Positions 1-64,000 of a stretch of DNA of 64,000 nucleotides are shown piece by piece. How positions within the stretch are numbered: position 1 is the stretch's first letter; each line of letters begins with the position of its first letter. Position numbers and translations under genes: made by a program. The DNA lies in contig JANYDA010000009.1 in NCBI GenBank assembly GCA_025360005.1, positions 1-64,000 of the forward strand, given 5' to 3'. Origin of the DNA: Fibrobacteria bacterium (GTDB lineage: Bacteria > Fibrobacterota > Fibrobacteria > UBA11236). The notes beneath the pieces are model-generated. The model saw only the letters and a program-made list of their open reading frames with translations. It was not told the DNA's origin and did no database searches.

Positions 1-87
1 ACCCTGTCCCGGGTGGCTGACCATTCCATCCACCGGCTCGCTGAGCTGACGCCCCGAGCCTTCAAGCTTCGCTCAATACCTGCCTGA
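1..87 (+). CDS. IS66-family transposase, C-terminal end (partial at window edge)
   Basis: Frame 1 is open from the first base to a TGA at 85-87. The 28 visible residues include the run RVADHSIHRLAELTPRAF. This resembles the extreme C-terminus of IS66 TnpC transposases, which typically read like RV.xHP..RIAELTPR.W. The rest of the gene lies left of the window, so whether the transposase is intact cannot be judged. The identification rests on one short motif remembered from the family. Confidence 0.55.
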   Translation, partial: TLSRVADHSIHRLAELTPRAFKLRSIPA

Positions 88-139
88 TCCGGTAATCACG
101 ATGCCGCCCTTGAACAAGGGTGGGGCGTGGAACGGTTAC
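88..139 (+). mobile_element. putative right end of the IS66-type element
   Basis: Just after the transposase stop comes a short GC-rich tail ending in GGAACGGTTAC at 129-139. Read inwards this starts GTAACCGTTCC, and IS66 elements usually begin with GTAA. The boundary is therefore placed at about 139. The other end is outside the window, so neither the inverted repeat nor the expected 8-bp target duplication can be confirmed. Confidence 0.3.
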
Positions 140-293
140 GGAACTCCTTTTCAAGTATACGAAGAGCAAAATTATTCTCTCTCTGATACAGGTTACCATC
201 AAGGTTGTGCCAACATCTACTGAATCATATTCACTTCAAAATTCCGTTTGGAATCGTTCTGTCCCTGATCTTTGACAAGCTTCATATTTTAAA

Positions 294-482
294 ATGGGTC
301 GAATGAAAATAATCAAAGAGGCTGATAGCTATTATCTTGAGGAAAACGGTCACCGGATACTTCTTCTGAACCCGGAGTTAAAGCTATTCCGTCTCATGCA
401 GCCCATGGACAGGAAAGCAATGGTACGTAGAAGGGCAATTGAAAAATTGAAAGTGAATATCAATGACCAGAAGCTACCCTAA
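294..482 (+). CDS. hypothetical small basic protein
   Basis: A 62-residue frame, or 59 residues if the in-frame ATG at 303 is used. No good Shine-Dalgarno sequence precedes either start. The product is charged and basic (KKx and RRR clusters) with no signal peptide or membrane segment. I do not recognise a family. It sits in AT-richer DNA between an IS66 relic and another orphan small gene, which fits an accessory margin. It may not be a real gene. Confidence 0.4.
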   Translation: MGRMKIIKEADSYYLEENGHRILLLNPELKLFRLMQPMDRKAMVRRRAIEKLKVNINDQKLP

Positions 483-670
483 TTCTTACCACCTTCCAGT
501 TACCATCAGTTGAATGGAATTTTATTATTCCTGAATGAGCCAGAGGTTTTAATGCCGAACCGGTTTTGATTCGGGAATTCCCGTTTCTTTATCTTCAAAC
601 CTAAAGTGAAACCTGAAAATGACGATAAAGAATATAGGCCAGAATAAGGCATTCAATCGAAAGAAGAAAT

Positions 671-952
671 ATGAGCATAAGTATTGTCGGATCTTCGCCA
701 GTAGTCTCCAATTCCCAGGCAGTTCCGCCTAAAACCGAAAATGAAGGTGCCCCAATTGAATCCTCAATACAGGCAAAACCCCAAAGTTCCCCGGCAGCGA
801 CAGTTCAGATAAGCAGCGCGGGAAAAAAATTATTCCAAGAGGCTACAGAAACTGCCGCCCAAACTGCCAAGGAAGCTGCAGGTGGAGACCAACAGGCTCA
901 AAGACTCCTTAAAAGCGAATCGGCAGCCAAAGATCATGACCATGGTGGTTAA
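671..952 (+). CDS. hypothetical small protein with VQISSAGKKL motif
   Basis: A 93-residue protein preceded by a purine-rich AAGAAGAAAT ribosome-binding region. Residues 1-45 are Pro/Ser/Gln-rich and probably disordered. The middle contains TVQISSAGKKLFQEA, followed by an Ala/Thr-rich probable helix and a charged tail with DHDH near the C-terminus. A 'TVxISSAGK' segment is common in short uncharacterised bacterial proteins, some encoded near motility genes. No motility gene is present here, so no function is assigned. It has no signal peptide. Confidence 0.5.
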   Translation: MSISIVGSSPVVSNSQAVPPKTENEGAPIESSIQAKPQSSPAATVQISSAGKKLFQEATETAAQTAKEAAGGDQQAQRLLKSESAAKDHDHGG

Positions 953-1240
953 TAGGTATTAAGCCAATTGAAAATTTACGTCTTATCGATTTCGGTTCAA
1001 AAACCCGCTTGACAGTATACTCAAGCCCTCAAATACCCTCGGGGGCTCTCGGGAAGATTTTCAGACCGATCTGCCCTCTGCTGCTGTATGGCCCGGGCCC
1101 ATAAATCGCATCCGATTCGTACTCTAATATTATCGCGGTACATTTGTTAGCCAATATCTATACCCGAAATCTCCACTAGGGTGCCCGGCCGACATTTCTT
1201 AGTTTACTTTCAATAGACTAGAAATGAAAAAAGGACATCC

Positions 1241-1693
1241 ATGATCAGATTTAAATCCCCGATTCCGCTAATCACCCTCGGACTATTTCTCGGATTCAGT
1301 CAAACAATGGCCAAGGCCGCTTGTCCAGAGGCTGTTCTGGGTGCTGTAGAAAAGGCCTATACTGGGCCAAAGGTATTTTCGTGCCTCAAGGAAAAGGAAA
1401 AAGGAGTAGTCCAGTTCGAGGTCAAGCTTAAAACCAAATCCGGAAATAAATTGGAAATCGACGTCAGTCCAGAAGGAAGTATCAAACTTGTCGAGGAGAG
1501 CGTTGCACTAGACTCGATTCCACAACCCGTTTTATCTGCTTTCAACGCAAAATATTCCAAAGTGAGGATCAAGGCATGCGTGAGGCAGACTAAGGCAGAA
1601 GGATCATTAACATACGAAATCGCGTTTAAAAATCGAGGTAAGAATCACGAAGTCACACTCAAGGAGGATGGGACATACGTCGAAGTGGAATAA
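1241..1693 (+). CDS. secreted PepSY-like domain protein
   Basis: A 150-residue protein with a Sec signal peptide (MIRFKSP... hydrophobic ...MAKAA, cleavage near residue 27) and an AAGGA ribosome-binding site 5 nt before the ATG. The mature part holds two related segments that look like the PepSY-like/BLIP-like fold: an amphipathic helix (PEAVLGAVEKAY; PQPVLSAFNAKY) followed by Cys, then paired strands with a G-D/E turn (LEIDVSPEGSIKLVEE; HEVTLKEDGTYVEVE). The predicted location is periplasmic. Such domains are usually thought to be inhibitory or ligand-binding. No partner gene is next to it, and an IS element begins 77 bp downstream. Confidence 0.7.
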   Translation: MIRFKSPIPLITLGLFLGFSQTMAKAACPEAVLGAVEKAYTGPKVFSCLKEKEKGVVQFEVKLKTKSGNKLEIDVSPEGSIKLVEESVALDSIPQPVLSAFNAKYSKVRIKACVRQTKAEGSLTYEIAFKNRGKNHEVTLKEDGTYVEVE

Positions 1694-1770
1694 AGAAAGC
1701 TCGGCATGGATTTACGCCTTCAACGCGGAGTGTTTTCTGCTCTGCTTTTTCATCTCGTACACTCCTATTT

Positions 1771-3240
1771 CTACTGTGTCATATAAAAAGTACGAGGAGG
1801 GAGATTGGCGGAGCAGCAAGCCGGACAGAACTTCAGAGTTTGCACCAGGGAGCGCGCCAGGAGGATGCGCAGCGTCGCGATGGAGTAGGGGTTATGCCGC
1901 TCGGGTCTTGGGGGCGGCATTTCCTCGGGGCTTATAGGACTTGGGCAAGACGGGCGACTGTAGACGCTTCGGATCCGGTCCAGGGGGGAAAAGGCCGCGC
2001 TCGGCGACCAGGAAGGCATATGCCGCGATGCATAAACTCCCATGGTGATGAAAACCCCTCCATCCCCTCCCTTCAAAATGGGACAACCCTAACTCACTTT
2101 TGAGCTCCTGATAATCGCGCTCGATTCGCCAACGGCCCTTGAGCGTGGAGACCAGGTCACGGAGCGATGTGTTTTTCGGGAGATTCGAGAGAAAATATTT
2201 CGTCGGCTCGCTCTCTCCTTGGGGCCATTCCACGATGAACCACTCTTCCGGATGAGGCTCGCTCCGCCGAGAGTCCCGGTGGGACGCACGGACCCTGAGA
2301 GCGGCGAATCGGGAGCGTAGAAGGCCTTTGGCTCCTTCACGCCATGTCACTGTCTTGTAGCGCCGCGGTTTCATGTGGATGGCGACCTGTTTCAAGGACA
2401 GCGGGGAACGCCCTTCTTCCCGTCGGAGCCGGGTACGAGGACGTCCTCTTTTTCCAGAGCCTTGTGGGACCGGCGGGGGACCCTCGCCCGAAATCCAGAC
2501 GGCGGTTTGGCTCTGAACTCCCACGGCATAGGAGAATTCCATCTCCTTTAGGGCCGTCCGAAAGGCCGTGTCGTTGCCATAGCCCGCATCGGCCAGAACA
2601 ATGCCTCGTTCCACGTTCCTCGGAAGCGCTTTCAAAAGGTCCAAAGCGATTTGGGGCTTGGTCTTGAACACCACCTCCTCCGGAACGCCGGCTCTTTCCC
2701 TTCGCTTTGCATCCTGGGCCCATTCCTGGGGAAGATAAAGCCGGTAGGCAATGGGCAAGGAGTAGTCCGGGGTCGCCAGGGACCATGAGACAGCGGCCTG
2801 GCAGTTGTCCTGCTTGCCGAGCCGCCCACAATATTGCCGCGCGACGCCCACCGAATGCACACCTTTCTTGGGAAAGGTGGTGTCATCGAGGATGAGCCAG
2901 CCTGTTTTCGCACGCGAAAAAAGTGCTCGGCAATGCGCATAGGCGCCGGCCAAGAGGTCCGCGTCGGACCAGTCGGCATTGGCGACAAAGTGATGGAGGG
3001 ACTGATGCTTGGCAACGGGATGCAAAGGATCCAGGCGGGCCGCCAAGGGTTCGATGCTTTTACGGAGGCTATCGGAGTATAAGCCATGGCAATACTCTCG
3101 AAGGGGTCTCGCGCGATCGGCATGCCCCAAGACTAAGGACAATCGTTCCATGTACTGTTCAAAGCGCCGGAGAAGGTCGGAAGCCATGCCATAAAATACC
3201 TTCACCCGCCAATTTTTGCAAGATATTTATGACACAGTAG
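1771..3240 (-). mobile_element. IS701-family insertion sequence, apparently complete
   Basis: A 1470-bp element bounded by inverted repeats. The left end CTACTGTGTCATA (1771-1783) is matched perfectly by its reverse complement at 3228-3240. A second shared block, ATTGGCGG, occurs inside both ends at slightly different spacing. It carries one intact DDE transposase gene on the minus strand. The flanking four bases (ATTT and AACT) do not form a clear direct duplication, so the target site is either lost, altered, or the true boundary differs by a few bases. Confidence 0.8.
1892..3205 (-). CDS. IS701-family DDE transposase
   Basis: A 437-residue transposase that fills the IS, with no frameshift. 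RNase-H-like DDE signatures are visible: WLILDDTTFPKKG near residues 103-115 (first Asp), GIVLADAGYGND near 201-212 (second Asp), and GRWRIERDYQELKSELGLSHFEGR near the C-terminus (catalytic Glu region). Length and motif order match IS701 transposases, which cut and paste DNA between short inverted repeats. The start listed is GTG; an ATG at 3187 would remove six residues. Being intact, the element may still be mobile. Confidence 0.9.
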   Translation of the reverse strand: MKVFYGMASDLLRRFEQYMERLSLVLGHADRARPLREYCHGLYSDSLRKSIEPLAARLDPLHPVAKHQSLHHFVANADWSDADLLAGAYAHCRALFSRAKTGWLILDDTTFPKKGVHSVGVARQYCGRLGKQDNCQAAVSWSLATPDYSLPIAYRLYLPQEWAQDAKRRERAGVPEEVVFKTKPQIALDLLKALPRNVERGIVLADAGYGNDTAFRTALKEMEFSYAVGVQSQTAVWISGEGPPPVPQGSGKRGRPRTRLRREEGRSPLSLKQVAIHMKPRRYKTVTWREGAKGLLRSRFAALRVRASHRDSRRSEPHPEEWFIVEWPQGESEPTKYFLSNLPKNTSLRDLVSTLKGRWRIERDYQELKSELGLSHFEGRGWRGFHHHGSLCIAAYAFLVAERGLFPPGPDPKRLQSPVLPKSYKPRGNAAPKTRAA

Positions 3241-3412
3241 AACTATCTGGGTGTACGCAAAATCGGGAAGATCAAAGATCCCAAAATATATAGAAGTGCT
3301 TTTCTCAACTTCAGAGCCGCATAGGGTCCGATGGCTGGGCCTGGACACAAATGTTCCCATCTTTTCCGAAGTTCAAATCTCGACAAGCGGAACTCAGGCC
3401 TAATATACAGGC

Positions 3413-4801
3413 ATGATTCCCACCCTATCGAAATTCCTGCTCTTGCTTCTGGCCGCGGATGCCGCCTATGGAGCCCGCTTCTACGCATCGCCCAACGGCC
3501 GGCGGGACGTTTCCGGATCCGATAAAGCCTCTCCGGCCGCCGCCTCCACAGTGTTGCCGAACCTGAAGGCGGGAGACACGCTGTGGCTGGCCTCCGGGGT
3601 CTATGCCATTCCCTTCGACTCCGCCGCCGAAAACACCCTCACCTTGGCCGCCAAGGGCACTGCCGCTGCGCCCATCGCCGTACTGGCCGACGGTAGCGGA
3701 CGGGCCGTATTCGATTTCTCATACCCGCCCCTGGCTTGGAGGCAAGACGGATTCGGGTTCCGCCTCACCGGCGACTATTGGTCTTTCCGGGGCCTGTCCG
3801 TTACCCGGGCCGGGTACCAAGGCGTATACGTGACCGGTTCGCACAACACCTTTGCGGATTGCGCCTTCTACGAAAACCGCAATTCCGGGATCGAAATAAA
3901 CAAGGGCGGCGCCTACACCACTTTGATCGATTGCGATGCCTACCGCAATTACGATCCCAAGAAATCCGGCAGCATGGCCGACGGTTTCGCGCCCAAGCAG
4001 ACCCAGGGTCCAGGCAACCACCTGATTCGCTGCCGGGCCTGGGAGAATTCCGACGATGGCTTCGATGCTTATGATAGTCCCGATTCGGTGGTGTTCGAAG
4101 GGTGCTGGGCGTTCCGCAACGGCGTGGACATCTGGCGATACGGGGGCTTCGCCGGCAACGGCAACGGCTTTAAGCTGGGAGGAAATTTCAAACCGGCGAA
4201 CCACCGCGCCGTGCGCTGCGTCGCCTTCGGCAATCCCGGCAATGGGTTCGACCAGAACAACAACACCGGCGGTATTACCCTCCTGCACAACCTCGGGTAT
4301 CTCAACGGCCGCAACTTCGCGCTGCCCCAATCCCTGGACGCGGGGCAGCGGCATGTCTTGCAAAACAATGTCAGCCTGAGCGGTACCGTCGACATCAAGA
4401 ACGCCGCTGAAGCGCATAACTCCTGGAACCCGGGACTGGCCGCCGCCGCCGCGGATTTCCAGAGCCTGGATACCACCCTGGCGACGCTGGCGCGGCACGC
4501 CGATGGTTCGATTCCGGAAACGCCCCTGTTCCGCCTGAAGGCGGGCAGCATGCTCATCGATGCGGGAGTCGGGACGGGCTTGGCGTTCATGGGCGCGGCC
4601 CCGGACCTCGGCGCTTTCGAATTCCAATCCGGAACGACGGGGTTATCCTCGCTTCCGCGCGCGGGGGTCGGGGCCGGTCAACGTGCCGGGATCCGGATGG
4701 GACGCGCGGGCATGGCATGGCGCCTGATGCGGGATGCCTCTTCCGGGATCTATTCCGTTTTGGGGGAGTCGGAATGCGGGGGCTGTTCAAAGGGGTTTTG
4801 A
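3413..4801 (+). CDS. secreted pectate lyase, polysaccharide lyase family 9
   Basis: A 462-residue protein with a signal peptide (cleavage near AAYGA, residue 20) and a right-handed parallel beta-helix. The PL9 calcium and catalytic residues are spaced as in the characterised enzyme, which by recollection uses D209, D233, D234, D237 and K273. Here they are D190 (SMADGFAPK), D214, D215 and D218 (NSDDGFDAY), and K254 (GNGFKLGG), giving identical intervals of 24 and 36 residues. The enzyme should cleave polygalacturonate by beta-elimination outside the cell. The last roughly 55 residues (Gly/Arg/Ala-rich, ending ECGGCSKGF) do not belong to the catalytic fold and may be a degenerate anchoring tail. 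No other pectin genes are adjacent. Confidence 0.9.
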   Translation: MIPTLSKFLLLLLAADAAYGARFYASPNGRRDVSGSDKASPAAASTVLPNLKAGDTLWLASGVYAIPFDSAAENTLTLAAKGTAAAPIAVLADGSGRAVFDFSYPPLAWRQDGFGFRLTGDYWSFRGLSVTRAGYQGVYVTGSHNTFADCAFYENRNSGIEINKGGAYTTLIDCDAYRNYDPKKSGSMADGFAPKQTQGPGNHLIRCRAWENSDDGFDAYDSPDSVVFEGCWAFRNGVDIWRYGGFAGNGNGFKLGGNFKPANHRAVRCVAFGNPGNGFDQNNNTGGITLLHNLGYLNGRNFALPQSLDAGQRHVLQNNVSLSGTVDIKNAAEAHNSWNPGLAAAAADFQSLDTTLATLARHADGSIPETPLFRLKAGSMLIDAGVGTGLAFMGAAPDLGAFEFQSGTTGLSSLPRAGVGAGQRAGIRMGRAGMAWRLMRDASSGIYSVLGESECGGCSKGF

Positions 4802-4814
4802 GCGGTGGCGGAAT

Positions 4815-4863
4815 CCTCAATCATGAGGCATGGGGCACCGCGTCCGCGCGGCCCAACGCGGAC
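4815..4863. terminator. hairpins between two convergent genes
   Basis: Two short inverted repeats lie between the convergent lyase and substrate-binding-protein genes: CCTCA/TGAGG (4815-4828, 4-nt loop) and GTCCGCG/CGCGGAC (4842-4863, 8-nt loop). Neither is followed by a T run on either strand, so this is only a weak candidate for bidirectional termination. Confidence 0.25.
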
Positions 4864-4866
4864 ACC

Positions 4867-6171
4867 CTAAACCTCGTAAATCGGCGTTGCCGCGTACGGC
4901 TCCAATTGACATGTATTGTCGGCCGCGTTGTCGGCGACCTCCTCGGGACTTACGCGCGAGAGGATCTTGAAAACATCGTCGTCATCCTTACGTTCCAGGT
5001 TTTCCATCGCCATGTAAACGGACTGCTGCAAATGATGGGTGTTCGGATCCATATAGGCGGCATGATGCTGCAACCGATCGCGGGCAGGAACGCGTAGCCG
5101 CTCCAGCTCCTTGATGACCGCGATATTGTTCACCGTACCTACCCTTTCGACGGCCCGTAAAAGCTCGCGCGTCGCCATGTATCCGTTGTAATACACGTTC
5201 CCGGGAACCCGGATGCGCTCCTGGGGATAGGCGGTTTGGTATTTCCGGACGAATTCCTCGACCCCGGGAAGATCGAATTTGTGGTACCAACAGGTCGCGA
5301 ATATCCCGAACAGGCTCCCCTTGGGCAATCCATAGATATCCGGCCAATCCTGTTGGTTGAATATCCAGGCCGGCTTCTGCTGCAAGCCGAAGTTGGCGGC
5401 CTGGGCCCTCAGGGCTTTCAGGTATACGCCGCAAAACGCGGCGGCCACAGCGTCGGGCTTTTGCTGCTTTATCTTTTCCAGATAGGAGGTGAAATCGAGG
5501 GTGCCCACCGGAACCATCATCTCGCCAATGATTTGGACGCCCCTGGCTTCCGCGGTTTTGCGGACAGCGTGGTTGATTTGCTGCCCCCACTCATAGTCGC
5601 TCGTTAGCAACATCCACTTGTTTCCTACGGAATGGGTGGCGTTCTTGACGATGGCCCGCCCGAAATTGTTTCCGTTCCCATCCCACATGAATTTTACGCG
5701 ATGGCAGCCGGCCCCGGATCCGCTCGGGGAACTCGAGTTGGTATCCAGGTAAATGGTGCCGTATTTTTGCGCGACCCGGGCGATGGAATTCGACACCCCT
5801 GAGCTCACGGCTCCCACCAGGAAATTGCATTCATAACGCGCGATCATTTTTTCCGCCACCCGGGATCCGGTCGCGCTGTCGGTTTCGGTGTCCTGATGGA
5901 TCCATTGGACTTTCCGCCCCAGCACCCCGCCGCGCTCATTGCATTCGGAAATGGCCATGCGTATCCCCAGCATCTCACTGGCCCCGCTGTTGGCGTACTG
6001 GCCGCTCGCATCGGTGGTGATGCCGATGGTGATGGGCTTGTCCCGACTGGAGGCATAAACGCGCTGGAATGCCCCAGGTCCCAAAATCGCCGTTCCCAGG
6101 CCGGCCCCGGCCCATCGCAAGGAATTATGACAGAAATCACGCCGAGTCAAACTCCTTTTCCTATCCGCCAT
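4867..6171 (-). CDS. Tat-exported ABC-type substrate-binding protein (Leu/Ile/Val-urea-amide type)
   Basis: A 434-residue periplasmic binding protein of the Peripla_BP_6 (LivJ/AmiC/UrtA-like) fold. The start chosen is the ATG at 6171, which has GGGGAGG 6 nt upstream. The N-terminus carries a twin-arginine signal (SLTRRDFCHNS, then a hydrophobic AGAGLGTAILG segment). The mature protein opens with ITIGITTDASGQYANSGASEMLGIRMAI, typical of the family's first strand and ligand loop. The ligand cannot be read from sequence; amides, urea or branched-chain amino acids are candidates. No permease or ATPase gene is nearby. It is divergent from a membrane sensor kinase, so it may serve as a sensory ligand carrier. 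Confidence 0.85.
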   Translation of the reverse strand: MADRKRSLTRRDFCHNSLRWAGAGLGTAILGPGAFQRVYASSRDKPITIGITTDASGQYANSGASEMLGIRMAISECNERGGVLGRKVQWIHQDTETDSATGSRVAEKMIARYECNFLVGAVSSGVSNSIARVAQKYGTIYLDTNSSSPSGSGAGCHRVKFMWDGNGNNFGRAIVKNATHSVGNKWMLLTSDYEWGQQINHAVRKTAEARGVQIIGEMMVPVGTLDFTSYLEKIKQQKPDAVAAAFCGVYLKALRAQAANFGLQQKPAWIFNQQDWPDIYGLPKGSLFGIFATCWYHKFDLPGVEEFVRKYQTAYPQERIRVPGNVYYNGYMATRELLRAVERVGTVNNIAVIKELERLRVPARDRLQHHAAYMDPNTHHLQQSVYMAMENLERKDDDDVFKILSRVSPEEVADNAADNTCQLEPYAATPIYEV

Positions 6172-6239
6172 GGCGTCCTCCCCACGCCAATTTATTAACT
6201 TCAAGGCTGTTGGGGCGAAAAGCTAATTCCCGGGTCAAA

Positions 6240-8144
6240 GTGCACCATCTTATCCCCTTCCTCATTCCGGCGGTCTTGCTGCTGTCACCTGCAGTTGACG
6301 GGGCAGCCAACACGCTTACGGATGAGAAAATCATCGCCTTTCCCGGAAGCAATGCGGGCATCCTTATGGATTCCACCCGTGCCTTGAGCATTCTCCAGGT
6401 AGCATCACCCGAATATGCGCCGGAATTCCGTAAGAGCCGGGAAACCGTTCCCAATCTCGGATATACCCGCTCCGCAGTCTGGATCCGCTTCACGGTAAAG
6501 AATCTCACCTTTACCGATCTTTGGGTGCTCCAGGCGGCTTTCCCGGACATGGACAACGTGGAACTTTATACCGGGGATGCGTCCGATTGGGAAGTCCGGG
6601 AATCGGGCCATCTGTTGCCCTTCTCCGCCAGGAAGATCGTCAATCGAAACCTTTTGTTCTACCTCTCCCTGCCCTTCGGCAAGGAAAAAACCTTTTACCT
6701 GCGGTATCAAAACCGCATGGGAATGACTATTCCCCTCCGGCTCTATTCTTCCCAGCAATACCAGACCTATGCCTTGGGAGAGCAACTGGTATTCGGGATT
6801 TTCTTCGGGTTCATGCTGGTCTTGACGCTGTATAACCTGATCCTCTACATCAAAGTCCGCGAGTCCGGATACCTATACTACTTCATGTACGTTACGGGCT
6901 ACGGACTCTTCCAGTTCAGCCTGTATGGGCTCGCCTACCAATACCTGTGGCCCGATTGGACCCGGTGGGACAACCACAACATCCCGTTTTTCCTGGCGTT
7001 CGCCTTCGCCTGCCGGATACCCTTTACCATGTCCGTGTTGGATAGCAAAGGGAATGCGCCGCGATGGCACAGAGTGCTGAAAGGATTGCTGCCCGTTCCC
7101 ATCCTTTTCGCCGCCTACCAAGGTTTGCAGATTTTGGGATGGTTGCCGCCCGCGCTGGCCTTGGGTCCCGGGGCCGCCCTGGGGGCTTCGGCGCTTTATT
7201 TCTCCGCCTTCACCGTCGCCGTTTTCATGATCAATGTCCGATGCTTGGGGAAAAAGGTCCCGGCCGCCAGGACCTTCATGATCGCCTGGATTTTCATGGT
7301 GTCCGGGTTGATCCTATACGCCTTTAAATGCCTGGGCTTGCTGCCTTCAAATACTTTTAGCGAATACAGCATCCTATTCGGCACCGTGGGGGAAATGTGC
7401 CTCCTCTTCATCGGGTTGGGGGAGCGCATCCAGGCCATAAAATCCGAAGCGCAGGAAAAGCATCGGCGCCAGCAGGCGGCCGTCCATGCCTTCCAGGAAG
7501 AGCAGATACGATCAATGCGATTGGAGTTGGAACTGATCAAAGCCAACATCCATCCCCATTTCATTTTCAATTCGATCAATGCCGCCACCATGTGGATCCG
7601 GGAGGATCCCGGGACCGCGGAAAGACTGCTGCATGCCTTGGCCAGGGAATTGAAGCAGCTCCTGAAAATCGTCGGCGAAAAGGTCATTCCCATCAGCGAG
7701 GAAATCCGGATATGCCGGATGCATTTGGAAGTGATGAGTTTGCGCCATGACAAGAATTTCGCCCTGCGGCTTGAGGGTATCGAAGACGAGGAAAAGATCC
7801 CTCCCATGGTTTTCCATACCTTGGTGGAAAACGGGCTGACCCATGGTTATGCCGGCAGGGATGAGGGCGTATTCATTCTGAGCAGGCGCGAGGATGAAGG
7901 TAAAATCCATTTCACCCTTTATAACGACGGCAATGGCGACGTTGCCGGGAATAAGAATACCGAGTCCGGCGGACTCGGTCTGAAATATGTCCGCGCGCGT
8001 TTGGAAGAAGCCTTTGGAAGGAAATGGCAATTGGATTCGCATGCCGTAGCAGGGGGCTGGTTGGTGACCATTTCCATACAAAAGGGTATGGACACGGATT
8101 CACCGGGGGCGAGGCGTGCTCATCCGCCCGCCCTAGCCAATTAG
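6240..8144 (+). CDS. 7TM-DISM sensor histidine kinase, LytS-type kinase domain
   Basis: A roughly 634-residue membrane kinase. The order is signal-like hydrophobic segment (LIPFLIPAVLLL), extracytoplasmic beta-sandwich (7TMR-DISMED2-like, with YTRSAVWIRFTVKN), seven hydrophobic helices beginning QLVFGIFFGFMLVLTLYNLIL, coiled coil, then a His_kinase/HATPase module. The phosphoacceptor lies in NIHPHFIFNSINAA (His at about residue 440), and the ATP lid is near GGLGLKYVRARLEEAFG. The start is uncertain: GTG 6240 is used because an upstream extension would run into the divergent gene. It should phosphorylate the response regulator 44 bp downstream. Confidence 0.85.
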   Translation: MHHLIPFLIPAVLLLSPAVDGAANTLTDEKIIAFPGSNAGILMDSTRALSILQVASPEYAPEFRKSRETVPNLGYTRSAVWIRFTVKNLTFTDLWVLQAAFPDMDNVELYTGDASDWEVRESGHLLPFSARKIVNRNLLFYLSLPFGKEKTFYLRYQNRMGMTIPLRLYSSQQYQTYALGEQLVFGIFFGFMLVLTLYNLILYIKVRESGYLYYFMYVTGYGLFQFSLYGLAYQYLWPDWTRWDNHNIPFFLAFAFACRIPFTMSVLDSKGNAPRWHRVLKGLLPVPILFAAYQGLQILGWLPPALALGPGAALGASALYFSAFTVAVFMINVRCLGKKVPAARTFMIAWIFMVSGLILYAFKCLGLLPSNTFSEYSILFGTVGEMCLLFIGLGERIQAIKSEAQEKHRRQQAAVHAFQEEQIRSMRLELELIKANIHPHFIFNSINAATMWIREDPGTAERLLHALARELKQLLKIVGEKVIPISEEIRICRMHLEVMSLRHDKNFALRLEGIEDEEKIPPMVFHTLVENGLTHGYAGRDEGVFILSRREDEGKIHFTLYNDGNGDVAGNKNTESGGLGLKYVRARLEEAFGRKWQLDSHAVAGGWLVTISIQKGMDTDSPGARRAHPPALAN

Positions 8145-8187
8145 GATCCGGAAGCATGATCAACGCGAAACCGACGGGGGAATCACG

Positions 8188-8886
8188 ATGCGGATTTTAA
8201 TCGTGGAAGATGAAAAAGTGGCCGCCCGGGGGCTACAGCGCATGGTGGAGAGCATCCTGGGCAAGGAGATAGAGTGGATAGGATGGGAAGCGTCGCTGGA
8301 TGCATCCAAGTCCGCATTGGCAGGAAGTCCCGTCGACATACTATTCCTGGATTTGAATCTCAATGGGGAAAACGGTTTCGAGCTTCTCCAGTGGGCCGCC
8401 GCCGGTTCATTCAACACCATCATCGTCTCGGCCAATGAAGACCAAGCGCTGCGCGCCTTCGAGTATGGCGTCCTTGACTTTGTGCCCAAACCGGTTTCCG
8501 AGGAACGATTGAAAAAAGCGATCAGCAGGGTTAAAGACGCGGATTATTCGGGGAAGCGCGCGAAATACCTGCCCATCCGCAAACCCAAAGGGATAGTCCT
8601 GATACAATTGGAAGAGGTATCCTATTTCCGGGGCGATGGGAACTATGTCGAGATCAAGCTTAAGACCGGGGTTTCCGAGTACCACCGCCAAACCCTCGAA
8701 TCGCTTGCGAAGGTCCTTCCGCTCCAGTTCTCGAGAATCCATCGCTCCTATATCGTCGACAAGAGGGACGTCCATTGCGTGATTTCCCATGGCGGGGGAA
8801 TGTACGATGTCGAGCTGGCGGGGGGCGCGAAATTGCCGCTCAGCAGAATCCATTACAAGGATTTCAAGGATGTGATTTTCGGCTGA
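8188..8886 (+). CDS. LytTR-family response regulator
   Basis: A 232-residue regulator with a GGGGGA ribosome-binding site. Residues 1-120 form a receiver domain: acidic pocket VEDE, phosphoacceptor Asp55 in ILFLDLNLNG, and switch Lys in FVPKPVSEERL. Residues 130-232 form a LytTR DNA-binding domain (VSYFRGDGNYVEI, then FSRIHRSYIVDKRDV). LytTR proteins bind paired direct repeats upstream of targets. It is the evident partner of the preceding kinase. Its targets are unknown; the divergent substrate-binding protein gene is the nearest candidate. Confidence 0.92.
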   Translation: MRILIVEDEKVAARGLQRMVESILGKEIEWIGWEASLDASKSALAGSPVDILFLDLNLNGENGFELLQWAAAGSFNTIIVSANEDQALRAFEYGVLDFVPKPVSEERLKKAISRVKDADYSGKRAKYLPIRKPKGIVLIQLEEVSYFRGDGNYVEIKLKTGVSEYHRQTLESLAKVLPLQFSRIHRSYIVDKRDVHCVISHGGGMYDVELAGGAKLPLSRIHYKDFKDVIFG

Positions 8887-9139
8887 CAGGCCGCCGGCCC
8901 ACGGCGTATCCTTCCCCTTATTCCACCTCTTGCGCCTAGTCTGCCCTTTGCCGAAACGTCTTCAGGGATTCCCCTTGTCGCCGCTTGGGCCCGTGCGCTT
9001 GACCCCGGATTATTGCGTTTCACACCATATTTGATTCAGCCCAAGCAGGGCCTGGCTAGCTTGCTAGCTGCCGCAACGTACCCATTCGGTTGGGGGCTCT
9101 GGGTGCCGTGGCTGTTCAAATATAGGAAAAGGGAAGACG

Positions 9140-9667
9140 ATGAATCCAATGGGCCTGGTTCAAGTTGGGCATCCCGAATTTCCCATCCGGCGGGAATTCA
9201 AGGAAAAGCATTTCGGCAACGTATATAACCAGTATTACTGGAAAGTGTATCGCATCTGCCAGCGCTACAGTCCCAGGCCTGAAGACGCCAAGGATCTAAC
9301 CCATGATGTTTTCGTGCGGTACTACCTGAATTTTGAAAAATTCAGGCATGAATCGAGCCCCTCGACTTGGATGCACAGAGTTGCCATCAACCTCGGCATC
9401 GAAAAGTGGAGAAAGGACAGGATCCAATATCTGGATGACAACGAATTGAAGTCCATTCCCGACGGCTACCACGATAATGAAACCATACTGCTGAACAGGA
9501 TTACCGTGAAGAAAATTCTGGCCCGCTGTCCGGAGCTCACGCGGAAAATACTTTCCCTGTTTCATGTGGAGAGAATGACACAGTTTGAAATCGGCAAAAT
9601 GCTGGGTATATCCAGGGCGACGGTGGCAAGGCATCTGATCCATTTAAGGCAATTCCGCCAGCTTTAA
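9140..9667 (+). CDS. ECF-type RNA polymerase sigma factor
   Basis: A 175-residue sigma-70 family protein with GGGAAGACG directly upstream of the ATG. Region 2 is visible as EDAKDLTHDVFVRYYLNFEKFRHESSPSTWMHRVAINLG, with sigma2.2-like acidic motif and Trp-rich 2.3/2.4. Region 4 is LTRKILSLFHVERMTQFEIGKMLGISRATVARHLIHLR, containing a helix-turn-helix. No anti-sigma gene follows, unlike most ECF loci, so control is not evident. About 250 bp without a gene precede it, including a duplicated GCTAGC (9055-9068) whose role is unclear. Confidence 0.85.
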   Translation: MNPMGLVQVGHPEFPIRREFKEKHFGNVYNQYYWKVYRICQRYSPRPEDAKDLTHDVFVRYYLNFEKFRHESSPSTWMHRVAINLGIEKWRKDRIQYLDDNELKSIPDGYHDNETILLNRITVKKILARCPELTRKILSLFHVERMTQFEIGKMLGISRATVARHLIHLRQFRQL

Positions 9668-9721
9668 ACGGGCACAAACCCCTGACATGTACCGACCAGA
9701 TGCATGGAAATGGAGTTTTCT

Positions 9722-11557
9722 TTACGAAACTTTACGGTACAAGAGAAAGTTGTAGGGGTTGCCATCCAGGGTATCGCCCGGACCGCACGTGCGTTGGGCT
9801 ACCCGCCCGGGTCCGCCCCAACGGGCATCGGAGGAATCCAGCAAGAGTTCCCAATTGCCCTCATGAACCGGAGCCGCCGCCTTAATGGAGTGATCATTGA
9901 AATTCATGAGGCAAAAGAGTTCACCGCTTTCCCCGTCCGACGTCCCAAAGCTACGGCGCACCATGGAAAAGACAAAGTCCTTGCCTTCCATTTCCATTCC
10001 CTCGCGGCTAAGGCGCCGCAGAGGCGGTAGGGATTTGCGCAAGGCGATGAGTTCCCGGTAAAACTCATATATGATCCGGTTGCCGCCGGATTCCATCCGG
10101 TTCCAGTCCAGCCTGGAACATTGGAACGTTTCCAGAGCGCAGGGATTGGGGACCTCGATACCGCTGTGGAGGGCCATGAATTCCATTTGCCGGCCCGCAC
10201 AAACGGCCTTCACCAATTCCGGATCGCAATAATCCGCGAAGAACTGGAAGGGATTGCTTTCCCCGTATTCCTCTCCCATGAATAGCATGGGGATATACGG
10301 GGATGCGAACAAGGCTCCCGCGGCCAATTTGTAGGCTTCCTGGCCGATAAGGCTGTTTAACCTTTCACCCAGGGGACGGTTGCCTATCCTGTCGTGATGT
10401 TGCGTGCTGACCACGAATTGACCCGGCGATCGCAAGGCGGATGAGGCGCCGAAGCGACGGCCCCGCATGGGGCTATATTCCCCCGCATAGACAAACCCTT
10501 CGCGGTTGGCCTTCACGAATCGGTGGGTGGCGCCATAGTCGGCTCCATAATGCGACTTATCCTTCCTAAGCATGGCATCGATGCAATGCTGGAAATCATC
10601 CAGCCATTGCGCATGCATGCCGTGGCCTCCGGTCTCTTTGCCGCTCAGCATGCGCGGATCGTTGAGATCGCTTTCGGCGATGAGGTGGCGGCGCCTGCCA
10701 TTGCGTTCGGAAAAATGCGTCACCTGTTCGGATAATTCGGCCAGGAAATGCCGCGCAGACATGTCGTAGATCTGGTGCGTGGCATCCAGGCGCAGCCCGT
10801 CGATATGAAACTCGCGCAGCCAATACAGCGCATTCTCGACGAAGAACGCGCGGATTTGATCGCTATAACCCGCATCGAAATTAATGGCCTTTCCCCATGG
10901 CGTTTGGTAATTTTGCGTGAAATAGGGGGCGAACTCCTGGAAGTAGTTCCCTTCCGGTCCCACGTGATTGTAGACGACGTCCAGAATTACCGCAATGCCT
11001 TCGGCATGGCACGCATCCACAAGTTGCTTGAGGCTTTGCGGCCCCCCATAGCTATGCTGCACGGCATAGGGATAGGCCCCGTCGTAGCCCCAATTGCGCA
11101 CTCCCGGAAACTGGTTGACGGGCATGATCTCGATGGTATTGACGCCCAGATCCTTGAAATGGGGTAGCTTAGATGCTACTGCCTCGAGCGTGCCTTCCTG
11201 TGTGAACGTTCCGGCATGCAATTCGTAGATGATGGCTTCATCCAAGGGATGGCCCATCCAATGTTGATCGGTCCAGTTGAAATCGCCGTGATCCCAGACT
11301 TGGGAAGCCCCTGGAACACCCTCGGGCTGGTAGAAGGATGCCGGGTCCGGATAAGATGCGCCCTCATTGATGCGGTACTTGTACAAGGTGCCCGGAGGGA
11401 TATCCTCCCATCTGGCCTCCCAATAGCCCCGGGCATTCTTGCTCAGGGGCCTTATCTCTCCGCGCTTTGGAAACTCAATGCTGAGGCGCTCCGCCTCGGG
11501 TGCGAAAACCCGGAACAGGCAATTCCCATTTCCCTGATAGAGCGCGCCGATTCTCAT
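9722..11557 (-). CDS. treZ: malto-oligosyltrehalose trehalohydrolase
   Basis: A 611-residue GH13 enzyme with a strong GGAGG site before the ATG. Residues 1-95 form the N-terminal CBM48-like beta-sandwich ([15 protein letters not shown]), followed by a TIM barrel with the GH13 signatures DVVYNHVG (about 193-200), DGLRLDATH (nucleophile Asp258), AESDLND (acid/base Glu295) and [11 protein letters not shown]. It releases trehalose from maltooligosyl-trehalose. Length and motifs fit TreZ better than glycogen branching enzyme. The partner synthase treY is not in the window, which is unusual because the two are commonly adjacent. Confidence 0.92.
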
Positions 11558-11753
11558 CCGGTTCCTCCGCTTTGATTATCCGCAGCTGTATTCAGAGATA
11601 TTTTTTCCAGGGGTACCAATACAAGCCTGGATAGGAGGATTCAAAAACAAAAATAGTTCTCTTTTTCCTAAAAATTCTTCACGGGCTGCGCTTTGGAATT
11701 TTTATTGGATGCATCAAGGCGGGGATTTTCCCGCCCCGATAATAGGAGAGCAT

Positions 11754-11930
11754 ATGCTTCACTACTCGCTTGTCTTTCTGCTCTTGGCCATCTTGGCGGC
11801 GTTTCTGGGCTTCGGAGGTCTGGTGGCAGGGGCCATGGTCTCCATCGCGAAAATATTATTCGTGCTGTTCCTGGTCGTATGGGCTGTCACGTTTTTCACC
11901 CGTGGCCCTCGCGCCAGAAGCCTTCCTTGA
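11754..11930 (+). CDS. DUF1328-family small membrane protein
   Basis: A 58-residue protein with AGGAG 5 nt before the ATG. It has two hydrophobic helices, [17 protein letters not shown] and [21 protein letters not shown], separated by LVAGAM. This is the pattern of the DUF1328/YtjA family, inner-membrane proteins of unknown function often linked to stress. A GC-rich inverted repeat (GGCGGG/CCCGCC at about 11718-11732) lies 20 nt upstream and could influence expression. Confidence 0.85.
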
Positions 11931-11943
11931 TGGCTTTCAGCCA

Positions 11944-11973
11944 GCGAGCGATTGCATGATGGCGATCGCTCGC
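11944..11973. repeat. 9-bp perfect inverted repeat after the DUF1328 gene
   Basis: GCGAGCGAT (11944-11952) and ATCGCTCGC (11965-11973) are perfectly complementary around a 12-nt loop, 13 nt after the DUF1328 stop. The right arm overlaps the octamer GCGATCGC. No T run follows, so it could be a non-canonical terminator, an mRNA stabiliser or an unrelated palindrome. Confidence 0.4.
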
Positions 11974-12126
11974 CAACTACCTTTGGCCGCTGACCGGTTC
12001 AGCGGAATCCAATCCCTTTCAGGTCGCGCGTACAGCGGGAGCATCAGTGGTCGATAATTGTTATCCCACGTTACCTGTGCGGGCAATCCCCCCTCACCCA
12101 GGCATGAAAGCGTGTTGCGGGGATCG

Positions 12127-12942
12127 ATGAGTTCCTTGCGTATACCGGTGGAAATTTCTCCGCCACGCATCGGTTGCGCAGGATGGGCCCTTGAGAAGAA
12201 GCTCCAATCCCGCTTTCCAGAAGAAGGCACCCATCTTCAGCGCTATGCGGCCATGTTCTCTTGCGTGGAAATAAATTCCTCTTTCTACCGCCCGCATAAG
12301 CCGGAAACGTATCGCCGCTGGGCGGAATCGGTCCCGGAATCATTCCGGTTTTCCGTCAAGGTTCCTAAGGAAATCACGCATGTGCGCAGGCTGAGGGATT
12401 GCCAAGCGCCTCTCGATCGTTTCCTTTCCCAAGTCCACCAGCTAGGCGTAAAATTGGGCCCGCTGTTGATCCAGATTCCCCCCAGTGAAAGGTTCGACGC
12501 GAGGGTCGCGGAGATTTTTTTCGATTATTTCCGAGCAGGCTTTTCCGGCCTTCTGGCCTTGGAGCCTCGTCACTCCTCTTGGTTTGGGGCCGATGCGGAA
12601 GCAATGCTTAAGGAACGTGGCGTCGCCCTTGTGGCCGCGGATCCTTCCGTGGTTCCTGCTGCGTCCGAGACCTCGGGCGGGTCGGGTTTTGCATACCATA
12701 GGTTGCATGGCTCCCCGAAAATGTATTACTCCAATTATCCTGCGCGAAAACTATCCGATCTCGCAACCTCTCTGGCAATAGCAGCGAAGCGAGGGGACAC
12801 GTATTGCATTTTTGACAATACCGCCCAAGGTCATGCCATCCCTAACGCCTTCACGCTAAAGAGAATGATCAATGAGATATCCTATCTGACTGCAGATCTT
12901 GTATCGTCACATGCGCCCTCCCGCCAGGGAGTGTTGGGGTGA
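12127..12942 (+). CDS. DUF72 (YecE-like) protein
   Basis: A 271-residue TIM-barrel-like protein starting at the ATG with GCGGGG upstream. DUF72 signatures: IGCAGWAL at the N-terminus; CVEINSSFYRPHKPETYRRWAESVPESFRFSVKVPKEITH; GPLLIQIPPS; GLLALEPRHSSWF; FAYHRLHGSPKMYYSNY; and CIFDNTAQGHAIPNA near the C-terminus. The family is widespread and its biochemical role is not settled. It is a single gene with about 200 bp of non-coding DNA before it and no evident operon partner. Confidence 0.88.
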   Translation: MSSLRIPVEISPPRIGCAGWALEKKLQSRFPEEGTHLQRYAAMFSCVEINSSFYRPHKPETYRRWAESVPESFRFSVKVPKEITHVRRLRDCQAPLDRFLSQVHQLGVKLGPLLIQIPPSERFDARVAEIFFDYFRAGFSGLLALEPRHSSWFGADAEAMLKERGVALVAADPSVVPAASETSGGSGFAYHRLHGSPKMYYSNYPARKLSDLATSLAIAAKRGDTYCIFDNTAQGHAIPNAFTLKRMINEISYLTADLVSSHAPSRQGVLG

Positions 12943-13161
12943 CGTCTGCGCTGGAGCCTCCCCGCCCAGGCATTTAGGATTCCGATGTCCTTTGCCGATC
13001 AGCACAAGCGTAGGCGTTCCCCGCGAGGCGGAAAAAGGCCGTTACCTTAGGCCTTGATGCCGATTGCGGCACGGGTGAACCCGATCAAGGTTCCATTAAC
13101 CATGGGTACCTGCTTTCAAGCGGATGCTCGAAGCGGGGCAAATCAATTTTGATTATCCCCC

Positions 13162-13190
13162 TTGACGGGTTTCAAAACCCTTCCTACATA
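13162..13190 (+). promoter_or_regulatory. sigma-70-type promoter with an operator palindrome in the spacer
   Basis: TTGACG at 13162-13167 and TACATA at 13185-13190 are separated by exactly 17 bp, a good housekeeping promoter. Positions 13167-13180 read GGGTTTCAAAACCC, an inverted repeat of GGGTTT and AAACCC around CA. A repressor bound there would occupy the space between -35 and -10, which suggests repression when sulfur is plentiful. The regulator is not identified. Confidence 0.55.
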
Positions 13191-13209
13191 TTAAACATAT
13201 AGGAGTAAT

Positions 13210-13227
13210 ATGCGATTCTTTCGTTAG
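13210..13227 (+). CDS. possible five-codon leader peptide (MRFFR)
   Basis: AGGAG at 13201-13205 sits at ideal distance from ATG CGA TTC TTT CGT TAG. This is a better translation start than that of the following YezD gene. Direct copies of TAAACATATA flank it (13192-13201 and 13245-13254). It may be a translated leader that couples or attenuates downstream expression, or a chance match. Confidence 0.25.
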   Translation: MRFFR

Positions 13228-13254
13228 TCATCGCCTTTTTCACATAAACATATA

Positions 13255-13452
13255 ATGTCTATAGGTATGCATATGAAAGAGATAAGAGAAGCCGGAGAAG
13301 CGGATGGCCGAAAGGAATGGACGACTTCCGATTTGGCGCCCATCCTCGCCGCCTTACGCGGGCTGCGCTTTGGATCGGTGGAACTGATCATCCAGGACTA
13401 CAGGCTCATCCAAATCGATAGGAACGAGAAAATCCGGCCTGCCAAAACCTGA
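13255..13452 (+). CDS. yezD: YezD-like (DUF2292) small protein
   Basis: A 65-residue protein whose second half, LRGLRFGSVELIIQDYRLIQIDRNEKIR, matches the DUF2292/YezD pattern (GSV.I.I.dg.ivqId..EK.R). These small proteins are found at the head of sulfate-assimilation gene clusters in many bacteria and their function is not established. The start could also be the ATG at 13267 or 13273, and none has a strong ribosome-binding site. It is the first gene of the sulfur locus, immediately behind its promoter and 117 bp before the porin gene. Confidence 0.75.
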   Translation: MSIGMHMKEIREAGEADGRKEWTTSDLAPILAALRGLRFGSVELIIQDYRLIQIDRNEKIRPAKT

Positions 13453-13569
13453 ACGCACTTTTCCATAGGCCCACCGGAAAACCGGAAGCCAAGCCCTAAC
13501 CGGCGTCAACCAAAACAAAAACCCGAGGCCCGATTGCGCAGAGCGAAGGGCCCGATAATAGGAGTTCAA

Positions 13570-15027
13570 ATGTCCTCTCATCCTGTAGGCCGCCCGCAAT
13601 CCCGAAATAAACTCGCCGGTTCTTTGGCCGTAATGGCCGCTTTCGTTTCCCTGTCTTCCAGCCCGTCACGGGCTGAAGAGGTTTCCGTGGCCGATACCGT
13701 CAACCTCCAGGAATTGCGGCAGAAGGTTCTCATCCTGGAAAGAAAATTGGAGGTCAAAGACGAAGAAGCGGCGACCAAGGCGGCGGACGCTCCCAAGTTC
13801 ACGGCCGGGCCCGACGGATTCGTTTTCAAATCGGCGGACGAGGCCTTTCAACTGAAATGGCGCGGCCTGTTGCAGGTGGACTACCGCCATTATTTCGACG
13901 GACAGGACACGGGCAGCCAGCGTACGTACCTTGGACGTTACCCGAACAACTTCGCCAATACCTTCCTGTTGCGCAAGGTGCGCCCGTCATTCGACGTGAC
14001 GCTCTATAAATACGCCACCTTCCGCATCGTCCCCGATTTCGGGGGTGGAAGCACCACCCTGCTGGACGCCTATGGCGAACTGGCATTGTGGCCTGAGTTC
14101 AAGCTGAGAGTAGGTAAATTCACCGCGCCGTTTGGAATCGAACGTCTGCAATCCGCGAATGATAATTTCTTTGTGGAATACGGTTTGACGTCCAACCTGT
14201 CCCGCAACCGCGACATCGGCGCGCAGATCTCGGGCGACTTGCTGAATGAGTCCTATAGCTACAGCCTGGGCGTGTTCAACGGCGGCACCGACGGGCTCAA
14301 TAAGGATAATGACAGCACCAGCCACAAGGATATCGCCGGCCGCTTGTTCGCTTTGCCTTTCAAAACCGGCGATATCGAACTCGTCCGCAACTTAGGGTTC
14401 GGCGTCGCGGGAGCCTGGGGCAAGCATTACGGGGACAGCGTCAATACCGGCCTGCCCCAATTCCGCTCCCCTGCGCAGAACACCATCTTCCAATACCTCC
14501 AGGGCGCGCGGGACAGCGTCACCGCTCAAGCTAAGGGCACCTACTATAGCCTAATCCCGCAAGGCTATTGGTTCTGGGGCTCGCTGGGATTGTTGGGCGA
14601 ATATGCCTACACCTCGCAGGAAGCCTGGATTCCCAAGAAGAAGTCGGCGGTCAAGACCCCGATCGAATCCCGGGCATGGGAAGCTACCGCCCTCTATGTG
14701 GTCACGGGGGAATCGCCCTCTTATAAAGGCGTCAAGCCCAGGCATCCCCTGGCTGCGGACGGATCCGGCTTCGGCGCCATTGAGTTGGTGGCGCGCGCCG
14801 GTCAGCTCGATACGGATCCGAACAACACCTTTCCGGCCTTCGCCGATGGCCTCAAGTCCGTCAACCAGGCGACCTCCTTCGGCGGCGGCGTGAACTGGTA
14901 TCTCAACCGCGCCGTGAAATGGACGTTCGATTATGAGCAAACCCTGTTCAAGGGCGGCAACCGTGCGACCATTGCGGATCGCGATGATGAAAAGGTATTC
15001 ACCACCCGCTTGCAATTCGCGTACTGA
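13570..15027 (+). CDS. OprP/OprO-type outer-membrane porin
   Basis: A 485-residue protein starting at ATG 13570, with AGGAG 6 nt upstream. Signal peptide, then a short coiled coil (LQELRQKVLILERKLEV, trimerisation-type), then a 16-strand-like beta-barrel of the phosphate-selective porin O/P family: GLLQVDYRHYF, FLLRKVRPSFDVTLYKYATFRIVPDF, ELRLRVGKF-like KLRVGKFTAPFGIERL and a C-terminal aromatic-ending strand (TTRLQFAY). The family passes anions such as phosphate. Its place between yezD and a sulfate-binding protein suggests sulfate uptake across the outer membrane, which is an inference from context. Confidence 0.85.
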   Translation: MSSHPVGRPQSRNKLAGSLAVMAAFVSLSSSPSRAEEVSVADTVNLQELRQKVLILERKLEVKDEEAATKAADAPKFTAGPDGFVFKSADEAFQLKWRGLLQVDYRHYFDGQDTGSQRTYLGRYPNNFANTFLLRKVRPSFDVTLYKYATFRIVPDFGGGSTTLLDAYGELALWPEFKLRVGKFTAPFGIERLQSANDNFFVEYGLTSNLSRNRDIGAQISGDLLNESYSYSLGVFNGGTDGLNKDNDSTSHKDIAGRLFALPFKTGDIELVRNLGFGVAGAWGKHYGDSVNTGLPQFRSPAQNTIFQYLQGARDSVTAQAKGTYYSLIPQGYWFWGSLGLLGEYAYTSQEAWIPKKKSAVKTPIESRAWEATALYVVTGESPSYKGVKPRHPLAADGSGFGAIELVARAGQLDTDPNNTFPAFADGLKSVNQATSFGGGVNWYLNRAVKWTFDYEQTLFKGGNRATIADRDDEKVFTTRLQFAY

Positions 15028-15072
15028 AATACGAACGACCTATCCAATATCAATACACTTGAAAGGACTATC

Positions 15073-16092
15073 ATGCATACATTCCCTTTGCTGGCCCGTT
15101 TGGCGTCGGCCGGTCTGGCCTTCGCCCTCGCGGTTCTTCCCGCGGCGGCGGGATCCAAAAAGCTGTTGAACGTTTCCTATGATCCTACGCGGGAACTCTA
15201 TGAGGACTACAACAAAGCCTTTGCCGCGTATTGGAAAACCAGTACCGGCGAGGATGTAAGCATCTCCCAATCGCATGGCGGATCGGGAAAGCAAGGCCGG
15301 GCCGTCATCGACGGTCTGGACGCGGATGTCGTCACTTTGGCATTGGCCTATGATATCGATGCCATCGCGGAGAAGGCCCAGTTGCTTCCCAAGAACTGGC
15401 AGACTTTGCTGCCCAATAACAGCACGCCTTACACCTCCACCATCGTGTTCCTGGTGCGCAAGGGGAATCCCAAGGGCATCAAGGATTGGGACGACCTGAT
15501 CAAGCCCGGCATTTCCGTCATCACGCCGAATCCCAAAACCTCGGGCGGGGCGCGTTGGAATTATCTCGCTGCCTGGGGATACGCTTTGCAGCATCACGGG
15601 AACGATTCCGCCAAGGCGCGCGAATTCGTGGGCAAACTCTATCATAACGTGCCCGTCCTGGACGCCGGGGCGCGGGGTTCTACGACCACCTTCGTGCAAC
15701 GCGGCATCGGGGACGTGGCGATTTCCTGGGAGAACGAAGCTTTGCTGGCGGTGAAACAGTTGGGCGCCGGCAAGGTGGAAGTGGTGGCGCCTTCGGTGAG
15801 CATCCTGGCCGAACCACCGGTCGCGGTAGTCGATCGCGTGGCCGGCAAGCATGGGAACGGCAAGCTGGCTAAGGCCTATCTGGAATATCTGTATTCCGAC
15901 GAGGGCCAGGATATCGTGGCGCGGAATTTTTACCGTCCCCAATCGGAAAAAGCGGCCGCGAAATACGCGTCGCAATTCCCCAAGGTTAAACTGTTCACCA
16001 TCAAGGACGTGTTCGGCGGATGGGCCAAAGCGCAGAAGACGCATTTCGCCGACAAAGGCGTGTACGATCAGCTCTCGCAAGAGGGCAAGTGA
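15073..16092 (+). CDS. sbp: periplasmic sulfate-binding protein
   Basis: A 339-residue protein with an AAGGA site and a Sec signal peptide (cleavage near PAAAGSK). It matches the Sbp/CysP family: [108 protein letters not shown] and FYRPQSEK. It binds sulfate or thiosulfate and delivers it to the CysTWA importer. No cysT, cysW or cysA gene is in the window, so the membrane transporter must be encoded elsewhere. It lies 45 bp after the porin gene, probably in one transcript. Confidence 0.93.
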
Positions 16093-16202
16093 GTCCGCGG
16101 CGATCCCGATCCAAATCGAAAAGGGATCGCTAAAGAGGCGTCCTCTACGGCTTCCGTCGTAGGGTAACATTCAAGATACCGAACCGGACGGGTGGCGGAC
16201 TA

Positions 16203-17687
16203 ATGGCATCGATTTTTTCCCGGTTGGCGGGATTGTTGCGGGGATCCGCCAAGCAGGCGGCGCGGCCTGAACCGGTGCCGGTTAGAGCAGGCGAAGCCCA
16301 GATCCACGACAACGTCCTCGGTCTGATAGGGAACACGCCCCTGGTCCGGCTGGGCCGCATCCAAGGGAGTGGAAAGGCGCGCTTGTTCGCCAAATTGGAA
16401 TACCACAATCCCGGAGGCAGCGTTAAGGACCGGACGGGCCTGGCCATGATCGAGGCCGCCGAGGCCCAAGGCCAGCTTAAGCCCGGAGCGACGCTGGTGG
16501 AGCCCACCTATGGGAATGCCGGTATCGGCTTGGCGATCGCCGCCAAGCTCAAAGGGTACCGCCTGGTCTGCACCGTACCTGAACGGGTTTCCCCCGAAAA
16601 GATCAACCTATTGAAAGCCTATGGCGCGAAAGTCATCCTAACCCCTTCGGATCTGCCGGACGAGCACCCCGGGAGTTATCGCAAGGTGGCGGAGCGCATC
16701 GCCCGGGAAATTCCCGGGGCCTTTATGCCCAACCAGTACTTCAATGAAGCCAATCCGTTGATCCATTATCGGACGACAGAGCCGGAGATCTGGCGGCAAA
16801 CCGGAGGGCAGGTTGATGTGCTGGTGGCGGGCATGGGCACCGGCGGCACCATCAGCGGCGCGGGACGCTTTCTTAAAGAAAAGAACCCCTCCTTGAAGTT
16901 AGTCGGTGTGGATCCAAAGGGTTCGCGCTACCAGGGAGATTTCACGGGAATCCCGTCGGAGGTGCAGCCTTATAAGATGGAGGGCATGGGACAGAATTTC
17001 CTGCCCGGCACCCTGGCATTGCGGATTATCGATGAAGTCATCACCGTGGATGATGGCGAAGCATTCGGGACCGCGCGGAAGCTGGCCCTCGAAGAAGGGA
17101 TCCTGGCGGGCGGATCGTCCGGCGCGGCCGTAGCGGCGGCGTTACGGATAGCTTCCGGGTGGGCGTCGGGGATGCGCATCGTGGTGGTGCTCCCGGACGA
17201 TGGCCGCAACTATCTCTCGCGCATTTATTCCGACGATTGGATGCGGGATCAAGGTTTCCTGGATGGCGCCCGCAAGGGCGTGCCGGTTTCCGAAATCCTG
17301 GCCGGCAAACCGTTCCGTTTCCGGAATCTGCAAACGGTCCATCCGGACGATCCCGTGCGGAAGGCCATCACCGTGCTCATGTCCAACGATATCTCCCAAT
17401 TGCCCGTACTGGAAAACGGATCGCAAGTGGGATGCATCGACCAGGAAGCCATCGCCGAAAAGCTTTCCGATTTCGAAACGGAGGGCGGGGGGGATTCCGC
17501 CGCTTTCGGAGACCTCAAGGTTTCCCAGGTGATGGGGCTGCCGCTTCCCGCGTTGCAAAAGGCGTCGAGCCTGGCGAGTCCGTTCGGTTTTTTCCGTGAG
17601 CACAAGGCTGTGCTCATTCTGGAAGGCAAGGAGCCCACGGGCATTTTGACCCTTTCCGATATCGTTCAATTTCATTTGCGGACTTGA
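16203..17687 (+). CDS. PLP-dependent cysteine/cystathionine synthase with C-terminal CBS pair
   Basis: A 494-residue fold-type II PLP enzyme. The catalytic domain is about 35-350: Lys75 in NPGGSVKDR forms the PLP aldimine, GTGGTISG binds the cofactor phosphate, and ILAGGSSGAA closes the site. Residues about 365-494 form two CBS repeats (VHPDDPVRKAITVLMSNDISQLPVLENG; GILTLSDIVQFH), as in cystathionine beta-synthase. It should condense O-acetylserine or serine with sulfide or homocysteine. The loop that reads SGNTG in CysK is YGNAG here (103-107), an unusual change at the substrate-binding turn. A serine acetyltransferase two genes downstream suggests O-acetylserine sulfhydrylase activity. Confidence 0.88.
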   Translation: MASIFSRLAGLLRGSAKQAARPEPVPVRAGEAQIHDNVLGLIGNTPLVRLGRIQGSGKARLFAKLEYHNPGGSVKDRTGLAMIEAAEAQGQLKPGATLVEPTYGNAGIGLAIAAKLKGYRLVCTVPERVSPEKINLLKAYGAKVILTPSDLPDEHPGSYRKVAERIAREIPGAFMPNQYFNEANPLIHYRTTEPEIWRQTGGQVDVLVAGMGTGGTISGAGRFLKEKNPSLKLVGVDPKGSRYQGDFTGIPSEVQPYKMEGMGQNFLPGTLALRIIDEVITVDDGEAFGTARKLALEEGILAGGSSGAAVAAALRIASGWASGMRIVVVLPDDGRNYLSRIYSDDWMRDQGFLDGARKGVPVSEILAGKPFRFRNLQTVHPDDPVRKAITVLMSNDISQLPVLENGSQVGCIDQEAIAEKLSDFETEGGGDSAAFGDLKVSQVMGLPLPALQKASSLASPFGFFREHKAVLILEGKEPTGILTLSDIVQFHLRT

Positions 17688-17739
17688 GCGGCTTATGCTG
17701 TACTTTACCCGTTCAAAAACCTTTTAAGGAGTTGCGATT

Positions 17740-18255
17740 ATGGCCGTAGAAGTGAAGGAAGAAAAGAAGGATTCGCAGTCTCCGCAGTTTCCGGATACAC
17801 TCAGCCCTTTGAGCACCGCCGAAATCCTTGCGCGCGCGCGCGCCGAGGCCAGCGAACGCGGTGCGCCCTATGCCGGCAGCCTATCTCCCCTGGAAGCCTG
17901 GACGCTTTTCCGGCGCGGGGACGCCGTCCTCGTGGATGTGCGTACCGCGGAGGAGTTGAAGTTCGTCGGGCACGTTCCCGACGCGCCTCATGTGGCCTGG
18001 CAAACGGGTACGGCCTTGATCCGGAATCCGCGCTTCCTCAAGGAACTGGAGCAGAAGGCGCCGAAACCGGGCAATGTGCTCCTTCTGTGCCGCAGCGGTA
18101 AACGATCCGCCGCCGCCGCTGAAGCCGCCACCAGGGCCGGGTTCCTGAGCGTGTTCAACGTACGGGAAGGCTTCGAGGGGGAAAAGGACGAAAGCCAACA
18201 CCGGGGCGAAGAGGGCGGCTGGCGCCGGCGCGGGCTTCCCTGGGTTCAGGATTAA
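17740..18255 (+). CDS. rhodanese-like sulfurtransferase
   Basis: A 171-residue protein with AAGGAGTTGCG before the ATG. A charged, probably disordered N-terminus (1-45) precedes a single rhodanese domain: AVLVDVRTAEELKFVGHVPDAPHVAW and the active loop LLCRSGKRS with Cys117. The loop is the CxSGxRS type common in GlpE-like proteins, which carry sulfur as a persulfide. No signal peptide, so cytoplasmic. Rhodaneses recur in Family 2A encapsulin operons, where one could donate or accept sulfane sulfur. The C-terminus is highly charged. It ends 7 bp before cysE. Confidence 0.88.
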   Translation: MAVEVKEEKKDSQSPQFPDTLSPLSTAEILARARAEASERGAPYAGSLSPLEAWTLFRRGDAVLVDVRTAEELKFVGHVPDAPHVAWQTGTALIRNPRFLKELEQKAPKPGNVLLLCRSGKRSAAAAEAATRAGFLSVFNVREGFEGEKDESQHRGEEGGWRRRGLPWVQD

Positions 18256-18262
18256 CCTGCAT

Positions 18263-19249
18263 ATGACGGGCACAGCAAAGTTACCCTATGGGGAAGACGG
18301 GAAGGCGGTTATCGCCGGCGCCTTTATGGAAGAATCCGGGTCCAAGTGGAATCTGGATTCCATCGTCATGGAACTGCGGCAGGCGCGCCTGGATTGGCGC
18401 AAACGCAGGGGGAAAAACGAGCATGGTTCGCGGATCCTCCCTTCCCGGGAAGTGCTGCAAAACCTGATGCAAAAGCTATGCGGCGTCCTGTTCCCGATGC
18501 GCCTGGGTCCCTTCGATCTCCGGGACGAATCGGCGGATTATTACGTGGGCCATACCTTGGCGGAGGTGCTCGGCGGCCTCGAGCAGCAAGTGCTTTTCGA
18601 GCTCCGTTCCGGCGCCGAATCCGCCGATCCCGAAAAACTCGGCTTCGCCGCCGGCCTCAAGACGCGGGATTTCGGCGAAGCGTTGCCGGAGTTGCGCCGC
18701 TTGCTCGATACGGATGTGGAAGCCGCCTACCTGGGCGATCCCGCGGCGCGGAGCGTGGATGAAATACTGCTCTGCTATCCCGGCGTAAGGGCTACCCTGT
18801 ACTACCGGGTGGCGCATCAGCTTTATCTGTTGGATTTGCCTTTGATTGCGCGCATCATTTCCGAAGTTGCGCATGCGGAAACCGGAATCGATATCCATCC
18901 CGGGGCCGCGATCGGCGAAGGGTTTTTCATTGACCACGGCACGGGAGTGGTGATCGGGGAAACCGCCATCATCGGCGAACGCGTCCGGCTTTACCAGGCC
19001 GTGACGCTCGGGGCCAAGAGCTTTCCCAAGGCCGAAGACGGTTCCCTGAAAAAAGGATTGCGCCGCCATCCCATCGTGGAAGACGACGTGGTGATTTATG
19101 CCGGGGCCACCGTTCTCGGACGGATAACCATAGGCCGGGGAGCCGTTATCGGGGGTAACGTGTGGCTTACCCACAGTGTTTCGGCGGGAGGCGTGATCAC
19201 CCAAGCGGGCGTAAGCCAGGAGATATTGCTGGATGGATTGGGGATTTAA
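18263..19249 (+). CDS. cysE: serine O-acetyltransferase (long, EpsC-like form)
   Basis: A 328-residue enzyme that makes O-acetylserine from serine and acetyl-CoA. An alpha-helical N-terminal domain (1-190, ending LLCYPGVRATLYYRVAHQLY) is followed by a left-handed beta-helix of hexapeptide repeats. It carries the SAT signature DIHPGAAIGEGFFIDHGTGVVIGETAIIGERV with catalytic His, and GGNVWLTHSV near the end. The long N-terminal domain is typical of the EpsC/SrpH group. A serine acetyltransferase beside the encapsulin is a recognised feature of Family 2A loci such as Synechococcus srpH-srpI. Confidence 0.92.
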   Translation: MTGTAKLPYGEDGKAVIAGAFMEESGSKWNLDSIVMELRQARLDWRKRRGKNEHGSRILPSREVLQNLMQKLCGVLFPMRLGPFDLRDESADYYVGHTLAEVLGGLEQQVLFELRSGAESADPEKLGFAAGLKTRDFGEALPELRRLLDTDVEAAYLGDPAARSVDEILLCYPGVRATLYYRVAHQLYLLDLPLIARIISEVAHAETGIDIHPGAAIGEGFFIDHGTGVVIGETAIIGERVRLYQAVTLGAKSFPKAEDGSLKKGLRRHPIVEDDVVIYAGATVLGRITIGRGAVIGGNVWLTHSVSAGGVITQAGVSQEILLDGLGI

Positions 19250-19364
19250 AGGCGCGATCTTCGCCTACCAGATCCATAAGCAAAGGCGACATTCGCGGAA
19301 ATGCGGGCCTGCTTGAAAAGGGCCGCGGCTTAATCTAAACTTCGTACTGCGAACAAGCCGGATG

Positions 19365-19452
19365 ACGCGTCAACGCGAATCCGGAGTCATCCTCTGCGGC
19401 TCTCCGCCGCAATGTCGCCCCGAAACACTCCTGGAATAACGCGTCAACGCGA
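19365..19452 (+). promoter_or_regulatory. two copies of a palindromic 14-mer upstream of the encapsulin gene
   Basis: ACGCGTCAACGCGA occurs at 19365-19378 and again, identically, at 19439-19452, exactly 74 bp (about seven helical turns) apart. Each contains CGCGT and ACGCG arms around CA, so it could bind a dimeric regulator. A GC hairpin TGCGGC/GCCGCA (19395-19411) lies between them. The second copy is about 40 bp before the encapsulin start, suggesting its own control distinct from the upstream promoter. Confidence 0.45.
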
Positions 19453-19493
19453 CCCCCAGCCCTGAATCAGCACATTTTCAGATGGGAAGGATT

Positions 19494-20423
19494 ATGGCAG
19501 ACAACAACCAACCTCAGGTCGCCTTAGGGGATCAGGCGGCGCGCCAACTGGCGAATGCCACCAAAACCGTTCCTCAGTTCTCGATCATTTCGCCCCGCTG
19601 GCTGACGCATCTGCTGCAATGGTTGCCGGTGGAAGCGGGCATCTATCGCCTCAACAAGGTGAAGAATCCGGAGGCCGTGAAGGTCGCCTGCCAGAAACGC
19701 GACAGCGGGGAACTCCCGCAGACCTTCGTCGACTACGAAGAACATCCCCGGGAATATTTCCTCAATTCGGTTTCCACGATATTGGATGTGCATACCCGGA
19801 TTTCCGATCTCTACAGCAGCCCTTATGATCAAATCAAGGAACAACTGCGCCTGACCATCGAGGCCATCAAAGAACGCCAGGAAAGCGAGCTCATCAACAA
19901 CGCCGAATACGGCCTGCTCGCCAGCGTGGACAGCACCCAGCGCATCAACACCTTGACCGGCCCCCCCACGCCGGATGATATGGATGAACTCATCGCCAGG
20001 GTTTGGAAAGAGCCGGGTTTCTTCCTCACGCATCCGCTCGCCATCGCCGCCTTCGGCCGCGAGTGCACGCGCCGGGGAACGCCGCCGCCCACGGTCAGCC
20101 TGTTCGGCTCGCAGTTCATCACCTGGAGAGGATTGCCCCTGATCCCTTCCGACAAGGTTCCCATCGTCGAAGGCAAGACCAAGGTGCTGCTCCTCCGCGT
20201 GGGCGAAAAGCGCCAAGGCGTGGTCGGGCTTTTCCAACCCGGATTGGCCGGAGAACAAAGCCCCGGCCTTTCCGTCCGCTTCATGGGCATCAACCGCAAT
20301 GCGATTTCCTCTTACCTGATTTCCCTCTATTGCTCCCTGGCCGTCCTGACCGAAGATGCCTTGGCGGTATTGGACGAAGTGGATGTGGGAAAGTACCATG
20401 ACTATCCCGACACCTACAAATAG
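19494..20423 (+). CDS. Family 2A encapsulin shell protein (SrpI-like)
   Basis: A 309-residue HK97-fold shell protein. ATG 19494 is preferred because GGGAAGG precedes it. It resembles SrpI along its length: FSIISPRWLTHLLQWLPVEAGIYRLNKV, PREYFLNSVSTILDVHTRISDLYSSPYDQIKEQLRLTIEAIKERQESELINNAEYGLL, PDDMDELIARVWKEPGFFLTHPLAIAAFGRECTRRG and KTKVLLLRVGEKRQGVVGLFQPGL. There is no cyclic-nucleotide-binding insertion, which separates it from Family 2B. Family 2A shells self-assemble into roughly 24-nm compartments and load a cysteine desulfurase, the next gene here, overlapping by 26 bp. Such particles have been reported to be induced by sulfur limitation in Synechococcus and to store sulfur in other bacteria. 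Confidence 0.95.
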   Translation: MADNNQPQVALGDQAARQLANATKTVPQFSIISPRWLTHLLQWLPVEAGIYRLNKVKNPEAVKVACQKRDSGELPQTFVDYEEHPREYFLNSVSTILDVHTRISDLYSSPYDQIKEQLRLTIEAIKERQESELINNAEYGLLASVDSTQRINTLTGPPTPDDMDELIARVWKEPGFFLTHPLAIAAFGRECTRRGTPPPTVSLFGSQFITWRGLPLIPSDKVPIVEGKTKVLLLRVGEKRQGVVGLFQPGLAGEQSPGLSVRFMGINRNAISSYLISLYCSLAVLTEDALAVLDEVDVGKYHDYPDTYK

Positions 20424-22383
20424 CTTGGGATCCTTCGGACTCCAGCCGCAATCGCTTCCCGCTCCGGCACCCGAACCCTCGGGTACCGGCGGAAGCGCAT
20501 TGGACCTGGGAGCATTGCAGCGCATGGCTACGGAATTGTTCCAAGCGGCTCCGGGGGGGCATTCCGGTTTCGGGGCGCCGCATAGGCCTTCTCCCGAAAT
20601 CGGGTATCCATCCCTTCCTGCGGCGAATGCTACTCCTTACGGAAATACCACCTTGGCCCAAGGGGCGCCTTCCGCGCCTCCTTCCACCTATACGCCTCTC
20701 TCGGCGCCTAGGGAATCCTCCGCCACCTCCGGGTTGGCTCAGAACGTGCCACAGGCTTATGCCGCAGCCTTGCCTTCCGTGGGCGTGCTGCCCGGAGCGG
20801 GAGGCGTTGCGCCATCCTCGCAAAGCGCGCCGGATGCTACACGCGCTTCTACCACCGGCGCGCCCGTGAACGGTATTCCGACCCCGTATTATTTCCTGGA
20901 AGCTGAACCGAAGCCGACCGGCGATTCGTTCCTCAGCACCTTGGCGCGTCAGGGTCTCGGCCTCGATCAGGTCACGGTGCAAGCCTTTGCGATGCCGGGA
21001 CAAGAAGGTCTTGCAGGACTTCTGCATAACCCTGGGCCGATCGTCGGCGGACAGGCCGCGCAATCATCCTCACCCGAGCCCCATTTTTCCTTCCTCGATA
21101 CCCATGCCTTATCCCCGCGTCCCGATGCTTCGCAACTGCCGGTATCGCCTGCATCCGTCGGACTGCTGGACGTCCATGCGGTCCGCAAGGATTTTCCCAT
21201 CTTATCGGAACGCGTCAACGGCAAGCCGCTCATCTGGTTCGACAATGCGGCCACCACGCAGAAGCCGCAGTCCGTCATCGATCGGGTTTCCTACTTCTAC
21301 GCCCACGAGAACTCAAACATCCACCGCGCAGCGCACGAGCTGGCGGCCCGCGCCACGGACGCTTACGAAGGCGCGCGCCAAAAGGTGGCGGATTATATCG
21401 GCGCCAAGAGCCCCGCGGAAATCATTTTCGTGCGCGGGGCCACCGAGGCCATCAATCTGGTGGCCCGCACCTATGGCCGGCAGGAAATCGGCGAAGGCGA
21501 TGAAATCATCGTTTCCCATCTGGAGCACCACGCCAACATCGTACCGTGGCAAATGCTTGCGGAGAACAAGCGCGCGCGGCTGCGCGTGATCCCCGTCGAC
21601 GACACCGGCCAGATCCGGTTGGAAGAATATCGTAAACTGCTGGGACCCAGGACCAAGCTGGTGGCCGTCACCCAGGTTTCCAACGCCTTAGGAACCGTCA
21701 CGCCGATCACGGAAATAGTGGCCATGGCCCATGCGGCGGGCGCCAAGGTGCTGGTGGACGGCGCGCAGTCCGTGTCCCACATGCGCGTCAATGTCCAGGC
21801 TTTGGACGCGGATTTCTTCGTGTTCTCCGGCCACAAGGTCTTCGCTCCCACGGGAATTGGCGTCGTTTACGGGAAGAAAGAACTGCTGGAACGCATGCCT
21901 CCTTGGCAGGGAGGCGGCAACATGATCGCGGACGTCACCTTCGAACAGACTATCTACAATCCCCCGCCCGGCCGCTTCGAGGCCGGAACCGGCAATATCG
22001 CAGACGCGGTAGGCCTGGGAGCCGCGTTGGATTATGTGCAGAAAATAGGCTTGGAACGGATCTCCCAATACGAGCACTTCCTGCTGGAGTACGCCACCCA
22101 CAGGTTGCAGGTCATTCCCGGGGTGCGCCTGGTGGGAACCGCCAGGGAAAAGGCCAGCGTGCTTTCATTCGTGCTTAAGGGATACAAGACCGAAGAGGTG
22201 GGGGAGGCCCTGAACCGTGAAGGCATTGCGGTGCGTTCCGGACACCATTGCGCGCAACCTATTCTGCGCCGCTTTGGGCTGGAGGCGACAGTGAGGCCGT
22301 CCCTGGCCTTCTACAATACCTGCGAAGAGGTGGATGTCTTTATCGGCGTCATCGCCGCGCTCTCCAGAAAAGCCAAGGCCTAG
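20398..22383 (+). CDS. encapsulin cargo cysteine desulfurase with disordered targeting domain
   Basis: A 661-residue protein starting at ATG 20398 after GGGAAAG, inside the end of the shell gene. Residues 1-255 are Pro/Ala/Ser-rich and disordered, with two order-prone islands: LGALQRMATELFQAAPGG (38-55) and TPYYFLEAE (162-170). Both resemble motifs of known Family 2A cargo domains. From LLDVHAVRKDFPIL a SufS-type desulfurase follows: PLP Lys480 in FSGHKVFAPTG, Asp454 in VDGAQS, persulfide Cys618 in RSGHHCAQP. It should release sulfur from cysteine as alanine plus persulfide inside the shell. Length matches 2A cargo rather than ordinary SufS (about 410 residues). Confidence 0.95.
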   Translation: MTIPTPTNSLGSFGLQPQSLPAPAPEPSGTGGSALDLGALQRMATELFQAAPGGHSGFGAPHRPSPEIGYPSLPAANATPYGNTTLAQGAPSAPPSTYTPLSAPRESSATSGLAQNVPQAYAAALPSVGVLPGAGGVAPSSQSAPDATRASTTGAPVNGIPTPYYFLEAEPKPTGDSFLSTLARQGLGLDQVTVQAFAMPGQEGLAGLLHNPGPIVGGQAAQSSSPEPHFSFLDTHALSPRPDASQLPVSPASVGLLDVHAVRKDFPILSERVNGKPLIWFDNAATTQKPQSVIDRVSYFYAHENSNIHRAAHELAARATDAYEGARQKVADYIGAKSPAEIIFVRGATEAINLVARTYGRQEIGEGDEIIVSHLEHHANIVPWQMLAENKRARLRVIPVDDTGQIRLEEYRKLLGPRTKLVAVTQVSNALGTVTPITEIVAMAHAAGAKVLVDGAQSVSHMRVNVQALDADFFVFSGHKVFAPTGIGVVYGKKELLERMPPWQGGGNMIADVTFEQTIYNPPPGRFEAGTGNIADAVGLGAALDYVQKIGLERISQYEHFLLEYATHRLQVIPGVRLVGTAREKASVLSFVLKGYKTEEVGEALNREGIAVRSGHHCAQPILRRFGLEATVRPSLAFYNTCEEVDVFIGVIAALSRKAKA

Positions 22384-22387
22384 CCGA

Positions 22388-22490
22388 TCAGTTTCCGAGT
22401 CCTTCAAAGAGGACGGTGGAAAGGTACCGTTCGCCGGTATCCGGGAGGATCACCACTATGGTTTCCCCGCGTAAGGCAGCGCTCGAACGC
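22388..22490 (-). pseudogene. cysK: relic of cysteine synthase A (C-terminal 35 codons only)
   Basis: On the minus strand the residues ALRGETIVVILPDTGERYLS are followed by TVLFEGLGN and a stop. This is the conserved C-terminal end of CysK/CysM (…VVILPDTGERYLST.LF). Upstream of it the frame is unrelated sequence that runs into the end of the parvulin-like gene, so about 270 codons are missing. The relic sits only 5 bp from the end of the cargo desulfurase gene. It suggests a canonical cysK was deleted while the CBS-containing synthase of the sulfur locus was kept. Confidence 0.75.
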
Positions 22491-22530
22491 TTACCCCGTA
22501 AAGTCCGGCCGATGGCCAAAGGGGATTGGC

Positions 22531-24003
22531 TCAGGGTCGGATGTATTGCATGGCCACTTCGCGCTGCAGCCAAGTCTGGAAATCTTCATTCCGCTTTCCC
22601 GTGCCCTCCGTTTTCGCATGGTATTCGGAGAGCATATTATTCCGGATATCGTTCAGCTTGGCTTTGGAAATGGATTGCGCCGTGATAAAGGGATCCGTCC
22701 CCAGTCCCGGGAAAAGGATGGCCAAGATTTTGTTGCGGACCGCCTCGAAAGGCAAGGGGCTGCTCCCGGGCCTGTTTTCCGCCACCTTGAAATACCAGGT
22801 TCCCCAGGTAGAGTTGAAAGGGCCGAAAAACCGTCCGCGTTCCAGATGCCGCCTACCCGCCAACCGCTTGCCGACTTCATCCGGCAGGGAATCCAGCGGG
22901 ATGCGGATGGAACCCGCATTCATCGTGTCCGGCACAGGTAGCTGCAGGCGGATTTTCTTCTCGATATCCTTGGCGAACTCCCCCACCTTCCGTTTGAATG
23001 GAGGCCGTAGCCACGCCTGCAACTCAACCGTGTCCGGAGCCAAGAAGCTTTCCCGGTTTTCCTGGTAATAGGCTGCCATGGCCGCTTCATTGCGCGGTTC
23101 GGTTCCCCGGGGCAAGGAATACAGGCCTCCCAACAGGGGGACGGCTTGTTCATAAGGCATTCCGGGAACCTGCCGGATAGATTCCAACCGGAACAGGAAA
23201 AATCCGAAGCGGGTCTTGATCGGCCTGGATGTTTCGCCCGCCTGGAAAGCTTTTAAGGCCTTCAATGCCGCTTGGGCCGGGAGCGGAATATCCTTCTCGC
23301 GGATCCGGGACCAGGGAAGGGAATCGCATGCCCGCGATGCGCCGGCTTTCAGCGCGGCCGGGCAAGCCTTAGCCAGGGAATCGGCAAAGGCCGAATCGCT
23401 CGTGCCTAGGACGCGGTATTCCCTCGCCTCCTTGGCGTTGAAAAATTCGGCTTGGTAGTGGCGGTATAACCTGCGGAGGGTGGAATCCCCCATGCCTTTC
23501 CGCACCCCTTCTATTCTCACCGCTTGGGCCCTGTCGATCTCGGTCTTGAGACTGTCCTTCTTTTCCTCATTGTCGAATTGGTATTCGGCAAAGGCATCTT
23601 GCAGGATTATGGATGCCAATCGGGTTCTGGCGGAGTCTACATCCCATCGGGGCGCGCTGCCGGGACTTTGGTTTTGCGAAGCGGTATCCTGGGCGGGCGC
23701 CGAGGCATCCGCAAAGCGGTTGAATTCGCGGACATCCAGCAAGCATTTTCCCGATCGCGAGAGTTTGGCTATGCAATCGGATTCCGGTTCATTCAAGCGG
23801 AGCGCTTCCGCAAAGGCGCGCCGCTTTTCGATGCGGGCACTTTCCCGTTCCACCGCTATGGCGTGGCCCAGCGAATCCTGGAAGGCCAGCGCGTCTATGT
23901 CATTCCCTTTGGGATCGAAGCGGGGATTGTTGGCGGCGGATAAGGGGGAGGTTTCTGCCAGAAGGGTGAAAACCATTCCTGCGGCAAGCAAAGACTTGAA
24001 CAT
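22531..24003 (-). CDS. periplasmic parvulin-like (SurA/PrsA-type) chaperone
   Basis: A 490-residue secreted protein with a signal peptide (MFKSLLAAGMVFTLLAETSPLSA). The N-terminal half is helical and charged. Two segments look like the C-terminal strand pair of parvulin PPIase domains: GETSRPIKTRFGFFLFRLESIR and FGPFNSTWGTWYFKVAENRPG, each followed by a 'pfe.v…i' helix. Four Cys residues occur (CIAKLSRSGKC; CPAALKAGASRAC). It probably assists outer-membrane or secreted protein folding. The PPIase domains are diverged and activity is uncertain. A 10-bp hairpin lies just before its ribosome-binding site. Confidence 0.6.
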   Translation of the reverse strand: MFKSLLAAGMVFTLLAETSPLSAANNPRFDPKGNDIDALAFQDSLGHAIAVERESARIEKRRAFAEALRLNEPESDCIAKLSRSGKCLLDVREFNRFADASAPAQDTASQNQSPGSAPRWDVDSARTRLASIILQDAFAEYQFDNEEKKDSLKTEIDRAQAVRIEGVRKGMGDSTLRRLYRHYQAEFFNAKEAREYRVLGTSDSAFADSLAKACPAALKAGASRACDSLPWSRIREKDIPLPAQAALKALKAFQAGETSRPIKTRFGFFLFRLESIRQVPGMPYEQAVPLLGGLYSLPRGTEPRNEAAMAAYYQENRESFLAPDTVELQAWLRPPFKRKVGEFAKDIEKKIRLQLPVPDTMNAGSIRIPLDSLPDEVGKRLAGRRHLERGRFFGPFNSTWGTWYFKVAENRPGSSPLPFEAVRNKILAILFPGLGTDPFITAQSISKAKLNDIRNNMLSEYHAKTEGTGKRNEDFQTWLQREVAMQYIRP

Positions 24004-24015
24004 GGAAACTCCGAA

Positions 24016-24042
24016 GTATCCCCCCTTGGATTGGGGGGATAC
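24016..24042 (-). repeat. perfect 10-bp hairpin between two minus-strand genes
   Basis: GTATCCCCCC (24016-24025) and GGGGGGATAC (24033-24042) pair perfectly around a 7-nt loop. It lies after the secreted-protein gene and about 12 nt before the start codon of the parvulin-like gene. There is no U run, so it may be a processing or stability element that lets the first gene be expressed more than the second, or a translation-control stem. Confidence 0.45.
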
Positions 24043-24069
24043 GGAATCAGGGGGAAGGAATCCCGAGTA

Positions 24070-24714
24070 CTACTTGTAGTTTCCGGTGGTCATGCTGGTG
24101 CCGTGCAGCTTGGCCCAAGGATAGGTGGTTTGGCCGCTGGTGCAGCTCGTCTCCGTCTTGCCTTCCAAACGCGAGATATGGTAGTAAAGATCCTGGTTGT
24201 TGTAAGAGGATGAATAGGCTGCCAGGAACAGGTCGGCGCCCATATTAACGTTGGTACTCGAATTCTGCTGGATCCAAATATGCGCCATCGGGAATTTGTG
24301 ATAGATCGCATCCGCATCGTCGCTCAAGCCCACCCATGCGAAGGTTCCGTCCGGCAGGGTCTTATCCAGGTTCCGGATCCAGAGCTTGGGATCGGGCGCT
24401 ACCGTCGTGCTGGCGCTGGAAGTGACGATTTCCAGGCAAAACCCCGTGGTGGTATTGTTAGATAAACCGAAATGGTAATAGCGGGCGCCTATGGAAGCGG
24501 CATTGGGCGATATGATATTGTCGAAGGACGGTAGAGCGCTATGCGAGCCTGCCGGTTTGGAATAATCGTAATAGGTGTCCATGTTCGGGAAGCCGTTCGT
24601 GGAGCTGTTCCAGCCATAATCAACTCCCTGTTGGGACTGGGCCTGCGAAGCCGATGCCGCCAGCAAAACGGCGCCGCCGAACAATGCGATTTTATTGAGC
24701 GATAGTTTTTTCAT
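24070..24714 (-). CDS. hypothetical secreted protein
   Basis: A 214-residue protein with AGGAATACC before the ATG and a clear signal peptide (MKKLSLNKIALFGGAVLLAASASQAQ). The mature chain is polar and rich in Ser, Thr, Asn and Tyr, with two Cys (FCLEIV; TSCTSGQ), consistent with an extracellular beta-rich fold. It contains WIRNLDKTLPDGTFAWVGLSDDADA and NMGADLFLAAYSSSYNNQDLYYHISRL. I do not recognise the family. It may be co-transcribed with the downstream parvulin-like chaperone, 66 bp away. Confidence 0.75.
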   Translation of the reverse strand: MKKLSLNKIALFGGAVLLAASASQAQSQQGVDYGWNSSTNGFPNMDTYYDYSKPAGSHSALPSFDNIISPNAASIGARYYHFGLSNNTTTGFCLEIVTSSASTTVAPDPKLWIRNLDKTLPDGTFAWVGLSDDADAIYHKFPMAHIWIQQNSSTNVNMGADLFLAAYSSSYNNQDLYYHISRLEGKTETSCTSGQTTYPWAKLHGTSMTTGNYK

Positions 24715-25743
24715 GGTATTCCTCGTTGTAGAAGTGTGTGAGGGTTCCGCCCCACGAAAGCCCTCGAGTCGAATGCGCGAATTACGAGTTCAAAAATGTA
24801 GTACTAAGGATCAATATGAAATAGTGATATTCATCACAAGAAAAAAAATAAAGAGTGATACAAAGGGTAAGGCTTCCTCGTCTTAATCCGATTCGCGCAA
24901 TAAGCAAACCGGAGGGGCGAGGATTAAAATCCCCTTGATATATAGACGATTTGCCAGCAAAAATTTCCGCGGCAACGCTTTTTATTGCGGGGAAGTCGCG
25001 TGCAAGACAACTATCAGGTGTTGGACGGGAAGGGCGAGTTTTTTTTCTTACGCCTGCGGCCGGATGGGATTAAAACATTAATACGGACGGAAATGCGGAA
25101 TAGGGAATCAACCCTGGCCAAGCCGCGCCTTTCTTGGGCCCGCTTTGATGAGTTGAATTATGGAGTTGAGCCCCGTCTCCCGTCCTGATCGTCCCCGCTG
25201 CCATCGTTGGGATCGGCTCCGGTCTGACAGGAACAAATCGTTCCATAGCCTGGGAACAACCGGAACGAAAATAGGCGACAAGAAATGACGGAGATCATAT
25301 AGCCAATTAACGCGAAACGTAATGATAATTTACGGATATCATACTACTACTTGACCGAAATTATACTGCTAATTGACGGAGATCATACTGATACTTGACG
25401 GAGATAGAACCACGAATTTACGGACATAAAACCGCCAGGGTTCCGATCACATTGGATAATGATCTCGGGTCCGATTTTTATCACCCGTATTAGTGGGCCA
25501 AGCCGCCCGCTCTCGATCTTACTTTACCATATCCGCTCCAGCCGGGGATAAGCACGCCCCGGATGGGTACGGGAATGGTATCTCCGAACGAGCGGCGACT
25601 CGGGCTTTGCGGGACTTCTTGGAGGCAGCCGGGTTCCACCTGCGCTATCACCTTGGGGTTCCTTCACGGGAAAAAAACCGAAACCATTGGATGTAAACCG
25701 AATTGAACCGCGGGGCGTTAGCCCGCATTGAAGGAATATTGAT
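24715..25743. other. 1-kb non-coding stretch
   Basis: No convincing gene on either strand. The left part (24720-24960) is unusually AT-rich with A tracts and probably carries the promoter of the secreted-protein gene. The middle (25287-25440) is a 22-bp tandem repeat tract described separately. The right end holds a GGAATATTGATATG ribosome-binding/start region of the next gene. The low coding density and composition suggest remnants of mobile DNA. Confidence 0.5.
25287..25440. repeat. seven tandem degenerate 22-bp repeats
   Basis: Seven units of exactly 22 bp start at 25287, 25309, 25331, 25353, 25375, 25397 and 25419. The best-conserved part is (G/T)ACGGAGATCATACT at the start of a unit and AATT or ACTT at its end. 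Units 1, 5 and 6 share GACGGAGAT exactly. Such TAATTnACGGAGATnAT arrays occur at the ends of some IS21-family elements, which carry multiple terminal repeats. An iteron-like protein-binding array is the alternative. No istA, istB or rep gene is adjacent. Confidence 0.7.
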
Positions 25744-27468
25744 ATGAAAAAAGCATTCAACTTGGCCGGTATCCTGGCCATTTCCCTGTTTATCGCTGCG
25801 GCGCCCGTTGCCGTGCAGGCGGCCGCCCATGACGATTTCGCCGGAACCGGAGCCCTAAGCGGGGCTTGGACCACCATCCGTTCCGGGCTTACCCGTTCCA
25901 ATGGAATGATGGTTGAAAAGAGCAGCTTTGGAATCATCCGGCGGAACGACATCGCTCCCGGCGCGGCGCAATATAGCGAAGGCGTGTGGGGCGTAAACGC
26001 CGCGAACATATACAACGGGCAATTGCACCTGTTCGTCCGCATGGTCGATATCGACAATTATTACCAAGCGAATCTTGATGACGGCCGGCATAGCGTATCC
26101 ATCATCCGCAGGATCGCGGGATCGAATAGCACGATTTTTTCCGCGTACGTGCCCGCGAATTTTCTCAAAGGCGACACCATAAAGCTGGCCGTGAACAGCG
26201 CCTATCTCTTCACTCTTTATCGGAATGGAACGGCCTTCGGGTCATTCAATGACGCCGCCAACGGAAGGCTGTTATCCGGAGGCGTAGGCATAGGCGCGGG
26301 CGGATTGTCCACCGATCAGGGCGCGTGGGATTATTGGGAAGGCGGGGATGCCGCCGGGGGGGGATGTCCCGTACCGAAGGTCACTATCGATCCCCAAACC
26401 ACATCGGTTTCCGAGCCGAGCGCGGCTACTTTTACCATGACGGCGACGGGAACCCCGCTATCCTACCAATGGCAGCGCGGAGCTGCCAATGTTTTCGGCG
26501 GATCCGGGGGGGCCAGCGCATCCTATACCACCCCAGCCACCACCTACGCCTATGATGACGGCGCCACCTTCCGCGCTATCGCGACGAATTCCTGCGGCGC
26601 GGATACCTCCGCGGCGGCGACTTTGACCGTGAATGCAAAAGGGGTGGTTGGCGGCGGCAGCGGCGGCGGTGGCGTGAGCACGTCCCTGCCGTTTTCGGAT
26701 GACTTTGAAAACGACGACTCCACCTGCTGGGCTTCCCGTCCGAATGGCGATGAAAATTCCGCCGGCTGCGGGGGCTTCACCAATATCGGAAAGGGGCGCG
26801 CGAACGGATCCATCAACTGCGAGGGACGCTTCGGGATCGCGCATAGCGGCACGCATTCGGTGAGGATAACTTACACCAATAACGAAGATGAATCCCGGTT
26901 CCGGAGGAATCATATTGATCGTGATTCGGTATTCGCGCGCTTTTGGGTCTACTTCGATCCCAATTATGATCATGCTTTCGGGGAAAAGTTTTTCCGGGCC
27001 TTCTCGCTCGACAGCTCCACGGGAACGCTCTATTGGGATATCATTTTCTACTTGCGCTCCGCGACGCAGACCGGGGGCAAGGACAATATGGCATCTATCA
27101 CCGGAGAGCCCAATGGCGGATCCGGGAGCTTCGGGACCGCCAACATCGCTTTCCCCAGGGGAGTGTGGTTCGAGGTGGCGTTCAAAATCCGCATGAACAC
27201 GCCCGGCGGCAAAGATGGACAGGTCACCGTTTGGTATAACAACGCAGTCATTCTGGCCTCAACGGGCCTTTCCAATATGCGGACCTCCAGCCGTGGAGGA
27301 GGGTACAATTACCTGACCGATAACCATAAAATCACCAGCATATCCTACGGGGGATGGTATTCCAATGGGGCAACTGGGGCCCCCAACATCCCGGCGGTGA
27401 AATACTTGGATGATGTTTGCGTGGGTATCGTGAAGTGCCCTTCCCTGGTACCCGGCGCCCAGCCTTAA
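25744..27468 (+). CDS. secreted multidomain protein: lectin-like, Ig-like and polysaccharide-lyase-like jelly roll
   Basis: A 574-residue protein with a signal peptide ending VAVQAA. Residues about 28-200 form a concanavalin/LamG-like beta-sandwich (DDFAGTGALSGAWTTI ... NYYQANLDDG). Residues about 208-300 form an Ig-like domain (PKVTIDPQTTSVSEPSAATFTMTATG, YQWQRG, FRAIATNSCG). A Gly/Ser linker then leads to a C-terminal jelly roll (about 315-560): FARFWVYFDPNYDHAFGEKFFRAF, WFEVAFKIRMNTPGGKDGQVTVWYNN and KITSISYGGWYS. The last domain resembles PL14/PL20-type glucuronan or alginate lyase folds. The substrate is not predictable, and a non-catalytic binding role is possible. Confidence 0.65.
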   Translation: MKKAFNLAGILAISLFIAAAPVAVQAAAHDDFAGTGALSGAWTTIRSGLTRSNGMMVEKSSFGIIRRNDIAPGAAQYSEGVWGVNAANIYNGQLHLFVRMVDIDNYYQANLDDGRHSVSIIRRIAGSNSTIFSAYVPANFLKGDTIKLAVNSAYLFTLYRNGTAFGSFNDAANGRLLSGGVGIGAGGLSTDQGAWDYWEGGDAAGGGCPVPKVTIDPQTTSVSEPSAATFTMTATGTPLSYQWQRGAANVFGGSGGASASYTTPATTYAYDDGATFRAIATNSCGADTSAAATLTVNAKGVVGGGSGGGGVSTSLPFSDDFENDDSTCWASRPNGDENSAGCGGFTNIGKGRANGSINCEGRFGIAHSGTHSVRITYTNNEDESRFRRNHIDRDSVFARFWVYFDPNYDHAFGEKFFRAFSLDSSTGTLYWDIIFYLRSATQTGGKDNMASITGEPNGGSGSFGTANIAFPRGVWFEVAFKIRMNTPGGKDGQVTVWYNNAVILASTGLSNMRTSSRGGGYNYLTDNHKITSISYGGWYSNGATGAPNIPAVKYLDDVCVGIVKCPSLVPGAQP

Positions 27469-27588
27469 TTCCAGCCTTCCATCCGCCGGCTGGGATGCGT
27501 TTTCCAGCGCGGCGGAGAAGCCGTAAGCGGGGAGGAAGCTACGGCTTCCATGGCGGTCCGGATGAAACCCTGCGCGCCGCCCCGGCGC

Positions 27589-28422
27589 TCAAAGCCTGGA
27601 GATGAGCAGTTCCCGCTGGAAGATCAGTTCTTTGGGCAGATGCTCGTACAGTTTGACGAACAATTCGTCCTGGGAGATGACCTCCTTTTTCCAGGCCTCG
27701 ATGTCGAAATCCTCGGCTTTGGGGATCCACCCCAGCGGCGATTCATAGGCTCCGGAACGCCCCAGGCAGCGATCGACTATCCATTTGATGACGCGCATGT
27801 TCTCGCCGAAGCCGGGCCACATGAATTTCCCTTCCCCATCCTTGCGGAACCAGTTGACGTGGAAGAATTTCGGAGGATACTTGATGAACTCGCGCATCTT
27901 GATCCAATGCGCGAAATAGTTCCCCATGTTATAGCCGCAGAAAGGAAGCATGGCCATTGGATCGCGGCGGACCACGCCCACCTTGCCGGTTGCGGCCGCG
28001 GTGCTTTCCGAACCCACGGTGGCGCCCAGAAAGACGCCGTGGATCCAATTGAAAGCCTGGAAAACCAATGGGACGTTGGAAGGGCGGCGGCCGCCGAATA
28101 TGAAGGCGCTCAGGGGTACGCCCGCCGGATTCTCCCATTCCGGATCGATGCAGGGGCATTGGGACGCGGGTGCGGTGAAGCGCGAGTTGGGATGCGCGGC
28201 CAAGCGGCCGCAGCCGGGCGTCCATTCCCCGCCTTGCCAATCGGTAAGGCGCGGCGGGGGCGTTTCCGTAAGGCCGTCGCACCAATGGATGCGAACGGGA
28301 CGGCACAGAGCCGCCGTTTCCGCCACCCAATTCCGCAGGGTTCCGTTTCCGATCGGATCCGTTTGTCTTTCCTTTTGTTCGCGGGAGCCGAGGGAAACGC
28401 GAAGGTTACCCGGCCTGCCTGC
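27589..28422 (-). pseudogene. pckG: GTP-dependent PEP carboxykinase with a large in-frame internal deletion
   Basis: The frame is open for 277 codons from an ATG at 28422, but only the two ends of PckG are present. An N-terminal segment, [23 protein letters not shown], runs directly into the late segment [12 protein letters not shown] ... [19 protein letters not shown] ... IFGGRR ... [18 protein letters not shown] ... [21 protein letters not shown], then the usual C-terminus. Full-length enzymes have about 600 residues. The missing roughly 300 include the P-loop (FPSACGKTN) and metal-binding residues, so it cannot be an active carboxykinase. The junction keeps the frame, which suggests a simple recombination deletion or an assembly error. 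Confidence 0.85.
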
Positions 28423-28610
28423 CATGAAATAGCAATCGTCACCCCAACCGCAAGCTTTTGCGTGCGAAAGCCGAAATAAAAGCCGGGACCGGAAGTTGCC
28501 GGGGATACCTGATTCCGGCAAACGCCCGGACATAATTAGCGTTTCCGGTTTAAAGGATTACTATTAAGAGGGGCCGGAAGTCATTTGCAAGAATCGCATA
28601 AGGTGGTGCC

Positions 28611-28985
28611 ATGAAAAAGAAAGTCCTGATAAATTGGCTGGAGCAACCGGAAGCCCACGACTACCCCGCGGCGGAATCCTACCTGGGATTGCTTTTCGAG
28701 AAGGAAGCGGCCAGGAAGATGGCCGGCAAGCTCGCGAAGGCCGGGATAACCCATTTCAAGGCAAAGGACGTTTTCCGGGCCTCCGGCCTGTCTTTGCTGG
28801 GCATCAGCAATTCCCATGTCGAGAAGAACAGGAAAAAGATTGCCTCGGGAACCGGACTGTCCCCCATCCTGCTCGTGCGCGACGCGGGCAATGGCAAGGT
28901 GATCATCGCGGACGGCTACCATCGCATGTGCTCCGTGTACGCGTTCGACGAGGATGCGCTGCTTCCGTGCAAGATCATTTCGTAG
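28611..28985 (+). CDS. small ParB/sulfiredoxin-fold-like protein
   Basis: A 124-residue protein with AAGGTGGTGCC before the ATG and no export signal. The C-terminal half, LSPILLVRDAGNGKVIIADGYHRMCSVYAFDEDALLPCKI, looks like the ParB/Srx N-terminal fold, in which a strand, a G-Y/H-H-R turn and a helix form the nucleotide-binding site (ADGYHR corresponds to the usual xGxHR box). Stand-alone proteins like this are known but uncharacterised. It has no helix-turn-helix and no partitioning partner, so a chromosome-segregation role is not supported. Confidence 0.6.
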   Translation: MKKKVLINWLEQPEAHDYPAAESYLGLLFEKEAARKMAGKLAKAGITHFKAKDVFRASGLSLLGISNSHVEKNRKKIASGTGLSPILLVRDAGNGKVIIADGYHRMCSVYAFDEDALLPCKIIS

Positions 28986-29369
28986 TATCGCTTATGTTAC
29001 GGAGGCTCCGGAGTTACCTGGGTGCGGTCCGGATTCCGGATTACGGGCCACAACTCCTGCATCAGCAGCGGTTGCGGGAAACGCTCATCGCCCGCAAAGT
29101 CCAGCCGTAGGGGAATTCCCGGCAGGCGGCAGGTAGCGGTGCCGAACAACCACCCCAAAGCCACAGATTGATCCGATGGAAACGCCTCCCAGGCTGAAAC
29201 AGGAGGATGGCTTTAAATTAAAAACGTCTATTTCACTCAAAAATGAGCACATAAACACAAAAAACTAAAGTATCTTTAGTTGCATGGGCTAAATAAATTT
29301 GGAGTTGGACTAGAATAAATAGGTTTTATGTAAAGGCCGATAAAAGGCTTAGATAGGAGAAGGCAGAAA
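28986..29369 (+). promoter_or_regulatory. 384-bp leader of the sigma-factor gene
   Basis: No gene is seen. The first 200 bp are GC-rich; the last 160 bp are AT-rich. AACTAAAG and CTTTAGTT form a perfect 8-bp inverted repeat around TAT (29263-29281), about 90 bp before the sigma-factor start, a plausible operator. A possible -35 TTGGAC lies near 29307 with a poor -10 (TATGTA) 16 bp later. TAGGAGAAGG near 29354-29363 is the ribosome-binding site. Confidence 0.4.
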
Positions 29370-30296
29370 ATGCAAACAGCAAGAATAAATGCCACCGGTT
29401 CGGTCTCAAAAACCTTTCCCCAAGGTTTGGACGCCAAAACGATCAAGAATAAAAAGCTGGAGTTCGTCCGCGATGACGGCGCACTCACTTCTTATTTGAC
29501 CGAGATCAAGAAGGCGAAGAATCTAACGCTGAAGGAAGAGCAGGCTTTGGCCTCGCGCATTCAGAGCGGCGACAAGTCCGCCATCAAGGCTTTGGTGGAG
29601 GCGAACCTGAAATTCGTGGTTGCAGTCTGCCGTAATTACCAATACCAGGGCATGCCCATGGGCGATCTTATCAACGAAGGCAACCTGGGTTTGATCCGGG
29701 CTGCGCATCGTTTCGATGGAAGCATGAATTTCAAGTTCATATCCTATGCGGTATGGTGGGTCCGTCAAGGAATCCTCACCGCCCTGGCGGAACAGTCCAG
29801 GGTGATGAATATTTCCGCGGGCAAAGTAAACGTCATGCACCGGATAGGGAAGGTCAGCCGTAAATTGGAGCAATCCCTGGGACGGCAACCCACCCCCGGC
29901 GACATAGCGGAGTACATGCAATTGCCGGAGAAGGAAGTGATAGAATGTCTGCAACTCGCCGGCCATCCGGTTTCCCTGAACCAACCCGCCGGAAAGGAAG
30001 AGGACGGCAATCTGGAAAATTGCATTCCGGATACGGAAGCGGAGAATTCCGATGATGCGGCCCTCAAGTCCATCCTGAGCAAGAACATGGAAAGCCTGCT
30101 CGGCACCTTGGATGAACGGGAAGATATGGTGTTGCGTCTCTATTATGGCATCGGCGTGCAATGCACCTTGACGTTGAATGAGATAGCGGACAGGTTCGAT
30201 GTGACCCGCGAAAGAATCCGCCAGATCAAGGTTAAGGCTTTGCAAAAGCTGCGGCACCCTTCCCGGATCAAACAACTGGCGGCTTTCCGCGGTTGA
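29370..30296 (+). CDS. RNA polymerase sigma factor, sigma-70 group 1/2 (RpoD/RpoS-like)
   Basis: A 308-residue sigma factor lacking the long acidic N-terminal region of a primary sigma. Region 1.2 is LTSYLTEIKKAKNLTLKEEQALASRIQSGD. Region 2 is NLKFVVAVCRNYQYQGMPMGDLINEGNLGLIRAAHRFD, then FKFISYAVWWVRQGI. Region 3 follows (QSRVMNISAGK...). Region 4 ends TLNEIADRFDVTRERIRQIKVKALQKLRHPSR. Size and motif order suit a non-essential group 2 sigma that recognises ordinary -10/-35 promoters under stress or stationary phase. It is followed by a strong intrinsic terminator and so is monocistronic. Confidence 0.9.
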   Translation: MQTARINATGSVSKTFPQGLDAKTIKNKKLEFVRDDGALTSYLTEIKKAKNLTLKEEQALASRIQSGDKSAIKALVEANLKFVVAVCRNYQYQGMPMGDLINEGNLGLIRAAHRFDGSMNFKFISYAVWWVRQGILTALAEQSRVMNISAGKVNVMHRIGKVSRKLEQSLGRQPTPGDIAEYMQLPEKEVIECLQLAGHPVSLNQPAGKEEDGNLENCIPDTEAENSDDAALKSILSKNMESLLGTLDEREDMVLRLYYGIGVQCTLTLNEIADRFDVTRERIRQIKVKALQKLRHPSRIKQLAAFRG

Positions 30297-30359
30297 TGCG
30301 GTTGGGAGCGTTTGCCTTTAAACGTTTGTCCGTTTTTCGAGGGTAAGAAACGAGTTGCC

Positions 30360-30395
30360 GGAAAGGGTTGCGGAAGCGGCCCTTTCCTTTTTTTT
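30360..30395 (+). terminator. intrinsic terminator of the sigma-factor gene
   Basis: GGAAAGGG (30360-30367) pairs perfectly with CCCTTTCC (30380-30387) around a 12-nt loop, followed at once by eight T (30388-30395). It lies 64 bp after the sigma-factor stop and 50 bp before ppk2, separating the two transcripts. Confidence 0.85.
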
Positions 30396-30445
30396 GATTC
30401 CCAGGACCAGGGCGTTGCCCTCCAATTCAAGGGGACAGGATCCGG

Positions 30446-31327
30446 ATGAACCACCAAGATTTCCTTGTGCCTCCGGGAAAAAAAATCCGGCTACGCGATT
30501 ACAATCCCCTTTTTACCGGCCATTATCGGGACAAGCGGGAGGCCAAAGGAAGATTGGACGATGACGTCAAAGCGCTGGCCAAATACCAGAACCTGCTCTA
30601 TGCCCAGAATACCTACGCGCTTCTGATAGTACTGCAAGCGATGGATACCGCCGGCAAGGACGGGGCCATCAAGCACGTGATGAGCGGCGTCAATCCCCAG
30701 GGTACCCAGGTCCATTCCTTCAAGTCCCCTTCGGCCGAGGAATTGAGCCATGATTTCCTGTGGCGGAGCATGAAAGCCTTGCCGGAGCGCGGCGGCATCG
30801 GCATATTCAACCGCTCCTATTATGAAGAGGTGCTGGTGGTCCGGGTGCATCCGGAAATCCTGGATGCGCAAAAGCTGCCGCCCCATGCGAAGGGGAAGAA
30901 CATCTGGAAACATCGTTTTGAAGAGATCAACTTGTTCGAGAGATACCTGGTTCGCAACGGCACCATCGTGCTTAAATTCTTTCTGCACCTTTCCAAGGAG
31001 GAACAGAAGCGGCGCCTTTTGGCGCGCATCGATACGCCGGAAAAGAATTGGAAGTTTTCCCTGGCGGACGTCAAGGAGCGCGCCCATTGGGACGAGTACA
31101 TGGAAGCGTACGAAGATGTTTTCAACCATACCAGCACGGAACACGCGCCCTGGCACATCATTCCCGCCGACAACAAATGGTTTACCCGTACCGTCATCGC
31201 CGATGTGATTCTATCCAAACTCAAATCATTGGATCTGAAGTACCCGGAAGTGGGGAAAGGGCACATGAAACGGTTGCTGGAGGCCAAGGCCGAATTGCAA
31301 AACGAGCGGACCCGCAAACGTGGGTAA
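30446..31327 (+). CDS. ppk2: polyphosphate kinase 2 family protein
   Basis: A 293-residue cytoplasmic PPK2. Walker A is QAMDTAGKDGAIKH with Lys71; the lid and Walker B regions are IGIFNRSYYEEVLVVRVHPE and LFERYLVRNGTIVLKFFLHLSKEEQKRRLLARID; the C-terminus has APWHIIPADNKWFTR. These enzymes transfer phosphate between polyphosphate and nucleoside mono- or diphosphates. One-domain length and the motif spacing suit class I or III, and the class cannot be fixed by eye. It has its own leader after the sigma-factor terminator and may be cotranscribed with the next gene 54 bp on. Confidence 0.93.
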   Translation: MNHQDFLVPPGKKIRLRDYNPLFTGHYRDKREAKGRLDDDVKALAKYQNLLYAQNTYALLIVLQAMDTAGKDGAIKHVMSGVNPQGTQVHSFKSPSAEELSHDFLWRSMKALPERGGIGIFNRSYYEEVLVVRVHPEILDAQKLPPHAKGKNIWKHRFEEINLFERYLVRNGTIVLKFFLHLSKEEQKRRLLARIDTPEKNWKFSLADVKERAHWDEYMEAYEDVFNHTSTEHAPWHIIPADNKWFTRTVIADVILSKLKSLDLKYPEVGKGHMKRLLEAKAELQNERTRKRG

Positions 31328-31381
31328 AGGGTTCCGCGCTTCGTTTCAAGAGACCATGGGATTTTCCTAGTCTCACTCGCC

Positions 31382-31954
31382 ATGGAGGCCTTTCTCATTT
31401 CCGCCGGCGTGGTGGCCCTTGCCGAAATAGGCGACAAAACCCAATTGCTCTCCCTGGTATTGGCGGCCCGGTTCCGGAAGCCCATCCCCATCGTGGCGGG
31501 GATATTCGCCGCAACCCTATTGAATCATGGTTTGGCCGGGGCGCTGGGGGCATATGTGACTACCTGGTTGGGACCCAGGATGTTGGCATGGGTGTTGGGC
31601 GCATCCTTCCTGCTCATGGCCGCGTGGATCCTGGTGCCGGATAAATTGGGCGACCAGCCCGGCGCGAAAAAAGGGCTGGGGGTTTTCGCCACCACCGTGA
31701 CGGCATTTTTCATGGCGGAGATGGGCGACAAGACTCAAATCGCCACCGTGGCCCTGGCCGCCAAATACCCATCGCTGCTTGCGGTGGTGGCGGGAACCAC
31801 GTTCGGGATGATGCTGGCCAACGTGCCGGTGGTTTTCCTGGGAGATGGTTTCGCGAAAAAAATCCCGCTCAAGTTGGTGCGCGGGATGGCGTCGCTATTG
31901 TTCGCGGCTTTGGGCATTGTGGCCTTGTGGCACGGAATCGGAAAACCAGGGTAA
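31382..31954 (+). CDS. TMEM165/GDT1-family (UPF0016) membrane cation transporter
   Basis: A 190-residue, six-helix protein built from two inverted repeats, each with the family signature E-x-G-D-K-T: AEIGDKTQ (Glu15) and AEMGDKTQ (Glu113). The linker between repeats is short and charged (DKLGDQPGAKKG). Bacterial members export manganese or handle calcium. The neighbouring PPK2 hints at metal/polyphosphate homeostasis but proves nothing. Confidence 0.92.
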   Translation: MEAFLISAGVVALAEIGDKTQLLSLVLAARFRKPIPIVAGIFAATLLNHGLAGALGAYVTTWLGPRMLAWVLGASFLLMAAWILVPDKLGDQPGAKKGLGVFATTVTAFFMAEMGDKTQIATVALAAKYPSLLAVVAGTTFGMMLANVPVVFLGDGFAKKIPLKLVRGMASLLFAALGIVALWHGIGKPG

Positions 31955-32013
31955 TCGGCCGGATCATGATCCCTTTTCATGGGACATAGGGAAGCCGCGG
32001 ACCGGGACCGATT

Positions 32014-33066
32014 TCACCGTTCCGTTTCAAACCAGCGCACGGCTCCCTGGTATATCCCATTCCGGAACGTTCCTTTGGCGTCCACCGCCCGCGAACCGCC
32101 TTTCGATCCTGCTCCGAAGGCTTCCGGCCCCGGCCTGCGCAGAATGCCCGTGGTAACCGGCATGGCTATATTGGACATCCGCATGCTTTTCGTGACGGTG
32201 ATCGCGATGGGCGATGGCAGGTTTTTACCCAGATAGGCCGCATTCACCAGGTAATCGCCGGGTTTCAACCCGATGGAAAAATGGCCATCCGCCGCCGTCA
32301 TGCGCGTACCCGCAGTGGAGTTGTCGGATTTTTTCAAAACGGTCACCGTCACCCCCATGAGAGAATCGCCCGCGCCCTCGCTGACCACGGTTCCGCCGAT
32401 TTGGAAAGCGTCCTTCATGGTTTGATCGGGAAGGTCCAGGGGCTTTGAGGTTATTACCGTAGCCGTAAAGGGAGCCGGAGCCGTGAAGGGAGGATAGGAA
32501 AGGCTGACGGAATAGGTACCGGGATCGACTTGAAACCTGTACCCGCCCGAAGCGTCGCTGGTATCCTTTCCCATGATCTGGCCCCCGTTTTGTTTGCTTA
32601 TGGTGGCGATTACGTTTTCCAGGGAATCGCCGTCCGTGGTAAGGACAACCCCATTGACCTCCACTACCGTGATCACGGATGTTCCGCAGGCGGAATTGTC
32701 GGTGACGAAGCTGCCCGTGACCACGGATTTCGTCCTGCCTCCCCAAGTGCCGTAGAACTTGTAGGCGTATTTCGTGTTGGGGGCAAGGCCGGTGACCACT
32801 TGATTCTTAACCCCGCTGGCGCGGCTGCTCACGCCGGAGCATTTCCCCGGAGTGCCTATCCCATAACAAAATGTCCGCGAACCGTTGTGCCGCCCTTCCG
32901 TCCAGGACAGCGTGGCGCCCGCCAGCGTGGTTTTTACCCCTACCACCTTGCAAGAGGCGCCGGTGGTGGCGTCGCAGCTGGCGGCCTCGGCGGCGCGGGA
33001 CAGCGTCCAGGCGCAGAGACCCGTCATCAGGCAAATGAAAGCGGCGGCGGAATTCTTGCTGATCAT
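32014..33066 (-). CDS. secreted protein with FN3-like and carboxypeptidase-regulatory-like domains
   Basis: A 350-residue protein starting at ATG 33066 after CGGAGCCC, with a signal peptide ending near AAEAAS. Residues about 28-125 are an FN3-like domain (GATLSWTEGRHNGSRTFCYGIG ... VVTGLAPNTKYAYKFYGTW). Two Ig-like CarboxypepD_reg modules follow (VVEVNGVVLTTDGDSLENVIATIS...DASGGYRFQVDPGTYSVSLS; IGGTVVSEGAGDSLMGVTVTVL...ADGHFSIGLKPGDYLVNAAY). The tail AKGTFRNGIYQGAVRWFETER is polar. It is the last gene of the minus-strand cytochrome locus, 22 bp after a cytochrome gene, and could be a surface partner or adhesin. Confidence 0.7.
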   Translation of the reverse strand: MISKNSAAAFICLMTGLCAWTLSRAAEAASCDATTGASCKVVGVKTTLAGATLSWTEGRHNGSRTFCYGIGTPGKCSGVSSRASGVKNQVVTGLAPNTKYAYKFYGTWGGRTKSVVTGSFVTDNSACGTSVITVVEVNGVVLTTDGDSLENVIATISKQNGGQIMGKDTSDASGGYRFQVDPGTYSVSLSYPPFTAPAPFTATVITSKPLDLPDQTMKDAFQIGGTVVSEGAGDSLMGVTVTVLKKSDNSTAGTRMTAADGHFSIGLKPGDYLVNAAYLGKNLPSPIAITVTKSMRMSNIAMPVTTGILRRPGPEAFGAGSKGGSRAVDAKGTFRNGIYQGAVRWFETER

Positions 33067-33088
33067 TTCTGGGCTCCGGCGTTGGTTT

Positions 33089-33877
33089 TTACTTGGGTTC
33101 CTGCTTGGGCGAATAACCACAACTGGAATCCACTTCGGGATTATGATCCAGGCTGGGGCATCCGGGCAATCCCTTGTCCTTGGAAGCCCATCGGTAGATC
33201 TTCTTGGGCGCATTGTGGCATTCGATGGCGGAGCAGCTCAGGTCCCGGGCGCGGTAGGCCGTCCGCGCGAGCCCGGTGTCCAGCACGATGTTGGGGGAAA
33301 ACTCCACATCGACGGAGCCGTTGAAGTGGTTCCCGGCCGTAAGCCAGGAAACCACCGCGCCGATTTTCGCGGCGGCATCCAAAAGCGAATCGACCTGATC
33401 CGAAGTCGCGGTAGCGCGCTCCAACGCATAGGGCAAGGGGAGGAAACCGGGAATGGAATCGATGCGGTAGATGGGATCGTTGGGCAATTTGTCCCGGGTG
33501 GCCCGCACATCCCCTTCCGTGCCCCAGAGGGTATCGTACCAATTATAGTTGCGGTGGGCGATGGACCCGAAGTGGCAATCCATACAAACGATGGCGCCGT
33601 TCTTCCTTTCATAGATGAACTTGCCTTGTACGCCTTCCCGGGTGTTGAAGGATTGCAGGTGGTAGGTATGGTTCACGTCGTGCAAGGGATAAGCGTGGCA
33701 ACTGGCGCAATCCGGACCCATGCGGGGCGCGGTGGAAGATGCGGTCAGGGCGGCCGCATCGGGTTTGATCCCTTCCAGGCAACCGCATAGCATGATTGCG
33801 ATAAGGAACAGGGTCGAGGCGGCTTTCAAGGGCGCGATTCGTGGGGGTTTCGACGCACTCATGGATTTGGATGCCAC
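33089..33877 (-). CDS. triple-haem c-type cytochrome lipoprotein (copy 1)
   Basis: A 262-residue protein with a lipoprotein signal (FLIAIMLCGC, lipid Cys33). Three haem motifs: CASCH (57-61), CMDCH (98-102) and a CX4CH motif, CSAIECH (215-221). CASCHAYPLHDVNHTYHL supplies further His residues as possible distal ligands. It is paralogous to the protein at 35667-36332, sharing HAYPxxxVNHxxHL and the CSAxxCH end. Predicted anchored in the membrane facing the periplasm or surface. It is separated from the DUF3570 gene by 288 bp with no ORF but a CCCGG/CCGGG hairpin (34101-34115). Confidence 0.85.
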   Translation of the reverse strand: MASKSMSASKPPRIAPLKAASTLFLIAIMLCGCLEGIKPDAAALTASSTAPRMGPDCASCHAYPLHDVNHTYHLQSFNTREGVQGKFIYERKNGAIVCMDCHFGSIAHRNYNWYDTLWGTEGDVRATRDKLPNDPIYRIDSIPGFLPLPYALERATATSDQVDSLLDAAAKIGAVVSWLTAGNHFNGSVDVEFSPNIVLDTGLARTAYRARDLSCSAIECHNAPKKIYRWASKDKGLPGCPSLDHNPEVDSSCGYSPKQEPK

Positions 33878-34165
33878 CTCGACCTCGGTTGGATAGAAAC
33901 CGCAAAGTTACCCCTTACCTTGGACGGGGGCCGTTTCGCGAACCGCAGGGCTTACCTTCGGCTGCGGTAATGATAGGCGGGATGGCATTCTCCGGCTTGA
34001 GACGGAACGCTTTACCCCAACAAGCGTACTCTGGCGCGTACGCCTCCGGAGGCCAAAAGGCCAGGGTCATTCGCAAGTTTGGAATCTTTTTAGGATTATA
34101 ACCCGGTAAGCCGGGCGAAGCGGGCATTCCGCGTGGATCGTCGGGACAAACCGGGCCAAGTCCGC

Positions 34166-35443
34166 TCAAAGATCGAAACTCAAACCAAGCATGAAGGTTC
34201 CCTCGGTATAGTTTTCCGTGCTGGGAAAAAGCTGGTAATGGCGGTAAGGTTGCGATGTTCCCCGATCGCCATAGGTATCCCGGATTCCGAAATCGTAGCT
34301 CAAATCGAACCGATCGGGCAGCCATGCATTTTCGTGCCAGGAGTCGAACAAAGGCGCGGCTATCTTGGCGCCCAATAACAGCGAAGAGAAAGGATAGTAC
34401 CGGATGTCCGCGGAGCGATAGAGCTCATCGCCTTGGTATTGGTCGCGGGCGAAGCCCGATTGGCTTTGCCGGTAACCGCGCGCGCGCAGCCGCAGATAGG
34501 TCCCTTCGCCGAAATACTGGTACCATTGCAGTTCCGCATCCTTGGAGTCCATCCCCCAGGTATCGATGTAGCGGCGCGCATTCAGCCGCAGCGAGCCCAG
34601 CAGGCCGCCGATACGGTAACCCTGCACAAGCTCCCCCGCCAAAGCCAGGCTGGTTTTTCTCCGGGGGACGTTTTCCTCGATGGCATAACCGTCCGCAAGG
34701 ATGACCGGGTTATATGGATGCCCCAGGTAACCGGAGGCGTGGATGCCGTTGAGGGTGAGGGAGGCCAAGGCCAGCGGGCTCAACACCTGGGTGGCGGAAA
34801 TCGACAAGGATTGGATTTGCTTCGCGCCGCCTTGATCGGCGAATGCGCCGCCCGGGTGGAAGTCGTCGAAGAACCAGGCCAGCACGGCGCCCAAGGTGGT
34901 ATTGCGTTCATTGAAGTCATGGGCGAGGGCCAGGGATGGGGAGTAGGAACGGTAGTCGGGTTCATCGCTGAAGTAGAACCCTCCCGTATAGACGCGGCCG
35001 CCTTGGCTGTAGGTCACGCTGGGGTTTTCCGAATGCCGCAATTCGCTTTTGGATGCGCCGCTGACGGCGTCGAAGGCGGGATCATTCCAGGGATTGGCGA
35101 AGGGCGTCCCGTTGGACTTGCGTTGCGAGGCGCCCGAGGTGGCATCCACCCCATGATCGCCGAGCTTTCCCGTAAGGTCGGCGCCCAAGCGGCGCGAGGC
35201 CCCGGATACGGCGTCGAATTCCTGATCCCATTGCAGGCTCCAGTCAGGGGAAAGCTTGTGGAAATAATCGAAGGCGGGCGTATGGTTCCAGACCTGGTTG
35301 CGATCCCAGTAATACATGTATTTGAAATCGAGCCGGTCCCCGGATTCTTCCGCGCGGGCGGGTATGGAAAGCGGGCCAGTCCCGATGGACAGGTAAACGG
35401 CGGCCGTGAGGATGCGCGCCGAATGCGGCGGCAGCTTCAACAT
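34166..35443 (-). CDS. DUF3570 outer-membrane barrel with three possible flavinylation motifs
   Basis: A 425-residue protein with a signal peptide (cleavage near IPARAEE). From about residue 145 it alternates like a beta-barrel (GGRVYTGGFYFSDEPDYRSYSPSLALAHDFNERNTTLGAVLAWFFDD...) and ends in an aromatic/hydrophobic strand, GTFMLGLSFDL. Residues 77-131 contain DAVSGAS (77-83), DATSGAS (100-106) and DAVSGAS (125-131). These resemble the D-x-x-SGA-T/S site where ApbE attaches FMN. DUF3570 is known from studies of extracytosolic flavin systems, usually with DUF4266 and ApbE. The start overlaps the DUF4266 stop by 7 bp. A role in carrying electrons across the envelope is inferred. Confidence 0.85.
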   Translation of the reverse strand: MLKLPPHSARILTAAVYLSIGTGPLSIPARAEESGDRLDFKYMYYWDRNQVWNHTPAFDYFHKLSPDWSLQWDQEFDAVSGASRRLGADLTGKLGDHGVDATSGASQRKSNGTPFANPWNDPAFDAVSGASKSELRHSENPSVTYSQGGRVYTGGFYFSDEPDYRSYSPSLALAHDFNERNTTLGAVLAWFFDDFHPGGAFADQGGAKQIQSLSISATQVLSPLALASLTLNGIHASGYLGHPYNPVILADGYAIEENVPRRKTSLALAGELVQGYRIGGLLGSLRLNARRYIDTWGMDSKDAELQWYQYFGEGTYLRLRARGYRQSQSGFARDQYQGDELYRSADIRYYPFSSLLLGAKIAAPLFDSWHENAWLPDRFDLSYDFGIRDTYGDRGTSQPYRHYQLFPSTENYTEGTFMLGLSFDL

Positions 35444-35670
35444 CCGCAGCCGCCGCCCGATCCCGAGCTTCCGCCCGCCGCGCCCTCCCGGCGCGGCAGG
35501 TTATGGCTTTCCAAACCCCCGCCCAGCGGATCGGGAGCGCGTTGCAGGATGGGATCGCTCAAGAATTCCCGGTCTTTTTGATGGACGCGGGCGCAACCGG
35601 AAAAGGCGGCGGCCACGGCCGCTGCCGCGCCGGCCATCACAACCAGTCTGCGGAAAGGGAGGCGTCTCAT
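35437..35670 (-). CDS. DUF4266 lipoprotein
   Basis: A 77-residue protein. Lipoprotein signal ends AAAFSGC (lipid Cys near 26). The mature part reads ARVHQKDREFLSDPILQ, then HNLPRREGAAGGSSGSGGGCGC. The REGaxGG...GGGCGC tail is diagnostic of DUF4266, which is almost always encoded beside DUF3570. The CGC end may bind metal or be modified. Its ATG overlaps the upstream cytochrome stop by 4 bp and its stop overlaps the DUF3570 start, so the three genes are translationally coupled. Confidence 0.9.
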   Translation of the reverse strand: MRRLPFRRLVVMAGAAAAVAAAFSGCARVHQKDREFLSDPILQRAPDPLGGGLESHNLPRREGAAGGSSGSGGGCGC

Positions 35671-36332
35671 TTGAGGCTGTTGTCCACGTTCAATCCTCCC
35701 AATCCCTTGGACGGCGCCGGCCAGCGGTAAGGGTCGTCATGCTTATGGCAGGCCACGGCGGAGCAGGTTTCCAGGGTGGGATCGTAGACGGCGCTCCGGC
35801 CCCGGTAGCGCGCGGTGTCGCTGTTCGCCGCGTCGAAGCGGATGTCCAGAACGCCGTTGAGATGATCCATCCCCGTCATCCATTCCTGCAGAAAGGTGAC
35901 GCGCAGGGTATCCAAGGGCACCGGGATGGGTCGATGGTGGATTAACGTGTCCACCCGCGCCAAGAGATAAGCGCCGCGGGCGATCGAATCCCGGAAAGAG
36001 GATCTGGTCCCGGCATCGTAAGCGGACGCCGATTGGCCGTGGGAATCGGCGAACACGCTGTCGTACAATGTCACGTCCTTTTCCCGCAAGGACGTCCTAT
36101 GGCAGTCCAGGCAGGTAATCGGTCCGTTACCCAGCTTGAGGCTGTCCGCGTGCAGGAGATGGAATTGATGGTTGACGCCGCCCACCGGATACGCGTGGCA
36201 ACTGGAGCAATCGGAGTTGACGGGAGAGGCTCCCGTACGGGATGCCAGGGAAGGTTCGTTGGGGATCCAACCCTGGCATCCCGGGAAAGCGAGCGAAGCT
36301 AAAAGCCAATAGATGCTGGAGCGGCGGGACAT
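35667..36332 (-). CDS. triple-haem c-type cytochrome lipoprotein (copy 2)
   Basis: A 221-residue paralogue of the cytochrome at 33089-33877. The lipoprotein signal ends LAFPGC. Motifs are CSSCHAYPVGGVNHQFHL, ITCLDCH and the CX4CH motif CSAVACH near the C-terminus. ATG 36332 is preferred over an upstream TTG. It is first in the minus-strand unit cytochrome-DUF4266-DUF3570 and would hand electrons to or from the flavin sites of the barrel. Between the second and third haem sites lies MTGMDHLNGVLDIRFD, matching copy 1's FNGSVDVEFS region, so the paralogy spans the whole chain. Confidence 0.85.
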   Translation of the reverse strand: MSRRSSIYWLLASLAFPGCQGWIPNEPSLASRTGASPVNSDCSSCHAYPVGGVNHQFHLLHADSLKLGNGPITCLDCHRTSLREKDVTLYDSVFADSHGQSASAYDAGTRSSFRDSIARGAYLLARVDTLIHHRPIPVPLDTLRVTFLQEWMTGMDHLNGVLDIRFDAANSDTARYRGRSAVYDPTLETCSAVACHKHDDPYRWPAPSKGLGGLNVDNSLK

Positions 36333-36392
36333 ACCCGGAGTAGGATACAAGCTACTGGAAGGTTGCGCCCGTGCGTTCCATCAGATCTCGAT

Positions 36393-36431
36393 AAAAAAAC
36401 ATACGCCCCGCCATTGAAAGGGCCGGGGCGT
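36393..36431 (-). terminator. intrinsic terminator after the OmpA gene
   Basis: Read on the minus strand, ACGCCCCG (36431-36424) pairs with CGGGGCGT (36410-36403) around a 13-nt loop. A run of T interrupted once follows (A tract 36393-36399 on the plus strand). It lies about 88 bp beyond the OmpA stop and 60 bp before the cytochrome operon, so it separates the two. Confidence 0.75.
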
Positions 36432-36518
36432 CGGATCAGAAATTATCCCATTTGCGGACGCGCCGACTGTCCTCCGGCGCTGGGGCGCCGGGGGCCATCG
36501 GCTTGGAGAAAGCGTTCT

Positions 36519-38123
36519 TCAGGGGTTGTATTCCTTGAGCGCTTCCTTGTTCAGGACTTGCAATTCCGTGCGGCGGTTCAGCTTGCGGCCGGTCGCCGTT
36601 TTGTTGTCGGCTTTGGGCATGGATTCCCCATAGCCTTTGGCGGAAAGAATATCCTTCAGCTCAGGTGCCACGCTCACCATGTAACCCATTACGGATTCCG
36701 AGCGGGCCTGGCTGAGGCGCTGATTGCTGGCATCGCTGCCCACGTCGTCCGTATGTCCGGCCACCTCGATGCGGAGCTTGGGATATTTGGTCAGCATCTT
36801 GGCGATGATGTTCAGGTAAGGCTTGGAGTTGATGGAGATATCGGTCTTACCCGTTTCAAAGTATACGGCATCCATGAGCAGGAGACCGGTGGAAAGGAGT
36901 TGCTTCTCCGCATCCGAGCGCTTGGATTTCTCCAACTCCAGGTTCTTCTGGGATTCGGCCAAGGCGATGGAATCCTGGCGGGATTTGTTCGCCATGGCGA
37001 GCGAGTCATCCTTGTTCTTGGCCAGCAAGGCGGCGGCGACGGAATCCGCTTTCGCCTTGTTGCGCGCATTCTCCAGGGAATCTTCCCGGGCTTGTTCTTT
37101 CAGGCTTCGGTTCGAATTCCGCAAACCGGCCTTTTCATTGGCCTCGCGCTGGGCTCTGGCCTTGGCTTCCGCTCTGCTACCGGCTTCGGTATCCAAGGTG
37201 AACGCCAGTCCGGCGAAGAGACGGAACGGTTCCAACGCCCTGGTGTTGGCCGCATCATTGCGATCCTGCGAAAGCGCCAGGTCCCCGCCCAAGGTGAGGT
37301 TGATGTCATAAGCCGAACGGAATTGGACCGAGGCCGTAGCCCAGAGCGGATCCGTCTGGAATTGAATGTTGTTGACGGGCGATCGCGTATGCAATTCCGC
37401 GCCCAGTACCGCGGCGAAGATGTTGACCTGGGCTCCCGTGCTCAGCAGCAACAAGGCCTCCGTGCCGCTCTCCGCGGAGGTGACCACGCCTTCGTTGAAA
37501 TGCATTTTGAAGCCCGCATCCTCGCTGCCCAGGACCAGGCTCTGGATGAGCTTGCCCATGAAATCCAATCCCGTCCGGGCCTCGAAATAGCTGTACCCGT
37601 CCGCGAAATTCGAATCGATGGGATTATTGGTCAGGCCCTGGTAGAGGGCGACCTGGGCGGCCATCCTGACCGGAGCGGACTGGGCGAACGGGAGGGTGCC
37701 TTGCACGCCCGCTCCTACCGTACCGGGGCCGGAAGCCTGGTCGCTGGTATAATCAAGGGAGCCGAAACCGGTGATGGAAGCGAAGGCGTCCACATGCCGG
37801 TTCAGGCCCAAGGCGATGGATCCGATGCCGGTGAAGAACTTGGCGTTCTTGTTGGGACCCAGCGCGAACTCCCTTTGCTGGTTATAGAAGGAACCGTTCA
37901 ACCCGAAGATCAAGCGTCCTTCCCCCAGCGCTTCAGCCGAGGCCGTCTGGCTCAGGCCGCGCGTGCCATACCAGGTGTTGGTGGGCGAAACGACACGGAT
38001 CTCGGTATTCGCCCCGATGTGTTCGAGAACGGGAGGGTCAACGTTGGTGGTGGCTTCTTGGGCCGCCGAAAAAATAGGCAATGCGATGATAAGTGCTGAT
38101 ACCAGCTGTCGATTCGATTTCAT
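36519..38123 (-). CDS. OmpA-family outer-membrane protein with coiled-coil linker
   Basis: A 534-residue protein with GAGGAAC before ATG 38123 and a signal peptide ending IFSAAQ. Residues about 25-310 form a beta-barrel (GEGRLIFGLNGSFYNQQREF..., FRLFAGLAFTLD). Residues about 315-405 are a charged Ala/Lys/Ser coiled coil (SLAMANKSRQDSIALAES...). Residues about 405-534 form an OmpA peptidoglycan-binding domain: VYFETGKTDISINSKPYLNIIAKML, VAGHTDDVGSDASNQRLSQARSESVMGYM and YGESMPKADNKTATGRKLNRRTEL. It links the outer membrane to the wall. It is monocistronic with its own terminator. Confidence 0.9.
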   Translation of the reverse strand: MKSNRQLVSALIIALPIFSAAQEATTNVDPPVLEHIGANTEIRVVSPTNTWYGTRGLSQTASAEALGEGRLIFGLNGSFYNQQREFALGPNKNAKFFTGIGSIALGLNRHVDAFASITGFGSLDYTSDQASGPGTVGAGVQGTLPFAQSAPVRMAAQVALYQGLTNNPIDSNFADGYSYFEARTGLDFMGKLIQSLVLGSEDAGFKMHFNEGVVTSAESGTEALLLLSTGAQVNIFAAVLGAELHTRSPVNNIQFQTDPLWATASVQFRSAYDINLTLGGDLALSQDRNDAANTRALEPFRLFAGLAFTLDTEAGSRAEAKARAQREANEKAGLRNSNRSLKEQAREDSLENARNKAKADSVAAALLAKNKDDSLAMANKSRQDSIALAESQKNLELEKSKRSDAEKQLLSTGLLLMDAVYFETGKTDISINSKPYLNIIAKMLTKYPKLRIEVAGHTDDVGSDASNQRLSQARSESVMGYMVSVAPELKDILSAKGYGESMPKADNKTATGRKLNRRTELQVLNKEALKEYNP

Positions 38124-38380
38124 TGTGTTCCTCTTTGTCACGCTTGTGGGGGGATGCAATCCACTCCAGCGAGTGATGATTGTGAATTACGTTATTCGTA
38201 CCGCACCCCCCAAGGATTAATTGCATGCAAAGGATGGGAGGTAAAACCGGAAAGCGGGGGGACCGCAGGGCTTTCGGCGGCTTCGGGGTTATCCAAGGCC
38301 GCGATGGCAGTCAACCGTAGCGTTAGCGTTACCCGGCAGCCGCCGCCGGCCTGTGGAAATGCCCGCCATCCGGCCTTTTT

Positions 38381-38638
38381 TCAGAAACCCGTGGTAAACG
38401 TATTCCTGCCGGACTTGGGCTTGTCGGCGGCGGCCAAGGCTTCCATACGGGCCCGGATTTCCGCGGTCAGAACCGTAGCGTCGAATTCATGCAGAAAGCG
38501 CAGCGCTTGCACCAGGCTTCCCGAAGCTTTATAGACCGATTGGTTGTTGGTTTCCTGGAGTAGATCTTCCAACGCCTTCAAGGCGGATTCGATTTGCCCG
38601 GCCGCTTTGTGGATCGACTTCATTTCCTGGGGATTCAT
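38381..38638 (-). CDS. hypothetical small helical protein
   Basis: An 85-residue protein with TAGGAGCAGAC before the ATG. Residues 1-70 look like two long amphipathic helices (EMKSIHKAAGQIESALKALEDLLQET; GSLVQALRFLHEFDATVLTAEIRARMEALA), followed by a basic tail. No signal peptide. It resembles no family I know. The good ribosome-binding site and independent position favour a real gene. Confidence 0.6.
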   Translation of the reverse strand: MNPQEMKSIHKAAGQIESALKALEDLLQETNNQSVYKASGSLVQALRFLHEFDATVLTAEIRARMEALAAADKPKSGRNTFTTGF

Positions 38639-38701
38639 GTCTGCTCCTAGGTTGCCGGCGGCCGCGCGCCGCCCGCCTTCCGGATGGGCCCAATGTAGGT
38701 A

Positions 38702-39190
38702 TTAAACCGGCTTAGCCCGCTCCAACTCCAGCAGCAGGGCCTTGTTCCCGGTCCCGCCCGCATAGCCGCCCGATTCCCCGGAAGCGCGGATCACGCGATG
38801 GCAGGGTATGAAAATGCATAGCGGGTTCCTGCCGTTGGCGGTACCCACCGCGCGCATCGCTCCCGGATTCCCGATCCGGTCCGCCAATTCCCGGTAGCTC
38901 CAGGTGGCGCCATAAGGGATTTTCGCCAACTCGCCCCAAACCCTCTGCTGGAAAGGCGTGCCGGCGGGAGCCAGCGGAAGCCGGAAGCTTTTCCGCCCGC
39001 CTTGGAAATATTCGTCGAGCTGCTTTTCCGCCAACGCCAATAAGGGACACGATGCTCCCCCGGCCGCGAAGCGCAGATCGAGCCGTTCCAGATCGGACTC
39101 ATTCCAGAGCAGGGCCGCCACGGTTTTCTCGGTAGCCGCGAGGATCAGGGGGCCGACCGGGGTAGCGATGGTTTTGCGGTAAGCTATCAT
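38702..39190 (-). CDS. ogt: methylated-DNA-protein cysteine methyltransferase
   Basis: A 162-residue repair protein that takes methyl groups from O6-methylguanine in DNA onto Cys130 in IPCHRVI. Other conserved parts are FQQRVWGELAKIPYGATWSYRELA (DNA-binding helix region), AMRAVGTANGRNPL (with the Arg finger) and SGGYAGGTGNKALLLELE. The start ATG 39190 has AGGAAATCGA upstream and overlaps the Ada-AlkA stop by 4 bp, so the two are coupled. Confidence 0.95.
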   Translation of the reverse strand: MIAYRKTIATPVGPLILAATEKTVAALLWNESDLERLDLRFAAGGASCPLLALAEKQLDEYFQGGRKSFRLPLAPAGTPFQQRVWGELAKIPYGATWSYRELADRIGNPGAMRAVGTANGRNPLCIFIPCHRVIRASGESGGYAGGTGNKALLLELERAKPV

Positions 39191-40632
39191 TTCGATTTCC
39201 TTTTTTTGGAAAAGTCCTTCGCGTAGGCGTGCCAGAGGTAGGCTGCCGCGTACCCGCGCCAGGGCCGGGCGCATTCCAAATCCAAATCGGAGTGTTCCGC
39301 CATCGCCCTTTTCAATATCAGGTCCGTGCCCGGGAAGGCGTCCGTATCCGCGATGCAGCGCAGGCTGATGTATTCGGCGGTCCAGGGACCGATTCCCTTG
39401 ATATCCAGCAACACCTTGCGGAAAGCGATGGGATCCTGGGTACTGCTCAGGGAGATTTTCCCCTGGGCATAGCGCTTCGCGAATTCCCGCAAAGCGGCCG
39501 CGCGTGCCCGGGTGGTGCCCACTTTATCCAAGCTGCTCGTGGCCAAGGTCTCCGCGCCGGGGAATATACGCAGCGCGGACCCGGTGAGCGGGTGGCGGAC
39601 CCCGTCTCCGTAGCCTTCCACCAGGCGCCCGATCATCCGATTGGCCTGCTCCATGCTCACCAGTTGGCCCAGGATGGAACAGACTGCGATCTCGAAGGGA
39701 TCCCAACCTCGCGGGCTGCGCAGGCCTGGATGAGCGCGGTTGAGGCGGTCCAGGTGCGCATTCTTGGCGAATGCATTGGCGACGAGCACCGGATCCGAAT
39801 CCAGATCGAACATGCTCCGGACGCGACGCGCCACCCGGCCCAGGCTGCGGGTATCCGCGCCCGTCACGCGCAACCTTAGGCAGGAGGCAGCGGGATCATG
39901 GGTAACGTGCAGGATACCCACGGCCCCGTCCAGGCGGAATATCCTCCCGTAAGACCCGTCCGCGAAGGTTTCCAGGCCGGCGATGGCATGGGATCGGTAA
40001 TAGGCCAGGGCGGCCTCCCAGGCAAAGGGCGGGCGGAAGGGAAGCGCCAATACGATCCCGGCTTCCCCGGCATCGCCGGCCTTGCGTTTGCGCAGCAGGG
40101 AAGGCGCGCGCCGGAACCGTTCCTTGATGGCGTCGTTGAAGCGCCGCAGCGAAGCGAAGCCGGCGGAAAAAGCGATCTCGCCGATAGGCAAGGCGGTTTC
40201 CACGATCAGGGTGCGCGCGAAATCGAGACGATTTTCCAGGGCGATACGCTTGGGGGACTTGCCGATTTCATTGGCGAACAGGCGGCGCAGATGGCGCGCG
40301 CTTACCCCGAACCGTTCCGCGAAACCGTTCTCATCCAGATTCGCGTATTCCTGTTCGGAGATGGCCTTCAAGGCCCTTTGCACCAAGGCGGATTTTCCCG
40401 ACCAGGCCGGGGACATGGGCGCGGATTCCGGACGGCAGCGCAGGCAGGGGCGGTAGCCTTTTTTCTCCGCCAGCGCCGCGGTGGGGAAGAACTCCACGTT
40501 TTCACGCTTGGGTTTGGCGGGGCATATGGGCCGGCAGTAAACGCCGGTGGTCTTTACCCCCACGTAGAACTTGCCGTCGAAGCGGGAGTCCCGGGCCGAC
40601 ATGGCCTGGTAACAAAGTTCCTGGTCCAACAT
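39187..40632 (-). CDS. ada: Ada regulator/AlkA glycosylase fusion (alkylation repair)
   Basis: A 481-residue three-part protein. Residues 1-75 are the Ada zinc domain that accepts methyl phosphotriesters (Cys33, Cys37, Cys63, Cys66; VYCRPICPAK ... YRPCLRCRPE). Residues about 85-185 are an AraC-type helix-turn-helix pair (GFAERFGVSARHLRRLFANEIGKSP; GEIAFSAGFASLRRFNDAIKERF). Residues about 195-475 are an AlkA-type 3-methyladenine glycosylase with LLDIKGIGPWTAEYISLR (HhH) and catalytic Asp in FPGTDLILKRA. It should both sense alkylation and remove damaged bases. Such AdaA-AlkA fusions are well known. Confidence 0.95.
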   Translation of the reverse strand: MLDQELCYQAMSARDSRFDGKFYVGVKTTGVYCRPICPAKPKRENVEFFPTAALAEKKGYRPCLRCRPESAPMSPAWSGKSALVQRALKAISEQEYANLDENGFAERFGVSARHLRRLFANEIGKSPKRIALENRLDFARTLIVETALPIGEIAFSAGFASLRRFNDAIKERFRRAPSLLRKRKAGDAGEAGIVLALPFRPPFAWEAALAYYRSHAIAGLETFADGSYGRIFRLDGAVGILHVTHDPAASCLRLRVTGADTRSLGRVARRVRSMFDLDSDPVLVANAFAKNAHLDRLNRAHPGLRSPRGWDPFEIAVCSILGQLVSMEQANRMIGRLVEGYGDGVRHPLTGSALRIFPGAETLATSSLDKVGTTRARAAALREFAKRYAQGKISLSSTQDPIAFRKVLLDIKGIGPWTAEYISLRCIADTDAFPGTDLILKRAMAEHSDLDLECARPWRGYAAAYLWHAYAKDFSKKRKSK

Positions 40633-40916
40633 GGATCAAGTATAAGAGGTTCCGAAATGCGCGACTAGCCGTTTCCGGACATGGTCGTTTCGCGAAAGCC
40701 CGCAAAATATCCGGGCATAAGGGGAAATCGAACCTTTTCCCGAGACAAACGCGCTTGCTGCCATCCCCATCCCCGCAGAGGCTCAGGCCCAGGACCACGC
40801 ATCGTGGTGTTTCCGCGTTCCACTTAGCGTTTTACCTTGGGGATGACCGTGTGAATCTCCCCAGTGGTTCCCGGCCGTTATTCGTCGTTCGCGCTAACAA
40901 CACATCGAGGTCAATA

Positions 40917-43286
40917 ATGTTCAAAAGCATGTCCGCCATTGTATTGGGGCTTTCCCTTTCCCTATTGGGCCAGGCCCGTGCCGCGGTTCCCGCCCTTCCT
41001 GCGCTGCAGAATCCTGGCGTGGACGCGGTTCTCCAACCCGTAAACTTCACGGCTTCCTGGCTGGCGGCGGCAGGCGCCGCGTCTTACCATGTGCAAGTCT
41101 CCACCACCCTGGACTTCGCCGCCCGCATTGTCGATGACTCCGGATTTACGGAAACGTTCCGGCCCATAGGTCCCCTGAAAAACAATCTCGCTTATTATTG
41201 GCGGGTGCGCGCCCGCAACGCGGATGGCTTGGGGGGCTATTCGGATCCCCGCAAGTTCACCACCATCGTGGCCATCCCGGTAGCGGTGGCGCAGGATGCG
41301 CCGGCCGCCAATGCGGTAAACCAGGCGCTCAAGCCCGTTCTGCTTTGGCGCAAGCAGGCGGAAACGGTTTCCTACCACGTGCAAGTTTCGGCCAAGGCGG
41401 ATTTCTCTACCTTTGTTTTCGAGGATAACGTAACCGATACCACAGCCACTCCGGGGCCATTGGCCACAAGTACGGCCTACTTCTGGCGCGTTAACGGCAA
41501 AAATGAGGCCGGAATCGGACCCTACTCCGCGGTCCGCACCTTCACCACGGTGCCGGCCATGCCGGCGGTCCCCGCCCTGATCGGGCCTGCCGATAACGCC
41601 GAGCAACTCGCCATCCCCGTCGCCTTCTCCTGGCACAAGGCCGATCGCGCGGTCACCTACCAACTTCAGGTCTCCGCCTTCGCGAACTTCCTGAACCCGG
41701 TATACGATCACGTCTTCATAGCCGGAGATACCGCCTTCACCGATGCCAAGCTGGACTATGGAACCAAGTATTACTGGCGCGTGCGTTCCGGCAATCCGGG
41801 CGAAGCCGCGCCTTTCACCGATGCCCGCAGTTTTACCACCTTGGCGGTTCCGGCCGTTCCTACCTATGTCAAGCCCGCCGACGTGGCGGTTGATCAGCCG
41901 GTTTTCCTGACTCTGACCTGGCGCAAGAGCGCGCTTACCGCTGCCTATAAGGTGCAGGTTTCCACCAATGCCGCCTTTACCGGCGCGCTGGCGGTGAACG
42001 ATTCCGTCTTGACGGACACCAGCAAACCCATCGGCCCCTTGGACAACAAGACCGTTTACTATTGGCGCGTGCGCTCCAAGAACGCAGCGGGGGTGAGCGA
42101 CTATGCCGCGGTGCGCAAATTCACCACCATCATTCTCATCGCCCCAATCGCTCCCGCGTTGGCTTCCCCCGGGGATGCGGAGACAGGGATTTCCCCCAGC
42201 CTTGTCCTCAAGTGGCATCCTTCCGATCGGGCGGCTATTTATCATTTGCAGGTTTCCCTCACCTCCACCTTCGCCACCCTGGTAAGCGAAGACGCCGCGG
42301 ACAAGGACACCACCAAATCCGTGGGGCCGCTCCATAACGATGAGACTTACTACTGGCGCGTGAGCGCCAAGAACGATGCCGGCGCAAGCGCCTATTCGGA
42401 AATCCGCAGCTTCACCACCAGGGCCGGGGCCGCGGCCGAACCCGTATTGGTTTCGCCTGCCGACAATGCGGTTAACCAGCCGCAAACCCTGACGCTGGTT
42501 TGGAAAAAGTCCCAGAATGCGGAGACCTACCATATCCAGGTTTCCGTGAAAGCGGATTTCTCCACCCGTCTGGTCGACGATTCGGGCGGAACGGACACGA
42601 CCCTGCAAGCGGGCCCGCTCGTTTACGAGCAGATCTATTATTGGCGGGTAGCGGCCAAGAATTCCGCCGGCGCCAGCGCCTACTCCGACGCGCGTAAATT
42701 CACCGTCATCATCGGGGCTCCCGCCATTCCCTCCTTGCTTGAACCCGCGGACAATGCGGCATACCGGGCGCGGAGCTTCACCTTCAAATGGGATGCGTCT
42801 TCGCGCGCGGCTTCCTATCGCCTCCAGCTTTCCACCACGGCCACCTTCTCCTCTTCCGTCCTCGACGACAGCTCCTTGACGGATACCACCCGCGCGGTTT
42901 CCGATCTCGCCGCCAACACCCTGTACTTCTGGCGCGTACGAGCCAAGAATGCGGGCGGCGTGGGCGGCTGGTCGGACATCCGCAGCTTCAAGACGGAGCC
43001 GGCCGTGGGCATCGCCCGCCAGGACGCCAAGGATAGGGAAGGGTTCACCGTCCTGTCCGGCAGCAGGGCCACGCGCGGCGCGGAACTGGAGTTCTCGGTG
43101 AAACATGAGGGGAATGTCCGCTTCACCGTGATCAATCCCGTCAATGGACGCAGCAGCGAGCTGGTGAACAAACATTTGGATGCGGGAAGCTACCGCCTTC
43201 CGATAGGCCCGCAAGGCCGAGGCGTATATTTCCTCAACATGACGGCGGGGGATTTCCGCCAGACGCGGAAGGTTTTCCTGCCTTGA
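40917..43286 (+). CDS. secreted protein with seven FN3-like repeats and a C-terminal sorting-type tail
   Basis: A 789-residue protein starting at ATG 40917 after GAGG, with a signal peptide ending GQARAA. Seven repeats of about 95 residues run from residue 25 to about 705. Each has a Pro-rich start, W-x(9)-Y-x-(L/V)QVS, a TDT-type turn, YYWRV-R-x-KN-x-G and a closing FTT. The tail (TRGAELEFSVKHEG ... GVYFLNMTAGDFRQTRKVFLP) resembles FlgD-like or type-IX-style C-terminal domains in secreted FCB proteins. A surface adhesive or carbohydrate-associated role is possible; no catalytic domain is present. Confidence 0.8.
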   Translation: MFKSMSAIVLGLSLSLLGQARAAVPALPALQNPGVDAVLQPVNFTASWLAAAGAASYHVQVSTTLDFAARIVDDSGFTETFRPIGPLKNNLAYYWRVRARNADGLGGYSDPRKFTTIVAIPVAVAQDAPAANAVNQALKPVLLWRKQAETVSYHVQVSAKADFSTFVFEDNVTDTTATPGPLATSTAYFWRVNGKNEAGIGPYSAVRTFTTVPAMPAVPALIGPADNAEQLAIPVAFSWHKADRAVTYQLQVSAFANFLNPVYDHVFIAGDTAFTDAKLDYGTKYYWRVRSGNPGEAAPFTDARSFTTLAVPAVPTYVKPADVAVDQPVFLTLTWRKSALTAAYKVQVSTNAAFTGALAVNDSVLTDTSKPIGPLDNKTVYYWRVRSKNAAGVSDYAAVRKFTTIILIAPIAPALASPGDAETGISPSLVLKWHPSDRAAIYHLQVSLTSTFATLVSEDAADKDTTKSVGPLHNDETYYWRVSAKNDAGASAYSEIRSFTTRAGAAAEPVLVSPADNAVNQPQTLTLVWKKSQNAETYHIQVSVKADFSTRLVDDSGGTDTTLQAGPLVYEQIYYWRVAAKNSAGASAYSDARKFTVIIGAPAIPSLLEPADNAAYRARSFTFKWDASSRAASYRLQLSTTATFSSSVLDDSSLTDTTRAVSDLAANTLYFWRVRAKNAGGVGGWSDIRSFKTEPAVGIARQDAKDREGFTVLSGSRATRGAELEFSVKHEGNVRFTVINPVNGRSSELVNKHLDAGSYRLPIGPQGRGVYFLNMTAGDFRQTRKVFLP

Positions 43287-43387
43287 TCAAGCGGTCCTGA
43301 TCGGCTGCAAGGGCATTTTGATCCCAAGCGGGCCGCCCCGATGGAATAGGGCGCCCTTTCATCGGGAATTGCCTATTATTCCTGATC

Positions 43388-44251
43388 ATGATCCGAATGC
43401 TTCGTTCCCGTTATGCCGTGCGCGGGTTTTCCGCCGCGGCCTTTGCGTTCATCCTGGTCCTGAACCTTTCGGGTCCTAGGGAGGCGAAGGGTGGGCCCAG
43501 GCCAGCGAATGCTTTGTCCGCTCCGGATAAACCGGGCGCCTCCAGCGCACCTGGCTCTGCGGAAGCCCCGGGAGCCGGAGATGCCTCCATCAAATACAGC
43601 GGTACCGCCTTCGACATCGAGCGCAACGTGCCGGCCTATGCGGAAGAGCATGTGGAAAAAATGGCGGCGGGCAAGCATGTGGCCACGCAAACCCTTTTCC
43701 GGGCGCCCGCCGGCGCGCCCATGGCCAAGCGCACGCTCGACTTCGCCCGGTTCCCTTTCAAGCCGGATTATCTGTTCAATGATTTGCGCAACGGATACGA
43801 GGAGGGTTCCCGCGCGGAAGACGGCGGGCTGCTTGTCCACTTCCGCGACGATGCGAAGGCGCCTTTGCGCCAGAAGCGGCTGGAGGTTCCGGAGCCTTGC
43901 GTGGTGAACGGAGGAGTGGGGAATTTCTTAAAGGCGAATTGGGCCGATTTGCTGGCGGGAAAACGACTAGCCTTCAACATGGTGGTGCCAGCGCGATTGG
44001 ACTTTTACAAGTTCGTCGCCTACCTGGATGCGAAAAGGAATCTTTCCCCAACGGAAACCGCCGGCAGAAAGGACGAAGCCATCGTCATCGAGCCCCAGTC
44101 CACGGTATTACGCATGTTACTGCCCACCATCATCATGCATTACGACGGGAAAACCCTCCGTCTGTTGCGTTACCAGGGAATCGTGAACGTGGCCGACCCC
44201 AAAGGCCGGAGTTTGCGCGTCCGCGTCGATTATCCCGGCCTGGGTCCTTAA
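43388..44251 (+). CDS. hypothetical exported protein
   Basis: A 287-residue protein with an N-terminal hydrophobic segment (FSAAAFAFILVLNLSG) and a disordered Pro/Ala/Gly linker (about 35-70). The rest is a folded region: FKPDYLFNDLRNGYEEGSRAEDGGLLVHFRDD, PCVVNGGVGNFLKANWADLLAGKRLAFNMVVPARLDFYKFVAYLD and VIEPQSTVLRMLLPTIIMHYDGKTLRLLRYQGIVNV. This looks like an outer-membrane-associated or periplasmic lipid/ligand-binding beta-rich fold of an uncharacterised family. It stands alone and converges with the next gene. Confidence 0.7.
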   Translation: MIRMLRSRYAVRGFSAAAFAFILVLNLSGPREAKGGPRPANALSAPDKPGASSAPGSAEAPGAGDASIKYSGTAFDIERNVPAYAEEHVEKMAAGKHVATQTLFRAPAGAPMAKRTLDFARFPFKPDYLFNDLRNGYEEGSRAEDGGLLVHFRDDAKAPLRQKRLEVPEPCVVNGGVGNFLKANWADLLAGKRLAFNMVVPARLDFYKFVAYLDAKRNLSPTETAGRKDEAIVIEPQSTVLRMLLPTIIMHYDGKTLRLLRYQGIVNVADPKGRSLRVRVDYPGLGP

Positions 44252-44269
44252 CGGATCCTTACCGGGGTG

Positions 44270-44749
44270 CTAAGCGCGGGCATTCCCCGCGGACGCGGCG
44301 CTCCAGGAGCCCAAGGCTCCTTTGAGTTCTTTCCAATCGGAATAGATCCGTCCCACTACCAATTTCTTTCCGCCTCCGATCAGTACGATGCGCATGCTCC
44401 CGATGGCCACGGATTCCACCTGGGCGCGTTCCATCACCTTGCCGTTGCCGTCCCAGTAGACCACGGCGACCTTAGCGGGGCTGAGGCGGCACTCGCGCGG
44501 GCGGAAGAAGAAACCGTAGATGACGGAAAGCATTCCGGATACCACCAGGAAGAAAGCGGCGATCCAGGGGATCACGGGAACGGAAAGATCGGCGTGCACG
44601 GCTTTGATGGTTTGGAACGCCGCCAGAACCACCATGAGGATGCCGGAACCGTAAATGCCGCAAGCGAAAACGGCGAAGAGCGCGATGCGGAGCGGGTCGG
44701 CTTTGAAACGTTTGCCTTCGGAAACGGGTTCATCGGAGGTATTGGCCAT
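44270..44749 (-). CDS. hypothetical inner-membrane protein, two helices plus PH-like domain
   Basis: A 159-residue protein if ATG 44749 is the start; no good ribosome-binding site is visible. Two transmembrane helices, FAVFACGIYGSGILMVVLAAF and VIPWIAAFFLVVSGMLSVIYGFFF, are followed by a beta-rich cytosolic part: ECRLSPAKVAVVYWDGNGKVMERAQVESVAIGSMRIVLIGGGKKLVVGRIYSDWKELKGAL. That pattern resembles bacterial PH-domain membrane proteins. Function unknown. Confidence 0.6.
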   Translation of the reverse strand: MANTSDEPVSEGKRFKADPLRIALFAVFACGIYGSGILMVVLAAFQTIKAVHADLSVPVIPWIAAFFLVVSGMLSVIYGFFFRPRECRLSPAKVAVVYWDGNGKVMERAQVESVAIGSMRIVLIGGGKKLVVGRIYSDWKELKGALGSWSAASAGNARA

Positions 44750-44906
44750 AGGGTTAAAGTAGCAAGGTTGCCGCCAGGGCGCGCGCCGGCTCCAGGCCGG
44801 CTCCGTTCCGATTTCCGGCTTGAGAACCCTTTCCCGGAATGCCAAAACCGGATGAGTTAGCCATTTTTATCCGGCACCCGTTTGCTTCGGAAGGAAACCC
44901 GGCAGC

Positions 44907-46400
44907 ATGTTCACCTGGATCGACTGGCTCGTCATCGTAGCCTACTTCGCGATTGTGGCCGGCATCGGTTTCTATTTCTCCCGCCGCAACACGGATTTCT
45001 CGGACTTCATGTTCGGGGGAGGCAACATGCCTTGGCTGGCTGTCGGCATCTCCCTCATCGCCACCTCGGTCAGCGCCAATACTTTTTTGGGAAATCCCGC
45101 CGACGGCTATGCCAACGATATGCGGCTCTTGATGCTCAACGTGGGCTCGCTCGTCGCCATCGTGATAGTGGGGACGGTGTTCATCCCCCGCTTCCGCGCC
45201 AGCGGCATCAAATCGGCATATGAATTGTTGGAGATCAAATTCTCGCGCCCGGTGCGCGTGCTGGCCGCGGCTTTCTATTCCTGCCATCTGCTGTTGCGCA
45301 TGGGCATGCTTATCTACGGCCCCTCCCTGGTGCTGATGAAGATCACCGGCGCCCCTTTCTGGGTGGCCGCCATGGCAATGGCCCTCTTCGCCATGATGTA
45401 CACCTCCCTGGGCGGCATCAAGGCCGTGACCACCACGGATATCATCCAGTTCGTCATCTTTTTCGGGGGCGGCCTGTTGTGCATCTGGTTCTGCGCCCGG
45501 GGCGTGGGCGGATTCGCCAAGACCTGGGCCCTGGCCTCCGAAGCGGGCAAGACGCGCTGGTACGATTTCACCTGGAACCCCGCCAGCGATCGGAATTTCT
45601 ACACCGCTTCCCTGGTGTACGTGGTTTTCGAGGTGGCCATCCGCGGGTGCGATCAGCAATTCGTGCAGCGCTACCTGTCCACCAAGAGCGTGCGCACCGC
45701 CAATTATTCCTCCGTCACCTCCTCCCTGCTGGGCATATGCGTGGGAGTGGTCTTCTTTACCGTGGGCGCGTTCATGTACGTCTATTTCCAAGTGGCCCAC
45801 GTGCAAGCCTTGCCCGATCTCAAGGTCAACGAAGTGCTGCCCTACTTCATCGTGAATGTGCTGCCTACGGGCGTGAAGGGACTGCTGGTGGCGGCGATCT
45901 TGGCGGCCGACATGGGCGCCTTGAGCTCCGTGCTGACGGCCCTGTCAAATACCACCGTGGTGGATTTCCTGCCGCGTAAGGATGCGGCCGACGTGGGTTC
46001 GCACAATATCAAGAACGCGCGCAAATGGGTGGTGCTGTGGGGGATGCTGGGATTGGCCGCCTCCTTCGTCTGCGCCATCGGCAATATCTCCATTCTGCAG
46101 AAGGCGCTTTTCTTCACGTCCCTGTTCACGGGACCCCTGCTGTCGATTTTCCTGCAGGCTTTCTTCCTGCCCAAGACGCATCCCAAAGCCGTGATGGCCG
46201 GGGCTTTCGCCGGGATGCTGGCGCTGTTGCCCTTTACCAGCATCCCTATCCTGCCGCCGGGAACCTGGAAGCCGCTGTTCGCGTTGGCCTGGCCCTGGAA
46301 TCCCGTGATCTCCGTGGCAGGATCGTTGTTGGCTTCGCAGCTTTTGACTTTGGTTTTGTCAAAGAGGAAGGCGGAAGTCACGGGAACGCCGGCCGGTTAA
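44907..46400 (+). CDS. sodium:solute symporter (SSS family)
   Basis: A 497-residue transporter with about 13 transmembrane helices. Family marks: FSDFMFGGGNMPWLAVGISLIATSVSANTFLGNPADGYANDM near the N-terminus, the LeuT-like helix GGIKAVTTTDIIQFVIFFGG, and GLLVAAILAADMGALSSVLTALSN (the SSS 'AAxMSSxxSxLNS' site, here ADMGALSSVLTALSN). It couples Na+ entry to uptake of a sugar, organic acid or similar solute. The substrate is not predictable. No catabolic genes are adjacent. Confidence 0.93.
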   Translation: MFTWIDWLVIVAYFAIVAGIGFYFSRRNTDFSDFMFGGGNMPWLAVGISLIATSVSANTFLGNPADGYANDMRLLMLNVGSLVAIVIVGTVFIPRFRASGIKSAYELLEIKFSRPVRVLAAAFYSCHLLLRMGMLIYGPSLVLMKITGAPFWVAAMAMALFAMMYTSLGGIKAVTTTDIIQFVIFFGGGLLCIWFCARGVGGFAKTWALASEAGKTRWYDFTWNPASDRNFYTASLVYVVFEVAIRGCDQQFVQRYLSTKSVRTANYSSVTSSLLGICVGVVFFTVGAFMYVYFQVAHVQALPDLKVNEVLPYFIVNVLPTGVKGLLVAAILAADMGALSSVLTALSNTTVVDFLPRKDAADVGSHNIKNARKWVVLWGMLGLAASFVCAIGNISILQKALFFTSLFTGPLLSIFLQAFFLPKTHPKAVMAGAFAGMLALLPFTSIPILPPGTWKPLFALAWPWNPVISVAGSLLASQLLTLVLSKRKAEVTGTPAG

Positions 46401-46426
46401 AACCGCCGGTAAGTCGTTTCCGCGGT

Positions 46427-46885
46427 TCAACCGCCCGCGCGTTCCAAATCGGCCGAAGCTTTGGCGAAGAAAGCGGACCAGATCGCATTCGGCTCCCACA
46501 CTTTTTTGAAAACCGCTTCGGACTCTTCCCGCGTCCAACCCAGACGGGCCCTGCCGTACAGGGCCGCGAAGGCGGAGGCGCGGAAATTGGCCGCGCAATG
46601 CAGCAAGGTTTTCTTGCCCGCGTTCGCATCCATTACGCGCAGGAAGCGCGCGAAATGATCCTCGCCGGGATTCTCGAACGGGATAGGGATGTGGAAATAG
46701 GCGAGGCCGGCGGCTTCCACGCTCGCCCTTTCATCCGCCAGGCTATAGGGTTGATCGGCAAGCCCCAGGTTGATGATCACCTGGAAGCCGTGTTCGGCGG
46801 CTTCCCGGATTTGCGCCTCGCCCGGCTGGCCGGCCGTCGCCAGCGTTTCCGTGATGCGCGCGAAATTCTTGATGGCTTCCAGCAT
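46427..46885 (-). CDS. tyrosine-phosphatase-like protein (DUF442/BLH-type)
   Basis: A 152-residue cytoplasmic protein with the Cys-phosphatase loop LLHCAANFRASAF: His96, Cys97 and Arg102 form CX5R. The start, ITETLATAGQPGEAQIREAAEHGFQVIINLG, is typical of the DUF442 'beta-lactamase hydrolase-like phosphatase' family. The general acid is likely in FENPGEDHF. It starts 4 bp after the apbE stop, so the two are cotranscribed, though a functional link is unclear. Confidence 0.82.
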   Translation of the reverse strand: MLEAIKNFARITETLATAGQPGEAQIREAAEHGFQVIINLGLADQPYSLADERASVEAAGLAYFHIPIPFENPGEDHFARFLRVMDANAGKKTLLHCAANFRASAFAALYGRARLGWTREESEAVFKKVWEPNAIWSAFFAKASADLERAGG

Positions 46886-46889
46886 TCCG

Positions 46890-48041
46890 TTACCTTCCCT
46901 CGCTGCAGCGTTCTACGCCCTGCATTTTCAGAATGCCTTCCAGGCCCTGCGATTCCAGGTAGCACAGGCGCGGCGCGCCCGCGCTGTCCACTGGCGCGGC
47001 TGGCGTTCCCGCGCCCGGTGCTCCCGTAGCTTGCGCGCCGGCGCCTATCTCGCGCATCCATACCGCTCTGGCGCCGAAGCGCCGCAACAGTTCCGCGCTT
47101 TTTTCCGGTCCCAGGATGAAGAGCGGTTTGGTCAACCTGTCGGCGAGCAGGCTGCTGGAAGCCAAAACGGTGACGGAGCAGTAGGGGCGCGCCGGCTTGC
47201 CGGTGCGCGGATCGAAAATATGGTGGTAGCGCACGCCGTCCCGGATGAAGAAGCGTTCGTAATCGCCGGAGGTGGAAACGGCCGAAGGATCCGCGAGCGT
47301 CAGATTGCCGGCCAAAGCATCGCCATGGCGGGGATGGCGGACGCCTACCTTCCAGGGGGCGCCGGGTTTCCGGCCGCCCACGCGCATGTCGCCGCCCGCC
47401 GTTACGATATGGTTGGGATAGCCTAGCGAGTCCAGGATGGCATGCATGCGATCGACCGCATAGCCTTTGGCAATCCCGCCCAGATCGAATACCACGCTGT
47501 CGCGCAGCAGGACCAGGCGGTTGTCGGCCAGGATCCGAAAGGGCGGACTGGATGCGGGATTACTGTCCTGCGCGGCCCCGAAGGCGGGGTTGCCGCGCAT
47601 CACGGCTTGCAGTTCCCGATCGGTGGGGACCCGGTTGGAATCCCCGCTCGCCAGGCCATAGGCGCGTTTCAGCAGATGCAAGGTTATATCGAAGCGGCCG
47701 GCGGAAGCGCCCGCCATTTCCGCCGCGGCTTTGAACACGGTCACGATTTCCGGATCCGCGGCCAAGGTGTCGCCCATCCGGCCTTGCAGCTTTTTCAATT
47801 CCGATCCGGGCAGATAGTCGCTGAACACCTGCTCCAGGCGCGCGCTCTCCCGCTCCAAAAGCGAGAATGCGGAATCCTCCGGGGCCTGGGTTGCGCCATG
47901 GGCGTAAAGGATGGCGGAAAAATCCGTGTCCATGCCGAACCAGTGATGGTCCGCTTTGGCGGGCTGGCGCGAGCAGCCGCTGAGCAACAGCAATGCGGAT
48001 AAAACAAAGAAGTTGCGGTCGGCTACGGATCTTTTAGGCAT
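46890..48041 (-). CDS. apbE: FAD:protein FMN transferase, lipoprotein
   Basis: A 383-residue protein; ATG 48041 is favoured because GGAAGG lies about 7 nt upstream. The lipoprotein signal ends LLLLSGC. ApbE motifs: FGMDTDFSAILYA, LEQVFSDYLPGSELKKL, VVFDLGGIAKGYAVDRM (FAD/Mg site), IVTAGGDMRVGG, AVSTSGDYERFFIRDGVRYHHIFDPRTGKPA and VLASSSLLADRLTKPLFILG. It transfers FMN covalently to Thr/Ser of partner proteins outside the cytoplasm. The closest candidate substrate in the window is the DUF3570 barrel with three SGAS motifs, 11 kb away. Confidence 0.93.
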   Translation of the reverse strand: MPKRSVADRNFFVLSALLLLSGCSRQPAKADHHWFGMDTDFSAILYAHGATQAPEDSAFSLLERESARLEQVFSDYLPGSELKKLQGRMGDTLAADPEIVTVFKAAAEMAGASAGRFDITLHLLKRAYGLASGDSNRVPTDRELQAVMRGNPAFGAAQDSNPASSPPFRILADNRLVLLRDSVVFDLGGIAKGYAVDRMHAILDSLGYPNHIVTAGGDMRVGGRKPGAPWKVGVRHPRHGDALAGNLTLADPSAVSTSGDYERFFIRDGVRYHHIFDPRTGKPARPYCSVTVLASSSLLADRLTKPLFILGPEKSAELLRRFGARAVWMREIGAGAQATGAPGAGTPAAPVDSAGAPRLCYLESQGLEGILKMQGVERCSEGR

Positions 48042-48136
48042 TTCCATTCCTTCCCCGGCGGGGACCACGCCGACGCCCCGGCCGCTTTAAGCCCTTAAGC
48101 GAATGGGATGGAATTTAGCAAGTAAATGGGGCGGAT

Positions 48137-48787
48137 TCAGTAGCGGACGAGCGACGGAAAGCTCGCTTGCCTGGTTCCCGGCAACCGCTGGGACCTTCCC
48201 AATGCATCATGCCGCGCGCCTGCCTCGGCAGGGCGGAACGGCGCAATCGCGGCCCGCAGTCCCGCGCTGGCCTTGATATTGAGAGTGGCCAGGGCCGCTT
48301 CGAATTCGGTGAGGGTGCCTGCGACCGTGTCGGTATCGTATGACATTAAGCCTTCAAAAAGGAAGTTGCCTTGGCTCAGGAAATAGATGCGCACCCTGGC
48401 GACCGTGTTTGATTCGGAAGTTCCGCTCTTCTTGAATTCCAGGAAGGTGAACTCCTTTCCTCCCAGGGTTTTGGTACCGTTGGCCGTGGTTGAAAGACTA
48501 TCGGTGACACCATAGGTAAGCATCAATTGGGCCATTTCCTTCGAGGTCAAGAGGCCTTGATGGGGTAACCCCATGGTGATGGCGGTGCTTCCCGTAAGGG
48601 TGTTGATCAGGAAAGCCGATGCCGAATCGGACTCGGTGCCGGCGGTCAGTTGCATCCAGCCGGCCGGAAAGGTCAGGGAGAAATTCGTTGTAGTGACCAG
48701 GGATTGGGCGGCAGCGGGCAGCACCGTCGCCGCCGCGAAGGCCAAAGCCGTCCATAGCGGTTTGGGTTTGGACAGGAAAGGGATCAT
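48137..48787 (-). CDS. hypothetical secreted protein
   Basis: A 216-residue protein with CGGAGGTCCC before the ATG and a signal peptide ending LPAAAQS. The folded part (30-170) looks like PsbP/DUF1795-type small proteins: TTTNFSLTFPAGWMQLTAGTES, AITMGLPHQGLLTSKEMAQLMLT and FLFEGLMSYDTDTVAGTLTEFEAALATLNI. The last 45 residues are basic and low-complexity and could be disordered. Function unknown. It stands between apbE and the terpene-cyclase-like gene on the same strand but with gaps over 90 bp. Confidence 0.7.
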   Translation of the reverse strand: MIPFLSKPKPLWTALAFAAATVLPAAAQSLVTTTNFSLTFPAGWMQLTAGTESDSASAFLINTLTGSTAITMGLPHQGLLTSKEMAQLMLTYGVTDSLSTTANGTKTLGGKEFTFLEFKKSGTSESNTVARVRIYFLSQGNFLFEGLMSYDTDTVAGTLTEFEAALATLNIKASAGLRAAIAPFRPAEAGARHDALGRSQRLPGTRQASFPSLVRY

Positions 48788-48919
48788 CGGGACCTCCGGA
48801 TGGTTGATTGCATAAACGGCAAAGTAAGCACTTTCGCCTTGGACCGGAAGGGCCGGACCGGTTCCGGTAATTCCCGGCAGGCGGGAATTACCGGATGCCG
48901 CCCCGAAATGACGGCCAAT

Positions 48920-49657
48920 TCAGGTCGATTGGGTCGCCGGTACGTTTGCGGAAGCCCGCATACGGTAGAAGTTGAAAATATAAACCGCGTCCATCACGGC
49001 CGAGAGAATCCCCATCAGGTGGAGGAAATGGTTGCCGCGGTAGTGCAGGATCATCATCACCGTGTTCATGCCCGTGCCCAAGGAGCGGAGCCAGGCGATG
49101 GAGAGGGAGAATCCCCGCAAGGATGGGCTTCCCAGCAACAATAGCAGGCAGGTGGAAGAGATGACGAGCTGGCACAGGTAGGCGGAGTTGGCGCCGATCA
49201 GGGTGTCCATGCCTTGCTTGGCGTAGAAGTAATAGAGAAGGGCGAAGGCCAGCGTGATGAGGATGGCCGCCGGCTTGAAGTGCCTGCGGAAAGCCGGCTG
49301 GGTAACCTGCTTGTTACCCAACTTCAGCAATTGCCAGAAGATGAAGATGTCCAGGAAGAACCAGGCGCGATAAGTCCACACCAGGAAAAGGCCCATGTCC
49401 GTGCGGAAGGCCCAGGACCAAATGAATTCCCAGGCGATATTGCTGCAGCCGGCCACGGCGGCCATCTCCATGTATTTGTACCGGAATGAATCGTGGATCA
49501 GGATGGCGTAGGCCACCACCCACATCAGGCAGCCGCCCCCGAACAGGAAAAGCTCCGGATAAGTGTAGGGAACGCAGTTTCGATCGATCAGGTTGAGCCA
49601 ATGGGAAGGATCGTTGGCCAGGCCGGGGTGATCCGGGCACAGGATGACGTCGCTCAT
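48920..49657 (-). CDS. Pyr4/PaxB-like transmembrane terpene cyclase homologue
   Basis: A 245-residue protein with seven hydrophobic helices. It aligns by eye along its length with fungal meroterpenoid cyclases: CLMWVVAYAILIHDSFRYKYMEMAAVAGCSNIAWEFIW against the CCNFAWEFVY region; LCQLVISSTCLLLLLG with SLRGFSLSIAWLRSLGTGMNTV against the SRGxSYLLWLSR region; and VMDAVYIFNF against VDGCYG. The acidic residues reported as essential in Pyr4 (a Glu in AWEF, a late Asp) are present as Glu77 and Asp223. It may cyclise or protonate an isoprenoid chain. An MpaB-like oxygenase is encoded 40 bp upstream in the same unit. Confidence 0.7.
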   Translation of the reverse strand: MSDVILCPDHPGLANDPSHWLNLIDRNCVPYTYPELFLFGGGCLMWVVAYAILIHDSFRYKYMEMAAVAGCSNIAWEFIWSWAFRTDMGLFLVWTYRAWFFLDIFIFWQLLKLGNKQVTQPAFRRHFKPAAILITLAFALLYYFYAKQGMDTLIGANSAYLCQLVISSTCLLLLLGSPSLRGFSLSIAWLRSLGTGMNTVMMILHYRGNHFLHLMGILSAVMDAVYIFNFYRMRASANVPATQST

Positions 49658-49697
49658 GGGGACTCCTTGCAGGCCTTGCCGGCCGGCGGTTTCCGGT

Positions 49698-50807
49698 TCA
49701 GTGCTCGGTCAGGGAGGGCGGAATGCTGAACGGCCGGGATTGCCCGGTGACGAGATACTTTTGCAGGGATTCCATCAGATCGACGCTCAGCTTGCGGGCG
49801 GCGCGCACCAGGAAGGGGAAGATGAGATAACCGATCTTTTCCAGGTGGAACACTTCCATCAGGAACAGCAACAACGCGAACGGGGCCGACGACTTGGGCA
49901 GGTCCAGCACGGTGTTGGAAATCTTCCTGCCCATCAGGTAGCGGAGCAAGGTGGGGATGCCCCTATCGAAAACGCGGCCCGGGATCAGCTCGGTCAGGAA
50001 TTCCTGGTGATCGCGGATGAGCAGCAGGCCCGCTTCCGTGCGGCGGAAATTGCGCCGGACCAGGGCCTTCCAGCATCCGGCGGCAGCGGGCACGCTTTCC
50101 GGATACAAGCGCGGATCGATGCCGAGGATATGCCCGATCACTTTCCAGGTATGGAAATACGCCTCCGCATCCTGACGGTGAATCCGCAGGCCCAAAGCGG
50201 CGGCGCCTTCCAGGGTGACGGTGGAAAAAGCGAGCAAGGTGCCCGCCAGCTCTTCCTGGTTGATGGGGCGTCCCCATTCCACCTCATGTCCTTGCCAGCC
50301 CGGCGCCGCGGAAGCGTAGGCGCGGATGGCCGCATGCATCAGGCGTACCTTCTGCGCGGTACGCACCCCCTTGCCCCCCGGCCCCAAGCCTCCCGGTTCC
50401 ATCACGTCCAGGATGAAGCGCAGGGTTTCCCCCGCGCGGCGCCGGTAATGCTGGGTAAGCTGGCCGGTCATCGCCAACACCTGGGCGCCGCCCTTGCCTC
50501 CCGCGTACAGGATGGGCAAGGACTTGAACAGCATGACCATGCCGAAGAGGGGACCATGCAAGGTGAAGAGCCGCTGCGCCCGCAGGATCCGGGCCGGATC
50601 CGCCCAGGCCGGCAATTGCGCGGAGGTTTCCAGGTAGGCCGCGAGCGGGGTGGGGTAGCCCGCGGGCCGGGCCATATTGGCGTGGAGCGCCCCCATCAGG
50701 GCATTGAGCTCGGGGATTTCCCCTGCGGTGATGAAACCCTCTATCACGGAATCGGCAGGCGGATCGCCGGTGCCGCGCATTTGATCCAGGAACGTATCGT
50801 TTACCAT
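49698..50807 (-). CDS. MpaB/latex-clearing-protein-like haem oxygenase (DUF2236)
   Basis: A 369-residue alpha-helical protein. The DUF2236/MpaB region contains QLTQHYRRRAGETLRFILDVMEPGG (with Arg/Thr near the haem pocket) and GKGVRTAQKVRLMHAAIRAY, where His158 matches the proximal haem ligand of Lcp and MpaB. WGRPINQEELAGTLLAFS follows. Lcp cleaves polyisoprene; fungal MpaB oxidatively cleaves a farnesyl side chain. An isoprenoid substrate is therefore plausible, strengthened by the terpene-cyclase-like gene next door. ATG 50807 is used; a TTG at 50831 is possible. Confidence 0.82.
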   Translation of the reverse strand: MVNDTFLDQMRGTGDPPADSVIEGFITAGEIPELNALMGALHANMARPAGYPTPLAAYLETSAQLPAWADPARILRAQRLFTLHGPLFGMVMLFKSLPILYAGGKGGAQVLAMTGQLTQHYRRRAGETLRFILDVMEPGGLGPGGKGVRTAQKVRLMHAAIRAYASAAPGWQGHEVEWGRPINQEELAGTLLAFSTVTLEGAAALGLRIHRQDAEAYFHTWKVIGHILGIDPRLYPESVPAAAGCWKALVRRNFRRTEAGLLLIRDHQEFLTELIPGRVFDRGIPTLLRYLMGRKISNTVLDLPKSSAPFALLLFLMEVFHLEKIGYLIFPFLVRAARKLSVDLMESLQKYLVTGQSRPFSIPPSLTEH

Positions 50808-50813
50808 GCGGGG

Positions 50814-50819
50814 ATTATA
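50814..50819 (-). promoter_or_regulatory. TATAAT -10 element close to the MpaB-like start
   Basis: A perfect TATAAT lies on the minus strand only 6 nt before ATG 50807, with no Shine-Dalgarno sequence between. If used, the transcript would begin at or next to the start codon (leaderless). The -35 region (TGGCAA) is poor. Confidence 0.25.
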
Positions 50820-50910
50820 TAAATCCGGCAATGAGGTTGCCAGCTTTCAGGTTTGAAAATCCGGCTTACGGTTTGTGCGTACGGTTTGTAACGGTATGGG
50901 GAAATTACCC

Positions 50911-52131
50911 CTACTCATAGCGCAAAGCGTCGATAGGATTAAGCCTGGCCGCCTTGCGCGCGGGATACCACCCGAAAAAGATCCCCGTGGCCGCGCTGAA
51001 CAGAAAGGCCACCAGCACAGATGTGGGCGAAAGCTTTACCGCCCAGCCCTGCACGGAGGACAGGAAGGTGGAAACCCCCGCGCCCAACCCGATGCCGATG
51101 AGGCCGCCGAAGAAGCTGATGACCACCGCTTCCACCAGGAATTGCAGCAGGATGTCCCGGCCCTTGGCGCCCACGGCCAGGCGGATGCCAATTTAGCGCG
51201 TGCGTTCCGTAACGGAAACCAGCATGATATTCATGATGCCGATGCCGCCCACCAGCAGGGAGATGCCGGCGATGCTGGAGAGCAGGACCGTCATGGTCTG
51301 GGAAACGCTGCCGGCCGCCTGCGCGATTTCCGTCTGGGTGCGGATGGTATAGTCGGCCGGGTCGTTCGGCCCTAAGCGGAAGCGCCGCCGCAGGATATCG
51401 TCGATCTGGGCGGAAGCTTCCGGAATGGCTTCCTCGGATACCGCGGAGGCGGTCAGGTTCTGCGCATAGGTGGAGCCCACCAGTTTTTTCAGCACGGTGG
51501 AGTAAGGAGCGATGATGATGTCGTCCTGGTCCTGGCCGAAAGAGCCCTGGCCTTTGGCTTCCATCAGGCCGATGACGCGGAAGGGCAGATTCTTGATGCG
51601 GATGGTCTGGCCCACCGGGTTCACCCCTTCGCCGAAAAGGTTCTTGGCCACCGTCTGCCCCAGCAAGGCCACCTTGGAGGCCCCGCGCTCATCGGACATA
51701 CCGTAGCCCACGCCTTCGGAGGGATTCCAATTGCGGATTTGCAGGTACTCGGGGTAGGCCCCGTAGATGCTGGTGCGCCAGTTCTGGCCCGCGTATTTCA
51801 CCTGGGCGCCGGTGCGCGTGGTGGGAGTGATGTAGTTCAGGCCCTGCGCTTCTTTCCGGATGGCTTCCACGTCGTCCTCGGTGAGGCGGCTGGAGGTTCC
51901 CGCATCGGTGCGCACGGTGCCGGGGGCGCCTCCGCCGGGAAACACCGTGATGACGTTGGTGCCCAGGCCGGCGATGCTGGTCTGTACCATGGCCTTGGCG
52001 CCCTGGCCCACGGAGAGCATGGCGATCACGGCCCCGACGCCGATGATGATGCCGAGCATGGTGAGGACGGAGCGCAGCTTGTTGCGCGAGAGGGAGCGCA
52101 TGGCGATGCGGAGCAGGGCTGTCATGCGCAT
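50911..52131 (-). pseudogene. macB: MacB-type ABC permease interrupted by one in-frame nonsense codon
   Basis: The frame from ATG 52131 (GGAAGG upstream) to the stop at 50911 encodes a complete FtsX/MacB permease but contains TAA at 51195-51193 (codon 313). Around it the protein reads VSVTERTR-stop-IGIRLAVGAKGRD, where the family has RTREIGIR, so a GAA codon has become TAA by one base change. The four expected helices are present: LTMLGIIIGVGAVIAML near the start, GIGIMNIMLV before the stop, VISFFGGLIGIGLG and VLVAFLFSAATGIFFGWYPA after it. As read, the last two helices are lost and the pump would fail. A sequencing error is possible. Confidence 0.85.
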
Positions 52132-52132
52132 G

Positions 52133-52975
52133 TCAGGGATTCCTTCCGGCTTCCGCGGGCCCGCCTGGGGCCGGCATAGTAACATCCGGGTTACCCAAGG
52201 GCGGCAATGCGGCCAGTTCTTGCGAGGCCCGCGAGGGCGAGGCGTTGCGTTCGTCCCGGATCACGTCGCCGTCGCGGAAAACTATGAGGCGATTGGCGTA
52301 GCGGGCGATGTCGGGCTCATGGGTGACCAGCACCACGGTGATGCCATGGGCGTTCAGTCCCTGGAACAGGCCGATGATTTCGATGCTGGAGCGGGTGTCC
52401 AGATTGCCGGTGGGCTCATCGGCGAGGATGAGCACCGGATCGTTGACCATGGATCGCGCGATGGCCACGCGTTGTTGCTGGCCGCCGGAGAGCTGGTTGG
52501 GGTGGTGATGGACGCGTTCCCCCAGCCCCACGGCGGTCAACGCCTCCAGGGCCTTTTTGCGGATGTCCGCCGGGCGCGTGTCCTTGCGGTACAGGAGCGG
52601 CAGTTCCACGTTCTCCAGGGCCGAGGTGCGGCTAAGGAGATTGAAGGACTGGAACACGAACCCGAGTTTGCGGTTGCGCACCATGGACAGTTCGTCGCGG
52701 GTGAGCGAGTCCACTTCGCGCCCGTCCAGGAGGTATTTGCCGGCGGTAGGCGCATCCAGGCAGCCCAGGATGTTCATGAAGGTGGACTTGCCCGATCCGC
52801 TGGAGCCGCTGATGGCGACGAACTCGCCGCGGGCTATGTCCAGGTCCACTTTGCGCAAGGCCGAAACGGTGACATCGCCCATCCGGTAGGTCTTGCCCAA
52901 GCCCCGTACCGATACGATGGGAACATCGGAAACACCCGCCGCGCTTCCGGGTTTTTCCGTGCGCGAATCCTTCAA
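52133..52975 (-). CDS. macB: MacB-type ABC transporter ATPase
   Basis: A 280-residue ATPase: Walker A GSSGSGKST, Q-loop FVFQSFNLL, signature LSGGQQQRVAIARSM, Walker B VLILADEPTGNLD, H-loop VTHEPD. The best start is TTG 52975, which has GGAGG about 9 nt upstream and overlaps the MacA stop by 4 bp (TTGA). Upstream frame extension would be unrelated Arg-rich shadow sequence. Family members power efflux of macrolides, peptides or lipids through MacA and TolC. Here ATPase and permease are separate genes, as in LolD/MacB-split systems. Confidence 0.92.
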   Translation of the reverse strand: MKDSRTEKPGSAAGVSDVPIVSVRGLGKTYRMGDVTVSALRKVDLDIARGEFVAISGSSGSGKSTFMNILGCLDAPTAGKYLLDGREVDSLTRDELSMVRNRKLGFVFQSFNLLSRTSALENVELPLLYRKDTRPADIRKKALEALTAVGLGERVHHHPNQLSGGQQQRVAIARSMVNDPVLILADEPTGNLDTRSSIEIIGLFQGLNAHGITVVLVTHEPDIARYANRLIVFRDGDVIRDERNASPSRASQELAALPPLGNPDVTMPAPGGPAEAGRNP

Positions 52976-54339
52976 TGTCCCCGTCCTCCGCCGCCTCCGC
53001 CTCCGGCCCCGCCGATGCGCGGCATGCCGAAGGGGGAGGATTGGGCGGGGGAGCCGCCGGTCTTGGGGACATCCAACCCGGTGATCACTTCCGTACCCGC
53101 TTGCAGCTCCCCTTCGATCTCCGTATGGGTTCCATCCGTCAACCCGGTCGTCACGCGCACGGGTTTGGGCTTGCCGTTTTCCAGGATGAAGACGCGGCCG
53201 GAGGAATCGGCCTTGCGGCCCTTGCCGGCCCAATGGCGTTCGGCCTTGCCATCGGCGCTTACCGTGTCGGGCTTATGCGGCGATCCGGCACTGTCCTGCC
53301 GGTACGATTTGCCGCTGTCTTTCCCGCCCCCGCTTCCATCGGTACCGTCGCTTCCGCCGCCTTGGGCCCACTTGCCGCCCTTTCCACCCTTCCCATCCTT
53401 GCCTTTCAAGCCCATGGCCTCCCAGGGGTTGAAGCGCAAGGCCGCCGAGGGAACCTGCAATACGTTTTCCTTGCGGGCCACCACGATGGTGAGGCTGGCG
53501 GTCATGCCCGGCATCAGTTTTAGATCGGGATTCGGGACGCTGATCACCACATCGTAGCTGACCACGTTCTGCACCGTGACCGGCTGCAAGCGGATCTGCT
53601 CGACCTTGCCCGCGAAAACGGAATCCGGATAGGCGTCCACTGTGAAGGTTGCGCGCTGGCCCAAGTTCACCTTGCCTATGTCGGCTTCATCCACGGAGGC
53701 TTGCACCTGCATCTGGCGCAGATCCCCGGCGATGGTGAAAAGCGTGGGCGTATTGAAGCTGGCTGCCACGGTCTGGCCCACGTCCACGGCGCGCGAAAGC
53801 ACGATGCCGTCGATGGGGGAGATGATGGTGGCGTAGCGGAGGTTGATGCGGGCCCTGTCGACCTGGGCGCGCGCGGAGTTGAGGTTGGCCGCGGCTACGT
53901 CCGCATTGGCCACGGCCTGATCCAGATCGGATTGGGATACCAAGCCTCCGGCGAACAGGGCCTGGCTGCGTTTCCGCTCCGCCGCGGCCTGCAGATTCTG
54001 GGCGGCCACTTTCTCCAGGTTGGAGATGACGTCGCTGAGCGCGGCGCGCAGCAAGGTGGTATCGATGCGAGCGATCACCTGGCCCTTGGCCACCTTGGAG
54101 TTGAAATCGACGTACAGGGCGGAAACGGTGCCGGATACCTGGGTGCCCACCTGCACGGTCAATACCGCTTGCAAGGTTCCCGTAGCCGTCACGGAAAGCT
54201 GCAAGGGCCCTTTTTCCGCCGCCGCGGTCTTCCATTTGAGCTCCGCCTTCTTCCCGCCCCACAGCCAATATCCCCCCAGGCAGGCCAGGGCCAAGGTTAC
54301 GACGAGGATGACGAGGGATTTGCCTTTGAAAATCGACAT
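52972..54339 (-). CDS. macA: MacA-like periplasmic adaptor (HlyD/RND type)
   Basis: A 455-residue membrane-fusion protein. N-terminal anchor (SLVILVVTLALACLGGYWLWG), then a lipoyl/coiled-coil hairpin (LQAAAERKRSQALFAGGLVSQSDLDQAVANADVAAANLNSARAQVDRARINLRYATI), a beta-barrel (GQTVAASFNTPTLFTIAGDLRQMQVQASVDEADIGKV) and a membrane-proximal end (TGLTDGTHTEIEGELQAGTEVITG). An insert of about 75 Gly/Ser/Lys/Asp-rich residues lies around 310-385 and the C-terminus is poly-Gly; both are unusual for MacA. The start overlaps the TolC stop by one base (TAATG). Confidence 0.9.
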   Translation of the reverse strand: MSIFKGKSLVILVVTLALACLGGYWLWGGKKAELKWKTAAAEKGPLQLSVTATGTLQAVLTVQVGTQVSGTVSALYVDFNSKVAKGQVIARIDTTLLRAALSDVISNLEKVAAQNLQAAAERKRSQALFAGGLVSQSDLDQAVANADVAAANLNSARAQVDRARINLRYATIISPIDGIVLSRAVDVGQTVAASFNTPTLFTIAGDLRQMQVQASVDEADIGKVNLGQRATFTVDAYPDSVFAGKVEQIRLQPVTVQNVVSYDVVISVPNPDLKLMPGMTASLTIVVARKENVLQVPSAALRFNPWEAMGLKGKDGKGGKGGKWAQGGGSDGTDGSGGGKDSGKSYRQDSAGSPHKPDTVSADGKAERHWAGKGRKADSSGRVFILENGKPKPVRVTTGLTDGTHTEIEGELQAGTEVITGLDVPKTGGSPAQSSPFGMPRIGGAGGGGGGGRGH

Positions 54340-55721
54340 TACTCGCCTCCCGCGGGTACCGGTTTGATCATGGCTCCGGACAACCGCTGCAGGGCCGCCT
54401 CGGCCTGCTTCGCGCTTTGCCGCGCCGTGATCAGGCGGCTTTCCGCGTCCAATAGCTTCGTCTGCGCGTCCCGGAATTCCAGGGACGAGGAAGCGCCAAG
54501 TTTATAGCGTTCCCGCGCCGCCTCGGCTTGCAGTCGCGCAACCTGCAGGTTACCCTCTTCCAAAGAGATCTGGAGCAGGCCCGTCTGGTATTGCCGTTTG
54601 GCCTGCTCGAAATCGGCCGCCGTCTGATCGATGGCCTGGCGCAAGCGGGTTTCGTCCCCGCGCAGGCTCAGCTTGGCTCTTCTCACTGCCGTGGGAGTGG
54701 CCAGGCGGTCGAAGAGCGGAACGGACAGGTTCACGCTGTACCCGAAGCCATTGCGGTTTTCCGCTCGCGTCCGGGTGGAGTTCAGAAAATCGGGAGCGGC
54801 GTCGTAGGATATCCCCGTGCTCAGGCTGGGCAGCCACGCTCCGCGGGCCTGATCCACGCCGTAGGCGGAAGACGTCTTGGCCGCGCGCGCGGCGGCGATG
54901 GAGGTATTGTTCTCTTCCAGGCCGCGGCGCCAGTCCTCCAGCGGGAGGGTGGTCTGCAAGGGAATGGAATCCGCTACGTCGAAAGCGATGGCGGGATCTC
55001 GAGCCAGCAGCCGGTTCAATCCCACCTTGGCCTTCTCCAGCGACAGCTGCTGGTTCAGGTAAGTAGAGGAGTCTTCGTTCAGATCCGCTTTGGATTGCAA
55101 TTGATCCAGCTTGGAACCGGAGCCTACGGCCAGCTTGGCCTCCGCCAAACGGGCGCGCTCGCGGGAGACGGACAGCAATTCCGCGATGGCGGAAAGCCGC
55201 TGCTTCTGCTGCACAAGATCGTAATAGCCCAACACCACTTTTTCCACCAGGTTTTCCAGGGCCGCGCGCTCCGACAAGCCGGCCGCGCGTTCCTGGGTCT
55301 TCAGGCGCTGGTAACCGTGATAGTCCTGGAACCCGTCGAACACCTGCCAATCGGCGCTGGCGCCCACCGTAGTAACCGGAGTGTTACCGTTGAGGGGCAA
55401 GGGCCCGGAATGGGTGATTCCAGCGGATGCGGAAGGAAGAAAGTTCCCGGCTCCGCCCCGGCGCGCGTTGACGGCCTGTTCCGTCTCGGTCCGGGTGAGG
55501 GAGAGGTCGTAGTTGTTTTCGACGGCGGCGCGGATGGCCTGTTCCAATGAAAGGGCCGGCGGCGTTCCGGCAGAAAGCCTGGCCTGCGCCGTGGAATCGG
55601 AACCCTGGAGGTTTCCGGGTTGCGGTTGCGCGCCCATACCGGTTTGGGCCGGGGCTGGGGAAACGGTCATTCCCATCAGAAGGGCCAGCGCGAAATGGGG
55701 GGTACGGTTCAGTGGCAGCAT
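54339..55721 (-). CDS. tolC: TolC-family outer-membrane efflux protein
   Basis: A roughly 460-residue outer-membrane factor with a signal peptide (ALALLMGMTVSPAPAQ). Two OEP repeats: LEQAIRAAVENNYDLSLTRTETEQAVNARRGGAGNFLPSASAGITH and the later RAAKTSSAYGVDQARGAWLPSLSTGISYDA, each with long helices and barrel strands. The tail YKLGASSSLEFRDAQTKLLDAESRLITARQSAKQAEAAL is typical. ATG 55721 is uncertain; an upstream GTG at 55745 is the alternative. It is the first gene of the efflux operon with MacA and MacB. Confidence 0.9.
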   Translation of the reverse strand: MLPLNRTPHFALALLMGMTVSPAPAQTGMGAQPQPGNLQGSDSTAQARLSAGTPPALSLEQAIRAAVENNYDLSLTRTETEQAVNARRGGAGNFLPSASAGITHSGPLPLNGNTPVTTVGASADWQVFDGFQDYHGYQRLKTQERAAGLSERAALENLVEKVVLGYYDLVQQKQRLSAIAELLSVSRERARLAEAKLAVGSGSKLDQLQSKADLNEDSSTYLNQQLSLEKAKVGLNRLLARDPAIAFDVADSIPLQTTLPLEDWRRGLEENNTSIAAARAAKTSSAYGVDQARGAWLPSLSTGISYDAAPDFLNSTRTRAENRNGFGYSVNLSVPLFDRLATPTAVRRAKLSLRGDETRLRQAIDQTAADFEQAKRQYQTGLLQISLEEGNLQVARLQAEAARERYKLGASSSLEFRDAQTKLLDAESRLITARQSAKQAEAALQRLSGAMIKPVPAGGE

Positions 55722-55841
55722 GTGGGAAAGAAAATACAAGCGCACGGGCCATCCGATCCGATATTCTGGAATTCCTTCCCTTTAGACAGGCGGGATGCGG
55801 ACGCCGTTCCCGCCGCCTCAAGCTTGAGCCGCGCAGTCCGC

Positions 55842-56081
55842 TTAAGCGGGTTTGATTTCGATATAGGTAGGGCGCTTATCGCCCGCGCGCCTGCGCGGGG
55901 TGCCATCCGCTTCCAGGTGCGGCGCGGGAGCCGGCGCAGCCGATTCAGGGGCCGTGGAGTGGAAGGCGTTCTCTTCCCAACCCTCGGCATGCTTGGGGAG
56001 CACGAAGGCGTAGCGGAAACTCTCCACTTGGGCGCCGAACTTGGTCATCATGTCCCGCATGGGGACGATCCTGGATCGCAT
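55842..56081 (-). CDS. hypothetical small protein
   Basis: A 79-residue protein starting at ATG 56081 with GGAG close upstream. The N-terminal half (MRSRIVPMRDMMTKFGAQVESFRYAFVLPKHAEGWEENAF) could fold; the rest is Pro/Ala-rich and basic, ending TYIEIKPA. No family recognised. The spacing to both neighbours is small and the same strand is used, so it may be real, but evidence is thin. Confidence 0.4.
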   Translation of the reverse strand: MRSRIVPMRDMMTKFGAQVESFRYAFVLPKHAEGWEENAFHSTAPESAAPAPAPHLEADGTPRRRAGDKRPTYIEIKPA

Positions 56082-56169
56082 GGACTCCAAACTAACCAAA
56101 AGCCCAAGCGGGTACAAACCTCAATGGCCGGCCCCAAACGCAAGCGATTTTGAAAAACCGCAAATAGCT

Positions 56170-56820
56170 TCAGTCGGGATCGGTTCCGCCGCAGCCTTCG
56201 GGATTCTCGTCTTCCGCGCGCAGGGTCTCGAATTCCGTTTCCTGGGATTTGGGCACGAAGATCATCGAGTCCACCCGCCCGCCCGCCAGGGGACGGGTCC
56301 AGAGCAGGAGGCGATCCTTGAAGGGCGCTTCCGGGAAGGCTTTCAGCAAGCTGTCGTTGACGGGAAGGATGCGCACGGTGCCGACCGGCGGATCCAGCCG
56401 CAACTGCCAAACGCTGTCCTTGCGGTTCCTCAGGATGGACGTGACGGTATAATCATCCAGGCTGTCGCAAAACTCACACGATAATCCAGGCAGGCTGTCC
56501 GCGATGGTGCGGGTGGAGAGCAGGCCGTTGCCGGAATAGCAGGGGACGTAGAGCACGTATCCCTGGCCTTCGACCAAGGTGACCTTGACCCATTTTTCCG
56601 GGAGCGACCGCATCCATAGCTTTACCTGATCCGCGCCGGAAGCGGTATCGGTGATTTCCGCCGTCTCCCGCATGCCGGTGCGTTCGGCGCGCTTGCGTAG
56701 GCCCACCAGGAGCACTATGCCCCACATCATCAGGGCGCAGGTGAACAGGACGATGACTATCCAGCGCCCGGAAGCTTTTCCGTGCCCCGTCTGCCCCGTC
56801 TGCCCTGCTTGATCGGCCAT
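56170..56820 (-). CDS. hypothetical membrane-anchored protein
   Basis: A 216-residue protein; ATG 56820 has GGGAG 5 nt upstream. One transmembrane helix (WIVIVLFTCALMMWGIVLLVGL) follows a short polar tail with a GQTGQTGH repeat. The outside part has two Cys pairs (CYSGNGLL...; CEFCDSLDDY) and a C-terminal Glu/Asp-rich end with CGG. Soluble-domain motifs such as WVKVTLVEGQGYVLYVPC and RNRKDSVWQLRLDPPVGTVRIL suggest beta structure. Function unknown. It is downstream of exoD on the same strand. Confidence 0.65.
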   Translation of the reverse strand: MADQAGQTGQTGHGKASGRWIVIVLFTCALMMWGIVLLVGLRKRAERTGMRETAEITDTASGADQVKLWMRSLPEKWVKVTLVEGQGYVLYVPCYSGNGLLSTRTIADSLPGLSCEFCDSLDDYTVTSILRNRKDSVWQLRLDPPVGTVRILPVNDSLLKAFPEAPFKDRLLLWTRPLAGGRVDSMIFVPKSQETEFETLRAEDENPEGCGGTDPD

Positions 56821-56961
56821 TGCGGCTCCCGGTCGTGGATCTTCGTGTAGAGCTTCCAAGATAAAAACAAACCCGGGCGGGGGATCGGAAAACCGGGAAG
56901 GGGAGCGAAGGGAAGAGCAAGCCCGGGTTGCGGCCGGGCCCAAGCGCCGGGGGCGGTCCGG

Positions 56962-57705
56962 TCAGTGGAAGAGGCGGTAGATCCCCGCCATGCCGAAGAC
57001 GAATACCGCCGCCAGGTACGTCACCGTCAACAGATACATGAAGTACCCTGCCAGCACCAGCCAGCCGTCGCGCTGCAGCGTGCCGAAGGCCAGAAAGAGA
57101 ATGCCGTATGCGGGCAGCACGTTCGAGAAAGGGATGGGGAGCGGCGCGGCCAGGATTAAGGCCCCGGCCACCAGCATGATTCCGTTGAGCGCGTGGACCC
57201 AACCCTGCGTGATGGGGAGCAGGCGGGGATAGCTGAGCTTTTCGATGCGGTGGAAGAGGCGAGCGCCTTTTTCGAGGATCTGAAAGAGGCTCGCTTGCGG
57301 CAAGCGGTATTCCAGCAAACGCTCCGGGAGCAGCGGAGCGCGGTTGAGGACGATGCCGAGCCCGATAAGGGTGATGATCATGCCTTGGGGCACGCTCATG
57401 CCCGGAATGGGAATGGGCAGCATCGATGGGATGGCGAACAACATGCAAGCCATCAGCAAACCGCGCTCGCCCAGGGCATGGATCAGGGATCTTACCGTCA
57501 TGCCTTCCTTGGGCGCGGTTTGCAGCAAATCGAACAGGACGCTGCTGCAGCTTTTGGCTTCGACGTCGAAGGGGACGGTATGCGCGGATGGATTGGGCCC
57601 CGTCTCCGCGCGCGCGCGGTTGCGGCGTTCCCGCCCGCCCTCCGCGGCGGCGGATTTGCGAAGCAGCGATTCGGGGACTTGCGGGGAAGACAGGGGTTGG
57701 GGCAT
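56962..57705 (-). CDS. exoD: ExoD-family membrane protein
   Basis: A 247-residue protein. Residues 1-55 are disordered and basic. From [48 protein letters not shown] it matches ExoD, with helices [49 protein letters not shown] and [24 protein letters not shown]. ExoD is needed for exopolysaccharide production or alkaline tolerance in rhizobia, and its mechanism is unknown. It is divergent from pgi. Confidence 0.88.
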
Positions 57706-57861
57706 GGGATCTCTATTCTAGCATCCATCAGGGAGCGAATTAAACGAAGTCGGATTGCGGATCGGTTGCGGATAAATTCCGCATCCCGGCCGGAAAAGGC
57801 GAATTTCCGGCATCCGCCCCAAAAACTATATTGGGGAACCACCTTTACCCTAGGATCCGCC

Positions 57862-59556
57862 GTGAGCGCCTTGACCCAATCCCCCGCCTGGAAAGCTTTG
57901 CAAAACCACTCGAAGAGCGCCGCCTCCCTCAAAATGAAAGAGCTTTTCGCGACCGACCCGGGCCGCGCGGAACGTTACCGATTGGAAACCTGCGGACTGT
58001 ACGTGGACTTCAGCAAGAACATCATCACCGATGAAACGCTGGGGCTGCTGCGGGATCTGGCGGAAGCCTCCGGGATCGATCAGGCGAAGGAGGAACTCTT
58101 TACGGGCAAGAAGATCAATTTCACGGAAGGCCGGGCCGTTCTGCACACCGCCCTACGTAACCTCTCCGCTGCCCCGGTGGCGCCGGACGGGCAGGACGTG
58201 ATGCCCAAGGTGCGCGCCGTGCTCGATAAGATGCGCGACTTCAGCGAGAAGATCCGTTCGGGAGCCTGGCTAGGCTTTTCCGGCAAGCCCATCCGGCATG
58301 TGGTCAATATCGGCATCGGCGGATCGGACCTGGGCCCGGTGATGGTGACCGAGGCCCTCAAGCCCTACTCGCGCGATTCCTCCGGCCAAGTGGCCGTGCA
58401 GGCGCATTTCGTCTCCAACGTTGACGCCACCCATTTGGCGGAAGTCCTGCGCGCGGTGCAATTGGATCAGACCCTGTTCATCGTGGCCTCCAAGACCTTC
58501 ACCACCCAGGAGACCATGTCCAACGCCCTTTCAGCGCGCGCGGCGTTGCTCGCGGCCGCCGGCGGCGATACGGCCGACGCTATGGCCTCGGGCGCCGTGG
58601 CCAAGCATTTCGTGGCCCTGTCCACCAACCTGGAAGCGGTGGCCGCCTTCGGCATCGATACCGCCAACGCGTTCGAGTTCTGGGATTGGGTGGGCGGCCG
58701 CTATTCCTGCTGGTCCGCCATCGGCTTGTCCATCGCCATCAGCGTCGGCTTCGGCCATTTCAAGGACTTCCTTGCCGGCGGGCACGACATGGACAAGCAT
58801 TTCCGCGCCACCCCCGCCCAGGGTAACTTACCGGTTACCCTGGCCCTGTTGGGGATATGGTACGGGGATTTCTTCGACGCCCAGACCCATGCCATCCTAC
58901 CCTACGATCAATACCTGCACCGCCTGCCCGCCTACCTGCAACAGGCGGACATGGAGTCCAACGGCAAGTCCGTGGGCAAGGAAGGGAGCCGCGTGGACTA
59001 CCAGACTGGTCCCATCATCTGGGGCGAACCCGGCACCAACGGCCAGCATTCCTTCTACCAGCTCATCCACCAGGGCACCAAGCTCATCCCCGCGGATTTC
59101 ATGGCCCCGGCGCAATCGCACAACCCCATCAACGATCACCATCGCATCCTGCTTTCCAACTTCTTCGCGCAGACGGAGGCGCTGATGGTGGGCAAGACCC
59201 TGGCGGAAGCGGAAGCCGAACTGAAAGCCTCCGGGATGGATCAGGAAGCGATCAAACGCCTGGCGCCCCACAAGGTGTTCGAGGGAAACCGCCCCACCAA
59301 TTCCATCCTCTTCAAAAAGCTGACCCCGCACGTGCTGGGCTCGCTGGTGGCCATGTACGAGCATAAGATCTTCGTGCAGGGCATCATCTGGAACATCAAC
59401 AGCTACGATCAGATGGGCGTGGAGCTGGGCAAGCAATTGGCGAAGAAGATCCTGCCGGAATTGGAGGCGGGGGAGAAGGACGCGAAGGTGGCGCTCAAGC
59501 ATGATGCCTCGACCAATACCCTGATCCGCAAGTACCTGGCGGAACGGGAGGGTTGA
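57862..59556 (+). CDS. pgi: glucose-6-phosphate isomerase
   Basis: A 564-residue glycolytic enzyme starting at GTG 57862 with AGGA upstream. The frame is open further upstream but that sequence is the shadow of exoD. PGI signatures: [113 protein letters not shown] (catalytic Glu and His) and [14 protein letters not shown]. Length matches the bacterial long form (about 550). It converts glucose-6-phosphate to fructose-6-phosphate. Confidence 0.96.
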
Positions 59557-59592
59557 GAGGCCGGCAGGCGTCGATGAGAGAGTTCTCCGGAT

Positions 59593-62500
59593 TTGACGGC
59601 TCCCGTCTTTTTCACTCCCTTTGAAGGACCTGCATCAAAGCGAGTCCTTATCAGTACGCTGTCCGAACGCATAGTCCTTCCCATCTTCGTCCTGGCATGG
59701 CTGGTATGCCTCGGCTCCGCCTCCGCCAACAGCAACCATCGCGTGGCTTGGAGCGCATACGAGACGAGCCATTTCAAGATCGTGTTCCATCAGGACGTGA
59801 AGCCCCAGGCGGACCTGGCCAAGGATTTCCTGGAGCAGGCCTACGCCCGCATCAGCAAGGATATGGGCGTGGCGGATAAGGACGTCACCATCACCGTGGT
59901 GCTGACCGGGATCCCGGACGAGTCCAACGGCTATTCCACGCCCTTGGGACACCGCATCGTTATCTTCACTCGGCCGGGACAGGTGATCGCTTCCGGGGAA
60001 ATCGCCTGGATGAAAAGGGTGCTGGCCCATGAGCTGGCGCATCAAATCACCTTCCTCGCCTTGCGCAAATCCTTCCTGGGCATCTACTCGGAACTCTACA
60101 AGACCTCGCATATGCCTTCCTGGTTCCTGGAAGGCGTGGCCCAATACGAGGCGGAGAGCTGGGATGCGAAACGGAACACTTTTTTCGCGCATGTGCTTTA
60201 CAACTCCGCGCTGGAACCTTACCCCAATCTCGCCACTTATACCAAGGAGGATGAGGTTTCCGGCCGCATCCTCTACGAACAGGGCCATGCCTTCGTGCGC
60301 TTCCTGGCCCATCGCCAGGGTCCCGGTTTTCTGGGGCCTTTGCTGCGCCGCATCCGCGTGATTCCCGTTTGGACCGAACTGAAGGAAATATTCTCCCCAC
60401 TCACCGCTTCCATCCTGCCGTTGGAAGATGCCATCGGCGATAGGACCGGCGAGGGAATCGGATCGCTTTACCGGGAATTCCTCGACTCCATGCAAGCGGC
60501 CCTGCCGCCCCTTCCGGGGGTCGGCGGCAAGGGCGGAAGCGGCGCGCGCGCCGACGCAGCTCCGCCGCGGCCTCTATTCGGCGGGGTTCCCGGCTTCGCC
60601 GCCGTGTACCAGATCAAGGCCGTCGATTCCGGCGATTTCTTTTTCACCGGGCAGCGCAAATGGGATCAGCCTTCCATTTCCCTGTTCCGTTACCGGGCCG
60701 GCAAGGTGGAAGCCGCCGCGCCCGGTTTCGTGAATCCGGTATTCGACCTGTCCCCGGACGGCAAACGCCTCCTCTATACGCGCAGCTACGAGAATGCGGA
60801 CGGGGATCCGGTGGAGAAGCTTTTCTTGCAGGACCTGGGCTCCGGCAGGCATTACCTGGCCGACGGGGCCTATCATCCGGTTTTCCTGGGGAACGATTCC
60901 ATCGCCTATTCCCGCTACCGCAACGGACGCCAGGCCTTGCTGGTTTGCGCGCTCGCGGGCGGCGGGGCGGCCTGCGCCGACGTATCCGCGGATTCCCTGG
61001 CGGGGTACTACGCCCTTTCGCGGTCTTCGCGCGGGCTCTTGTGCAACGCCACGGACACGGCGGGCAGGACCGGCGTCTACGAATACCGGCCGGGCGCCGG
61101 GATCACCCGTATCTTCCAAGATACCGTACCGGGAAAGTTTCCCGGCGAATTTCCCGTGGAGGCGGAGGACGGCAGGATTTGGATGCTGCGGGAGCGGAAC
61201 GGATCCATGCAGGTGGAGGCGTTCAACCCGGCGGACGGGAGCTTCGCGCCCCTATCGGCCTATCCTTTGGGGACATTCTACCTGCATCGCGCGGCTCCGG
61301 GACGCATCGTTTCCGTGGTGCAGACGGGTTTGCCCGGCGAATGGGGGCTCGCTCCGGTGGCGGCGCTACCGCGCTCGGTAGCCCCTGATTCCGCCGCGGA
61401 CCCGGTGTCCCGGGCGCCGGCCTTCCTCCATGATCCCTCGCCCGCGGTCACGCGGGATCCGCCGCCGGCCAAACGCGCCGTCCAGCATCCATACCACTCC
61501 CTGCTGGAAGTGCGGCCCCTGATCGTTTGGCCCACGCTGGCGCAGGATTTCCCTTCCGTCGCGCCCGCTTTCGGCGTGATATTGGAAGACCCGCTGCAAT
61601 TGCATACCCTGGAATTCACGGGGACTCTCCTGGTGGATGGTCCCGGCTACGACCTCTCCTATACCAACCGCCAGACCCCGGTAGCCGTTACCTTGGCCGC
61701 TTCCAACCTCTCGCAAATAGCCACCCAATCCGATTCCGTCCCGCCTTGGACGGATGTGTACCTGGTAGAGAGGTTGAGCCGCTACTCCCTGGAGATGATC
61801 ATCCCGCTGCCGTTCGATTTGCCCCTGCCGCATGGCGCCTATCTGGGCCTCAAGGCGGAAGAGCGTATTTACGACGATGTGCTGGCGGCCAGGCTGGATA
61901 CCACCCGCCTGGCGATCCTGGATCATTGGTCGCGCCGCGTGGAGGAGTTCGTGCCCCAGGTTTTCCTGGGGTACGGGTACCAAAGGCCGTATTCCTACAA
62001 CTTCGTCCATCCCTTGCTCGCCACGGATCTGGAGTTGGGATATGCGCAAACCTATCCCGATAATGGGCCCACCCTGTTCTGGTACGCCCGCCAAACCGTG
62101 CCCGTCTGGGATGAGTTAACCTACACGTTACGGTATCAGGGCCAATGGCTGGATCTGGATTTCACCCGTTTTACCGCCGAATTGCCCGATGGGGGAACCG
62201 AAGGGTACTACCGGGGATTCCGTCATGGCCTGGAACAGCAGATTACCGCCAGCCTGGACGCGCCCATTTATAAGGGATACCTCCTGGAGCTTCCCGTTTT
62301 TGGGCCGGTGAACTACGTGGGAGGCGGCCTGTACGGCGATTATTCCCGGGCTTCCTATGCCGCTTCCCCCTATCGGGAAGGGTCCGGGGATCACGGCTAC
62401 CAGGCAGAGGCGGGTGCCAAGCTCAGCCTGCTCTGTTTCCCATTGCGCCGGGCGCCGCTGGTGGTTTCACCCGCGGTACAATGGGATTTCCGGAGGGGGC

Positions 62501-62607
62501 AGGTGGAATACCGCCTGCGCGCCGAGTTCAGCGGGCTTTCGGATACCTACAATCTCTTCCCGGGACGGAAGCCGTCCTTGGGAAGCCGACGGGATCGGCT
62601 GCCGTGA
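59593..62607 (+). CDS. giant exported metallopeptidase-like protein with beta-propeller and C-terminal barrel
   Basis: About 1004 residues; TTG 59593 is a provisional start. A hydrophobic export segment (IVLPIFVLAWLVCLGSASA) precedes a gluzincin domain of the peptidase MA type: VLAHELAHQITF (His146, Glu147, His150) and third ligand Glu180 in WFLEGVAQYEAE. Residues about 330-610 are TolB-like propeller blades (FDLSPDGKRLLYTRSYENADGDPVEKLFLQDLGSG). After a Pro/Ala linker, 640-1004 are transmembrane-barrel strands (LEFTGTLLVDGPGYDLSYTNR, LDLDFTRFTAE, FRRGQVEYRLRAEFSGL). It is probably outer-membrane-anchored. The next gene overlaps by 4 bp. Confidence 0.75.
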   Translation: MTAPVFFTPFEGPASKRVLISTLSERIVLPIFVLAWLVCLGSASANSNHRVAWSAYETSHFKIVFHQDVKPQADLAKDFLEQAYARISKDMGVADKDVTITVVLTGIPDESNGYSTPLGHRIVIFTRPGQVIASGEIAWMKRVLAHELAHQITFLALRKSFLGIYSELYKTSHMPSWFLEGVAQYEAESWDAKRNTFFAHVLYNSALEPYPNLATYTKEDEVSGRILYEQGHAFVRFLAHRQGPGFLGPLLRRIRVIPVWTELKEIFSPLTASILPLEDAIGDRTGEGIGSLYREFLDSMQAALPPLPGVGGKGGSGARADAAPPRPLFGGVPGFAAVYQIKAVDSGDFFFTGQRKWDQPSISLFRYRAGKVEAAAPGFVNPVFDLSPDGKRLLYTRSYENADGDPVEKLFLQDLGSGRHYLADGAYHPVFLGNDSIAYSRYRNGRQALLVCALAGGGAACADVSADSLAGYYALSRSSRGLLCNATDTAGRTGVYEYRPGAGITRIFQDTVPGKFPGEFPVEAEDGRIWMLRERNGSMQVEAFNPADGSFAPLSAYPLGTFYLHRAAPGRIVSVVQTGLPGEWGLAPVAALPRSVAPDSAADPVSRAPAFLHDPSPAVTRDPPPAKRAVQHPYHSLLEVRPLIVWPTLAQDFPSVAPAFGVILEDPLQLHTLEFTGTLLVDGPGYDLSYTNRQTPVAVTLAASNLSQIATQSDSVPPWTDVYLVERLSRYSLEMIIPLPFDLPLPHGAYLGLKAEERIYDDVLAARLDTTRLAILDHWSRRVEEFVPQVFLGYGYQRPYSYNFVHPLLATDLELGYAQTYPDNGPTLFWYARQTVPVWDELTYTLRYQGQWLDLDFTRFTAELPDGGTEGYYRGFRHGLEQQITASLDAPIYKGYLLELPVFGPVNYVGGGLYGDYSRASYAASPYREGSGDHGYQAEAGAKLSLLCFPLRRAPLVVSPAVQWDFRRGQVEYRLRAEFSGLSDTYNLFPGRKPSLGSRRDRLP

Positions 62608-63257
62608 GAGCTTGTGCAAGGAATTACCCGCTCTCGGTACAGGCTTTACTCGCGGTATTTTTTCTTGTCTCGTGTTTGGGGGGAAAGGGAGAAAGGAAAT
62701 CCGCTGGCAAACCGGCGGTCGCCGAAAGAGCCGGTGCGACCGAAACGGCGGCGTCGGTATCGGGAAAGCAGGCGGTGAAACCCAACGCGACTCTCGCCCT
62801 GCCATGCGGATCCGACAGCGTGGCGCGGTTTTACGATGACACGGCGGAGGGCGGCGGATACGTTAAGCATGCGCTGGTCGACACCGTTAAGTACTCCCAT
62901 GGATATTTCGTCGCGCGCAGTTATTACGAAGGCGACGATTGGCTTTTCGTTTCCAAGCGGTATTGCAGCACGCTCGACCTGTTCGGGCCCGTGGTTTTCA
63001 ATCCGGCCAAGACCCGGTTCGCTTCCGTGGGGAACGATAACGAAGCGGGCTTCAGCGCCAATGGAACGCAAATCCTGTCCGAATCGGACGGGTCCGTGTC
63101 CTTGGATCTGCAGGATAAAATGAGCGAATACGGCGCGACGGCGTGGAGATGGAAGGATGATTCCACCTTCACCATGGATATCAAAAAGCCGTCCGGGTCG
63201 GAAAAGAAAAGGACGTATGCGCTGCGGGAAGGCACTTGGCAAATCCGGAATGAATGA
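62604..63257 (+). CDS. hypothetical lipoprotein
   Basis: A 217-residue protein starting at GTG 62604, inside the preceding stop (GTGA overlap), so translation is coupled. The lipoprotein signal is LSVQALLAVFFLVSC (lipid Cys near 25), followed by a low-complexity Lys/Ala/Glu linker. The folded part includes YVKHALVDTVKYSHGYFVARSYYEGDDWLFVSKRYCSTLDLFGPVVFNPAKTRFASVGND and ILSESDGSVSLDL, resembling one or two propeller-like blades. Likely a partner of the large metallopeptidase-barrel protein. Family not recognised. Confidence 0.7.
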   Translation: MRACARNYPLSVQALLAVFFLVSCLGGKGERKSAGKPAVAERAGATETAASVSGKQAVKPNATLALPCGSDSVARFYDDTAEGGGYVKHALVDTVKYSHGYFVARSYYEGDDWLFVSKRYCSTLDLFGPVVFNPAKTRFASVGNDNEAGFSANGTQILSESDGSVSLDLQDKMSEYGATAWRWKDDSTFTMDIKKPSGSEKKRTYALREGTWQIRNE

Positions 63258-63288
63258 CGCGCCTTACAATGCTTACCCGTTGCCGGCG

Positions 63289-64000
63289 TCAGGGATTGAC
63301 GGCGGTTTCCGGCGCCTGTTCCGGTTCCGTCGTGTCCTCGCCCTCCGGTCCGCCTTCCCCGGCGGATCGGCCCATGGCGGCATTGCAGGCGTCCGTGAAG
63401 CGGCGCCAGACATAATCGCTTTGGGCGCGGGGCACGGCCCCGATGCGGCGCCATTCGCGCTGGAGGTTGGCCGTATGCCGGGACGATTCCGGACCGGGAT
63501 TGCGGGCCAGGGACTCCGCGTCCGCGATGAGGTCCAGCTTTTTCTCCAGGTTGGCCTGCGGGTCCTCCGGACGTAACCCCAACGCTACCCTGCGTTCCTC
63601 GAAGAAGGCGTCGCAGGCCGCATGGAAACGCTCCCAGAGGGAGTCGCTGACTTCGCGGGGCACCGGCCCTATTTTCTTCCATTCCTTCTGGATGGTCTTG
63701 ACCTTTTCCGTGGTCTCGTTCCAGTCCATGGGCCCGTCCTTCACCTTGAAGCGGGCGATGTCCATGGGCAGGCTTTCCCTTTCCCAATCCCGTCGCGCCT
63801 TGGTTTCTTCTTCGGTGAGCGGGCGGGAGAGCATGCATTCCACCAGGAAACACAGGTCGATCTTGCGCTTGAGGTTGCCGCCGCGCTCCTGATCGCGTTT
63901 GGCGGAATTCTCCTTGAGCCTGTCGAAGAAAGCGTCGCAAGCGGAACGGAAACGCTTCCACAACTCGCGATCGGACTCCCGGGGCGCGGGGCCGGTGGCC
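63289..64000 (-). CDS. DUF349-repeat protein (5' end beyond the window)
   Basis: At least 237 residues, continuing past base 64000 without a start. Three DUF349 repeats are visible. The first begins at the edge with GPAPRESDRELWKRFRSACDAFF. The second is VKTIQKEWKKIGPVPREVSDSLWERFHAACDAFFEERR. The third is LQREWRRIGAVPRAQSDYVWRRFTDACNAAM. The tail is acidic and disordered. DUF349 proteins are long helical proteins of unknown function found widely in FCB bacteria and some others. Confidence 0.9.
   Translation of the reverse strand, partial: ATGPAPRESDRELWKRFRSACDAFFDRLKENSAKRDQERGGNLKRKIDLCFLVECMLSRPLTEEETKARRDWERESLPMDIARFKVKDGPMDWNETTEKVKTIQKEWKKIGPVPREVSDSLWERFHAACDAFFEERRVALGLRPEDPQANLEKKLDLIADAESLARNPGPESSRHTANLQREWRRIGAVPRAQSDYVWRRFTDACNAAMGRSAGEGGPEGEDTTEPEQAPETAVNP

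Follow-up and report, generated by a model that had tools for sequence, protein, structure and literature searches.

The window analyzed here is a 64,000-nucleotide stretch of a Fibrobacteria bacterium genome (contig JANYDA010000009.1, positions 1 to 64,000). It carries five consecutive genes on the minus strand that encode, in order, a three-heme c-type lipoprotein (CytA; 35667..36350), a small DUF4266 lipoprotein (35437..35670), a DUF3570 protein presumed to be flavinylated and to form an outer-membrane barrel (34166..35443), a second three-heme lipoprotein (CytB; 33089..33877), and an exported, FN3-like protein that contains two CarboxypepD_reg domains (32014..33066). ORF starts were called mechanically, and the ATG start of cytA is probably at 36332. 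As the initial annotation had stated, the first three genes overlap (cytA and DUF4266 at 35670/35667, DUF4266 and DUF3570 at 35443/35437). Gaps of 288 bp and 22 bp separate DUF3570 from cytB and cytB from the FN3-like gene, respectively. A promoter scan of the locus gave hits at chance level, with no promoter seen in the 288-bp gap, and terminator-like sites numbered 7 (4.4 expected). Outside the cluster, an ApbE lipoprotein is encoded on the same strand (46890..48068; PF02424, about 218 bits).

The motifs are more than chance occurrences: the pattern D..[ST]GA[ST], searched in all window ORFs of at least 60 aa, occurs three times in DUF3570, once in the FN3-like gene (33066-32014), and in no other ORF. 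The span first proposed (33089-36332) captured a real cluster containing, as claimed, two cytochromes with three heme motifs each. However, it should extend to 32014 and take in the ApbE gene (48068-46890); both this gene and the FN3-like protein with its fourth motif had been overlooked.

The DUF3570 protein was recognized by PF12094 (108.5 bits against a cut-off of 25) and by its homologs, including a 67%-identical protein in the Fibrobacterota MAG RYN_348. Its N-terminal part contains the three segments reported earlier: DAVSGAS at residues 77-83 (motif 1; 35195..35215), DATSGAS at residues 100-106 (motif 2; 35126..35146), and DAVSGAS at residues 125-131 (motif 3; 35051..35071), all on the minus strand. 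Among 18 close homologs, site 1 reads [ST]GAS in every case, and site 3 follows [ST]GA[ST] in 17, the exception having SSAS. Only three loci, which form a single clade (support 100/100), have the insert that contains site 2, and the site reads SGSS at one of them. Variability among homologs, which had been named as a possible weakness of the flavin reading, is thus seen at site 2 but not at sites 1 and 3. The DUF3570 protein of C. luteolum is an ApbE substrate in which both motif sites were shown to be flavinylated (PMC8238504), and the canonical window sites 1 and 3 match these two, making Ser83 and Ser131 predicted FMN sites. Because site 2 is limited to the insert, the family feature would be two flavins. 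A third, on Ser106, is possible in this protein but is not a conserved property as had been proposed, and three SGAS sites were rejected as a defining character of the family.

DUF3570 C-termini end like those of outer-membrane barrels. The barrel assignment itself was not borne out here, with a weak strand-pattern statistic (mean z of 0.9) and an AlphaFold model of low confidence (pLDDT of 29, two-sequence alignment). Searches against solved structures returned no significant match for DUF3570 or for CytA, and a search for a plasmid relative of DUF3570 found none.

The DUF4266 protein matches PF14086 (44.5 bits against a cut-off of 27) and ends in GGSSGSGGGCGC, a conserved C-terminus that contains the CGC tail noted previously. 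Its association with DUF3570 as a partner in ApbE-dependent flavinylation, also noted previously, agrees with PMC8238504. The ApbE gene lies 11 kb from DUF3570 and is the single ApbE match in the whole genome; read by eye, its product keeps the family segments SGDYERFF and HHIFDPRTG. Across the phylum, ApbE was detected in 11 of 13 genomes with DUF3570, compared with 50 of 168 Fibrobacterota genomes overall, counts that ignore relatedness. ApbE was not found in the two remaining DUF3570-bearing genomes, G157 and G003, both incomplete MAGs that offer weak evidence of absence. G157, which is 95% complete, has several DUF3570 loci without an ApbE match, through either missing sequence or another modifying enzyme.

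The heme motifs of CytA are CSSCH and CLDCH (CX2CH) followed by CSAVACH (CX4CH), and its Cys25 aligns with the lipobox cysteine of its relatives. CytB reads CASCH, CMDCH, and CSAIECH, with the lipobox LCGC. The earlier description of both as CX4CH cytochromes therefore holds for one motif per protein, the other two being CX2CH. Both proteins match multiheme families weakly in profile searches. Against TIGR01904, the CxxxxCH/CxxCH domain of Geobacter, CytA scored 25.0 bits and CytB 14.7 bits, each below the curated cut-off of 27. CytA shares with this domain a C-terminal CX4CH motif but falls under its cut-off and differs in having three hemes in a fixed layout. Alignment of 17 cytochromes revealed an invariant lipobox cysteine, invariant Cys and His residues in the three heme motifs, and three further invariant histidines, which would permit bis-His ligation of three hemes. 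Close relatives of CytA have three heme motifs. In the more distant genomes G034, G035, and G003, the cytochrome has four CX2CH motifs and, at its C-terminal end, one that is CX5CH, CX4CH, or degenerate; in the G044 cytochrome, the third motif is CX2CH. Cytochrome-assembly proteins are present. Strong CytA relatives occur in nine Fibrobacterota genomes, all nine of which have DUF3570 (relatedness ignored).

A survey of DUF3570 neighborhoods, as had been suggested, showed that the pairing recurs across the phylum. It covered 168 Fibrobacterota genomes, most apparently MAGs, in which absences are weak evidence. DUF3570 was detected in 13, and a multiheme cytochrome gene directly precedes DUF4266 at 21 of 32 DUF3570 loci in 12 genomes (relatedness ignored), which rules out accidental adjacency; in G165, the two halves of the arrangement lie on two contig ends. 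Thioredoxin follows DUF3570 at many sister loci and DsbD at some. At G162:C20, a single run encodes cytochrome, DUF4266, DUF3570, thioredoxin, DsbD, an FN3 protein, and ApbE; ApbE was located inside a cytochrome-DUF4266-DUF3570 cluster once. The genome under study (G000) has four DUF3570 loci: the window locus (C21), C62 (cytochrome-DUF4266-DUF3570, two motifs), C47 (DUF4266-DUF3570-thioredoxin-DsbD, two motifs, no cytochrome), and C28 (thioredoxin-DUF4266-DUF3570, one motif). Thioredoxin and DsbD genes are missing from the window cluster, and both are present at C47. We also sampled a second phylum most heavily (80 genomes) and read 20 loci, which mostly showed thioredoxin-DUF4266-DUF3570, with or without ApbE, and lacked a CytA-type cytochrome; at four of the 20, a larger two-heme protein is encoded upstream.

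In the window FN3-like protein, DATTGAS (32953..32973, minus strand) comes straight after the signal peptide, at the mature N-terminus as read by eye, and Ser38 is the predicted FMN site. All 12 aligned family members have D[AV]x[ST][GAST]AS at this position, and the motif accounts for three of the alignment's seven invariant columns. Three of four further proteins outside the alignment (three genomes; E values of 7e-32 to 3e-7) also have it, one in G021 and two in G027, and the G022 protein reads DAVSQAT. A chance origin of the motif was rejected: coding-like ORFs totaling 234,265 residues contained it 69 times, nearly always in DUF3570, and the motif was missing from the eight weaker, generic FN3-type loci that we read. 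Eleven genomes encode a motif-bearing member, and ApbE was detected in 10 of these, the exception being G027 (69% complete); among all 168 genomes, the number with ApbE is 50 (relatedness ignored). In G164, a family member is encoded near DUF4405, a membrane cytochrome class linked to flavinylation (PMC11334425).

Pfam matches in the window protein were of the fn3, Ig-like, and CarboxypepD_reg types, and none was to FMN_bind, DUF2271, or another known ApbE substrate domain; AlphaFold modeling of the mature protein alone gave a pLDDT of 32. The protein thus differs in domain from known substrates such as FMN_bind and DUF2271 proteins (PMC8238504, PMC11334425) while sharing their DxxTGAS motif, and it bears this motif N-terminally, a placement at which engineered flavin tags perform best (PMC12052999). 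The published consensus for flavinylation is D-x-x-[S/T]-G-A-[S/T]; a Gly-to-Ala change about halves the modification, which is most efficient on terminal tags (PMC12052999). The window protein is therefore a surer target than the several family members in which Ala, Ser, or Thr replaces the Gly. From these sequence features, we consider the FN3-like family a candidate new class of ApbE substrate. A search of the openly licensed literature for ApbE, flavinylation, and fibronectin jointly found no report. Other family loci are L210:4816-5931, L211:5433-6530, L212:5186-6271, and L056:9353-9916. At L233 (G027:C103), an FN3-like protein with DVVSSAS and DAISSAS adjoins a second with DAVSSAS.

By sequence, CytB is of the C47-cluster type; in the tree, it groups on a long branch with C47-type cytochromes with moderate support (86/79). 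A small FN3-like exported protein is also encoded in the C47-type clusters G159:C90, G156:C68, G155:C37, and G162:C20. The C47 cluster of the genome under study lacks both the cytochrome and the FN3 gene that its relatives have, and cytochrome-FN3 pairs without DUF3570 occur at G000:C57 and G155:C198. Because of this pairing, the lone pairs, and the lack of both genes at C47, cytB and the FN3-like gene look like a separate module that now lies beside the window DUF3570. The initial proposal of CytB as a second heme partner of DUF3570 is thus doubtful, since both sequence and neighbors place it with the FN3-like protein. The same evidence allows a stronger reading, that two independent modules merely adjoin here, with cytA-DUF4266-DUF3570 having its partners elsewhere and cytB-FN3, displaced from C47, still serving that cluster. 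We hold this to be a tenable but tentative alternative: the long branch of CytB may mark an old paralog, and the 288-bp gap, in which no promoter was seen, is compatible with co-expression.

Collectively, our results favor, with some reserve, an envelope electron-transfer module that joins covalent FMN and c-type heme and in which electrons probably run through flavins and hemes attached to exported proteins. We infer its cofactor loading, order and direction of electron flow, location, acceptor, and physiological role as follows. ApbE would move FMN from FAD onto the last serine of DUF3570 motifs 1 and 3, possibly also onto that of motif 2, and onto Ser38 of the FN3-like protein. Electrons would come from a thiol donor, a DsbD_TM protein and a TlpA/AhpC-type thioredoxin such as those encoded in sister clusters, and might then pass through the DUF4266 CGC pair to the DUF3570 flavins and on to the three hemes of the adjacent lipoprotein cytochrome. 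CytB and the FN3-like protein would form a second, separable heme-flavin unit, now downstream. The system would likely serve to reduce an acceptor located at the outer membrane or beyond it. A broader formulation has about an even chance of being correct: a hybrid flavin-heme system of Fibrobacterota in which ApbE modifies both DUF3570 and the FN3-like class, each paired with a three-heme CX4CH lipoprotein, and in which the FN3-like motif acts as a natural N-terminal tag.

The thioredoxin and DsbD_TM genes of the sister clusters could instead point to periplasmic thiol-redox chemistry or iron assimilation. In this view, electron exchange between thioredoxin/DUF4266 and DUF3570-FMN would serve to reduce disulfides or ferric iron, with the cytochrome as only a side entry or exit. 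A VIT1 iron transporter gene in 25 DUF3570 clusters elsewhere (PMC8238504) fits this alternative. However, at this position in the phylum the cytochrome gene is more constant than DsbD, and we regard the alternative as rather unlikely. Less probable again is the conduit across the outer membrane first proposed, here taken as a single complex like Mtr or Pcc in which three barrel FMNs link periplasmic and outer three-heme cytochromes. Two lipoprotein cytochromes do flank the window DUF3570, DUF3570 C-termini are barrel-like, and two cytochrome genes also occur at G157:C125 and G156:C48, though both are upstream there. Against a conduit, most sister loci have one cytochrome, three hemes are few to span a membrane, and the unconserved middle motif, the affinities of CytB, and the unconfirmed barrel described above all count. 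In encoding a putative outer-membrane protein together with multiheme lipoproteins, the window locus resembles MtrCAB and Pcc (OmbB-OmaB-OmcB), but we found no sequence relation to them, the window partners have three hemes rather than 8-12, and the cofactor sites lie on the presumed barrel itself. That the SGAS segments are structural and carry no flavin in this organism is highly improbable given their exact fit to the published motif (PMC12052999) and the modification of both equivalent sites in C. luteolum (PMC8238504), even though G157 has DUF3570 genes and no detected ApbE.

The favored flavin-heme module resembles the DUF3570/DUF4266/thioredoxin-like/DsbD system of PMC8238504 in the two conserved DUF3570 motifs, the C-terminal CXC of DUF4266, the genomic ApbE, and the thioredoxin and DsbD of sister clusters; in that system, thioredoxin-like and DsbD genes are typical of the cluster but not universal. 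It differs in the multiheme lipoprotein encoded before DUF4266 in Fibrobacterota and, at the window cluster, in lacking thioredoxin and DsbD and in having an extra motif, a second cytochrome, and the FN3-like protein. PMC8238504, the single paper naming DUF3570 in the openly licensed literature searched, treats it as a confirmed flavinylation substrate of uncertain role; its passages on DUF3570 name DsbD, thioredoxin, DUF4266, and ApbE as partners, with no cytochrome pairing given, in keeping with the earlier suggestion that the pairing may be undescribed. On this comparison, the window locus appears to be a heme-carrying version of the known DUF3570 flavin system, of which earlier notice is possible beyond the openly licensed literature searched. 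A cytochrome at a fixed operon position across the phylum names a directly testable redox partner of DUF3570. Discussion so far has mostly treated flavinylated proteins and multiheme cytochromes as substitutes for one another, whereas in this system they would act in series. With its conserved DxxTGAS-type motif at the terminus, the FN3-like protein would represent a further class of substrate, of interest for genomes that have ApbE but no recognized substrate.

Several other genes recur in these neighborhoods. A two-heme protein of 630-790 aa is encoded directly before thioredoxin-DUF4266-DUF3570 in two phyla (L008:9613-11856, L127:3336-5408), with similar genes in L045, L047, L050, L062, L128, L129, and L130; the two tested proteins match PF18582, the hydrazine synthase alpha middle domain. 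Three genomes, each from a different phylum, encode small proteins with one CX4CH and one CX2CH motif (CSATNCH...CYQCH type) next to thioredoxin/DUF4266/DUF3570 (L082:8800-9096, L048:6308-6658, L081:8770-9735). In G162, NusG_II and Hpre_diP_synt_I genes follow ApbE (L056:10887-12456), and similarly sized and placed genes come after DsbD at G000:C47 (L010:4330-6013).
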